NCBI RefSeq assembly: GCF_014841105.1
Contig: NZ_JACYWE010000009.1
Location: forward strand, 159,557 to 199,162
From: Lolliginicoccus lacisalsi
GTDB lineage: Bacteria > Actinomycetota > Actinomycetes > Mycobacteriales > Mycobacteriaceae
Direction: 5' to 3'
Length of the DNA: 39,606 bases
Shown here: in pieces, positions 1 through 39,606 of the stretch
How the letters are laid out: every line of letters begins with the position of its first letter
Position numbering within the stretch: the stretch's first letter is position 1
Made by a program: the position numbers and the translations under genes
The notes under the pieces: model-generated
The model's database searches: none
What the model saw: only the letters and a program-made list of their open reading frames with translations
What the model was told of the DNA's origin: nothing

Positions 1-136
1 CGGCGAGAGCGACGCCAAGGCCGCCGGTCACGAGCATCGCCAGCACGGTCGCCGCGCGAGCGAGCGCGGGCCACGGCGGCATCGCTGGCAGCGCGCGCGG
101 CAGCGGGATCGGGCGGGCGCGCCTCGGCTGCGTCAT
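1..136 (-). CDS. N-terminus of a membrane or secreted protein (partial)
   Basis: The ATG at 136 opens a minus-strand frame that runs off the left edge, giving the first 45 residues. They are MTQPRRARP followed by a Pro/Arg-rich stretch and then a hydrophobic segment (ARAATVLAMLVTGGLGVALA). A basic start followed by a hydrophobic helix is the pattern of a signal anchor or first membrane helix. Too little remains to name a family. The gene is divergent from the ArsR gene, with about 140 bp between them. The start is plausible but unproven, because the GC-rich context allows other starts. Confidence 0.5.
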   Translation of the reverse strand, partial: MTQPRRARPIPLPRALPAMPPWPALARAATVLAMLVTGGLGVALA

Positions 137-265
137 GGCGTTGACCGTACCTGTGGACGGCTCGCGTTCCTCTGGCGCCTTATGGCGATCACTGCTTGCC
201 CATCGGCGCGCCAGCGCGCGGCCGCCCCATTGCTACGGGGGCCTTGCCAAATCCCGGCCGCGGAG

Positions 266-271
266 TAACAT
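266..271 (+). promoter_or_regulatory. -10 box for a leaderless arsR transcript
   Basis: TAACAT fits the actinobacterial TANNNT -10 consensus and ends 8 nt before the ATG at 280, the spacing at which transcription begins on the start codon itself. There is no Shine-Dalgarno sequence before that ATG, which also favours a leaderless mRNA. Confidence 0.5.
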
Positions 272-288
272 ACAACCGTATGGTTGTA
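271..288 (+). promoter_or_regulatory. Palindromic operator over the arsR start codon
   Basis: TACAACC-GTAT-GGTTGTA is a perfect 7-bp inverted repeat around a 4-bp centre. It begins at the last base of the proposed -10 box and covers the expected transcription start and the ATG at 280-282. ArsR-family repressors that sit beside SRPBCC genes normally autoregulate through such sites, so binding here would block initiation directly. Confidence 0.65.
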
Positions 289-636
289 CATACGAGCGCG
301 GGAGCCGCCGAGCTATCCGACGACGAGGTCGACCGGATCTTCCGGGCCCTCGCCGATGCGACGCGCCGCGACATCCTGCGCCGGACGCTGGCCGGAGAGG
401 CCACGGTGTCGGAACTCGCTGCGGCGTACGACATGTCGTTTGCCGCGGTGCAGAAGCACGTCGCCGTGCTGGAAGGAGCTGGGCTCGTGACCAAGCACCC
501 GAAAGGCCGCGAGCGGCAAGTCCGCGGCAACCCCGAGGCAATCCGGCGGGCGCAGGTGCTGCTCGGCCGCTACGAACAAATCTGGCGTGGCCGCATCGAG
601 CGACTCGACGCGCTCCTCGCCGAGGACATCGACTGA
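280..636 (+). CDS. ArsR-family winged-helix transcriptional regulator
   Basis: A 118-residue ArsR/SmtB-type repressor. The HTH region reads RIFRALADATRRDILRR, then VSELAAAYDMSFAAVQKHV, with the wing at KGRERQVRGNP. The metal-binding cysteine motif of classical ArsR (ELCVCDL) is absent, as is usual in the subgroup paired with AHSA1/SRPBCC proteins, so it probably senses something other than arsenic. An upstream in-frame start at 196 exists, but the ATG at 280 fits the family length, follows a leaderless -10 box and lies inside the operator. It is followed 25 bp later by the SRPBCC gene and is probably co-transcribed with it. Confidence 0.88.
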   Translation: MVVHTSAGAAELSDDEVDRIFRALADATRRDILRRTLAGEATVSELAAAYDMSFAAVQKHVAVLEGAGLVTKHPKGRERQVRGNPEAIRRAQVLLGRYEQIWRGRIERLDALLAEDID

Positions 637-661
637 TCCAGTGGAATCGAAAGGCAACGCC

Positions 662-1648
662 ATGCCCATCACAACTGTCGACCGCGACACGGAAGCTCTC
701 ACGATGACCATCGTCGCCGACTTCGCCGCCCCGCTGGAGCGCCTGTGGGACGCCTACACCGACCCGCGGCAGATCGAGCGATTCTGGGGACCGCCGAGCT
801 ATCCAGCGCAATTCACCCGCCACGATGCCGCGCCCGGCGGCCGGTCGGTGTACACGATGACCGGGCCTGAAGGGGAGGTCTACCACGGCTTGTGGGAATG
901 GCAATCCGTCCAGCCCCGGCACTTCTTCGAAGTGAACGACCGATTCGCCCACGCCGACGGCACCCCGAACAGTGAGTTGCCGACCGTGCGCATGCGATTC
1001 ACGTTCGAAGGCACCGATGAAGGATCGCGGGTCACCACGGTGAGCTACTTCCACTCCCTCGACGAGCTCGAGAAGCTCCTCGAAATGGGCATGGACGAAG
1101 GCATGACGGAAGCGATGGGCCAGGTCGACGCGGTCCTCGCCGATCTCTCCTCGTTCGCGGCTGGCCGCGCGACCGGCACGGAGATCCTCAGCGACACGAA
1201 GGTGCGTATCAGCAGGGTCATCCGCGGCCCGATCGAGGACGTGTGGCGCGCTCACACCGAGGCGGGCCTCGTGCGCAAGTGGATGCTGGGCCCCGATGGC
1301 TGGACCATGCCCGTCTGCGAGGTCGCCATCAACGTCGGACAGCGCTACCGGTACGAATGGGAAGAGGCCGGGAATGGCGGGAACAGGTTCGGATTCGAGG
1401 GCGAGCTGCTCGAGGCGGCGGCCCCGTACCGCATGGTGACCACCGAGCGGATGATCGGAGCGCCCGGGGACGGCACGGTCAACGAGATGACCCTCGCGAC
1501 GGTGCAGGGTGGCACGCTGATGACGCTGGTCATCACCTATCCGAGCGTGGAACTGCGAGACATGATCCTGGGCACCGGCATGGCCGATGGCATGGAGGCC
1601 AGCTACCGGCGGCTCGAGCGCGAGGTGCTCGCGACGGCGGTCGCGTGA
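662..1648 (+). CDS. Tandem SRPBCC (AHSA1/START-like) protein
   Basis: A 328-residue protein with two SRPBCC domains. The first (about 15-165) begins TMTIVADFAAPLERLWDAYTDP and contains ERFWGPPSYPAQF. The second (about 180-325) begins VRISRVIRGPIEDVWRAHTEA and contains VRKWMLGPDGW. Most AHSA1-like proteins beside ArsR regulators are single-domain, near 150 residues, so this is a duplication-fusion. The fold has a deep hydrophobic cavity and usually binds or turns over small hydrophobic ligands; no catalytic residue can be assigned here. Start chosen: ATG at 662, because the longer frame upstream (587) overlaps the ArsR coding sequence. Ligand unknown; cytoplasmic, with no signal peptide. Confidence 0.85.
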   Translation: MPITTVDRDTEALTMTIVADFAAPLERLWDAYTDPRQIERFWGPPSYPAQFTRHDAAPGGRSVYTMTGPEGEVYHGLWEWQSVQPRHFFEVNDRFAHADGTPNSELPTVRMRFTFEGTDEGSRVTTVSYFHSLDELEKLLEMGMDEGMTEAMGQVDAVLADLSSFAAGRATGTEILSDTKVRISRVIRGPIEDVWRAHTEAGLVRKWMLGPDGWTMPVCEVAINVGQRYRYEWEEAGNGGNRFGFEGELLEAAAPYRMVTTERMIGAPGDGTVNEMTLATVQGGTLMTLVITYPSVELRDMILGTGMADGMEASYRRLEREVLATAVA

Positions 1649-1683
1649 CGGTGTCATCCGCGCATCCCGCCTAGCGAGAAGCG

Positions 1684-1721
1684 CTGGTCCCGCGCGCCGG
1701 GGTGGTGGCGCGCGGGACCAG
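1684..1721. terminator. Bidirectional stem-loop between convergent genes
   Basis: CTGGTCCCGCGCGCC (1684-1698) pairs perfectly with GGCGCGCGGGACCAG (1707-1721), giving a 15-bp stem with an 8-nt loop. It lies between the convergent ends of the SRPBCC gene (1648) and yceI (1741). No T-run follows on either side, which is common for terminators in GC-rich actinobacteria. Confidence 0.8.
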
Positions 1722-1740
1722 GCGGGGTAGCGGGGGCGTG

Positions 1741-2292
1741 CTACTGCTTGACTGCCTCGATGTCGAGGGTGATGGTGACCTTGTCGCCCACCACGGCGCC
1801 GCCGTTCTCGAGCGGGGCGTCGAAGTTGACGTTGAAGTCCTTGCGGTTGATGGTGGTGCTGGCCTCGAAGCCAGCCACCTCGCCCTGCCCCATGCCGGGG
1901 TTGACGCCGTTGAACTCGACGGCGAGGCTGACAGGCTTGGTCACGCCGCGAAGGGTGAAGTTGCCGTCGAGATAGAGGTCATCGCCGTCGGCGCGCAGCC
2001 CCGTGGAGGCGAAGGTAGCGGTGGGGTTATTGGCGGAGTCGAAGAAGTCCGCGGTGGCGAGGTGCTCGTCGCGCTGCTTGTTCTTGGTGGTGACGGACGC
2101 GACCGCGATGTGCGCGGTGACGGCGGGGGTGCCGTCCTCGGCGACGTCGAGCTGGCCCGAGAACTCCGTGAACTCGCCGCGGACCTTGCTGACCATGAGG
2201 TGGCGGACGCTGAAGGACACGGTGGAGTGGACGGGGTCGATGGTCCAGGTTCCGGTATTGAGGCGGGGCAGGGTGGTGACGGCGGTGGTCAT
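1741..2292 (-). CDS. YceI-family lipocalin-like protein
   Basis: A 183-residue single-domain YceI protein. It opens MTTAVTTLPRLNTGTWTIDPVHSTVSF in two stretches, where WTIDPxHSxVxFxVRHL is the family hallmark, and later shows VTTKNKQRDEHLATADFFD, LTLRGVTKPVSL-like and FNVNFDAPLENGG segments. YceI proteins form a lipocalin-like barrel that binds long isoprenoid or fatty-acid ligands. No signal peptide is visible, unlike E. coli YceI, so it is probably cytoplasmic. The ATG at 2292 is preceded by AAGGAGCCACC; an in-frame start at 2340 lies within the operator region and is unlikely. Two tandem palindromes upstream (2326-2365) suggest tight repression. A second YceI-like gene lies at 3559-4131. 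Confidence 0.93.
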   Translation of the reverse strand: MTTAVTTLPRLNTGTWTIDPVHSTVSFSVRHLMVSKVRGEFTEFSGQLDVAEDGTPAVTAHIAVASVTTKNKQRDEHLATADFFDSANNPTATFASTGLRADGDDLYLDGNFTLRGVTKPVSLAVEFNGVNPGMGQGEVAGFEASTTINRKDFNVNFDAPLENGGAVVGDKVTITLDIEAVKQ

Positions 2293-2325
2293 GGTGGCTC
2301 CTTGCAAGTGTTGAATCGACACAAG

Positions 2326-2365
2326 TAGTTGCGCGTGCAACTAAAACTAGTTAAGCATTCAACTA
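2326..2365 (-). promoter_or_regulatory. Two tandem palindromic operators upstream of yceI
   Basis: Site A, TAGTTGCGCGTGCAACTA (2326-2343), has perfect 7-bp arms around 4 bp. Site B, TAGTTAAGCATTCAACTA (2348-2365), has the same 18-bp geometry with 5-bp perfect outer arms. Their centres are 22 bp apart, about two helical turns, which would place two dimers on one DNA face. The pair lies 34-73 bp upstream of the yceI start. Related sites occur at 6742-6759 and 9692-9709. Confidence 0.7.
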
Positions 2366-2491
2366 GGAATGTGTCGAGCGATGGTGACAGGGGTCACACT
2401 CGTGGACCGCTGGGCGCTAGGAGTGCCGCTGGCGGCTGGCGCGTCGGTGGCTGGCGCGGCGGTCTTGCCGGCACCGCCTCGGCGGCGCGGT

Positions 2492-2564
2492 CAAACGCAC
2501 CTGGAATCGCTAAACGCGATAGAAAATCACCTGGGTTTCCCGCCGCTTCTATCGCGTTTGCATC
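2492..2564 (+). repeat. 73-bp palindromic intergenic element, copy 1
   Basis: The core is AAACGCGATAGAA (2512-2524), a 22-bp spacer, and its exact reverse complement TTCTATCGCGTTT (2547-2559). A further CAAACGCACC lies at 2492-2501 and GCATC follows the right arm. The same layout and length recur, inverted, at 15723-15795. It lies in the 310-bp stretch between the yceI start (2292) and the cyclase stop (2603), 43 bp past the cyclase gene, and could form a stem-loop at the 3' end of the long minus-strand operon. Apart from this element and the two yceI operators I see nothing else in that stretch. Confidence 0.8.
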
Positions 2565-2602
2565 AGATGAGGCCGCCCACCCAGCCGCGGCCGCCGAGCG
2601 AG

Positions 2603-3502
2603 CTAGCCGCCGAGCAGCACCGTGTACGAGATCGAATCAGCACCGTGATCGGCATCCTGCGCGCCCAGGCTGATCTGCCCGCTTCCGAGCAGCGGGCACT
2701 CGTCACGCCGCAGATGCACCCGGGCTCCCTCGTGGGTCACGACGAAGGTGCCGTTGGTGCTCTGGTCCTCGAGCACGAACGCGCCGCGCCGGTACTCGAT
2801 CCGCGCATGCTTGCGCGAGACCAGTGGAAGGTCCACCACTAGGTCGCTGTCCTGCCCGCGGCCGAGCAGGAAGGGCGTGTCACGCTCGGACACGCGGGCG
2901 CCCCGTCCATGGAACAGCAGTTGCAGCACCTTGCCGGGCTCGCCGGAGGCGGATCGGCCCAGGCTGACGATTCGGGTCGCATCGGTGTCGTCGTCCCACA
3001 GCACCTGGTAGATGTCGAGGGGCTCCTTCTTGCCCTTCACCGTGGCGCGATCCACGAGCCGCACGCGCACGGGCGTCCCTCTGGGCAGCAGGGCAACGCT
3101 GGCGCCGGACATGACTATCTGGTCGGCTCGCGCGAGCGCCACCATGCGCGCGGCGACATTGACGGCATCGCCGAACACATCACCGTCATCGCGGACGATC
3201 GCCTGGCCGAAGTGGAGGCCGACCCGGACGTGCAGCCGTGGCCCGGTGGGCAAGGGGGCGCGCATAGCTTCCTCGATGGCGATCGCGCCCTGCGCAGCGT
3301 CGGCGACGCTGCCGAACCGGGCCATGATCTCGTCGCCGATGGTCTTGATCACGATGCCCCCGTGTCGGCCCCCCGCGCGCGCCATGCGCTCGACGGCCTC
3401 GGCAATCACGGCGCTCGCTGCGACATCGCCGAGTGACTCGTACAGCTCGGTGCTGCCGCTCACGTCGGCGAACATCACGGCCAGCGCGTCAGGCTCGTCC
3501 AT
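2603..3502 (-). CDS. Class III adenylate cyclase fused to an FHA domain
   Basis: A 299-residue cytoplasmic protein. Residues about 5-165 are a class III nucleotidyl cyclase: the metal aspartates are D13 (MFADVSGST) and D57 (IKTIGDE), the adenine pair K53 and D112 is present, and the transition-state N115 and R119 lie in FGDAVNVAARM. All key residues are kept, so it should be active, probably as a homodimer making cAMP. Residues about 205-280 are an FHA phosphothreonine-binding domain (LLGRGQDSD, SRKHARI, STNGTFV), suggesting docking to or control by Ser/Thr kinases. The start ATG at 3502 follows GAGGTG. The gene is last in the minus-strand series from 6706. This domain order is known in actinobacteria but uncommon beside pirins. 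Confidence 0.92.
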   Translation of the reverse strand: MDEPDALAVMFADVSGSTELYESLGDVAASAVIAEAVERMARAGGRHGGIVIKTIGDEIMARFGSVADAAQGAIAIEEAMRAPLPTGPRLHVRVGLHFGQAIVRDDGDVFGDAVNVAARMVALARADQIVMSGASVALLPRGTPVRVRLVDRATVKGKKEPLDIYQVLWDDDTDATRIVSLGRSASGEPGKVLQLLFHGRGARVSERDTPFLLGRGQDSDLVVDLPLVSRKHARIEYRRGAFVLEDQSTNGTFVVTHEGARVHLRRDECPLLGSGQISLGAQDADHGADSISYTVLLGG

Positions 3503-3558
3503 TCAGCACCTCTCACGCGGGGAAGCGGGCAGCGCGACCAGGAGCGGTCTCCGGGCCA

Positions 3559-4131
3559 TTATCGCGCTCCGTCCGGCTCGAGTGGCCCCTGGATGGCGAT
3601 CGTCACCTCGTCGGCGAGCCGCAGCGCGCCGAGGAATGCCGAGAAGGGCGTGATTCCCCAGCGGGACTGGCGGATCCCGGCGCTCACCTCGACCTGGCCG
3701 GACGCCTCGATCGTGCCGGTGAGCGCGACGGGCCGCGAGACCCCCAGCAGGGCGAGGTCCCCTTCCACCTGGAGGGAGTTGCCGTCGACGGCTACCGAGG
3801 TCGAGGTGAAGGTGGCGGTGGGGAAGGAGTGGGGCTTGAGCACCCCGCGCATGTTCTTCTCGGTGGTGCGCCGGTCCGAGGCGGACATCGGCTTGACGCC
3901 GCCCGTGGCCTGCGTGATAGCGAGCGAGCCTGTCTGGATGGTCGCGGCGATCGTGGCATCGCCCGGACCGCTCGGCGGCACGGTGACCCGCGCGGACCAT
4001 TGAGCGGCATTGATGACCAGATCGTGGCCCACGCGCGCGCCCACTCCTGCCCGGGAGGTCCGCACCGCCAACTGGTCGGAGCCGTGGCCCGGGTTCTCAG
4101 GGCCAAGGAGGTATTCACCCGCTGCGAGCAT
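3559..4131 (-). CDS. YceI-like lipocalin domain protein
   Basis: A protein of about 190 residues with a divergent YceI fold: GEYLLGPENPGHGSDQLAVRT in two stretches replaces the usual WxIDPxHS opening, but NMRGVLKPHSFPTATFTS, LALLGVSRPVALT and WGITPFSAFLGAL match the family. Its substrate is presumably a hydrophobic chain. A GTG at 4140 (three codons earlier) is an alternative start; I prefer the ATG at 4131, though neither has a strong ribosome-binding site. It lies 56 bp upstream of the cyclase and 69 bp downstream of the SRPBCC gene, on the same strand, so it is probably part of the pirin operon. It is clearly diverged from the YceI at 1741-2292. Confidence 0.85.
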   Translation of the reverse strand: MLAAGEYLLGPENPGHGSDQLAVRTSRAGVGARVGHDLVINAAQWSARVTVPPSGPGDATIAATIQTGSLAITQATGGVKPMSASDRRTTEKNMRGVLKPHSFPTATFTSTSVAVDGNSLQVEGDLALLGVSRPVALTGTIEASGQVEVSAGIRQSRWGITPFSAFLGALRLADEVTIAIQGPLEPDGAR

Positions 4132-4200
4132 GGTGTCCACCGTAGTCCGCCGCGATGCCTCGCGGGCGATCGGCGCTCAAGTATGCGGTCCGAAGATCGC

Positions 4201-4644
4201 CTAGTGCTCGCCGTCCTCGAGGATTGCCTTGAGCAGGTGCAGGTCTTTGCTGCCAGCGCGTCGCAGCGCGGCGGCGATCATGGGCCGGGCGAGCCGCGAG
4301 AGCTTGGCGGGCCCGCCCTCGTTGGTGAGCTCCATGCGCGTGGCACCCTCGCCCGCGTCCGCCCAGGCGTAGGTGGTCCGCATGGGGAACGGCCCCTCGC
4401 TGACCTGCATGACGAGGCGCTCGCCGGGCACATATTCCGCTACCTCATAGGTGTACTCGAGCACGCGCCCGACGAACTCGGCCCGGAAAGCGAGGCGGCT
4501 CCCCACCGCGAGGGGCGGCGAGGTCAGCCACTCCACCGAGGAGATGTTCTCGTACCAGGTGGTTGCCCTGTCAGGGTTAGCGGCGAAGCGCGCGACATCA
4601 GCGCGGGGGCGATCGATGACGATCGACGTGGTGACCGAGACCAT
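4201..4644 (-). CDS. SRPBCC-family (polyketide cyclase-like) protein
   Basis: A 147-residue single SRPBCC domain. It begins MVSVTTSIVIDRPRADVARFAANPD, then ATTWYENISSVEW and GERLVMQVSEGPFPMRTTY, the layout of polyketide_cyc2/START-like proteins. It probably binds a small hydrophobic molecule; no catalytic residue is evident. It is 26 bp downstream of the GNAT gene and 69 bp upstream of the YceI-like gene, all on the minus strand, consistent with one transcript. It is not closely related to the two-domain AHSA1 protein at 662-1648. Confidence 0.85.
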   Translation of the reverse strand: MVSVTTSIVIDRPRADVARFAANPDRATTWYENISSVEWLTSPPLAVGSRLAFRAEFVGRVLEYTYEVAEYVPGERLVMQVSEGPFPMRTTYAWADAGEGATRMELTNEGGPAKLSRLARPMIAAALRRAGSKDLHLLKAILEDGEH

Positions 4645-4670
4645 GCTGGTGATGCTAGAGGCCGGTGCTC

Positions 4671-4976
4671 CTACAGGTCGAACTCGGCCCGGCGATCCTC
4701 GGGAACCATCGCCACGTAGTCGGCATGCTTGGTGAGGAATTTCCGGACTGCCGGGCAGTACGGAAGGATCTCGAGCCCCTCGCCCCGGGTGGCATCGAGC
4801 GCCTCTTGGATGACCTGCATCGCGAGGCCCTGGCCGCCGAACTTGTCGGCGATCTCGGTGTGGATGAAGGCGCGGTTGCCGCCGCGCGGGCGGTACTCGG
4901 TGAACCCGGCGCGCTCGTCATCGACCCAGATCTCGAACCGGGTCTGCTCGGTGTTGTGCTTGACCTCGATTGCCAT
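4671..4976 (-). CDS. Small GNAT-family N-acetyltransferase
   Basis: A 101-residue protein of the short, YjdJ-like GNAT group (COG2388). The segment FIHTEIADKFGGQGLAMQVIQEAL carries the acetyl-CoA loop (GGQGLA), followed by ILPYCPAVRKFLTKHADY near the end, both hallmarks of this group. These minimal acetyltransferases lack the N-terminal strands that bind substrate in larger GNATs, and their acceptors are mostly unknown. The ATG at 4976 is followed by AIEVKHNTEQTRFEI. It lies 10 bp from the end of the pirin gene and so is almost certainly in its operon. Confidence 0.9.
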   Translation of the reverse strand: MAIEVKHNTEQTRFEIWVDDERAGFTEYRPRGGNRAFIHTEIADKFGGQGLAMQVIQEALDATRGEGLEILPYCPAVRKFLTKHADYVAMVPEDRRAEFDL

Positions 4977-4986
4977 GGGTTTCCTT

Positions 4987-5706
4987 TCAGAAGTGGGCGT
5001 ACATCTCCCAGATGAGTATTTCGGATTCGCTGGCTGCTGTCAGCGCTTGGCCGCCGCCGCTGGTGATGCGCACGGAATCGCCGGCCGCGAGGGTGTCGTC
5101 GCCCAGTGACGCGGTTCCCTTCGCGAGGTACACGTGCACGAATGGCGCGCTCGGTACCGTGATCGATGCGCCTTCCGGGAGCCGCGCGGCGTAGAGGGCC
5201 GCGTACTTGTTGGCCAGGCCGAGGCCGGGATCATCGGCATGCTTGGGCAGGCCGGAGGCCACGACGAACAGATCGCCGGAAGCGAGCTTGCTGGTGAAGT
5301 CGGCCTGCTCGTAGCTCGGGGGCAGGCCGTTGGTGTCGGGAGCGGCCCACATCTGCACCACGTGGATGTCCTCGCCCTCGCGCGACAGGCTTCGCTCGGC
5401 ATGGCTGATGCCGCTGCCGGCGGTCATGCGCTGCGCCGATCCGGCGGGGATGCGCAGGGTGTTGCCGGTGGAGTCCTCGTGCACGACCTCGCCCGACATG
5501 ACCCAGGTGATGATCTCCATGTCCTTGTGCTGGTGGCGGTCGAAGCTGCCGCCGGGAGCCATGATGTCGTCGTTGTTGACGAGCAGCACGCCGTGGCCGC
5601 CGCGGTGCAGGTCGAAGTTGCCCGCGAACGGGAACGAATGCCTGCTCGTGAGCCACTCCATGCGGATGGTGGTGCGGTCGTCGGCACGCTTGATGACGGT
5701 GTCCAT
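4987..5706 (-). CDS. Pirin-family bicupin protein (YhhW-like)
   Basis: A 239-residue pirin of the short YhhW type. The N-terminal cupin shows FDRHQHKDMEIITWVMSGEV, with the HxH and downstream Glu that bind a metal ion, then GSAQRMTAGSGISHAE and the family's HVVQMWAAP-like segment. The C-terminal cupin (about 150-239) is metal-free as usual. Some relatives have quercetin 2,3-dioxygenase activity, but the physiological substrate is not known. The start ATG at 5706 follows GGGAGGAAT; an earlier in-frame start at 5763 would overlap the upstream pirin gene. It is 28 bp downstream of the second pirin gene. Confidence 0.93.
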   Translation of the reverse strand: MDTVIKRADDRTTIRMEWLTSRHSFPFAGNFDLHRGGHGVLLVNNDDIMAPGGSFDRHQHKDMEIITWVMSGEVVHEDSTGNTLRIPAGSAQRMTAGSGISHAERSLSREGEDIHVVQMWAAPDTNGLPPSYEQADFTSKLASGDLFVVASGLPKHADDPGLGLANKYAALYAARLPEGASITVPSAPFVHVYLAKGTASLGDDTLAAGDSVRITSGGGQALTAASESEILIWEMYAHF

Positions 5707-5734
5707 CGGATTCCTCCCGGGCGCGGGGCCCTCG

Positions 5735-6706
5735 TCAGCGTCCCCGGTAGGGGCGGATGCCATCGGCAGGGATGTGCCCGAACGCGCCGGACTGGAAGTC
5801 CTCGAGCGCCTCGATGATCTCCTGCTTGGTGTTCATCACGAACGGGCCGTACTGGAAGACGGGCTCGCGGATCGGTTGGCCGCCGAGCAGCAGCACCTCG
5901 AGCGCGGGACGGTTGCTGTCCTGCGCATACGCTGCCGAGACGGTGATGCGATCACCAGCGCCGAGGACGGCGAGCTGGCCCTGGCGGATGGGGCGGCCCT
6001 CCGCGCCGACGGTGCCCCGTCCGGACAGCACGTAGACCAGGGCGTTGAACGCGGGGTTCCACGGCGTGGAGAGCTGCGCTCCGGGCTGGATGGTGGCGTG
6101 GGCGAGGGTGATCGGCGTGTAGGTCGCGCCGGGGCCGCGGTGCCCGTCGAGGTCGCCGGCGATGACGCGCACGAGGGCGCCGCCGTCTGCGGAGGCGAGG
6201 AGGGTGACCTGCTCGCCCTCGAGGTTCTGGTACTTCGGGGCGAGGAACTTGTCCTTGCGGGGCAGGTTCACCCACAGCTGGACGCCGTGGAACAGTCCGC
6301 CGGAGTCGACGAGCTCGGCGGGCGGGGTCTCGATGTGGAGCACGCCCGAGCCGGCGGTCATCCATTGGGTGGCGCCGTTCTCGATGAGGCCGCCCCCGCC
6401 GTGCGAGTCCTGGTGCTGGAACCGGCCGTCGATCATGTAGGTGACCGTCTCGAAGCCGCGGTGGGGATGCCAGTCGGTGCCGCGTGGCTCGCCTGGCGCA
6501 TAGTCGACCTCGCCCATCTGGTCCATATGGATGAAGGGGTCGAGCGCGGCGGCGGGCACTCCGGCGAAGGCGCGGGTGACCGGGAAGCCCTCGCCCTCGA
6601 AGCCACGCGGACCGCTGGTGACGGAGGCGACGGCGCGCTCGGACTCCGGGGCGGTGGCGGCGTGGATGCGGGGGAGGGTGAGCGTGTTGGCGGTGACGGC
6701 AGGCAT
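5735..6706 (-). CDS. Pirin-family bicupin protein (longer type)
   Basis: A 323-residue classical pirin, first gene of the probable operon. The metal site reads TDWHPHRGFETVTYMIDGRFQHQDS across two stretches, with the HxH and Glu ligands present, followed by MTAGSGVLHIE. The C-terminal cupin ends with FVMNTKQEIIEALEDFQSG, the pirin_C hallmark. Possible role: redox or iron-dependent regulation, or quercetinase-like dioxygenase activity; known pirins differ. The ATG at 6706 is preceded by GAGAGGAGCACCC, a strong ribosome-binding site. An operator-like palindrome sits 36 bp upstream (6742-6759). Two unlike pirins in tandem suggest different functions rather than simple duplication. Confidence 0.94.
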   Translation of the reverse strand: MPAVTANTLTLPRIHAATAPESERAVASVTSGPRGFEGEGFPVTRAFAGVPAAALDPFIHMDQMGEVDYAPGEPRGTDWHPHRGFETVTYMIDGRFQHQDSHGGGGLIENGATQWMTAGSGVLHIETPPAELVDSGGLFHGVQLWVNLPRKDKFLAPKYQNLEGEQVTLLASADGGALVRVIAGDLDGHRGPGATYTPITLAHATIQPGAQLSTPWNPAFNALVYVLSGRGTVGAEGRPIRQGQLAVLGAGDRITVSAAYAQDSNRPALEVLLLGGQPIREPVFQYGPFVMNTKQEIIEALEDFQSGAFGHIPADGIRPYRGR

Positions 6707-6741
6707 TGGGTGCTCCTCTCGTGGCTCTCGAACCGTATAAC

Positions 6742-6759
6742 TAGTTGATGATTCAACAT
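6742..6759 (-). promoter_or_regulatory. Palindromic operator upstream of the pirin operon
   Basis: TAGTTGATGATTCAACAT keeps the TTGA-N4-TCAA core and 18-bp frame of the yceI sites, with only the last two bases off. A TTATAC stretch (6735-6740, read on the minus strand) beside it could be the -10 box. It lies in the divergent region between the pirin operon and the desaturase fusion, so it might affect both. Confidence 0.65.
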
Positions 6760-6893
6760 ATTCCGGGAGTCCTGCACGGTGTTGGCGCTCAACCGGTTGC
6801 CACAATCCGTCCGTGCGCCGATCCTGGGGTTTGGTACGTTTCGCACTATCGGCGAGGCATAGCACCCCGCGCCCCACAAGATCGGAGCCTCCC

Positions 6894-8966
6894 ATGAGCA
6901 GCTTGGCGCCCCCCGGAGCCAGTGGATCAGCGACGCCCTCCCAGCCGGAGGTCCCCGCGCCCCGCCACGGCGTGCCAGATCCAGGCATCCCCCTGCCCGT
7001 GATCGCCGTGCCCACGGTGATGCTGTGGGTAGCGGGCATCGGTTGGTGGGCATTCGTCGCGTGGCTCCTGCTCGGGGCCGGGGTGAGCGCCTGGATCACC
7101 ATTCCGCTCCATGCGGTCGTCAACTTCACCATGTTCACCGTGCTCCACGATGCCACGCACCACGCCGTGAGCCGCCACACCTGGGTCAACGAGGTGTTCG
7201 GCCGACTGTCGGTCCCGTTCGTGGCCAGCTACGCCTCGTTCCCCTTGATCCGCTATATCCACATCGAGCATCACCGCAACACCAACGAGCCGATGACGGA
7301 GGATCCGGACGCTTGGACCAGCCACGGCCCGTGGTGGCAGCTTCCGTTCCGCTGGGCCACGATCGACGTCTGGTATGTGTTGTTCTACCTCCCGCGAGCC
7401 TTCCACTGGAAGGGAATCGTCGACAAGGATGAGCGCCCGATCATCCGTCGCCCCCGCACCGAGGTCGCCGAATCGGTATTCATGATCGCGCTGTCGGCCG
7501 TGGTCTACGGCGCGCTGATCGTCTCGGGGCTCGGCTGGTACCTGCTTGTCATGTACATCATCCCGCAGCGCCTCGCGCTGACCGCCCTCGCCTGGTGGTT
7601 CGACTGGCTGCCCCACCACGGGCTCGAGGCGACGCACAAGCAGAACCGCTACCGCGCCACCCGCGTCCGCGTCGGCATGGAATGGTTGCTCACCCCGGCG
7701 CTGCTCTACCAGAACTATCACCTCGTGCACCACTTGCATCCGGCCATCCCGTTCTATCGCTACATCACCGCGTGGAGGCGTAACGAGGACGGCTACCTCG
7801 ATGCGGATGTCGCGATCACCAAGACCTTCGGCACGGAGCTCACGCCCGACGAGTATCGCGCCTGGCGGCATATCACCCACAACCTCAAGGAAGGATCCGC
7901 GTCGCGGGCGGAGTTCCGCCCGATCGCCGTTCGCGAGGTCCAGCCGCTGACCGACGATTCCGTGGCGCTGACGCTGGACATCCCCGAGGACGCCAAGGAT
8001 GAGTTCGCGTTCGTTCCTGGCCAGCACCTCACCCTTGAGGTGACCGTGGACGGGGAGCGGCACCGCCGCACCTACTCGATCTGCTCCTCCGTGGACTCAG
8101 GACGCGTGCGCATCGCCGTCAAGCGCATTCCCGGGGGCGCTGTATCGCACCATCTGGTCTCGAGCGCCCGCCGCGGCGATGTCCTCGACGTCCTGCCTCC
8201 GTCGGGCCGCTTCACCCTCGACCATGCCCCATCGGCCACGGCAAGCCACTACGTTGCCATCGCTGCGGGCAGCGGCATCACCCCCATCCTCGCGATGCTC
8301 ACCACCACCCTCGAGCGCGACGAGAATGCCCGGTTCACCCTTCTCTATAGCAACAAGTCCCGCGCGCAGACGATGTTCGCCGACGAGCTCACGACGCTCG
8401 CCGAGAAGTTCGAGGGCCGGCTCCGGATCGTGCACTTCCTGACCAGCGGCAAGGAGCCCGCGCTCGACGGCGAGCTCGAGACCGTACGGATGCGCCGATT
8501 GGAGGCCCGCGAGATCACGGAATGCGCCGGGCCGGGGAGCGAAACCGTCGATGGGTGGTTCCTGTGCGGGCCGCAGGACATGATCGACCGCGCCACCGAG
8601 GAGCTCAAGGACGAGGGCATCGATCGCGCCGCGATCCACTCGGAGCTGTGCTTCGCCACGGCCCCGCCACCGTCCGCCATGCATGGCGTGGTGGCCTCGG
8701 TGACCGCGCAGATCGACGGGGAGCTCTACAACGGCGTGAGCTCGGGGCCGGAGACGGTTCTCGATACCGTGCTGCAGACCGGCGGCGATGCTCCCTACGC
8801 CTGCATGGGCGGGGCCTGCGGGACGTGCCGTGCAAAGCTGCTTGACGGCGAGGTGGAGATGGACATCCGCTATGCGCTCACCGACGACGAGGTGGAGGAG
8901 GGCTACATCCTGACGTGCCAGGCGCGGCCCACCACGCACCAGGTCGAGGTCGACTACGACCAGTGA
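6894..8966 (+). CDS. Membrane desaturase/hydroxylase fused to ferredoxin reductase and 2Fe-2S ferredoxin
   Basis: A 690-residue self-sufficient oxygenase. Residues about 35-335 are an integral-membrane fatty-acid-desaturase/carotene-hydroxylase domain with the three His boxes HDATHH (85-90), HIEHH (123-127) and HLVHH (276-280), and hydrophobic segments near 36-80 and 195-235. Residues about 340-575 are an FNR-type reductase: FVPGQHL and RTYSI bind FAD, AAGSGITP (457-464) and FLCGPQDM bind NAD(P)H. Residues about 600-690 are a plant-type ferredoxin with C637, C642, C645 and C675. The reductase-ferredoxin part resembles PaaE. Electrons should pass from NAD(P)H to FAD to 2Fe-2S to the di-iron site. 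Substrate unknown (acyl chain, alkane or carotenoid). Start ATG 6894 follows GGAGCCTCCC. Confidence 0.92.
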   Translation: MSSLAPPGASGSATPSQPEVPAPRHGVPDPGIPLPVIAVPTVMLWVAGIGWWAFVAWLLLGAGVSAWITIPLHAVVNFTMFTVLHDATHHAVSRHTWVNEVFGRLSVPFVASYASFPLIRYIHIEHHRNTNEPMTEDPDAWTSHGPWWQLPFRWATIDVWYVLFYLPRAFHWKGIVDKDERPIIRRPRTEVAESVFMIALSAVVYGALIVSGLGWYLLVMYIIPQRLALTALAWWFDWLPHHGLEATHKQNRYRATRVRVGMEWLLTPALLYQNYHLVHHLHPAIPFYRYITAWRRNEDGYLDADVAITKTFGTELTPDEYRAWRHITHNLKEGSASRAEFRPIAVREVQPLTDDSVALTLDIPEDAKDEFAFVPGQHLTLEVTVDGERHRRTYSICSSVDSGRVRIAVKRIPGGAVSHHLVSSARRGDVLDVLPPSGRFTLDHAPSATASHYVAIAAGSGITPILAMLTTTLERDENARFTLLYSNKSRAQTMFADELTTLAEKFEGRLRIVHFLTSGKEPALDGELETVRMRRLEAREITECAGPGSETVDGWFLCGPQDMIDRATEELKDEGIDRAAIHSELCFATAPPPSAMHGVVASVTAQIDGELYNGVSSGPETVLDTVLQTGGDAPYACMGGACGTCRAKLLDGEVEMDIRYALTDDEVEEGYILTCQARPTTHQVEVDYDQ

Positions 8967-8982
8967 CCGGAGAGCGCCCGAG

Positions 8983-9014
8983 GCTGGCCCGCAGCGACGG
9001 TGATGCGGGCCAGC
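8983..9014. terminator. Stem-loop between convergent genes
   Basis: GCTGGCCCGCA (8983-8993) pairs perfectly with TGCGGGCCAGC (9004-9014), an 11-bp stem with a 10-nt loop. It sits 17 bp after the desaturase fusion stop and 17 bp after the convergent wrbA stop, so it can serve both transcripts. Confidence 0.8.
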
Positions 9015-9030
9015 CCCGGGTGGGCCGGGA

Positions 9031-9627
9031 CTATCCGGCGAGCTTGCCGCCGATCTCGACGACGCGGGTCGCGAGGTGCTCGAGCGCTGCGGTGACCTCG
9101 TTGCTGAGCTCGTTGGTGTTATCCGGCCCCGTGATGTGGCTGGCGCCGTAGGGGTTGCCGTCGGCGAACTTCAGGGGGTCGGTGTACCCGGGGGCGACGA
9201 TGATGCCGCCGAAGTGCATGATCGTGGTGTAGAGGCTCAGCAGGGTTGCTTCCTGGCCGCCGTGCGTGGTCTGGCTCGACGTGAAGCCGGCATAGACCTT
9301 GTTGGCGAGCTTGCCCTGGGCCCAGAGCCCGCCGAGGCTGTCGATGAAGGACTGGAACTGCCCCGTGACGTTGCCGAAGCGGGTGGGGGAGCCGAATATG
9401 ACGGCGTCGGCCCATTCGATGTCGGCTCCGCTCGCGGCGGGCAGGTCCTTGGTGGCCTCGTGGTTGGCCGTCCATGCGGGGTTCTGCGCGAACGCGGCGG
9501 GGTCCACGGTCTCGGCGATATGCCGGACGCGGACCTCGGCGCCTGCGTTCTCGGCCGCTTTGGCGGTGATGGTGGCCATGGTGGTGCCGTGGCCGGTGGC
9601 GGAGTAGTAGATGACGGCGAGCTTCAT
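9031..9627 (-). CDS. WrbA-like NAD(P)H:quinone oxidoreductase (flavodoxin fold)
   Basis: A 198-residue flavodoxin-like protein. The FMN phosphate loop is IYYSATGHGTTMA near the start; FGSPTRFGNVTGQFQSFID and AGFTSSQTTHGGQEATLLSL are typical of WrbA, as is HFGGIIVAPGYTDP. The family reduces quinones by two electrons, avoiding semiquinone radicals, and is induced by oxidative or electrophile stress. Length agrees with WrbA (about 200). It is divergent from the CMD-family gene at 9727, and the shared 99-bp promoter region holds a TTGA-N4-TCAA palindrome. The name wrbA is likely by family but orthology is not proved. Confidence 0.92.
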   Translation of the reverse strand: MKLAVIYYSATGHGTTMATITAKAAENAGAEVRVRHIAETVDPAAFAQNPAWTANHEATKDLPAASGADIEWADAVIFGSPTRFGNVTGQFQSFIDSLGGLWAQGKLANKVYAGFTSSQTTHGGQEATLLSLYTTIMHFGGIIVAPGYTDPLKFADGNPYGASHITGPDNTNELSNEVTAALEHLATRVVEIGGKLAG

Positions 9628-9691
9628 GAATCCTCCGTGGTTGTGGTGCGCGTCACAGCATGCTGCGATGAAGCCGAGTGTAGTGCCAATA

Positions 9692-9709
9692 AAATTGACC
9701 CGTCAACCA
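9692..9709 (+). promoter_or_regulatory. Palindromic operator in the wrbA/CMD divergent promoter
   Basis: AAATTGACCCGTCAACCA keeps the TTGA-N4-TCAA core of the yceI and pirin sites, with weaker outer bases. It overlaps a TAAAAT box (9690-9695) that could be the -10 for the CMD gene and ends 17 bp before that gene's ATG, a position suited to repression. Confidence 0.55.
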
Positions 9710-9726
9710 GTTGGAGGAAGCTCGCC

Positions 9727-10185
9727 ATGGATCGCCCCCTGCTCGACAAGCAGCATCCCGAGATCTTCAAGGCCTACGTCGCCGCCGCCCGTGCCGTGCG
9801 CACCGCCGCCAAGGAGGCCGGGCTCGACCGAAAGCTCATCGAGCTCATCAATCTCCGTGCCTCCCAGATCAATGGCTGCGCCTACTGCCTCGACGTGCAT
9901 GCGCGCGCCGCCCTCGACAACGGCGAGGACCCGCGCCGCATCACCGTCCTGCCCGCGTGGCGCGAGGCAGGCGTCTTCACGCCGGGCGAGCGGGCCGCGC
10001 TCGCGCTCGCCGAGGCCGTCACCAGCATCCAGGACGAGTCCCGCCGCGACGCCGCTTTCGCCGCGGCCGCCGAGCACTACACCGAGGCCCAGGTCTCCGT
10101 GCTCAACTGGACGTTGATCACGATCAACGCGTTCAACCGGGTATCGATCCTCAGCGAGCACCGCGTCACGATCTCAGCCCAGTGA
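9727..10185 (+). CDS. Carboxymuconolactone decarboxylase (CMD)/AhpD-like protein
   Basis: A 152-residue all-helical CMD-family protein. The segment LINLRASQINGCAYCLDVHARAAL carries the CxxC plus downstream His of AhpD-type alkylhydroperoxidases, which pass electrons to peroxiredoxins or reduce hydroperoxides directly; later VLNWTLITINAFNRVSI is also typical. The redox CxxC favours a peroxidase-like role over true carboxymuconolactone decarboxylation. The start ATG at 9727 is preceded by TTGGAGGAAGC. Its promoter faces the quinone reductase gene. The last 12 bp overlap the end of the convergent LLM gene. Confidence 0.92.
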   Translation: MDRPLLDKQHPEIFKAYVAAARAVRTAAKEAGLDRKLIELINLRASQINGCAYCLDVHARAALDNGEDPRRITVLPAWREAGVFTPGERAALALAEAVTSIQDESRRDAAFAAAAEHYTEAQVSVLNWTLITINAFNRVSILSEHRVTISAQ

Positions 10186-11019
10186 CGACCGCACGCGCGG
10201 GATGACCTCCTCGGCGAGCCAGCGCAGCCTCACCGAGGGGCCATCGGGCCCATCGACGCCCAGCACGATCGTGTCCATCCGATGGTTCGCGATCAGGTCG
10301 CACAGCAGGTCCACGTACTCCTGCAGCTCGAGATCGCCCCCCACGTTGTAGATCCTCCGGATGCCAGCGGGATCGCGGCCGACCGAAGCGGCAGCGTCGT
10401 CGATGCGCGCGTGCCGCTCCGCGAGCGACTCGGGCGGAGCGAAACCGAGCGACGCCACCCAGCCATCCGCGTGCGTGCCCACCAGCCGCAGGGCGCGCGG
10501 CCCCAGCACGCCCAGCCAGATCCCCATCGCGTGCGCGGGCGCCGGACCGGGCTTGGCTCCTGCGAGGTGATAGTGCTCGCCCGCGTACCGCGCCGAGCCA
10601 TCGGGCGACCACATCAGCCGGATCACCTCGATCGCCTCCCGCAGCGCCGCCAGGGCGTCACCGGGCGCGCGGCGCTCGGCCCCGTACGCCTCGATGGCCT
10701 CCCAGAAGCCGCCCGCGCCCAGGCCAAGCTCGCACCGCCCGCCGCTGAGGACATCCAGCGACGCCGCTGCCTTTGCCAGCATGGCGGGCGGGCGGAGCGG
10801 CAGGTTCGCCACATCCGGGAACAGGCTGATCCGGTCCGTGCGCGCGGCCAGGAAGCTCAGCAACGTCCAGGTGTCGTGGAACCGGCGCTGATAGGGATGA
10901 TCCTGGATGCCGATCAGATCCAGGCCGAGCTGTTCCGCGAGCCGAGCGGTCGCGACGAGGCCGGTGTCGTTCGCGCTCGGCGTGAGGAAGCATCCGAAGC
11001 GAGGCTGTTGCTGGTGCAT
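10174..11019 (-). CDS. LLM-class (probably F420-dependent) oxidoreductase
   Basis: A 281-residue luciferase-like TIM-barrel protein. FGCFLTPSANDTGLVATARLAEQLGLDLI, split here for reading, begins the barrel; IQDHPYQRRFHDTWTLLSFL and LGLGAGGFWEAIEAYG form the cofactor-binding parts seen in the F420 group; GIWLGVLGPRALRLVG is another family motif. Substrate unknown. The ATG at 11019 follows AGGAGACAAGC; upstream in-frame sequence toward 11715 belongs to other genes. It converges on the CMD gene with a 12-bp overlap of coding ends, so transcripts must overlap. Confidence 0.92.
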   Translation of the reverse strand: MHQQQPRFGCFLTPSANDTGLVATARLAEQLGLDLIGIQDHPYQRRFHDTWTLLSFLAARTDRISLFPDVANLPLRPPAMLAKAAASLDVLSGGRCELGLGAGGFWEAIEAYGAERRAPGDALAALREAIEVIRLMWSPDGSARYAGEHYHLAGAKPGPAPAHAMGIWLGVLGPRALRLVGTHADGWVASLGFAPPESLAERHARIDDAAASVGRDPAGIRRIYNVGGDLELQEYVDLLCDLIANHRMDTIVLGVDGPDGPSVRLRWLAEEVIPRVRSSLG

Positions 11020-11072
11020 GCTTGTCTCCTGCACGGGGTGGGGCGAGTGCTGCGATGCTGCTCGCGACGAGG

Positions 11073-11105
11073 AGCGCCCAGCCGGGTCGGGTCCGGCTGG
11101 GCGCT
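11073..11105 (-). terminator. Stem-loop after the lytic transglycosylase gene
   Basis: AGCGCCCAGCCGG (11073-11085) and CCGGCTGGGCGCT (11093-11105) form a perfect 13-bp stem with a 7-nt loop. It begins 35 bp past the transglycosylase stop and lies 54 bp upstream of the LLM start, so it should insulate the two minus-strand genes. Confidence 0.82.
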
Positions 11106-11140
11106 GACGCAGGGGAGGGAGCCACGGCGATCGAGGGTCG

Positions 11141-11749
11141 CTAGAAGGGCAGTCCCGCGAGCGAGCCGAAGTCCAGGCCGGCCTGGTGCAGCGGGCTGGC
11201 GCCACCATCAAGGTAGCGGTAGCGCGGCTCGAGCGCCTTGATCTTGGCGACGTAGGGCTGGGTCTGGGTGCTGTATTCGCCGCCGGATGGCATCCCGCCA
11301 GCGCGCTGGACGGCGCCGAGCCCGGCATTGTAGGCGGCGAGGGCGAGGTCGAGGGCGTACCCGCGCATGGTGCCATTGCGCACGCCCGCGGAGGTCTGTC
11401 CGTAGAGGTGGCACATGAAGCGGCCCTGCGCCATGACGGCGTCGGGGATGCTGTAGGGGTCGGAGGTGCCGCTGCCGTCGCCGTCGGTGCGCCAGATCGC
11501 CCACGTGCCCGGCATGAACTGGGCGGGTCCCATGGCGCCGGAGCGGCTGACGGCGTCGGTGCGGAAGTCGCTCTCCGCCTGGATCTGGGCGGCGAGGAGG
11601 CTGGCGCTGATGCCGGAGCATTGGGCGGCGGAGCGCTGGAGCCAGGGCTCGAAGCTTGCTGGCGCGTTGGCGGATGCGGGGCTCGCGAGCGCGGCGGAGG
11701 CGGCGAGAGTGGCAACGGTGGCGCTGAGGCTTGCTGTGATTCTCTTCAT
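11141..11749 (-). CDS. Secreted lytic transglycosylase (SLT domain)
   Basis: A 202-residue exported peptidoglycan lyase. Residues 1-28 are a signal peptide (MKRITASLSATVATLAASAA, cleavage likely after ASPASA). The SLT/goose-lysozyme-like domain follows: catalytic E59 in IQAESDF, then SGAMGPAQFMPGTW and LALAAYNAGLGAVQRAGG, all hallmark motifs. It cleaves glycan strands to anhydromuropeptides. The ATG at 11749 has only a weak ribosome-binding site, but longer in-frame starts would put residues ahead of the signal peptide. It is divergent from the ABC exporter genes across 241 bp and ends in its own terminator. Confidence 0.92.
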   Translation of the reverse strand: MKRITASLSATVATLAASAALASPASANAPASFEPWLQRSAAQCSGISASLLAAQIQAESDFRTDAVSRSGAMGPAQFMPGTWAIWRTDGDGSGTSDPYSIPDAVMAQGRFMCHLYGQTSAGVRNGTMRGYALDLALAAYNAGLGAVQRAGGMPSGGEYSTQTQPYVAKIKALEPRYRYLDGGASPLHQAGLDFGSLAGLPF

Positions 11750-11990
11750 GGCAGGGAGCAGCCTGACATGATGGATGCGACTCGGGATCGTTTTTGACAC
11801 ATTTTGATAACGGAGGATGTGGATTCTCCCGTTTTCAGCGAGCGCCTGGCGTCGGCTAGCCTGGCCACAAGTAGTGGAACTCTCAAATAGTGGACAGTGT
11901 GATGCTCGCTGCCCCAGCGGCGAACCCCGTGCCACGCGGGCGACACCGTGAAACAATCGCCGGTGCGGTACACGCCAGGAAGGAGCCGCC
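11750..11990. other. Divergent intergenic region
   Basis: This 241-bp stretch separates the transglycosylase from the ABC exporter genes and must hold both promoters. I see an AT-richer patch around 11790-11815 and two direct TAGTGGA repeats (11872-11878 and 11888-11894, 16 bp apart) nearer the exporter. No riboswitch or recognised operator could be established, and no coding frame looks real. Confidence 0.4.
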
Positions 11991-13724
11991 ATGCTGATCG
12001 CCCTCCTGCGTACGTACCTGTCCCGCTACCGCCGCGCGATCGCTGGCATCATCGCCCTGCAGTTCCTCGGCGCTCTCGCCGCGCTCTTCCTCCCGAGCCT
12101 CAACGCCGACATCATCGACAATGGGGTCACCGAGGGTGACATCGCCTACATCATTCGCATCGGCGCCGTCATGCTGGGCGTCGCGCTCGTGCAGATCGTC
12201 GGCACGATCAGCGCCGTCTATCTCGCCGCTCGCACCGCTACCTCCTTTGGTGCCGACGTGCGCCGCGACGTCTTCCGGCGGGTCACCGGCTTCTCCGCCC
12301 GCGAGATGGGCACGTTCGGCGCGCCCTCGCTGATCACCCGCAACACCAATGACGTCCTGCAAGTGCAGACGCTCGTGCTGATGAGCTTCACGATGCTCGT
12401 CATCGCGCCCATCATGGCGGTCGGCGGCATCATCATGGCACTGCGCGAGGAACCGCGCCTGGCCTGGATCATCGCGGTCAGCGTGCCCGCGCTCGCCATC
12501 GCCATGGGTACCATCATCGCCCGCATGATCCCGGGATTCCGCGTGATGCAGTCCCGCATCGACGCGATCAACCAAGTGCTGCGCGAGCAGATCACCGGCG
12601 TGCGGGTGGTCCGCGCGTTCGTCCGCGAGCAATGGGAGTCCCGCCGCTTCGCCACCGCCAACGATGCCCTGACCAATACCGCGCTCGGTGTCGGGCGGCT
12701 CATGGCGCTCGCCTTTCCCATCGTCATGCTCATCATGAACATCACCTCGGTGGCAGTGATCTGGTTCGGTGGCATCGAGATCGACGAGGGGCGCATGCAA
12801 GTCGGCTCCCTGACCGCCATGCTCAGCTACCTGATCCTCATCCTCATGTCGATCATGATGGTCACCTTCATGGCTTCACAGGTGCCGCGAGCGGCCGTCA
12901 GCGCCGACCGCATCAGCGAGGTCCTGCGCACCGAGTCCACAATCGTCCGCTCGCCCGAGCCCCGCACCGACCAGCCCCACCCGGGCCGCATCGAGTTCCA
13001 CGACGTCGCCTTCCAGCATCCCGGGGCGGAGCAGCCCGTGCTCGAGGGCATCACCTTCACCGTCGAGCCGGGCACCACGACCGCCATCATCGGCGCCACT
13101 GGATCCGGCAAGACCACCGTGCTGCAGCTCATCCCGCGGCTCATCGACGCGACCGAGGGCATCATCGAGGTCGGTGGCACGAACGCCCGCGAGCTCGAGC
13201 CCACAGCGCTGCGCGCGGGCATCGGCTACGTTCCCCAGCGGGCATTCCTGTTCTCCGGCACGATCGCCAGCAACCTGCGCTACGGTCGCGCCGACGCCAC
13301 CGACGAGGAGCTGTGGGACGCGCTGGGGATCGCGCAGGCAGAGGATTTCGTGCGCGCGCTGCCGCAGCAGCTCGACAGCCCCGTCAGCCAGGGCGGCACC
13401 ACATTCTCCGGCGGGCAGCGGCAACGCCTCGCCATCGCCCGGGCGCTGGTGCGCCAGCCTGGCATCTACTTGTTCGACGATTCGTTCTCCGCCCTCGATG
13501 TCGCCACCGACGCCCGCTTGCGCGCCGCGCTCGCCTCCCGCATCGCCCGAGCCGCCGTGGTGCTCGTGGGCCAGCGCATCGCCACGATCCGCGACGCGCA
13601 CCAGATCATCGTCCTCGAAGCCGGGCGCATCGTCGGGATGGGCACCCACGAGCACCTGCTCGCGACGTGCGGGGAGTACCGGGAGACCGTCGAGTCCCAG
13701 ATGGCCACGGAGGGAGCGCCATGA
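11991..13724 (+). CDS. ABC exporter half-transporter with degenerate ATP site
   Basis: A 577-residue membrane-ATPase fusion. About six membrane helices fill residues 10-310, then the ATPase: Walker A GATGSGKTT (about 369-377), signature FSGGQRQR (about 473), Walker B YLFDDSFSALD (about 491-500) and GQRIATI near 527. Walker B ends in Asp where the catalytic Glu is expected, and the switch His is Gln. These changes mark the weakly hydrolysing subunit of heterodimeric exporters (LmrC, TM287 type). Its partner follows with an ATGA overlap. Likely exports drugs, lipids or peptides; substrate unknown. The ATG at 11991 follows AGGAAGGAGCCGCC. Confidence 0.95.
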   Translation: MLIALLRTYLSRYRRAIAGIIALQFLGALAALFLPSLNADIIDNGVTEGDIAYIIRIGAVMLGVALVQIVGTISAVYLAARTATSFGADVRRDVFRRVTGFSAREMGTFGAPSLITRNTNDVLQVQTLVLMSFTMLVIAPIMAVGGIIMALREEPRLAWIIAVSVPALAIAMGTIIARMIPGFRVMQSRIDAINQVLREQITGVRVVRAFVREQWESRRFATANDALTNTALGVGRLMALAFPIVMLIMNITSVAVIWFGGIEIDEGRMQVGSLTAMLSYLILILMSIMMVTFMASQVPRAAVSADRISEVLRTESTIVRSPEPRTDQPHPGRIEFHDVAFQHPGAEQPVLEGITFTVEPGTTTAIIGATGSGKTTVLQLIPRLIDATEGIIEVGGTNARELEPTALRAGIGYVPQRAFLFSGTIASNLRYGRADATDEELWDALGIAQAEDFVRALPQQLDSPVSQGGTTFSGGQRQRLAIARALVRQPGIYLFDDSFSALDVATDARLRAALASRIARAAVVLVGQRIATIRDAHQIIVLEAGRIVGMGTHEHLLATCGEYRETVESQMATEGAP

Positions 13725-15661
13725 CCCGGCCCGGACCCATGGGTGGCGCCGCTGACAGCCGGGGTAACCCCAACGCCAAAGCAATGAACTTCGGACCCTC
13801 CGCGCGCAGGCTGCTCGGCCTGCTCGCGCCGCAACGGCTCGCCCTCACCGTGATCATCGCGCTGATCGTGATGTCGGTCCTGCTCAACGCCGTGGGCCCG
13901 CGCATCCTTGGCCACGGCACCGACATCATCTTCAACGGGATCATCGGCAGGCAGTTGCCCGCCGGAACGACCCAGGCCCAAGCGGTGGAGCAACTGCGCC
14001 AGGCGGGGCAGGACACGTTCGCCGACATGGTCTCCGGCATGACCGTCACGCCGGGGCAAGGCATCGACTTCACTGCGCTCGGGCAAACCATGATCGTCGC
14101 GCTGCTCGTCTATCTCGTCGCCGCGATGTGCGCCTGGGGCGCGGCGTACCTGCTCAACACCGTGGTGCAGAACGTCATCCGCGGCCTGCGCGCCAGCATC
14201 GAGGGCAAGGTCCACCGCCTGCCGCTGGCCTACTTCGATCGCAATCAGCGCGGCGATACCCTCAGCCGCGTCACCAACGACATCGACAACCTCTCGCAGA
14301 GCCTGCAGCAGACGGTCAGCCAGATGCTCAACGCCCTGCTGACCGTTGTCGCGGTGCTCGGCATGATGCTGTGGATCTCGCCGCTGCTCGCCGGGATCGC
14401 GCTGCTCACCGTGCCGGCCTCGCTGCTCGTCGCCGCAGTGATCATGCGGCGCGCGCAACCGCACTTCGTGGGCCAATGGCGACACACTGGATCAGTCAAC
14501 GCGCACGTCGAGGAATCCCACACCGGCCATGAGCTGCTGCTCGCCTACGGGCAGGAGGACAGCGCGCAGGCACGCTTCGACGAGCACAACGGCGAGCTGC
14601 AGCAATCCGCCTTCAAGGCGCAGTTCCTGTCCGGGCTGATCATGCCGCTGATCATGTTCCTCGGCAACATCAACTACGTGCTCGTCGCAGTCGTCGGCGG
14701 GATGCGCGTGGCCACCGGCTCGATGAGCCTCGGCGAGGTGCAGGCCTTCATCCAGTACTCGCGCCAGTTCACCCAGCCGCTCTCGCAGCTCGCCTCGATG
14801 GTCAACGTGCTGCAATCCGGGGTCGCGTCCGCGGAACGAGTCTTCGAGCTGCTCGATGAGGAGGAGGAGCCCGCCGACGAGTCGTCCGGCCCTGCGCGAA
14901 CGGGCCCGGCCGGGGATGCACCGCGGGGCCGCGTCGAGTTCGATCACGTCTCCTTCCGCTACCACCCCGACCAGCCGCTGATCGAGGACTTGTCGCTGAC
15001 CGTCGAGCCCGGGCACATGGTTGCCATCGTTGGCCCGACCGGGGCGGGCAAGACAACCCTGGTGAACCTCATCATGCGTTTCTACGACGTCACCGCAGGC
15101 TCGATCCGCATCGACGGCGTGGATATCCGCCGCATGACCCGCGCCGGGCTGCGCTCGCGCATCGGCATGGTCCTGCAGGACACCTGGCTGCTCGGCGGCA
15201 GCATCGCCGAGAACATCCGCTACGGCTCGGATACCGCAACCGAGGATGAGGTGCTCGAGGCAGCCCAGGAGTCGTATGTGGACCGATTCGTCCGCGCGCT
15301 GCCCGACGGCTACGACACCAATCTCGGCGAGGACACTGGCACGGTCAGCGTCGGCGAGCAGCAGCTCATCACCATCGCTCGCGCCTTCGCCTCCAAGCCG
15401 CAGATCCTCATCCTCGACGAGGCGACCAGTTCCGTCGATACCCGCACCGAGCTGCTCATCCAGCAAGCCATGAGCCGCTTGCGCGCCGATAGCACCGCGT
15501 TCGTCATCGCGCATCGGCTCTCCACCATCCGGGACGCGGACGTCATCCTGGTGATGGAGCAGGGGCGGATCGTCGAGCAGGGCACCCACGAGGAGTTGCT
15601 CGACGCGCAAGGGGCGTACCACCGCTTGTACAGCAGCCAGTTCGCCGGGGCCCAGACCTAG
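13721..15661 (+). CDS. ABC exporter half-transporter with canonical ATP site
   Basis: A 646-residue partner of the preceding protein. The membrane domain (about 40-370) carries a long extracytoplasmic insert after the first helix (about 75-130). The ATPase has Walker A GPTGAGKTT (about 438-446), Walker B ILILDEATSSVD (about 563-574) with the catalytic Glu, and AHRLSTI with the switch His (about 597). Its signature is VSVGEQQ rather than LSGGQ. Combined with the partner, one composite site is fully canonical and the other degenerate on both faces, as in known heterodimeric exporters. The ATG at 13721 overlaps the partner stop (ATGA), and GGAGGGAGC precedes it, so the two are translationally coupled. 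Confidence 0.95.
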   Translation: MTRPGPMGGAADSRGNPNAKAMNFGPSARRLLGLLAPQRLALTVIIALIVMSVLLNAVGPRILGHGTDIIFNGIIGRQLPAGTTQAQAVEQLRQAGQDTFADMVSGMTVTPGQGIDFTALGQTMIVALLVYLVAAMCAWGAAYLLNTVVQNVIRGLRASIEGKVHRLPLAYFDRNQRGDTLSRVTNDIDNLSQSLQQTVSQMLNALLTVVAVLGMMLWISPLLAGIALLTVPASLLVAAVIMRRAQPHFVGQWRHTGSVNAHVEESHTGHELLLAYGQEDSAQARFDEHNGELQQSAFKAQFLSGLIMPLIMFLGNINYVLVAVVGGMRVATGSMSLGEVQAFIQYSRQFTQPLSQLASMVNVLQSGVASAERVFELLDEEEEPADESSGPARTGPAGDAPRGRVEFDHVSFRYHPDQPLIEDLSLTVEPGHMVAIVGPTGAGKTTLVNLIMRFYDVTAGSIRIDGVDIRRMTRAGLRSRIGMVLQDTWLLGGSIAENIRYGSDTATEDEVLEAAQESYVDRFVRALPDGYDTNLGEDTGTVSVGEQQLITIARAFASKPQILILDEATSSVDTRTELLIQQAMSRLRADSTAFVIAHRLSTIRDADVILVMEQGRIVEQGTHEELLDAQGAYHRLYSSQFAGAQT

Positions 15662-15669
15662 CGGGGCCA

Positions 15670-15720
15670 GTGCCGCCGCGGCGCCCGCTGGTGCCGCCGC
15701 GGCGCCCGCTGGTGCCGCCA
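15670..15720 (+). repeat. 21-bp tandem repeat after the exporter operon
   Basis: GTGCCGCCGCGGCGCCCGCTG occurs at 15670-15690 and 15691-15711, and a third copy begins (GTGCCGCC) at 15712. It is non-coding, lies directly after the exporter stop and ends at the second 73-bp element. Each unit holds CGCCGCGGCG, so it can fold on itself. Confidence 0.85.
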
Positions 15721-15722
15721 CC

Positions 15723-15795
15723 GACGCAAACGCGATAGAAGCCGCCGATGAACCAGCACAATTTCTATCGCGTTTGTCGATATCGGGTGCGTTTG
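15723..15795 (-). repeat. 73-bp palindromic intergenic element, copy 2
   Basis: AAACGCGATAGAA (15728-15740) and TTCTATCGCGTTT (15763-15775) are separated by 22 bp, as in copy 1. GGTGCGTTTG (15786-15795) is the reverse complement of the outer CAAACGCACC box of copy 1, so this copy is inverted relative to 2492-2564 and has exactly the same length. The spacers share about 13 of 22 positions, including CTGG. It lies between the convergent ends of the exporter operon (15661) and the epimerase-like gene (15829). Confidence 0.8.
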
Positions 15796-15828
15796 GCGCA
15801 GTGAGGTCGCGCCGCCCGGGCCCGGCCG

Positions 15829-17319
15829 CTAGCTCGAGCGCTCGGCGGTCCGGGTCATGTTCTTCACCATGCCGCTAAAGATCACGCCGTGGAACGGCAG
15901 GATCGAATACCAGTAGAGCCGACCCACCAGCCCCTTGGGGAAGAACACGGCGCGCTGATCGAGCTGCGAACCGCTGCCGGAGGGGTGGACGCGCATCTCC
16001 AGCCAGGCGCCCCCGGGCACCTTCATCTCGGCGCGCAGTCGCAACAACCGGGGCGGCTCGATCTCCTCGACCCGCCACCAGTCCAGCGCCTCGCCCTTGT
16101 AGAGATGGCGTGCGTCGCGGCGCCCCCGGCGCAGGCCAACGCCACCGGCCAAGCGGTCCATCCAGCCGCGGATCGACCAGGCGAGGGGGAAGGAGTACCA
16201 GCCGTTCTCGCCGCCGATGCCCTCGACGACCTCCCACAGCTTCTCGGGCGGTGCCGCGCATTCCTGGCGGCGGATGTCGGTGTAGACGGTCTCGCCCGAC
16301 CAGTCCGGGTCCGACGGCAGCTTGTCGGCGGGAGCGTCGGGGACCGAAGCGTTGGACCAGCGGGTCTCGACATCGCCGTCGTCGATGCGTTGCAGCGCGA
16401 GCTGCACGGCACGGCGGTAGGGGGTGAGGCCCTCGGCGGGCGGCGGCACGAATTCCTTGATGTCGCTCTCGTGGGCGATCGCTTCGCATTGCAGCGATTC
16501 GATCAGCGGCATCGCCAACGCCTTGGGCACCGGTGTCACCAGGTTGATCCAGTGCCCGGCGAGGCGCGGCGTGAGGACGGGCACGACGATCATGCGGCGG
16601 CGGGGGAGACCCGCGATCTCTCCGTAGGTCTGCATCATCTCCCCGTACTGCATCACGTCGGGACCACCGATGTCGAAGGTCCGGTTCTCGCCGGCAGCGG
16701 TGCGGAGGTCCGCGAGAGCGAGCAGGTAGTGCAAGGCATCGCGGACCGCGATCGGCTGGATGCGGTTCTTCACCCATTTCGGGGTGACCATGACCGGTAG
16801 GCGATCAGTGAGGTGGCGGATCATCTCGAAGGACGCGGACCCTGAGCCGATCACCACTCCGGCCTGCAGGACGATCGTGGGGACTGTGGACCCGAGCAGG
16901 ATGTCGCCGACCTCGGCCCGGGAGCGCAAGTGGGGGGAGAGGTCGTTACCGCTGGGGTGCAGGCCGCCGAGGTAGATGATGCGCTGCACACCAGCGGCCT
17001 CGGCGGCGTGGACGAGATTGAGCGCGGACTGGCGCTCGGTGTCGGCGAAGCGCTTGTCGCCACCCATCGAGTGGACGAGGTAGTAGATGACATCGATGCC
17101 CTGGCAGGCCTCTTCGAGGCTGTGGATGTCAGTGAGGTCGCCCTGGACGATCTCGGCGTCTCGTGCCCACGGCACGTCGCGCAGCTTCCCGGGTGTGCGG
17201 GCGAGGACGCGCACGGCGTTTCCCTGCTCGATTAGTCGGGGCGCGAGGCGTCCGCCGATGTAGCCAGTGGCGCCGGTGACGAGGCATCGCGTGGTCTGTG
17301 CCGAGGGGGTGTCCGCCAT
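15829..17319 (-). CDS. NAD(P)-binding epimerase-like protein with DUF2867 domain
   Basis: A 496-residue two-domain protein. Residues about 10-310 are an atypical SDR (NmrA/epimerase-like) with LVTGATGYIGGRLAPRLI binding NAD(P) and VIYYLVHSMGG. Residues about 340-490 match DUF2867: AAPPEKLWEVVEGIGGENGW, GWMDRLAGGVGLRRGRRD and ALDWWRVEEIEPPRLLRL. This pairing is common in actinobacteria and some proteobacteria; its reaction is not known to me. The canonical SDR catalytic YxxxK is not obvious. The ATG at 17319 lacks a good Shine-Dalgarno sequence. It converges on the ABC exporter, with copy 2 of the 73-bp element between them. Confidence 0.9.
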   Translation of the reverse strand: MADTPSAQTTRCLVTGATGYIGGRLAPRLIEQGNAVRVLARTPGKLRDVPWARDAEIVQGDLTDIHSLEEACQGIDVIYYLVHSMGGDKRFADTERQSALNLVHAAEAAGVQRIIYLGGLHPSGNDLSPHLRSRAEVGDILLGSTVPTIVLQAGVVIGSGSASFEMIRHLTDRLPVMVTPKWVKNRIQPIAVRDALHYLLALADLRTAAGENRTFDIGGPDVMQYGEMMQTYGEIAGLPRRRMIVVPVLTPRLAGHWINLVTPVPKALAMPLIESLQCEAIAHESDIKEFVPPPAEGLTPYRRAVQLALQRIDDGDVETRWSNASVPDAPADKLPSDPDWSGETVYTDIRRQECAAPPEKLWEVVEGIGGENGWYSFPLAWSIRGWMDRLAGGVGLRRGRRDARHLYKGEALDWWRVEEIEPPRLLRLRAEMKVPGGAWLEMRVHPSGSGSQLDQRAVFFPKGLVGRLYWYSILPFHGVIFSGMVKNMTRTAERSS

Positions 17320-17373
17320 GCATCCACGCTACCGCCAGGACGCGCGGGAGGAGTGCCGCGAGGCGGCTTTCCG

Positions 17374-17769
17374 CTATGGGCGCAACGGCCTGCCCGAGGC
17401 GTCGGTGCCGCCATTGACGAGGATGACGATGCCGTCGATGAGGCTCCATGCGTGGCCGAGCCCGCATGTGACGAGCGCGAGGACGAGCTGGAGGAGGCCG
17501 ATCATGTAGTGGCCCGCGTACAGGCGCCCTGCGCCGGGGAGGATCAGATTGAGGACGCCGACGGCGAGGTTGCCGCGGCCGGAGTAGGCCTTGCCCGTCT
17601 CGGGGTCGTATCCGTGCGGGGCGCCTGGCGCGCCGAAGATCTGCGCGTAGTCGGAGATGGTGAGCGGCTGGGTGTCCGGTTGCTCGGCATCGTCGCTTCG
17701 GCCCGCCGCTCGAGCAGGGGGCTGCTCGGTGCGGCGCGCGCGGTGCGGACGTGGTGGTTGCTCGGTCAC
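17374..17769 (-). CDS. TM2-domain membrane protein
   Basis: A 131-residue protein. Residues 1-50 are Pro/Arg-rich and disordered; then LTISDYAQIFGAPGAPHGYD and a C-terminal TM2 domain: NLAVGVLNLILPGAGRLYAGH with a first membrane helix, MIGLLQLVLALVTCGLGHAW with the second, and the terminal DGIVILVNG. The topology is two helices joined by a short loop. TM2 proteins have no settled biochemical function. A longer frame begins at 17886, but the GTG at 17769 follows a TAGCTT box by 8 nt and fits a leaderless start. It lies downstream of the AGCS gene and upstream of the epimerase gene. Confidence 0.85.
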   Translation of the reverse strand: MTEQPPRPHRARRTEQPPARAAGRSDDAEQPDTQPLTISDYAQIFGAPGAPHGYDPETGKAYSGRGNLAVGVLNLILPGAGRLYAGHYMIGLLQLVLALVTCGLGHAWSLIDGIVILVNGGTDASGRPLRP

Positions 17770-17777
17770 GAGGACTA

Positions 17778-17783
17778 AAGCTA
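17778..17783 (-). promoter_or_regulatory. -10 box for a leaderless TM2 transcript
   Basis: Read on the minus strand, TAGCTT (TANNNT type) ends 8 nt before the GTG at 17769, and no Shine-Dalgarno sequence intervenes. This supports a transcript that begins at the start codon. Confidence 0.45.
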
Positions 17784-17798
17784 CGACACGCAGTACGC

Positions 17799-17823
17799 GG
17801 TTTGCACCCTTTGGTGACAAACC
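17799..17823 (-). promoter_or_regulatory. Dyad between the AGCS stop and the TM2 promoter
   Basis: GGTTTGCACC and GGTGACAAACC pair around CTTT with a single unpaired A, giving a 10-bp stem. It lies 76 bp after the AGCS stop and 15 bp upstream of the TM2 -10 box. It could be the AGCS terminator, or an operator overlapping the TM2 -35 region; the sequence does not decide. Confidence 0.5.
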
Positions 17824-17898
17824 CCACGCCACGGCGCGAATAGCTGTGACGTGGGATCGGAAATTGTCACATGCAGCGGGGATCATCTCACTGTGAAA

Positions 17899-19329
17899 CT
17901 ATTTCCGGACACCCACCATGAATGCATCGACATCCCGCGCGCTCGCCCGCAATTGCGGGTCATTGGCCAGGTAGTGCCGCGTCTCCCGCGCCACGAGCCC
18001 GGACAGCACGAGCAGGCCAATAAGGTTCGGAATAGCCATCAATCCATTCAGCACATCGGCGAACGTCCAGACCAGAGTTAGCTGGGATACCGCGCCCACG
18101 AAAACCATCCCCGTGAAAACCGCGCGATAGGGAACGACGCCCCGGCGCCCCACGAGTCGCTCCACGCAACGCTCGCCATAGTACGACCAGCCAAGAATGG
18201 TCGAGAACGCGAAGAACGCGATGCTCAGCGCTACCACGTAGTGGCCCCACTCGCCAGGAAGGCCCGCATCGAACGCATCGGCGGTCATGGTTCCCGACGC
18301 CTCGCGGTCACCCTCCCACACTCCCGTGGTGATCAGCACCAGGCCAGTGAAGGTCACCACGATGATCGTGTCGATGAATGTCTGCGTCATCGAGACCAGG
18401 CCCTGCCGCACCGGATGCGTCGTCTTGGCGGCCGCTGCGGCGATCGCTGCCGAGCCCATGCCGGACTCGTTGGAGAAGATGCCACGAGCCACGCCGAGCT
18501 GCAGCGCGTACAGGAACGCCGAGCCAAGCAGGCCGCCCATCGCGGACTGGCCCGTGAACGCCTCCGCGAGGATCATGCCGAACGCCCCGGGGATCGCGCC
18601 GGCGGTGAGGACGAGGATCACGGTGCCGCACGCCAGGTACAGCGCGATCATCATGGGCACGAAGGCCGCCGTGACCCGGCCGATCGCCTTGATGCCACCG
18701 ATCAGCACCAGTCCCGTCAGGACGAACAGCACCAGGCCCGTGATCTGCGGCGCGATGCCGAACGCGTTGTCCATCTGCGCGGCCACGGCGTTGCTCTGCG
18801 TCATGTTGCCGATGCCGAACGATGCGAGGACCGCGAACACCGCGAACAGCAGGCTCAGCACGAGCCCGAAGCGGTTCGGGATGCCTCGGAACAGGTAGTA
18901 CTGCGGACCGCCGGATTGCTCGCCCTTGGCATCGGTGACGCGGAATCGCACCCCAAGGAAGGCTTCCGAGTACTTGCTCGCCATGCCGACCAGCGCGGTC
19001 ACCCACATCCAGAACAGCGCGCCCGGACCGCCGAGGCCGATCGCCGCGGCCACGCCCACGATGTTGCCGACGCCCACCGTGGCGGCGAGCGCGGTCGTCA
19101 GCGCCTGGTAGTGCGAGATATCGCCGGTGCCGCCATCATCGTGCCGCTCGATCAGGGCCAGGCGCAGCGCTGGACCGAGCTTGCGGAACTGCAGGCCGCC
19201 GAGGCGGATCGTCAGGTACAGGCCGGTGCCGAGCAGCAGCGGGATCAGCAGCCACGGGCCCCACACGTAGCCGGAGATCGTGCCGAGCGCTGATTCCAGT
19301 TCATCGGCGAAGTCTGCGATGTTGGACAT
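17899..19329 (-). CDS. Alanine/glycine:cation symporter (AGCS family)
   Basis: A 476-residue polytopic membrane protein with about 10-11 helices. Family hallmarks include ATVGVGNIVGVAAAIGLGGPG, ending GALFWMWVTALVGMASKYSE, then FSNESGMGSAAIAAAAAKT and GWSYYGERCVERLVG. AGCS carriers import L-alanine, D-alanine or glycine with sodium or protons; the exact amino acid cannot be read from the sequence. The ATG at 19329 has no ribosome-binding site but follows a TATAGA box by 8 nt, so the transcript is probably leaderless. It is divergent from the GDPD gene across 130 bp. Confidence 0.95.
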   Translation of the reverse strand: MSNIADFADELESALGTISGYVWGPWLLIPLLLGTGLYLTIRLGGLQFRKLGPALRLALIERHDDGGTGDISHYQALTTALAATVGVGNIVGVAAAIGLGGPGALFWMWVTALVGMASKYSEAFLGVRFRVTDAKGEQSGGPQYYLFRGIPNRFGLVLSLLFAVFAVLASFGIGNMTQSNAVAAQMDNAFGIAPQITGLVLFVLTGLVLIGGIKAIGRVTAAFVPMMIALYLACGTVILVLTAGAIPGAFGMILAEAFTGQSAMGGLLGSAFLYALQLGVARGIFSNESGMGSAAIAAAAAKTTHPVRQGLVSMTQTFIDTIIVVTFTGLVLITTGVWEGDREASGTMTADAFDAGLPGEWGHYVVALSIAFFAFSTILGWSYYGERCVERLVGRRGVVPYRAVFTGMVFVGAVSQLTLVWTFADVLNGLMAIPNLIGLLVLSGLVARETRHYLANDPQLRASARDVDAFMVGVRK

Positions 19330-19338
19330 TGCTGAAAT

Positions 19339-19344
19339 CTATAC
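19339..19344 (-). promoter_or_regulatory. -10 box for a leaderless AGCS transcript
   Basis: On the minus strand TATAGA lies in the sequence TATAGATTTCAGCAATG, ending 9 nt before the end of the spacer to ATG 19329. This is close to the Escherichia-type consensus and at the distance expected for transcription starting at or beside the A of the start codon. Confidence 0.6.
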
Positions 19345-19459
19345 GCGTGGTGCCGAGCGCGCGCGCCGACACAACCTCCGACTGTGAAAACCATGTGAGG
19401 TCAGGACAAACCCGGCGCACCGATCGCGCTGGCCGCCCCGCACCGGCACACTGGACTGC

Positions 19460-20293
19460 ATGAGACCGCTTCGCAGGAACGAACCTGGAACGCCAGCGGC
19501 GCGGTACCTCGAACTGCCGCGGCCCCGAGCGTTCGCCCACCGTGGCTGGCACATCGGCGAATGGGATGGCCTGGAGAACACCCTCGCCGCCATGCGCGCG
19601 GCAACCGATCACGGCTACCGCTACATCGAGATCGATGTGCACGCCACCCGGGATGGGGTGGTGATCGTGCACCATGACGAGACGCTGGCCCGCGTCGCTG
19701 GGTCGGAAGGCTCGGTGCGCGACCTCTCGTGGGACCAGCTCGCTGATGTGCGGGTCAATGGGCGCGAGGCGGTCACTCGCCTCGACACGGCGTTGCGCGA
19801 GCTGCCCGAGGCCCGCTTCAATATCGATATCAAGTCGGATTCGGCGGTCAAGCCGTTCGTCGCGACCATCGACGCGGTCGGAGCGCGGGATCGCGTCAGC
19901 ATCGCCTCGTTCTCCACGCGGCGGCTGCACCGGTTGCGCCGGTTGTTCTCGCGCGGCGGCGGGCTGCCCGCGGCGGCGCTCACTCGCGCCGGGGTGGCTG
20001 CGGTGTGGGCCTGCTCGCGGCTCGCGCCGCCGCTGCGCCCGCCGCGGTGGCTGCTCGCCAAGGTCGCCTGGGGGCACATGGCCCAGGTCCCGCTGAGGTA
20101 CGCGGGACGGACCGTCGTCGATCGGCGATTCGTCGAGCTGTGCCACGATCTGGGCATCGAGGTGCATGCGTGGACGATCAACGATGCCCCGGAGATGCAC
20201 CGCTTGCTCGATCTCGGGCTCGACGGCATTGTCACTGACCGGCCGGACACCCTCGACGCTGTGCTTGCCGAGCGGGCGCGGCGACAGCACTAG
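19460..20293 (+). CDS. Glycerophosphodiester phosphodiesterase
   Basis: A 277-residue GDPD TIM-barrel enzyme that hydrolyses glycerophosphodiesters to glycerol-3-phosphate and an alcohol. FAHRGW holds the catalytic His-Arg pair, GLENTLAAM the Glu-Asn, YIEIDVHATRDGVVIVHHD the Glu/Asp metal ligands and second catalytic His, FNIDIKSD the central strand, and VHAWTINDAPEM plus DGIVTDRPD the C-terminal part. No signal peptide is seen, so it is intracellular. The ATG at 19460 lacks a clear ribosome-binding site. It heads a probable three-gene operon with the LmeA-like and MOSC genes. Confidence 0.94.
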   Translation: MRPLRRNEPGTPAARYLELPRPRAFAHRGWHIGEWDGLENTLAAMRAATDHGYRYIEIDVHATRDGVVIVHHDETLARVAGSEGSVRDLSWDQLADVRVNGREAVTRLDTALRELPEARFNIDIKSDSAVKPFVATIDAVGARDRVSIASFSTRRLHRLRRLFSRGGGLPAAALTRAGVAAVWACSRLAPPLRPPRWLLAKVAWGHMAQVPLRYAGRTVVDRRFVELCHDLGIEVHAWTINDAPEMHRLLDLGLDGIVTDRPDTLDAVLAERARRQH

Positions 20294-20355
20294 CCGCGGC
20301 CGGGGGTCCACCACCGGTCGCGCTGCCCTTCATTGAGAACAGGAAAGGAACACCC

Positions 20356-21072
20356 ATGCGCGGGCTGCTCAAGGCCGTCATCACGCTCCTGGTGCTTCTC
20401 GTCATCGTCGCGGGAGCCGCGGAGATCGCCGCGCGCTTCATCGTGGGCAGGGAGATCCAGCAACCGCTCGGGGAGTCATGGCAATCCGAGCCCAGTACCT
20501 CATTCGGGCTGCAGCCCCTGCTGCCCGCGCTGATGGACGACCGCATCGATGCCCTGTCGATCGACAGTGGCACCATCGGCACCGGCGACCTGCGGGGATC
20601 CGCGCTGCAGATCGACCTCGGCGATGTCGATATCACCGACCGCGAGAACCCTATCGCCGGTGAGGTCACGGTCATCGCGCGCATCACGGCGGAAACGATC
20701 TTCCAGGCGATCCAGGAGAATGATGGCGGGGACGTCTCCGTTCTTCCCGGCGTGAGCGTCACCATCGACGGAGTGGTGCCCCAGCCCGCGCGCGAAGCGC
20801 TCGTCGTCGAGCTCATGCGCGGCACCGCCACCGTCGACGCCACTCCACGGCTCCAGGATGGCACTGTGGTCGTCGACCTCGGCAACGCCGAAGTGCTGGG
20901 CCTTCCCCTGCCGGATGCCGTCACCGATGCCATCAAGGGCGGAACAAGCCAATCCGTGGGAGCCCTGCCCGAGGGCCTCACCGCCACCGCGGTCACCGTC
21001 ACCGAGGAGGGCGTGGACGTGACCCTCACGGGGTCCGGCCTCGCGCTCGCCGACTTCCAGGACGATCTCTAG
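20356..21072 (+). CDS. LmeA-like (DUF2993) phospholipid-binding protein
   Basis: A 238-residue protein with an N-terminal membrane anchor or signal (LLKAVITLLVLLVIVAGAAEIAARF, split from residue 4), followed by a DUF2993 domain. In mycobacteria LmeA (DUF2993) is a periplasmic phosphatidylinositide-binding protein needed for mannan elongation in lipomannan; this supports a mycolic-acid actinobacterium, but orthology is not shown. The segment IQQPLGESWQSEPSTSFGLQ resembles the usual DUF2993 start. The ATG at 20356 follows AGGAAAGGAACACCC. It lies 62 bp after the GDPD gene and 11 bp before the MOSC start, suggesting an envelope-lipid link for the GDPD. Confidence 0.88.
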   Translation: MRGLLKAVITLLVLLVIVAGAAEIAARFIVGREIQQPLGESWQSEPSTSFGLQPLLPALMDDRIDALSIDSGTIGTGDLRGSALQIDLGDVDITDRENPIAGEVTVIARITAETIFQAIQENDGGDVSVLPGVSVTIDGVVPQPAREALVVELMRGTATVDATPRLQDGTVVVDLGNAEVLGLPLPDAVTDAIKGGTSQSVGALPEGLTATAVTVTEEGVDVTLTGSGLALADFQDDL

Positions 21073-21083
21073 GCTTGGCGCCC

Positions 21084-21815
21084 GTGGAACCTAGCCCGCC
21101 GCAGCCTCTCCGGATCATCGCCGTGCACGTCGGGCGGCCCGCGCTGCTCGGCACGCTGGGAGGCAAGGAGGTGCTCAGTGGGATCAGCAAGCATCGCGTG
21201 CACGCTGGCGCCATCGAGCTGCGCCCGCCCAACCTTGATGGCGACGAGCAGGCCGACACTGCCGCCCACGGCGGACCAGACAAGGCGATCTACCTCTACC
21301 CGGCCGAGCACTACCCGCTGTGGCGCAGGGATGGATACCTGCTCCACGACGGTGGCGTGGGCGAGAACCTCACTCTCAGCGGCGCCTCCGAGGAGTCCAT
21401 CCGCATTGGTGATTCGTGGGCCTGGGGCGAGGCCATCATCCAGGTCACCCAGCCCCGCGAGCCCTGCTACAAGCTCGGAATGCATGCCGGGGACAAGTCG
21501 ATCATCGCGCGCATGATCGACACGGGGAGGTGCGGGTTCTATGCACGTGTGCTCGAGCCCGCCACGGTGCCCACGCGCGGGGTGCTCGAGCCGCTCGGCC
21601 GCGCCCCGCACGATGTGACCGTCGCCGAGGTGTTCCGGATGCTCACCACCCCGACCGGCAGGCTCGCTGGTGCCGGGATCACCCCATCCCGGATCGAGAA
21701 CGCGCTCCGTGTCCCCGAGCTCGCGGAATCGGCGCGGCGGGGTCTCCGCAAGGCTCTCGCCCGCCTGGAACGGCAGGGATCGGGACAGGCGCGGGGCGAG
21801 GCAGGTCACAGTTGA
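21084..21815 (+). CDS. MOSC-domain protein (YiiM-like)
   Basis: A 243-residue MOSC protein of the YiiM type. DTAAHGGPDKAIYLYPAEHY and VGENLTLSG are hallmarks; TQPREPCYKLGMHAGD holds the conserved Cys proposed to handle sulfur or molybdenum cofactor, and GRCGFYARVLEPATV follows. YiiM-type proteins reduce N-hydroxylated compounds in E. coli with molybdenum cofactor; the role here is inferred. I chose GTG at 21084, with AGG 10 nt upstream; a TTG at 21075 is possible. It starts 11 bp after the LmeA stop and is likely translated from the same mRNA. Confidence 0.88.
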   Translation: MEPSPPQPLRIIAVHVGRPALLGTLGGKEVLSGISKHRVHAGAIELRPPNLDGDEQADTAAHGGPDKAIYLYPAEHYPLWRRDGYLLHDGGVGENLTLSGASEESIRIGDSWAWGEAIIQVTQPREPCYKLGMHAGDKSIIARMIDTGRCGFYARVLEPATVPTRGVLEPLGRAPHDVTVAEVFRMLTTPTGRLAGAGITPSRIENALRVPELAESARRGLRKALARLERQGSGQARGEAGHS

Positions 21816-21911
21816 GTGAACACAGAGCGCCGATCACTCGCTAGCGCTAGCAAGATCATTAGGGGGCAGCGATGACAAGGTGAACATGCCGTCCTCGAGA
21901 AAGGGGCACCC

Positions 21912-22547
21912 TTGCGCTCCGTCCACCCGCTCGCCATTGCCATCCTGGCCCCCGGGCTCGTTCTCGCCACCGCATGCGGCACCGGTAGCGAGCCCATCGC
22001 TGGAACGTCGCTCGAAGCGCCAGCGCCAACGGCCGAGGAGCCCCGGTGCCTGGCGCGAGTTTCACCGTCTCCGCCATGGATGCGTGCTACTCCGATGGCC
22101 CCGGGGCTGACCTCAATCCTCGGTTCGCCGCGCGTGGCGGAACGGGCCCCGACGGCGTGATGACCATCGAGGGGCTCGCGCCGGGCTGCTACGGCATCAA
22201 ACTGACACAAGCTCCCACCACCCACCTGCCCGTGCCATCCGGCCTCTACGGCGGCGAGATCACGGAGGACACTGACACGCTGACCGTTTCCATTGGGTTC
22301 TACGACGGCCCCGCGCGCCTCTCCGCGTCCGTCGTCGACACCACCCTGCGCGTCACCGACCTCGACCCCAACGAGCCGATCGACGGCCTCGGGCTCCGCC
22401 TGCACCGCTGCGACACCAGCAGCATCGGCTACATCACGCCGGCGTCCAACGAATCCGGCGGGAACCACCCGGTTCACTCCTGCGGGCGAGGCCTACGAGT
22501 TCGAGATCCTGATCGATCAGGCCAACTCAGGCCCCGGAACCTGCTGA
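21912..22547 (+). pseudogene. Frameshifted lipoprotein, relative of the 23759-25024 protein
   Basis: A TTG at 21912, preceded by AAGGGGCACCC, starts a signal peptide with a lipobox ending VLATAC. The frame fails near 22043, where GAG GAG CCC would continue as GTG CCT GGC only if two bases are skipped or one is missing. The middle (22046 to about 22468) is open in another frame: SFTVSAMDACYSDGPG, then GVMTIEGLAPGCYGIKL. Near 22469 a one-base shift in a GGG run returns to the first frame for AGEAYEFEILIDQ and the stop at 22547. Its two cysteine-bearing prealbumin-like domains mirror those of the intact protein, but it lacks that protein's Pro-rich linker. Either a degenerate gene or two sequence errors in G/C runs. 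Confidence 0.75.
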
Positions 22548-22551
22548 GCCG

Positions 22552-23550
22552 CTAGCGCATCGGCAGGTCGAGCGCGTCGCGGCAGAACTCCCACAGCCGC
22601 ATCACATCGTGCTCGTCATGCTTGGTGCCGGGCAGCCGGAACGCGGAACGGCGATGGCGATCGTGCCAGAAGTGCCCGGACTCCGGGGCGGGCCGCGCGG
22701 CCGCGAGCCACACGATCGTATCGGCCCCCGCCCGGGCGTCGCGCAGCAGCGGACGCATCAGCCTGTGGAACCCCGGGAGCGCATCGACCACGCCCGGGGT
22801 GTTCGCCCAGCCGGGATGCATGGCATGCACCGCGATGCCATCGACGGCCCACCGGTGCGCGAGCAGCGGCACCAGAGACACCTGCATGCGCTTGGTGCGG
22901 GCATACGCCACCGCGCCCTTGTACTCGCCCTGGGCGTACTCGGGATCATCAACGGCGAGCCCCTGGGTGTACATGCCGCCGGAGGAGACGAACACGACCC
23001 TGCTGCTCCCGGATGCGCGCAGAGCCGGGCGCAGCAGCTCCGACAGCAGCAACGGGCCGAGCACGTGCGTCGCGAGGGTCACCTCGTGACCGTCAGCGGT
23101 GAGCTCTCGCTCCTTCGGCAGCACGCCCGCGTTGTGGATCACCACATCGAGGCGAGGCTCGACGGAGAGCACGTGGCGCGCCGCGCGGCGCACCGACGAG
23201 AGGTCCGCGACGTCGATATCCACGACGTCCACGTCGGCGCCAGGCACCGACGCGCGGATCCACGAGACCGTTGCTGTGCCCTTGCTCGGGGTCCGCACGC
23301 CGAGGAGCACCCGCGCGCCGAGCATCGCTAGCTGGCGGGCGCACTCCGCGCCGATGCCGGAGCCAGCGCCCGTGACCAGGACCGTCTTGTCGCGCAGCGC
23401 GTGCAGCTCCGGATCGCCCGGCCATGCCGGCAAGGCGCGGCGCGCGGACAGGCCCAGCGACGAGAAGCTCCCCACCACGGTGCCCTCGAGCACCGCATCG
23501 GCGGTGCGCGCGAGCATCCGGGCACCGCGAGGAACGAACGATGGCGTCAA
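22552..23550 (-). CDS. Short-chain dehydrogenase (DHRS12-like)
   Basis: A classical SDR of about 332 residues. The NAD(P) site is KTVLVTGAGSGIGAECARQL, with IHNAGVLPKE, FVSSGGMYTQG (catalytic Ser) and YARTKRMQVSL (catalytic YxxxK). The N-terminal LARTADAVLEGTVVGSFSSLG and C-terminal SGHFWHDRHRRS resemble vertebrate DHRS12 and bacterial relatives, whose substrates are unclear. The start is uncertain: TTG at 23550 has GAGG upstream; ATG at 23517 fits the family but has no ribosome-binding site; a GTG at 23625 is less likely. It lies between the broken and intact lipoprotein genes and converges on the former with a 4-bp gap. Confidence 0.9.
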   Translation of the reverse strand: MTPSFVPRGARMLARTADAVLEGTVVGSFSSLGLSARRALPAWPGDPELHALRDKTVLVTGAGSGIGAECARQLAMLGARVLLGVRTPSKGTATVSWIRASVPGADVDVVDIDVADLSSVRRAARHVLSVEPRLDVVIHNAGVLPKERELTADGHEVTLATHVLGPLLLSELLRPALRASGSSRVVFVSSGGMYTQGLAVDDPEYAQGEYKGAVAYARTKRMQVSLVPLLAHRWAVDGIAVHAMHPGWANTPGVVDALPGFHRLMRPLLRDARAGADTIVWLAAARPAPESGHFWHDRHRRSAFRLPGTKHDEHDVMRLWEFCRDALDLPMR

Positions 23551-23758
23551 GACAGGTACCTCGCAGGATTTGGCGGTGTAGGAATCGTCCTCCACAGGGT
23601 AGGAGAACTTGTTGCGGTCGCGCACCGGGAATGGCCGGTAACAGTGCAGTCACGATCCAGGGTCGTTTGCGCGGCACGACCCGCAGAAACGTGCATTCCT
23701 GCTGCGCAGCGAGTGAAATATCAACTGACGCAGAAGCACCAGCAGGGGAGTGATCAGC

Positions 23759-25024
23759 GTGGGCAAGAGATCGATGCACTCGCCGGGACGCCCGGTCTGG
23801 CGTGGCCTGCCCCTGGCCCTCGCGGCCGGAAGCACTGCGCTCATCGCGGCCGCGTGCGGCTCGACCGGCACCGAGATGGTGTACAACTATCGGCCGCTGA
23901 CGCTTGATTCCGCACCTGGACCAGCCCCTGCTGACAATGAAGATGCTGGTGCGGCGTCGAGCGATGCTCGGCAGCAGGCCGCCCCCGATGACGCTCGCGC
24001 GACCAACGGGAACTCGCTCGGCGAGGCGACCGAGCCAGCCGAGGGTGCCCCTGTGCCGGCCCCGGCCCCGGCCCCGGCCCCGGCGCGGGCGGTGGCGGAG
24101 CCGCCTCCGATCCTGATCCTTGACGGTCCCCCTGCTCCCGTGGCTCCCGCGCCGCCCGCGGAACCCGCGCCGCCCGCGGAACCCGCGCATCCCGCGCCTG
24201 ACACCGCGCCGCCCGCGGAACCCGCCGAACCCGCGCCGCCCGCGGAACCGACGACCGATCCAGCCCCGGAACCAGCCGAGCCACCAGCAGAACCCGAGCC
24301 ACCAGCAGAACCCGCTCCGGAGAACGTCGAGGTCGCGCCAGAGCAGCCCGATGGCCGGCATCTCGCCGGAGCAGCGGAGCGCGGCACGCTCGACGTGATC
24401 GCCCGCACGCTGAGCGGTTCCCCGGTCGGCGGTGTCGAGGTGCATGCCCACGTGTTCGAGGCATGCGATGCCCCGGGCAGCCCGGAGCCGGTGGGTCCGA
24501 TCACGACCATCACTGGCACGACCGACGCGGAGGGACGGCTTGTCCTCGACGGGCCTCCAGGCTGCTACCACTTCACCCTCGGGGCATTGCCGGAGAACGC
24601 GTACCCGGTGCCCGAGGGGATGCGCCATGTGATCGTGGACGGTCCCGGCCAGGAGGTGCCCGCGGAGATCCGGTTCTTCGACGGGCCCGGGGGCCTCGGC
24701 GATGCCTGGCGGGCAGGCTCGCTGAAGGTGCTCGACGCGCGAACGGGCGCGGTTGTACCGGGTGCCAGCCTGGAACTGGTGCCCTGCGACCCCATCCGCG
24801 GCGGGGCATATGCCACCCCGCCCGCGACAGCGACCGGGCATATCGTGCTCGCGCTCGCGCCGCAGTGCTATGACATCACCGGCGTGACCGTGGCGCACCG
24901 TTCGCCCCTGGTCCTCGAAGGCGGCGCGCCCCAGCGGATCGATACCTCGGCCAGCTTCCCGGAGTTGCCCGTGCGGCTCGTGCCGGCCGCCACGGAGCCA
25001 GCGCCACCTCTGGCGCCCGAGTAG
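23759..25024 (+). CDS. Proline-rich lipoprotein with two Cys-paired prealbumin-like domains
   Basis: A protein of about 421 residues. A basic start and hydrophobic segment lead to Cys33 (ALIAAAC), a likely lipid-attachment site. Residues about 50-200 form an Ala/Pro/Glu-rich linker with PAP and PPAEPA repeats, suited to crossing the envelope. Then come two similar beta-rich domains: the first has [11 protein letters not shown] and [16 protein letters not shown]; the second has [10 protein letters not shown] and [12 protein letters not shown]. Each has one Cys early and one before Tyr, likely a disulfide, in a SpaA/prealbumin-like (transthyretin-type) frame. Function unknown. I prefer GTG 23759 (AGGGGA about 9 nt upstream); GTG 23750 and ATG 23774 are alternatives. 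Confidence 0.8.
24056..24085 (+). repeat. Hexanucleotide microsatellite inside the lipoprotein gene
   Basis: CCGGCC is repeated almost five times in tandem and encodes the [10 protein letters not shown] run of the linker. Because the unit is six bases, slippage would change linker length by two residues per unit without shifting the frame. Confidence 0.85.
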
Positions 25025-25091
25025 GCCGCGCGGTCTTCCACGTTGCCGACGGACTGTGAGAAGGTAAAAACCTGACAGCGCTCGCCGACGG

Positions 25092-26786
25092 ATGGATGCG
25101 CCGATGCAGGTCCATGACTTCCCTCTGGTCGCCGGGATCCTCGCTGTGGCCGCTCTTGCCGCCTTGCTCGCCGTGCGGCTCAAGCAACCGCTCATCGTGG
25201 CGTTCATCGGGGTCGGGATCCTTGTCGGTCCGGTCGGGCTGGGCTGGGTCACCACCGACGGGACGATCGAGCTCCTGGCTCACCTGGGCATCGCGATACT
25301 GCTCTTTCTGGTGGGTCTCCGCCTCGACATCCATTTGATCCGGAGCACCGGGCCCGTCGCGCTCGCTACCGGGCTCGGCCAGGTGGCATTCACCTCGATC
25401 ATTGGGTTCGGGATCGCCCGAATGCTCGGAATGGATACGGTGACCGCGATCTATGTCGCGGTGGCGCTGACCTTCTCCTCCACGATCATCATCGTGAAGC
25501 TGCTGTCCGACAAGCGCGAGATCGACCACCTGCACGGCCGCATCGCCGTCGGATTCCTCATCGTCCAGGACATCGTCGTCGTCGCGGTCATGATCGCGCT
25601 CACGGCTTTCGGTCAGGAGTCCAGCGGCTCGATGCCCACCGACATCGCTCTGGTGCTCGGCAAGGGCGTCGCGCTCGTGGCAGGGATCTACCTGCTGATG
25701 AAGGTGGTGCTACCGCGCTTGCTGCATACGGTGGCACGCTCCCAGGAGCTGCTCGTGCTGTTTGGCGTCGCGTATGCGGTGTCCATCGCGGCGGTCAGCG
25801 ATCTGCTGGGCTTCAGCTCCGAGGTCGGCGCGTTCCTCGCGGGGATGTCGCTGGCATCCACCCCGTACCGGGATGCTCTCGGGGCACGGCTGGTCAGCCT
25901 GCGAGACTTCCTGCTGCTGTTCTTCTTCCTCGCGCTCGGCGCGCAGCTGGAATTCACCGATGCGGGCACCCAGATCGCCGAGGCATTGGTGTTCTCGGTG
26001 TTCGTGCTGATTGGCAATCCACTGATCGTGATCGTGATCATGTCGCTGATGCGGTATCCGGTGAAGGTGGGTTTTCTTGCGGGACTCACGGTGGCGCAGA
26101 TCTCTGAGTTCTCGCTGATCCTTGCCGCGCTCGGCCTCAGCCTGGGGCACATCACGAATTCGACGGTCAGCCTGATCACCGTGGTCGGCCTGATCACCAT
26201 TGGCGGATCCACCTACTTGATCCTCTACTCGCACCAGATCTTCGCGCGGATCGGTCCCTGGCTCGAGCGATTCGAGCGTACCAACGGCGAGACTCGCCGG
26301 GTCGAGCCCGAGAGCAAGCAATACGATGTGATCCTCTATGGGCTCGGCCGGTTCGGGGGACGGATCGCCGAGCGCCTCACCGACGACGGCTGGCGGGTGC
26401 TCGGTGTCGACTTCGACCCCTACTGGGTGAAGCGGCAGCATCAGCACGGCATGGACGTGGTCTACGGCAGCGCCGAGGACATCCACTTCCTCGAGACGCT
26501 GCCACTGGAATCGGCGCGCGCGGTCATTAGCACCGTGCCGGTGGCCGACGCCAACCTCGCGCTGCTGCATGGCTTGCGCCATCACGGTTTCGGGGGCCGC
26601 GTCGTGGTCGCCGCACGTGCCGAGCGGGATGCGCGCGAGCTCCTCGATGCGGGCATCGACATCGTGCTCGAGCCATTCCGGATCGCCGCTGATGCCACCG
26701 TGGAGGTGCTCGAGGAGATCGTCATCGGGGATCGGGAGGCCACGGACGGATCAGCCGATGGTAGTGCCGAACGCGAGCCCGAGTAG
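25092..26786 (+). CDS. KefB-type monovalent cation:proton antiporter (CPA2) with TrkA-N domain
   Basis: A 564-residue membrane protein. Residues about 8-390 form the CPA2 exchanger (about 12 helices), with ILVGPVGLG, FLVGLRLDI, GFLIVQDIVVV (the conserved QD) and EVGAFLAGMSLA. Residues about 410-530 are a TrkA-N/RCK nucleotide-binding domain (ILYGLGRFGGRIAERL, then VLGVDFDPYWV). Such carriers export potassium or sodium for protons, gated by nucleotide binding. No C-terminal TrkA-C is seen. The start ATG at 25092 has weak support; another ATG lies at 25104. Its last 36 bp overlap the coding end of the convergent VIT gene. Confidence 0.94.
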   Translation: MDAPMQVHDFPLVAGILAVAALAALLAVRLKQPLIVAFIGVGILVGPVGLGWVTTDGTIELLAHLGIAILLFLVGLRLDIHLIRSTGPVALATGLGQVAFTSIIGFGIARMLGMDTVTAIYVAVALTFSSTIIIVKLLSDKREIDHLHGRIAVGFLIVQDIVVVAVMIALTAFGQESSGSMPTDIALVLGKGVALVAGIYLLMKVVLPRLLHTVARSQELLVLFGVAYAVSIAAVSDLLGFSSEVGAFLAGMSLASTPYRDALGARLVSLRDFLLLFFFLALGAQLEFTDAGTQIAEALVFSVFVLIGNPLIVIVIMSLMRYPVKVGFLAGLTVAQISEFSLILAALGLSLGHITNSTVSLITVVGLITIGGSTYLILYSHQIFARIGPWLERFERTNGETRRVEPESKQYDVILYGLGRFGGRIAERLTDDGWRVLGVDFDPYWVKRQHQHGMDVVYGSAEDIHFLETLPLESARAVISTVPVADANLALLHGLRHHGFGGRVVVAARAERDARELLDAGIDIVLEPFRIAADATVEVLEEIVIGDREATDGSADGSAEREPE

Positions 26787-27863
26787 GTACGTCACCGCCG
26801 CGGCGCTGTAGCCGATGCCAAGCTGCCGCAGGCCACGCTTGGCGGGTGGGCCGCCGGAGAGCAGGCCCACGACGACTCCCGTCGCGATCAAAGCTATTCC
26901 GACGAGCACGCAGGCCGTGATCAGCGCCGCGAACCCCTCGATGCCCAGTGCGTAGGGCACCACGGGAATGATGGCTCCGGAAGCGAAGAAGCCAAAGCTC
27001 GCCAGCGCGGCACGCACCGCCGTGCCTACTGTCACGTGCGAATCGGCGCCCGGTTGCCCGTCGGGATCGTCGGTGCGGAGCCCCGCGAGGACATCGGTGG
27101 CGCGCTGCTCGGCCTCGGCCGGGGACATTCCGCGCGCTCGATAGACAAGTGCTAGTTCGTTCTCGTTGACGTCGAGGTCGGGCACCGCCTCCCTCGTGTG
27201 GGGGCTAGGCGTGGACGCCTCGAGCAGCCCGCGCTGCGACCGCACCGAGATGTACTCGCCCGCCGCCATCGACATCGCGCCCGCGAGCAGGCCGGCCGCG
27301 CCCGCGAGCAGGATGACATCGTTGCCGACGCCGCTGCCGGCGAAGCCCAGGATGAGCGCGAGGTTGGAAACCAGCCCGTCGTTGGCGCCGAACACGGCCG
27401 CGCGAAAGGTCCCCGATAGCCGGTTGCGTCCCCGGGTGGCGAGGGCGCGCACGACCTCCTCGTGGATGTGCTCGTCGGCGGTCATCGCGCTGGTGGCATC
27501 GGTATCCGAGGCGTAGGGCGATCGCTTCTCGGCCCGCTGGACCAGCGCGAGCACGAACACCGAGCCGAAGCGGCGGGCGAGGAAGCCGAGCATGCGGGTG
27601 CGGATATCGCCGCGCAGGGGCATGCCGACGTGGTCGCCGAGGAGTCGTCGCCAGTGTGCCTCGTGGCGGCCCTCCGCGTGGGCGAGGGCGAGCAGGATCT
27701 CCCGCTCCTCGCCGGTGCGGCGCTCGGCGAGATCCATGTACACCGCGGCCTCGGCGCGCTCATTGGCGAGGTAGCGCCGCCAGCGGCGAATATCGCGCGG
27801 AGTCGGCGCGGCTCGCTCGGTCGCGGGCACGCTGGGGCGGGTAGAGCGCGGATCATCGGCCAT
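26751..27863 (-). CDS. Ferritin-like domain fused to a VIT1/CCC1 metal transporter
   Basis: A protein of about 370 residues. The N-terminal 150 are a rubrerythrin-like helical bundle with carboxylate and His ligands (YLANERAEAAVYMDLAERR, LALAHAEGRHEAHWRRLL, TADEHIHEEVVRAL), as in the erythrin-vacuolar iron transport group. The rest is VIT1/CCC1: FRAAVFGANDGLVSNLALILG, MSMAAGEYISVRSQRG and five hydrophobic helices, the last near the C-terminus. Predicted to export iron or manganese from the cytosol using the ferritin-like part to collect metal. ATG 27863 has GGAGGG 9 nt upstream; ATG 27872 is too close to it. The 3' end overlaps the KefB-type gene by 36 bp. Confidence 0.93.
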   Translation of the reverse strand: MADDPRSTRPSVPATERAAPTPRDIRRWRRYLANERAEAAVYMDLAERRTGEEREILLALAHAEGRHEAHWRRLLGDHVGMPLRGDIRTRMLGFLARRFGSVFVLALVQRAEKRSPYASDTDATSAMTADEHIHEEVVRALATRGRNRLSGTFRAAVFGANDGLVSNLALILGFAGSGVGNDVILLAGAAGLLAGAMSMAAGEYISVRSQRGLLEASTPSPHTREAVPDLDVNENELALVYRARGMSPAEAEQRATDVLAGLRTDDPDGQPGADSHVTVGTAVRAALASFGFFASGAIIPVVPYALGIEGFAALITACVLVGIALIATGVVVGLLSGGPPAKRGLRQLGIGYSAAAVTYLLGLAFGTTIG

Positions 27864-28018
27864 CGTGCTCATCCCTCCCTGGTCCGTCGGCTCGCTGGCA
27901 TGACAATACCGCCCGCGCCGGTCGGGCGCCGTCCGCACGGGGTCCCCGGAGCGTCACGCGGGCGCCAACTTTGGCGTTCTGGTCCCGTGGCCCGGCTCGT
28001 CGGGTAGAAATCGTGGTC

Positions 28019-28351
28019 ATGAGCAAGCTGGTACGCGACCACATCCCGCACATCATCCGCGCTTCCGGGAGGGAACCGCGGGTGCATGTCGTCGATGGCG
28101 AGGAGCGGCGTGCGGCATTGCTGCGCAAGCTGGGGGAGGAATGCTCCGAGCTGACCGCGGCCCAGCCCGACGAGGTGCTCGACGAGGCCGCGGACCTGTA
28201 TGAGGTACTGCTCTCGCTGCTCGCGCAGCATGGCCATGGCCGGCTCGAGCTGGAGCTCGTGGCCGCGCAGAAGCGCGCCGAGCGGGGCGGATTCGAGCAT
28301 GGCTTGATCCTTGAGGCGATCAGCGAAGCCGCCATGCCCGTGGCGGGCTAG
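28019..28351 (+). CDS. MazG-like/PRA-PH nucleotide pyrophosphohydrolase
   Basis: A 110-residue all-alpha NTP-PPase. KLVRDHIPHIIRASGREP opens it, followed by LLRKLGEECSELTAA and LDEAADLYEVLLSLL, which supply the ExxE and ExxD magnesium ligands. This compact type (often annotated phosphoribosyl-ATP pyrophosphohydrolase) is distinct from HisE and is thought to clear non-canonical nucleotides. The ATG at 28019 lacks a ribosome-binding site; TAGAAA 8 nt upstream might be a -10 box for a leaderless mRNA. It is convergent with the HNH gene, 19 bp apart. Confidence 0.88.
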   Translation: MSKLVRDHIPHIIRASGREPRVHVVDGEERRAALLRKLGEECSELTAAQPDEVLDEAADLYEVLLSLLAQHGHGRLELELVAAQKRAERGGFEHGLILEAISEAAMPVAG

Positions 28352-28370
28352 CAGCCCCGGCTTGGCACGC

Positions 28371-29495
28371 CTAGCCTGTGCCGCGGCGCCGCTGGTGGAT
28401 CTCGTAGGAGCCGCGGCCCCGCCACAGCAGCGTTCCGGTGGGGATCGTGGTGTAGATGCCGATCCCGGCGTCGGTGGTGCGGTCGAGCAGGACGGGCAGC
28501 CCAGAGGCCTCGGAGAGGTCGCGCAGCAGCGTCTCCGGCCGCCCGATGGCGCGCTCGTGGTGATCGCGCACTGGCAGCATGGCGAGCTTGTTGCTGTTGC
28601 AGCGCGCGTCGGTGAGCACGAGGTTGGCGGTGCCGTCCAGCGGTACGCGCGACCAGGGCAGGACGTGGTCGACGTGGGGCGTGGCCCGCAGCGGGGCGGC
28701 GCAGTAGAAGCATCGGCCATGCTGGATGTCGCGCAGGGGGTCGTGCAGCCGGATGAGCGAGGAGCGGTCGGCGCCGAAGAGGAATCCCGCGAGATCGTCG
28801 TGGTCGAGCTCGGTCGCGTTGAACCGGACGATATCGGCGATCCAGGTCATCTCGACGACCGGGCGCAGCAGGGGAGCGCACTCGCGCAGCGCGGCGGCCA
28901 CGCCGGGGCGAAGGACGAGCGGGCCGTGGGCGTCGAGGGCGGCGCGGCTGATGGAGTTATGGAACCCGCTGGCATCGAAGAGCAAGTCGGTGGTCACGCC
29001 CTGCGGAGCACGCACGGGGGTCTGCAGGTAGGTCAGCGGGTTGCGGGCGAGCTGGTGCGCGACATCGCGGACGAGGAGCTGATACACCCTGGAACCTGAC
29101 TCTCTCGCACGGTCGGCGGTGACGTGCCCCTCGGCGCGGAGCGCGGCGCGTGCCTCCTCGATCAGCCGCGGAATGCGGGGCATGCCGCCATCCGGTCTTG
29201 TCGCGGACCCCTGGGGCCATCCCTGCCGGAGCGGGCCGCCGGTGGTGTAGGGGCGCACCTGGGGCCAGTAGTAGCCGATCACACGCTGCGCGAGGCTGGG
29301 GATGGCGACAGCTAGCTCGGCGGATTCCGGCACGGGGTTCTCCACGGCCTCATCGATCAGGGCGAGCAGCGTGGCGAGCTTGTAGGTGGATTGCCGCGCC
29401 CCTGATTCGAGCAGGGCCACCACGCGCTGCGCGAGCGCGATCGAGTCCCCGGCGCGAGGTGGTTCCGGCGGCGGCGTGCCGGGCTGGCCTGGCAT
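28371..29495 (-). CDS. HNH-endonuclease domain protein
   Basis: A 374-residue protein. The first 230 residues are helical and of no family I recognise. The C-terminal HNH region starts GRCFYCAAPL (CxxC), continues HVDHVLPWSRVPLDGTANLV (the catalytic Asp-His and the Asn) and ends DARCNSNKLAML. The intact His, Asn and CxxC suggest an active, zinc-stabilised nuclease. Stand-alone HNH proteins of this type may act in restriction, defence or DNA repair; nothing here decides. The ATG at 29495 is 2 bp after the stop of the DUF202 gene, so the pair is translated together. Confidence 0.86.
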   Translation of the reverse strand: MPGQPGTPPPEPPRAGDSIALAQRVVALLESGARQSTYKLATLLALIDEAVENPVPESAELAVAIPSLAQRVIGYYWPQVRPYTTGGPLRQGWPQGSATRPDGGMPRIPRLIEEARAALRAEGHVTADRARESGSRVYQLLVRDVAHQLARNPLTYLQTPVRAPQGVTTDLLFDASGFHNSISRAALDAHGPLVLRPGVAAALRECAPLLRPVVEMTWIADIVRFNATELDHDDLAGFLFGADRSSLIRLHDPLRDIQHGRCFYCAAPLRATPHVDHVLPWSRVPLDGTANLVLTDARCNSNKLAMLPVRDHHERAIGRPETLLRDLSEASGLPVLLDRTTDAGIGIYTTIPTGTLLWRGRGSYEIHQRRRGTG

Positions 29496-29497
29496 GG

Positions 29498-29893
29498 TCA
29501 GGCGGAGAGGGCGTCGGCGATGATGGCGATCACGGCGATGGCGGAGACGAGCACGACTACCGTTGTCAGTGCCACGAGGTGCTTGCTGCCGGGCATGTCG
29601 GAGCCCGTGCGCAGGGCTCGCTCGACGACATGCCAGCGCGAGAGACCGGCCGCGGCGGCGGTGCCAGCGAGCACAACGAGCAATCCGCCGATGAGGCTGC
29701 GGATGGTCTCGTTGGCGAACTCGGGAACGACGTGGATGAGCGCGATCCCAGCGACCATGAGGCCGAGGGAGGTGCGGATCCATGCAAGGAATGTGCGCTC
29801 GCTCGCTAGCGTGAATCTCTCGTCGGGCCGGGTGGTCTCGGTCAGCGGCTCGTCATCGACGGGCTCGTCGGGCGCATGCTCGTCCGGGCGCAA
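29498..29893 (-). CDS. DUF202-family (YidH-like) membrane protein
   Basis: A 131-residue protein with an acidic N-terminus (about 1-28), the DUF202 motif LASERTFLAWIRTSLGLMVAG, and three membrane helices (about 35-57, 65-85 and 108-129). DUF202 proteins are small inner-membrane proteins of uncertain function. The start is a TTG at 29893 with a strong ACGGAGGATCG ribosome-binding site; no ATG is available upstream in frame. It heads a two-gene operon with the HNH protein, divergent from the NRPS across 270 bp. Confidence 0.88.
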   Translation of the reverse strand: MRPDEHAPDEPVDDEPLTETTRPDERFTLASERTFLAWIRTSLGLMVAGIALIHVVPEFANETIRSLIGGLLVVLAGTAAAAGLSRWHVVERALRTGSDMPGSKHLVALTTVVVLVSAIAVIAIIADALSA

Positions 29894-29977
29894 CGATCCT
29901 CCGTTCTCGCGGTTTGCCCGCCGTGCGGGGGCTAGCAGGACGACGCCGTGCCGGGCATCCTCCCTAGCACTAGCAGT

Positions 29978-30021
29978 GTGATAGATACAGTATCCCTGTC
30001 ACTTTTCAGACATAGTGTGAA
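29978..30021 (+). promoter_or_regulatory. AT-rich dyads upstream of the NRPS
   Basis: Within the 270-bp gap before the NRPS there is an AT-richer patch. GATACAGTATC (29984-29994) is a perfect 11-bp palindrome flanked by GTGA and TCAC. TTCAGACATAGTGTGAA (30005-30021) is an imperfect 17-bp dyad that overlaps the proposed -35. Both are operator candidates; neither matches the DtxR/IdeR iron box as I know it. Confidence 0.4.
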
Positions 30022-30028
30022 GTAGTTG

Positions 30029-30034
30029 TAACGT
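30029..30034 (+). promoter_or_regulatory. Probable -10 box for the NRPS transcript
   Basis: TAACGT (TANNNT) with CAGACA (30007-30012) 16 bp upstream as a -35 candidate. It ends 6 nt before the ATG of the Trp-rich leader frame at 30041, so that frame would be leaderless. Confidence 0.4.
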
Positions 30035-30040
30035 ACATGC

Positions 30041-30118
30041 ATGGAGTGCTGGTGGTCACAGGCCGCGTGGCCATCTGGCGGTTGCCATCCGGGATGGCTA
30101 GCGGCCACAGCTCCGTAG
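30041..30118 (+). CDS. Trp-rich 25-residue leader peptide (putative)
   Basis: ATG 30041 to TAG 30116-30118 encodes 25 residues starting MECWWSQAAW, with Trp at 4, 5, 10 and 19 and Cys at 3 and 15. It begins 6 nt after a TAACGT -10 box and ends 45 nt before the NRPS ATG. Within it GCCATC (30084-30089) can pair with GATGGC (30093-30098), and a second GCCATC (30070-30075) can compete for the same partner. GCTCC at its end (30110-30114) can pair with GGAGC of the NRPS ribosome-binding site (30156-30160). The four Trp codons in 25, two adjacent, recall attenuation leaders. No homologue is known to me, and the frame may be chance. Confidence 0.35.
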   Translation: MECWWSQAAWPSGGCHPGWLAATAP

Positions 30119-30163
30119 GGCATGCACGATGCGGGCACGAACGGGGCAGCGATAAGGAGCCGC

Positions 30164-33100
30164 ATGGAAGAGGCAGCACTGGGCGGCGGGCCTGGTGGCG
30201 CAGTGCCCCCGCAGGCATTTCCCCTGTCGCCGGCGCAGCATGGCATGTGGCTGGCCCAGCGGGTGAATCCCGACGTGCCGCTGAACATCGCCATGTACAT
30301 CGAGTTCGATGGGCCGATCGACCGGGCGCTGCTCAGCGCGGCGGCGGAGCAGGCTGGCCGGGAGCTGGGTTCCGGCTACCTGAGGATCATCGAGTCCGAC
30401 GGCACCCCGTACCAGCTCGTGGATCCCGGGATCGATGACCACATCGTCCCGATCGACTTCTCCCACGAGCCTGAGCCGCGATCAGCAGCGCATGCGTTCA
30501 TGCGGCAGGATAGCTCCACGCCGATCGACATGGTCAATGACCGCCTCGCCGTCTCCTACCTCCTGACCGTCGAGGAGGGCCGCCACTGGTGGTACACGCG
30601 GATGCATCACGTCACCATCGACGGCTTCGGCGCGAACACCCTGCTCAATCGGGCCGCCACGATCTACGGGGCACTGCTCGAGGGCGTGCCCGCCAAGCCC
30701 GTTCCCGCCAACTCGCTGCAGGAGCTGCAGGAGGATGAGGCCGCCTACGCCACCTCCACGCGGCGCAGCCGCGACGAGGAGTACTGGCGCGCCTACACCG
30801 AGGACCTGCCCGACCCCGCTTCCCTCGCCACGCGCTCCGCCCCCGCGTGCGCCGTCAGCCGGATCGCCTCGGCGCCCCTCGATGCTGATCTCGAGCAGGG
30901 CCTCGAGGAATCCGCGCGACGGTTCAACAGCTCCATCGCGCCCCTCTCCATCGCCGCGCTCGCGACCTACCTCGCGCAGTTCACGAGGCAGGACGAGATC
31001 GTGCTGAGCCTGCCTGTCACCGCGCGCACCACCCGGTCGGCCCGCGCCTCCGGGGGGATGATGTCCAACATCGTCCCGCTGCGGTTGTCCGTGCGCCCCG
31101 GGACCACGATCGGTGAGCTGCTGCAGTCGACGCAGACGCAACTGGTCGGGGCGCTGCGGCACCAGCAGTACCGTTTCGAGGATATCCAGCGCGGCAATGG
31201 TCCGGCGGCGGCGGATCGCAGCTTCTTCGGGCCGATGGTCAACATCATGATGTTCCGGCCCGATGTGCGGTTCGGTGACGTCGTGGGACGCATCAACGTG
31301 CTCTCCACCGGGCCGGTCGATGATCTCGCCGTCAACATGTACTCGTCCTCGGGCACGGCGCGCACGCACATCGATCTGGAGGCCAACCCCGAGCGGTACA
31401 GCGCGGCGGAGCTAGACCGCCACTATCACCGGTTCATGGAGCTGCTCCGCCGGTTCGCCGTCGCGGACCCCGGCACGCTGGCCACCGCCATCCCGCTGCT
31501 CGATGACAACGAGCGCGCCCTCGTGCTCACGGTCTGGAACCAGCGACGACTCGGCATCCCCGGCGATGCCACGCTGCCGGGCATGCTGGCCCGGTCCGCT
31601 CAGCGAACGCCCCGAGCCAGCGCGATCATCGACGACACGTCCCGCTGGACCTATGAGGCGTTCGACCAGAGGTCGTCCGGGCTCGCGCGCCTGCTCATCG
31701 AGGCTGGAGTGGGCCCGGAGCAGCGCGTGGCCGTGGCACAGCGGCGCTCCGCGGCCATGCTGGTGTCGTTCTGGGCGATCCTGAAGGCTGGTGGCGCCTA
31801 TGTTCCCGTGGATCCGGATCATCCGCGCGAACGCATCGACCACGTCATTGATTCGGCCGCGCCCACGTGCATCCTCATCGAGAAGGCGGACCTTCCTGCT
31901 ATCGCGCACCGGGGCGAGCCGATCATGGCCGTCGACGACGCGGGGGTCGAGGACCGCGTGCGGTCCCACGATACGAGCGCGCTGCGCCCCAGCGAGCTGC
32001 GCGGCCCGGTCCTGCCCGGATCGCTCGCCTACGTCCTCTTCACCTCCGGCTCGACGGGCAAGCCGAAGGGCGTGGCGGTCAGCCACTGCGCCATCGTCAA
32101 CCAGGCGGCCTGGCTGATCGACCACTACGGGTTCGGCAACGATGACGTCATCCTCCACAAGACGCCGTCGACGTTCGATGTGTCGCTGTGGGAGATGACC
32201 GTGCCGCTGCTCAGCGGCGGCACCGTCATCGTCGCCTCTCCCGACGCGCACCGGGATCCCGTGGAGCTCGCGGGGCTGATCGAGCGGCACGCGGTCACCG
32301 CGACCTCGTTCTTGCCGTCGATGCTGGCCGCGTTCGTCGCCAGCGCCGACTCCGGCCGTTGCCAGTCGCTGCGCCTCGTGCTCGCGGCCGGAGAGGCGCT
32401 GCCGGCGGACCTCGCCGCGCGCTTCCACCAGTTCAGCAATGCCCATCTGCACAACCTCTACGGCCCCACCGAGTTCGCCGTGCATGCCACGGCCGCGCGC
32501 ATCGACATGATGCCGCACCGGTCCGTGCCCATCGGCGCGCCCGTCGCCAACGCGCAGGCGTACGTGCTGGATAGATTCCTCGAACCGGTCCCCATCGGCG
32601 CGGCCGGGGAGCTGTACCTCGCCGGCGCGCAGATCGCGCGCGGCTACCACGGCCGCGGCGACCTCACCGCGGACCGCTTCATCGCCTCGCCGCATGGCCC
32701 TCCCGGCACGCGCATGTACCGCACCGGCGACCTGGTGCGGTGGCGCGACGACGGCATGCTCGACTACATCGGCCGCACCGACTACCAGGTCAAGATCCGC
32801 GGCCAGCGCATCGAGCTCGGCGAGATCGAGGCCGTGCTCGCCGCGCATCCCGACGTCACCAATGCCGTGGCGACGGTGCGAGCCACCGATCGCGGCCAGC
32901 GGCTGATCGCCCACGTAGTCCTTGCCAGTCCCGGCACGAGCGTCGCCGACCTGCAATCGTGGGTGGGCAGCGCGCTGCCGCTGTACATGGTCCCCGATGC
33001 GATCGTCCTGCTCGATGACATGCCGCTCACCGCGAGCGGGAAGGTCGATCGCAACGCTCTTCCCGCGCCCGCGCCAGGCACGACGAGCGCCGGCGAAGTG

Positions 33101-36100
33101 GCACCCCGGACACCGGCCGAGAAGGCCCTCGCGGACATCATGGCGCAAGTGCTCGGCATCGAGGCCATAAGCGTCGAGGACTCGTTCTTCGCCCTCGGCG
33201 GCGACAGCATCATCTCCATGCAGCTCGTCTCCCGGGCGCGCGACGCCGGATACCTGATCACTCCCCGGCAGGTCTTCGAGCGCCAGACCGTCGCTGAGCT
33301 CGCGAAGGTCGCCATCCGGGACGACCACGCCTCGCAGCCCCGCCTGGCCGAGCTGCCCGGCGGTCCCGTGGGCACCGCCCCGTTGCTGCCCAACGGCCAT
33401 TGGATGCTCGAGCGCGGCACCTACAGCAGCTACAGCCAGGCAGTTCTCGTCACCACGCCGGAGACCGCCACCCGCAGCGATATCGAGCATGTCCTCCAGG
33501 ATCTCGTCGACCGCCACGATGCACTGCGGCTGATCCTCGTCGATCCCGGGGGCGCAGCGCGGCTCATGATCCGCCAGCCGGGGGAGAGCAGGGTCGCCCC
33601 GCTGCTCCAGCACATCGTCGCGAGCGCGGTGCCCGGCAGCGACGAGTTCGATCGCCTCGTGGGCGAGCAGCTCGCCGCGGCGGCCCAGCGGCTCGACCCG
33701 CTCGCGGGCGTGATCCTCCAGCTCGTGTGGTTCACCCGGCCCGGAGAGCCAGGGCGGCTGTTGATCGTGGCCCATCACCTCGCGATCGACGGGGTCTCCT
33801 GGAGGATCCTGCTGCCGGACCTCGCGATGATCGGCGCCGAGCGCGCGCGGGCCAGCGCCGTCCAGCCAACCAGCGCGGAAGCCTCGCCCCGTGGCGGGAC
33901 GTCGTTGCGCCGCTGGGCGCACGGACTCGCCGAGCTTGCCCAGGAGCACCGCGCCGACGGTTCTCTGGAGCTCTGGCGGGAGCAGCTAGCCACGGCAGGG
34001 ATCCCGATCCTCGACGTGCCGTTCGATCCCCGCCGCGATACGGTCGCCACGTCCCGCACGATCCGCGCGTCGCTCCCCCCCGAGGTGACCGCCGCGCTGC
34101 TCGAGCGCCTCCCCGCCGCCTACCGTGCTGGCATCAACGACGCGATCATGACCGCGCTGGCGCTCAGCATCAACCAGCTCCGGGCAGAGCACGGAATCGC
34201 CCCCACTGACGTCGCCGTGCTCACCGAGGGGCATGGCCGCGAGGAGTCGATCCTGCCCGGCGCGGATCCCTCCCGCACGGTGGGCTGGTTCACCTCCTTG
34301 TACCCGGTGCGGCTCGGCCTCGGTGATATCGACGTCGAGGCCGCCCTTGCCGCGCGACCACCCATCGGGGATGCCCTCAAGCGCATCAAGGAGCGGATCG
34401 CCGCCATCCCTGGCAAGGGCATGGGCTACGGGCTGCTCCGCTATCCCGGAACCGCGGGCGCCGCGCCGGAGGGCACCACGACCGCGCCGCAGGCCAGCGT
34501 CAACTACCTGGGTCGCCTGACCACTTTCGAGATTCCCGATGAGCTGCGCCAGCAGGGCTGGATCCCGGCCGCGGAGGCATCGCAGCACAACAGCTTCGCC
34601 GACCCAGCCATGGCCATGGCCGCGGCCCTCGACCTCAACGCCTACATCGAGGAATCACCGGGTGGCCCGCGGCTCGTTGCCCGCTTCGACCACGCCACCC
34701 GCGTTCTGGGCAGCTCCGACGCTGCCCGCCTCGTCGAGCACTGGACCACCGCGATGCGCGCCATCGCGACGGACGCCTCCCGTCCCGGCAGCGGAGGCCT
34801 CACGCCCTCCGACGTGCCACTCGTCACGATCACCCAGGACGAGATCGAGCATCTCGAGCGCCGCTACCGCCGCATCGATGACATCGTGCCGCTCGCGCCG
34901 CTGCAGGCGGGCCTGCGCTTCCACGCCGAGCTCTCCGGACCGGCAAGCGATGTGTACACCACCCAGATCATCCTGGAGCTCGCCGGCACGATCGACGCCG
35001 ACCGCCTGCACGATGCCGCGCAGGAGCTGCTCGTCCGCCACGGCGCGCTGCGCGCGGCGTTCCCGGCCGGTACCGGAAGCGCCTCGGGAGCACCCCGGCA
35101 AGTGATCGTGCACGAGGCGCCCGCGCCATGGACGGTGATCGACGACCTCGCGGGTCCAGCAGCGCTCGCGGACCTCGAGCACGAGCAGCGGCGCGCGCCG
35201 TTCGACCTCGCCGACCCACCCCTGCTGCGCCTCGTGCTCGCCCGTTCCCGCGAGGGCGAGCAGTCGCTGATCGTCACCTGCCACCACATCCTTGTCGATG
35301 GGTGGTCGCTGCCGTTGCTCGTGCGCGACCTGCTCACCCTCTACGTCCTCGGTCCGTCGGGCGCGCCGGCACCGCAGGGGCGGTCCTACCGCGACTATCT
35401 CGAGTGGCTCCAGGCCAGGCCTGGCGCGGAATCCGTCGCGGCCTGGTCGCGCCTGCTCGAGGGCAGCGCCGAGCCGACGCTGCTCGCGCCGCTGGGCCAG
35501 GCCGTCGGTGTCGCCGAGGAGCCCGCCGATCTCGACGCCGACCTGCCCGAGGACCTCGTCGCGGCCATCGAGGAGACCTCCCGATCGCTCAACATCACCA
35601 CCAACACCATCGTCCAGGCGGCGTGGGGGCTGCTCATCGCTCGCCTCCTCGACCGCGACGACGTGGTCTTTGGCGCGACCGTCTCCGGCCGCCCCACCGA
35701 CCTGCCAGGCATCGACCACACCATCGGGCTGTTCATCAACACCGTTCCGGTCCGGGTCCGGATCGACCCGGCCGACACCATCACCGACCTGCTGCGCCGC
35801 GTCCATGACCAGCAGGCCCGCATGCTCGACCACCACCACACCGACCTCGCCGCCATCGTCGCGGCCGTGGGCGACGCAGCCGAGTTCGACACCCTGGCAG
35901 TGTTCGAGTCCTACCCGGTGGCCCGTGCCGGGCTCACCGCCGAGACAGACCTCGCAGGCATGAGGATCCGCGGCATCCGCGTCGCCGACGCGACGCACTA
36001 CCCCTTCGCGCTGGTCGCTCTCGTCGAGGACGGGATCACGCTGCGCGCCAAGTACCAGCGAGCCATCTTCACCGAGGAGGATGCGCGCGCCCTGCTCCAG

Positions 36101-39100
36101 GGCATGCGGGGCCTGCTCGCGGCCATCACCAGCGACACGTCCATGCTGGTGCGCGACACCGACGTGCTCGAGGAGGAGCAGCGGGCCGCGCTCGCGCCGG
36201 TGCACGGACGACCCGCATCGCCACCCATCCCGCTCGGCGAGATCCTCGCCGCCACCGCGCGGCAGCACGCCGCCGCGCCCGCGGTCACCGACCGTGGCCA
36301 GATCTATAGCTACGGGCAGCTCGACCAGGCATCCAGCCAGCTCGCGCGGCACCTCGTCGCCCGCCTCGGCGCCTCCGGTGCCCGAGCCGCCGCTGAGCTC
36401 GCCGAGCAGCCCGTCGCGATCGCCCTGCCGCGCTCCTGGGAGGCGCTCGTGGCGATGTGGGCGATCGCGCGCAGTGGCGCGCCGTTCCTGCCCCTCGACC
36501 CCCGCTATCCCCGTGCCCGCATCGAGCATGTCCTCGCCGACGCGGGCGCCGCCGTGGGCATCACGACGACCGCGCACCGAGGTAGCCTCCCCTCCACCAT
36601 CGACTGGATCGTCGTCGATGATCCCGCCACGCGTGAACGCATCGACCAGCAGTCCCGCGAGCCCCTCGCAGCCAGCGAGGCGCCGCGCGAGCCCGCGGCG
36701 GATTCCTGCGCCTACCTGATCTACACCTCCGGATCGACGGGAACCCCCAAGGGCGTGGCGGTCACCCACCGCGGGCTCGCGAACTTCCGCGACGAGCAGC
36801 AGCAGCGCTACCGCGTCACGCCCGCGAGCCGCGTCCTGCACGTCTCGTCGCCGGGATTCGACGCCGCCGTGCTGGAGTACCTCCTGGCCTTCGGCACGGG
36901 CGCCCGCTTGATCGTCGCCCCGACCGACACCTACGCGGGCGAGCAGCTCGAGGAACTGATCCGCGAGCACGATGTCACCCATGCCTTCATCACCCCGGGA
37001 GTGCTCGCGACCATGGCGCCGAGCGCCGTGCCGGGCCTCGCGCACCTGTGCGCGGGAGGCGAGGACGTGCCAGCCACGCTCGCGGCGCGCTGGGCCCCCG
37101 GACGGTGCCTGCACAATGGCTACGGCCCCACCGAGACGACCATCATGGTGGCGATCTCCGATCCGCTCGCGCCGGAGGGCCCCGTCACCATGGGTGGCCC
37201 TATCCGGGGCACCGACGCCGTCGTCCTCGATAGCCAGTTGCGGCCCGTCCCCATCGGGGTGCCCGGCGAGCTCTATGTCACCGGGCCCGGCCTGGCCCGC
37301 GGCTATCACGCCCGGCCCGGGCTGACCGCCGCAGCGTTCGTCGCCAACCCGTTCGGCGCACCGGGCACGCGGCTATATTCCACCGGCGACCGCGTGCGGT
37401 GGGTGCGCGGCTCCGGAGGCGACCTCGAGCTCTCCTACATAGGCCGCCGCGACCACCAGATCAAGATCCGCGGCCTGCGCGTCGAGCTCGGCGAGATCGA
37501 CGCCGCGCTCGAGCGGCACCCGTCCGTGGCGACCGCGATCACCGTGGCTGCTCGTGCCGGCAACGGTGCCCAGCGCCTCGTCTCCTACGTCACCCCGGCC
37601 GCTTCGGTGGACCTCGCTGTGCTGCGCGCGCACGCGGCCGCGATCCTGCCGTCCCACATGGTGCCCGCCCGCATCATCCCGCTCGAGGAGGTGCCGCTCA
37701 CCGTCAACGGCAAGATCGACCGTGACCGGCTGCCCGAGCCTGATCTCGACAGCACCCCGTCCCGGCCGCCACGCGAAGGCACCGAGCAAGCCATCGCGGA
37801 GGTCTTCGCCGATGTCATCGGCACCAGCACGCCCGGCGCGCAGGACTCGTTCCTCGAGCTCGGCGGGAACTCCCTCAACGCCACGATGGCCGTCTCCCGC
37901 ATCAACAGCGTGCTCGGCAGCAGCATCACCGTGCGGGACCTCTTCGACAATCCCACCGTCGAGTCCCTCGCGGCGCGCCTCGCAAGCGCGCCCACGGAGG
38001 CTGGCACGAGCGCCGGCCGCCCGCCGCTGGTGCCCCGGCCCCGACCCGGCCGCATCCCGCTCTCGCACGCGCAGGAACGCATGTGGTTCCTCAACCAGCT
38101 CGATGCCACCTCGCCGCTCTACAACATCGCGTTCGCCCTCGTCCTCGAGGGGCACCTCGATACCGATGCCCTCGAGCTCGCGCTCACCGACATCAGCGAC
38201 CGCCACGAGGCACTGCGCACCACCTACCCGAATACCGGTGATGGTCCGGTGCAGCTCATCCGCGCTGCCGGGACGCCACCGCGAATGATCATCGAGGACG
38301 TCGAGCCAGCCGCCACCGAGCAGCGCATGGCGGCGCACGCGTCCCAGGGCTTCGACGTGACCCGCGAGCTGCCCTGGCGGGCCGTGCTGCTGCGCGAGGC
38401 ACCGGATCGCCACCTCCTGGTGCTCGTCGCGCACCACATCGCCGCTGACGGCTCCTCCATGCGGCCGCTCGCCCGCGACATCATGGTTGCCTATCAGGCC
38501 CGGCGCACGGGCTCCGCCCCCGGCTGGGCGCCCCTTCCCGCGCAGTATGTCGACTACACCCTCTGGCAGCGGGAGATGCTCGGCGACCCGGGCGACCCGG
38601 GCAGCCTGGCTGGCCAGCAGCTCGACCAGTGGCGGACGATCCTCGACGACCTTCCCGAGGCGCTGGCCCTGCCCACTGACAAGCCGCGCCCGAGCGTGCT
38701 CTCCGGCGCGGGCGCCACGGTGCGGGGCACCATCGACGCGCCGCTGCACCACGCGATCGAGCAGCTCGCCAGGGCCCATCGGGCCACGCCGTTCATGGTG
38801 GTGCACGCCGCGCTGGGCGTGCTGCTCCAGCGCATCAGCGGCCAGGACGACATCACCATCGGATCGCCCGTGGCGGGACGCGGCGACGCCGCCCTCGACG
38901 ATCTCGTCGGATTGCTCGTCAATACCGCGGTGCTGCGCACCCCGGTGGTCGCGAGCCGGACCTTCGACGAGCACCTGGCCGACGTGCGGGCCCGCGATGC
39001 CGCGGCGTTCGAGCTGCTCGATGTGCCGTTCGAAATGATCGTGAACGCGATCGACCCCGCCCGGACAGCAGCTCATGCGCCGCTGTTCCAGGTGCTGCTG

Positions 39101-39606
39101 ACCTACCAGAACCTCGCGATCCCGGCGGTGCAGCTCGGCGGGCTCGAGGTCTCCGCCCGCGCGATCGAGACGGGGACCGCCAAGTTCGACCTGCAGTTCA
39201 CCCTCAGCGAGGGCCTGATGAGCGGCGCCGCGGGAGACGCCGGCTACGACATCGAGATCACCTACGCCACCGACCTTTTCACCGAGCGCACCGCCCGCGC
39301 GATGCTGCAGCGCTACATCCAGTTGCTCGAGCAGCTCGTCCGCCACCCGCGGGAACGCATCGGCGATGCGGAGATCCTCCTCGAAGTCGAGCAGCAAGCC
39401 CTCGCGGCACTCGCCCGCCCGCCCGCTCGCGATGCCGGGCGCAGCATCCTCGACGACATCAGCGATCGGGTCCGCGAGCAACCAGACGCCCTCGCGGTGC
39501 GCCACGAGGCAGGCACGCTCACCTACCGCGAGCTCGACGCGCGCTCCGACCTCCTCGCGGCTGAGCTCGCCCGCCACGGCATCGGCATCGACGACACCGT
39601 CGCGCT
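30164..39606 (+). CDS. Non-ribosomal peptide synthetase, C-A-T-E/C-A-T/C-A... (partial)
   Basis: The frame is open from ATG 30164 (AAGGAGCCGC upstream) to the window edge, about 3147 codons. Domains by nucleotide: C1 about 30215-31480 (MHHVTIDGFGAN; EntF-like); A1 31560-33070 (LFTSGSTGKPKG, YGPTE, SGKVDR); T1 33100-33310 (LGGDSI, carrier Ser codon 33206-33208); E 33340-34650 (HHLAIDGVSWR, SRTVGWFTSLYP, SVNYLGR); C2 34880-36180 (HHILVDGWS); A2 36235-37730 (IYTSGSTGTPKG, NGKIDR); T2 37770-37980 (LGGNSL); C3 38050-39340 (HHIAADGSS); A3 begins about 39445. All catalytic motifs are intact. Residue 1 would be epimerised to D, and C2 follows an E domain. Ten-residue pocket codes, aligned by hand to GrsA: A1 about DVWSLALVHK (Ser/Thr-like at best), A2 about DALFLAGIMK (unassigned). 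No loading domain is present. Confidence 0.96.
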   Translation, partial: MEEAALGGGPGGAVPPQAFPLSPAQHGMWLAQRVNPDVPLNIAMYIEFDGPIDRALLSAAAEQAGRELGSGYLRIIESDGTPYQLVDPGIDDHIVPIDFSHEPEPRSAAHAFMRQDSSTPIDMVNDRLAVSYLLTVEEGRHWWYTRMHHVTIDGFGANTLLNRAATIYGALLEGVPAKPVPANSLQELQEDEAAYATSTRRSRDEEYWRAYTEDLPDPASLATRSAPACAVSRIASAPLDADLEQGLEESARRFNSSIAPLSIAALATYLAQFTRQDEIVLSLPVTARTTRSARASGGMMSNIVPLRLSVRPGTTIGELLQSTQTQLVGALRHQQYRFEDIQRGNGPAAADRSFFGPMVNIMMFRPDVRFGDVVGRINVLSTGPVDDLAVNMYSSSGTARTHIDLEANPERYSAAELDRHYHRFMELLRRFAVADPGTLATAIPLLDDNERALVLTVWNQRRLGIPGDATLPGMLARSAQRTPRASAIIDDTSRWTYEAFDQRSSGLARLLIEAGVGPEQRVAVAQRRSAAMLVSFWAILKAGGAYVPVDPDHPRERIDHVIDSAAPTCILIEKADLPAIAHRGEPIMAVDDAGVEDRVRSHDTSALRPSELRGPVLPGSLAYVLFTSGSTGKPKGVAVSHCAIVNQAAWLIDHYGFGNDDVILHKTPSTFDVSLWEMTVPLLSGGTVIVASPDAHRDPVELAGLIERHAVTATSFLPSMLAAFVASADSGRCQSLRLVLAAGEALPADLAARFHQFSNAHLHNLYGPTEFAVHATAARIDMMPHRSVPIGAPVANAQAYVLDRFLEPVPIGAAGELYLAGAQIARGYHGRGDLTADRFIASPHGPPGTRMYRTGDLVRWRDDGMLDYIGRTDYQVKIRGQRIELGEIEAVLAAHPDVTNAVATVRATDRGQRLIAHVVLASPGTSVADLQSWVGSALPLYMVPDAIVLLDDMPLTASGKVDRNALPAPAPGTTSAGEVAPRTPAEKALADIMAQVLGIEAISVEDSFFALGGDSIISMQLVSRARDAGYLITPRQVFERQTVAELAKVAIRDDHASQPRLAELPGGPVGTAPLLPNGHWMLERGTYSSYSQAVLVTTPETATRSDIEHVLQDLVDRHDALRLILVDPGGAARLMIRQPGESRVAPLLQHIVASAVPGSDEFDRLVGEQLAAAAQRLDPLAGVILQLVWFTRPGEPGRLLIVAHHLAIDGVSWRILLPDLAMIGAERARASAVQPTSAEASPRGGTSLRRWAHGLAELAQEHRADGSLELWREQLATAGIPILDVPFDPRRDTVATSRTIRASLPPEVTAALLERLPAAYRAGINDAIMTALALSINQLRAEHGIAPTDVAVLTEGHGREESILPGADPSRTVGWFTSLYPVRLGLGDIDVEAALAARPPIGDALKRIKERIAAIPGKGMGYGLLRYPGTAGAAPEGTTTAPQASVNYLGRLTTFEIPDELRQQGWIPAAEASQHNSFADPAMAMAAALDLNAYIEESPGGPRLVARFDHATRVLGSSDAARLVEHWTTAMRAIATDASRPGSGGLTPSDVPLVTITQDEIEHLERRYRRIDDIVPLAPLQAGLRFHAELSGPASDVYTTQIILELAGTIDADRLHDAAQELLVRHGALRAAFPAGTGSASGAPRQVIVHEAPAPWTVIDDLAGPAALADLEHEQRRAPFDLADPPLLRLVLARSREGEQSLIVTCHHILVDGWSLPLLVRDLLTLYVLGPSGAPAPQGRSYRDYLEWLQARPGAESVAAWSRLLEGSAEPTLLAPLGQAVGVAEEPADLDADLPEDLVAAIEETSRSLNITTNTIVQAAWGLLIARLLDRDDVVFGATVSGRPTDLPGIDHTIGLFINTVPVRVRIDPADTITDLLRRVHDQQARMLDHHHTDLAAIVAAVGDAAEFDTLAVFESYPVARAGLTAETDLAGMRIRGIRVADATHYPFALVALVEDGITLRAKYQRAIFTEEDARALLQGMRGLLAAITSDTSMLVRDTDVLEEEQRAALAPVHGRPASPPIPLGEILAATARQHAAAPAVTDRGQIYSYGQLDQASSQLARHLVARLGASGARAAAELAEQPVAIALPRSWEALVAMWAIARSGAPFLPLDPRYPRARIEHVLADAGAAVGITTTAHRGSLPSTIDWIVVDDPATRERIDQQSREPLAASEAPREPAADSCAYLIYTSGSTGTPKGVAVTHRGLANFRDEQQQRYRVTPASRVLHVSSPGFDAAVLEYLLAFGTGARLIVAPTDTYAGEQLEELIREHDVTHAFITPGVLATMAPSAVPGLAHLCAGGEDVPATLAARWAPGRCLHNGYGPTETTIMVAISDPLAPEGPVTMGGPIRGTDAVVLDSQLRPVPIGVPGELYVTGPGLARGYHARPGLTAAAFVANPFGAPGTRLYSTGDRVRWVRGSGGDLELSYIGRRDHQIKIRGLRVELGEIDAALERHPSVATAITVAARAGNGAQRLVSYVTPAASVDLAVLRAHAAAILPSHMVPARIIPLEEVPLTVNGKIDRDRLPEPDLDSTPSRPPREGTEQAIAEVFADVIGTSTPGAQDSFLELGGNSLNATMAVSRINSVLGSSITVRDLFDNPTVESLAARLASAPTEAGTSAGRPPLVPRPRPGRIPLSHAQERMWFLNQLDATSPLYNIAFALVLEGHLDTDALELALTDISDRHEALRTTYPNTGDGPVQLIRAAGTPPRMIIEDVEPAATEQRMAAHASQGFDVTRELPWRAVLLREAPDRHLLVLVAHHIAADGSSMRPLARDIMVAYQARRTGSAPGWAPLPAQYVDYTLWQREMLGDPGDPGSLAGQQLDQWRTILDDLPEALALPTDKPRPSVLSGAGATVRGTIDAPLHHAIEQLARAHRATPFMVVHAALGVLLQRISGQDDITIGSPVAGRGDAALDDLVGLLVNTAVLRTPVVASRTFDEHLADVRARDAAAFELLDVPFEMIVNAIDPARTAAHAPLFQVLLTYQNLAIPAVQLGGLEVSARAIETGTAKFDLQFTLSEGLMSGAAGDAGYDIEITYATDLFTERTARAMLQRYIQLLEQLVRHPRERIGDAEILLEVEQQALAALARPPARDAGRSILDDISDRVREQPDALAVRHEAGTLTYRELDARSDLLAAELARHGIGIDDTVA

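Follow-up and report, generated by a model that had tools for sequence, protein, structure and literature searches.

A dispersed four-unit palindrome in Lolliginicoccus and its possible pairing with an AbiEi-like protein

The closest described counterpart of the repeat considered here is the REPIN/RAYT system, in which, according to the accessible text of the source, extragenic hairpin-forming repeats have conserved inverted ends, fixed spacing and a less conserved spacer, lie beside their own enzyme gene and use words that vary between genomes (PMC3116915). GTAG-tagged repeats have a candidate enzyme (RAYT), whereas CGTC-tagged REPs—which lie downstream of genes and have loops of 4–5 bp—are said, in the available portion of a second source, to be without a dedicated transposase (PMC3733652); that text nowhere uses the word actinobacteria. 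A further comparison is offered by AbiEi-type proteins such as Streptococcus agalactiae AbiEi and Rv2827c, which, in the accessible part of their description, use arrays of inverted repeats as binding sites, with autoregulation acting through 23-bp inverted repeats (PMC7319586).

The element studied here occurs twice in the window, the whole stretch of 39,606 nucleotides of Lolliginicoccus lacisalsi DNA that was analysed. Copy 1 (2490–2564, + strand) comprises box A, arm B, a 22-bp loop, arm B′ and a GC end: unit A, which can be read as an imperfect direct repeat of the arm unit 19 bp away, lies at 2492–2507 (+; placed from the sequence, with the A–B alignment reasoned from the consensus), arm B (AAACGCGATAGAA) at 2512–2524 (+) and the inverted arm B′ at 2547–2559 (−). 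Copy 2 (15723–15797, − strand) has arm B′ at 15728–15740 (+), arm B at 15763–15775 (−) and unit A, again placed from the sequence, at 15780–15795 (−). The edges of both copies, about 75 bp apart, were set by a consensus of 96 dyads. Copy 1 sits in a codirectional gap, with the stop of the gene at 2603–3502 (−) 44 bp away, and copy 2 lies between the convergent genes 13784–15661 (+) and 15829–17319 (−). A preliminary description had reported two copies with shared arms, a 22-bp loop and an outer box, and this layout holds, the box (CAAACGCACC) starting 20 bp before one arm; the similarity also exceeds that of shuffled sequence, since the arm word with at most two mismatches matches the window four times, always within the two copies, against a shuffle mean of 0.13. 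Membership of a known RNA family was considered and rejected, with no Rfam match above the gathering score within the window.

As to the neighbouring genes, the frame at 2603–3502 (−) encodes a fusion of an adenylate/guanylate cyclase domain with an FHA domain and is flanked by two YceI-like genes; matches in the congener G002 at the syntenic place skip this cyclase–FHA gene. At the other end of the window, a single open frame of more than 9 kb (30245–39604, +), overlapped by large − strand ORFs, runs off the window end and, to judge by its size, may be a type I fatty acid synthase or similar.

Conservation among the 96 dyads begins 22 bp ahead of the first arm and ends 5 bp past the second, with the consensus GGCAAAAGCACCGGAAACCGYC–arm–22-bp loop–arm′–GCGGC. 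Box A (CAAAAGCACCGGAAAC), 19 bp upstream of the arm unit (CAAACGCGATAGAAGC), looks like a degenerate version of it; the outer box is usually CAAAAGCACC, with both window copies carrying the minority form CAAACGC. At four loci of the same genome a second perfect arm unit stands in place of box A, and at three an inverted box A stands in place of the inverted arm, so the units are interchangeable in place. The whole is a four-unit palindrome, made of two direct units 19 bp apart followed by inverted units; the inner inverted unit is weak in Lolliginicoccus.

In the genome that contains the window (G000; 24 contigs, 3.45 Mb), 88 exact AAACGCGATAGAA–N–TTCTATCGCGTTT dyads are found when loops of 10–30 bp are allowed, and none of a reversed-pattern control; matches to the arm with at most one mismatch number 213, again with none for the control. 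The loop measured 22 bp at all 50 places among the matches listed, and 86 exact dyads with this loop were recovered in the stretches fetched from the genome. Among 41 genomes searched, exact dyads were present in three—this one, G003 (72 dyads) and G001 (65 dyads)—and absent from the congener G002 and 37 others; named carriers among the matches listed are Lolliginicoccus levis and L. suaedae. All told, the Lolliginicoccus genome has roughly 90–100 copies of the element, far beyond the two on which the preliminary description was built. For mapping, we assembled 93 dyads (at most two mismatches per arm, 22-bp loop) from stretches around 100 matches to box A plus arm B and from the window; both arms are perfect in 86 of them, and one copy (L104) shows an identical change in its two arms.

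Outside the window, a gene for a 309-aa AbiEi-like protein (L139:3210–4139, equivalent to G000:C10:86732–87658) has an element on both sides in G000, G001 and G003. Three genes were seen singly bracketed by elements where, by our own estimate, chance would give about three, so the bracketing alone is no proof, which has to come from the homologs described below. Pfam and NCBIfam returned no match for the protein, while PADLOC AbiEi models matched it and three homologs (best E-values 6e-15 to 2e-24); among 24 homologs, at E ≤0.1, 12 matched AbiEi_4, ten AbiEi_1 and two DUF559, the one DUF559 match shown individually falling below its cut-off. Residues E190, D223 and E233-F-D-G are invariant across the homologs and K239 is nearly so, a pattern that we take to be a PD-(D/E)xK or Vsr-like core; we likewise assume a resemblance to Vsr/DUF559 endonucleases in the invariant acidic residues and the lysine, alongside the weak DUF559 matches. 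The C-terminal part is, on these residues, probably nuclease-like. A search for solved structures found no relative (best E 0.48), and prediction from the single sequence gave no usable fold (pLDDT 32).

Homologs occur in 34 of the 41 genomes at E 1e-6 (the protein's own genome included) and, at 1e-30, in 36 of the 150 genomes searched within the order; the closest relative within the same genome is only 45% identical. That second family member (G000:C10:187924–188823, L370) was not called by the gene caller and is possibly decayed; its flank is partly masked, and its palindrome hit, at a score of 48, is borderline and one that we distrust. A Y1 transposase gene (PF01797) was found once in G003 and in none of G000, G001 and G002, on which ground a RAYT partner in the window's genome was rejected; the earlier remark that no transposase lies near the window copies is true. 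Viral relatives of the protein were also sought, and none of the 87 stretches that matched the pattern was confirmed.

We interpret the palindrome and the protein as a pair resembling REPINs and RAYT, with an AbiEi-nuclease protein taking the role of the RAYT transposase and the palindrome as the protein's cognate DNA site, and assign this reading a probability of about 0.6. Because AbiEi-type proteins bind arrays of inverted repeats, the 309-aa protein is a plausible reader of the four units: its AbiEi-like part would bind the palindrome units, and the protein would make nicks or cuts close to the edges of the element. Rare rounds of cutting and repair could copy the palindrome to new places, as is thought for RAYT with REPINs, and copies at gene ends would survive as those that do least harm.

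The mapped dyads do lie mostly at gene ends, as the preliminary description had noticed for its two copies: 56 of the 93 occupy convergent gaps, 32 codirectional gaps, three divergent gaps and two contig edges, with none inside genes, the counts resting on a simple codon-usage gene caller and on loci chosen for having elements. A contiguous 400 kb of the same genome has 16 dyads, which lie, among gaps of 120 bp or longer, in 7 of 24 convergent and 9 of 79 codirectional gaps and in none of 37 divergent ones. Orientation in codirectional gaps is opposite in 21 cases and the same in 11, and no replication-direction pattern was established on the one 400-kb stretch.

Comparison with sister species placed a dyad at the same position in 66 of 69 comparisons (54 sites of the window's genome), in the same orientation in all 66, with left flanks about 88% identical on average. 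Changes at these orthologous sites number 3/1716 in the arms, 454/1452 in the loop, 136/1056 in box A and 80/264 in the linker, the arm figure being biased by the choice of sister loci for exact arms and by the double entry of some sites. The reverse approach, in which 79 sister dyads were compared with the 400 kb of contiguous sequence and no site was preselected on the window genome's side, found all ten sister dyads with both flanks placed together (eight sites) to be perfect in that sequence; L047, whose flanks lie 20 kb apart, was excluded. Among the three comparisons without a dyad, one is a sister-species copy with a 23-bp loop (L070) and two are true absences, in which more than the element is missing and no target duplication is evident. 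Neither an exact empty site nor a clean target duplication was found at these loci, in keeping with the earlier statement that no duplication was clear, and no mobilisation event was seen. The element is maintained and vertically inherited, not freshly spread.

This retention argues against present activity of the element, and a purely selfish element does not explain why the arms are constrained in place; their constancy may reflect continued binding with use by the cell, or the protein's action on altered sites. A rival explanation is a host-used binding site, for the nucleoid or as a gene-end insulator, in which the cell uses the bound protein in gene-end gaps and mobility is past. It would accommodate the constrained arms, the predominance of convergent gaps with complete avoidance of genes, and the uneven occupancy of gap types along the 400 kb. 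It is harder to reconcile with the absence of the word from the congener G002, the absence of two sites in a sister species and the failure of a replication-type orientation pattern to emerge on the 400-kb stretch, and we regard it as improbable, if far from negligible.

If instead the palindromes have been copied by a cognate protein, the cut-and-repair events would also leave tandem duplications abutting the elements. Such duplications (unit of at least 12 bp) occur beside 58 of 91 elements and in 15 of 205 element-free gaps at the same loci; the contrast is weaker in convergent gaps alone (38 of 56 with elements against 3 of 10 without, the latter 90–400 bp long), and codirectional gaps give 18 of 33 against 8 of 83. 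Of the downstream arrays 21 of 45, and of the upstream arrays 21 of 55, begin right at the edge of the element; a control that counts from the distal end of the 200-bp flank gives 0 and 1 (unit of at least 10 bp, masked bases excluded). Examples of duplications in element flanks include L093, L094, L118 and, in the window, 15670–15719, a duplication with a 21-bp unit whose end is some 8 bp short of an arm of copy 2. A separate observation concerns three contigs of the same genome (C2:1–40, C24:1–40 and C19:1–42; L100, L169 and L203) that begin with about 40 bp of foreign sequence within an element or at its edge, as though the palindromes were targets of insertion sequences; insertion sequences that target REPs are described in the accessible part of PMC1525189.

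At the place of window copy 2, the congener G002 has a different palindrome, ACGCTCCCACTTTG–ACGCTCCCACTTTT...AAAAGTGGGAGCGTC, with a direct–direct–inverted–inverted plan and a period of 19. Five elements of this kind, all intergenic, occur in 400 kb of G002, and exact dyads of their word were absent from the other 150 family genomes searched. Eleven type-1 sites of the window's genome have both flanks placed in the G002 stretch, one with a G002-type element and ten without; among all 30 placed rows, from this genome and its sisters, three rows point to two G002 elements. Sharing of type-1 sites beyond expectation was considered and rejected, the two of five G002 elements at or near a type-1 position being judged probable chance. 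One G002 element is directly adjoined by a short tandem array, AGAGCGTCACCGA (L239 1540–1640).

Across several genera and families, homologs of the AbiEi-like gene have palindromes beside them that follow the same plan of two direct and two inverted units, but mostly with different words. In a first scan of 39 loci, three of them from the type-1 clade, 23 of 78 sides scored at least 48 with a period of 19 and 19 with a period of 20, against 0–4 at each of the nine remaining periods between 15 and 25; two loci (L347 and L368) lie on short contigs and the two sides of L347 are one element counted twice. Among 52 control sides beside ABC-transporter genes, one scored at period 19, none at period 20 and 0–2 at other periods. 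Adding 20 further loci and leaving out the type-1 loci L331–L333, which score below threshold because their inner units are weak, gave 56 homolog loci, of which 44 have a palindrome of period 19 or 20 on at least one side and 23 on both, compared with one and none of 26 ABC-transporter control loci. These figures should be read with the knowledge that scan windows and scoring were set after the first cases, that the first 12 loci are those where the pattern was noticed, and that a single gene family of the relatives panel supplied the controls, whereas many of the homolog loci belong to other genomes of the order. Twelve of the 56 loci, including all three of family f2, have no palindrome at threshold, and three distant paralogs (28–35% identity) have no flanking palindrome; positive loci fall in families f1, f3, f4 and f16.

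The palindromes on either side of a gene use a common word. Period agrees in 22 of the 23 two-sided loci, their unit words agree at a mean of 15.4 of 20 positions, where mismatched pairs agree at 11.1 (permutation p 5e-5), and 18 of the 23 lie above the 95th percentile of mismatched pairs. Different genes within one genome mostly have different words (G012, G189, G008), while close paralogs have similar ones (L344 with L382, L371 with L372). Across 38 loci, genes with more similar proteins tend to have more similar words (Mantel r 0.23, p 4e-4): the six closest protein pairs match at 15 of 20 positions, against about 10.8 for distant pairs, and the nearest protein has the same period in 30 of 38 cases (52% expected), to which shared ancestry contributes.

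Copies away from family genes are found outside the Lolliginicoccus type as well. The word GCTCTTGCG of related f16 genes forms six dyads in G177, two in G194 and one each in G281 and G238, with none for the control; one dyad in each of these genomes is at the gene, and four other genomes have no dyad. The six solo copies comprise three in convergent gaps, one in a codirectional gap and two together at a contig start. Solo copies also occur in G002, and G008 has a 700-bp tandem cluster of two words, one of them the word of a family gene 50 kb away. This cluster (G008:C7:76356–77100; L301 16356–17100) alternates two four-unit palindromes with a period of about 172 bp and follows just after sequence that resembles, by eye, a tRNA 3′ end. 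When dyads were searched de novo in G023, G012 and G019 (95–100 kb of each), no word recurred at three or more places; G023 and G012 have palindrome-flanked family genes elsewhere.

These flanking and solo copies bear on the idea that the palindrome is no more than an operator of the flanking gene, with dispersed copies as accidental spread. The autoregulation of AbiEi proteins through inverted repeats gives that idea a precedent, but palindromes on both gene sides in 23 of 56 loci, also behind the stop, and dozens of solo copies beside unrelated genes make it very improbable.

Bidirectional intrinsic terminators, a role that the preliminary description had listed as a strong terminator, would suit the placement at gene ends and hairpins that, folded as DNA, are more stable than shuffles in both window copies (z −2.5 and −3.3). 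Of 11 loop pairs two covary (13–34, p 0.001; 15–32, p 0.006), and the other nine do not at 0.05. The consensus has no T-run after the stem, which is followed by GCGGC on one side and by box A sequence on the other strand, and the arm sequence is near-invariant though any stem would serve a terminator; a terminator role is thus highly unlikely. An ordinary MITE of an unseen DDE transposon would explain a short dispersed inverted-repeat element and the G002 positions that lack it and have shorter gaps, but is scarcely credible given one non-transposase family associated across genera, the constraint on the arms, and vertically inherited copies, with neither a clean target duplication nor an exact empty site seen. 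Of the candidates named in the preliminary description, a REP/BIME-like sequence or a protein-binding site is supported in kind, the element being dispersed and intergenic with inverted arms and a variable loop.

The pairing of palindrome and AbiEi-nuclease protein may extend well beyond Lolliginicoccus. Tentatively, and at somewhat less than even odds, we propose that Mycobacteriales harbour a large unrecognised element class in which an AbiEi-nuclease fusion gene is bracketed by two four-unit palindromes whose word its protein reads; protein and word would co-diversify, often with one word per gene within one genome, and palindromes would multiply in some lineages—to about 90–100 copies in Lolliginicoccus—through transposase-free cut-and-repair. 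In the loci studied, palindromes and an unrelated protein family appear to go together across several families of a single bacterial order, and this points to a type of bacterial repeat-plus-enzyme system that has gone unnoticed. Who spreads or maintains such repeats becomes testable with one protein and one 75-bp DNA, and the class would offer many natural protein–word pairs for learning DNA recognition. Searches of the open-access literature turned up nothing that pairs this protein type with palindromes; subscription journals and preprints lay outside the scope of that search, and the novelty is accordingly provisional.

Set against the known systems, the Lolliginicoccus element is like REPIN/RAYT in its inverted conserved ends, its variable spacer of fixed length (one 23-bp loop apart) and its position on either side of a candidate cognate enzyme gene, but that enzyme is of a different protein family. 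Unlike REPIN/RAYT, it has four units with a period of 19 or 20, a partner that is AbiEi-like with a nuclease-like part, no Y1 transposase in three of the four genomes and no GTAG tag at the hairpin foot in the consensus of 96 dyads; we do not file it under REPIN/RAYT because the defining enzyme and tag are absent. The G002 elements end in CGTC, as CGTC-tagged REPs do, but are four-unit, whereas the consensus of the window type has a 22-bp loop in place of one of 4–5 bp and lacks the CGTC tag. Vsr/DUF559 endonucleases differ from the 309-aa protein in that its nuclease-like part is fused to an AbiEi-like part and paired with palindromes. The protein shares an AbiEi-like domain with AbiEi antitoxins and differs from them in its extra C-terminal nuclease-like part, and, whereas an AbiEi operator would be expected only in the promoter of its operon, its candidate sites lie on both sides of the gene and are dispersed across the genome.
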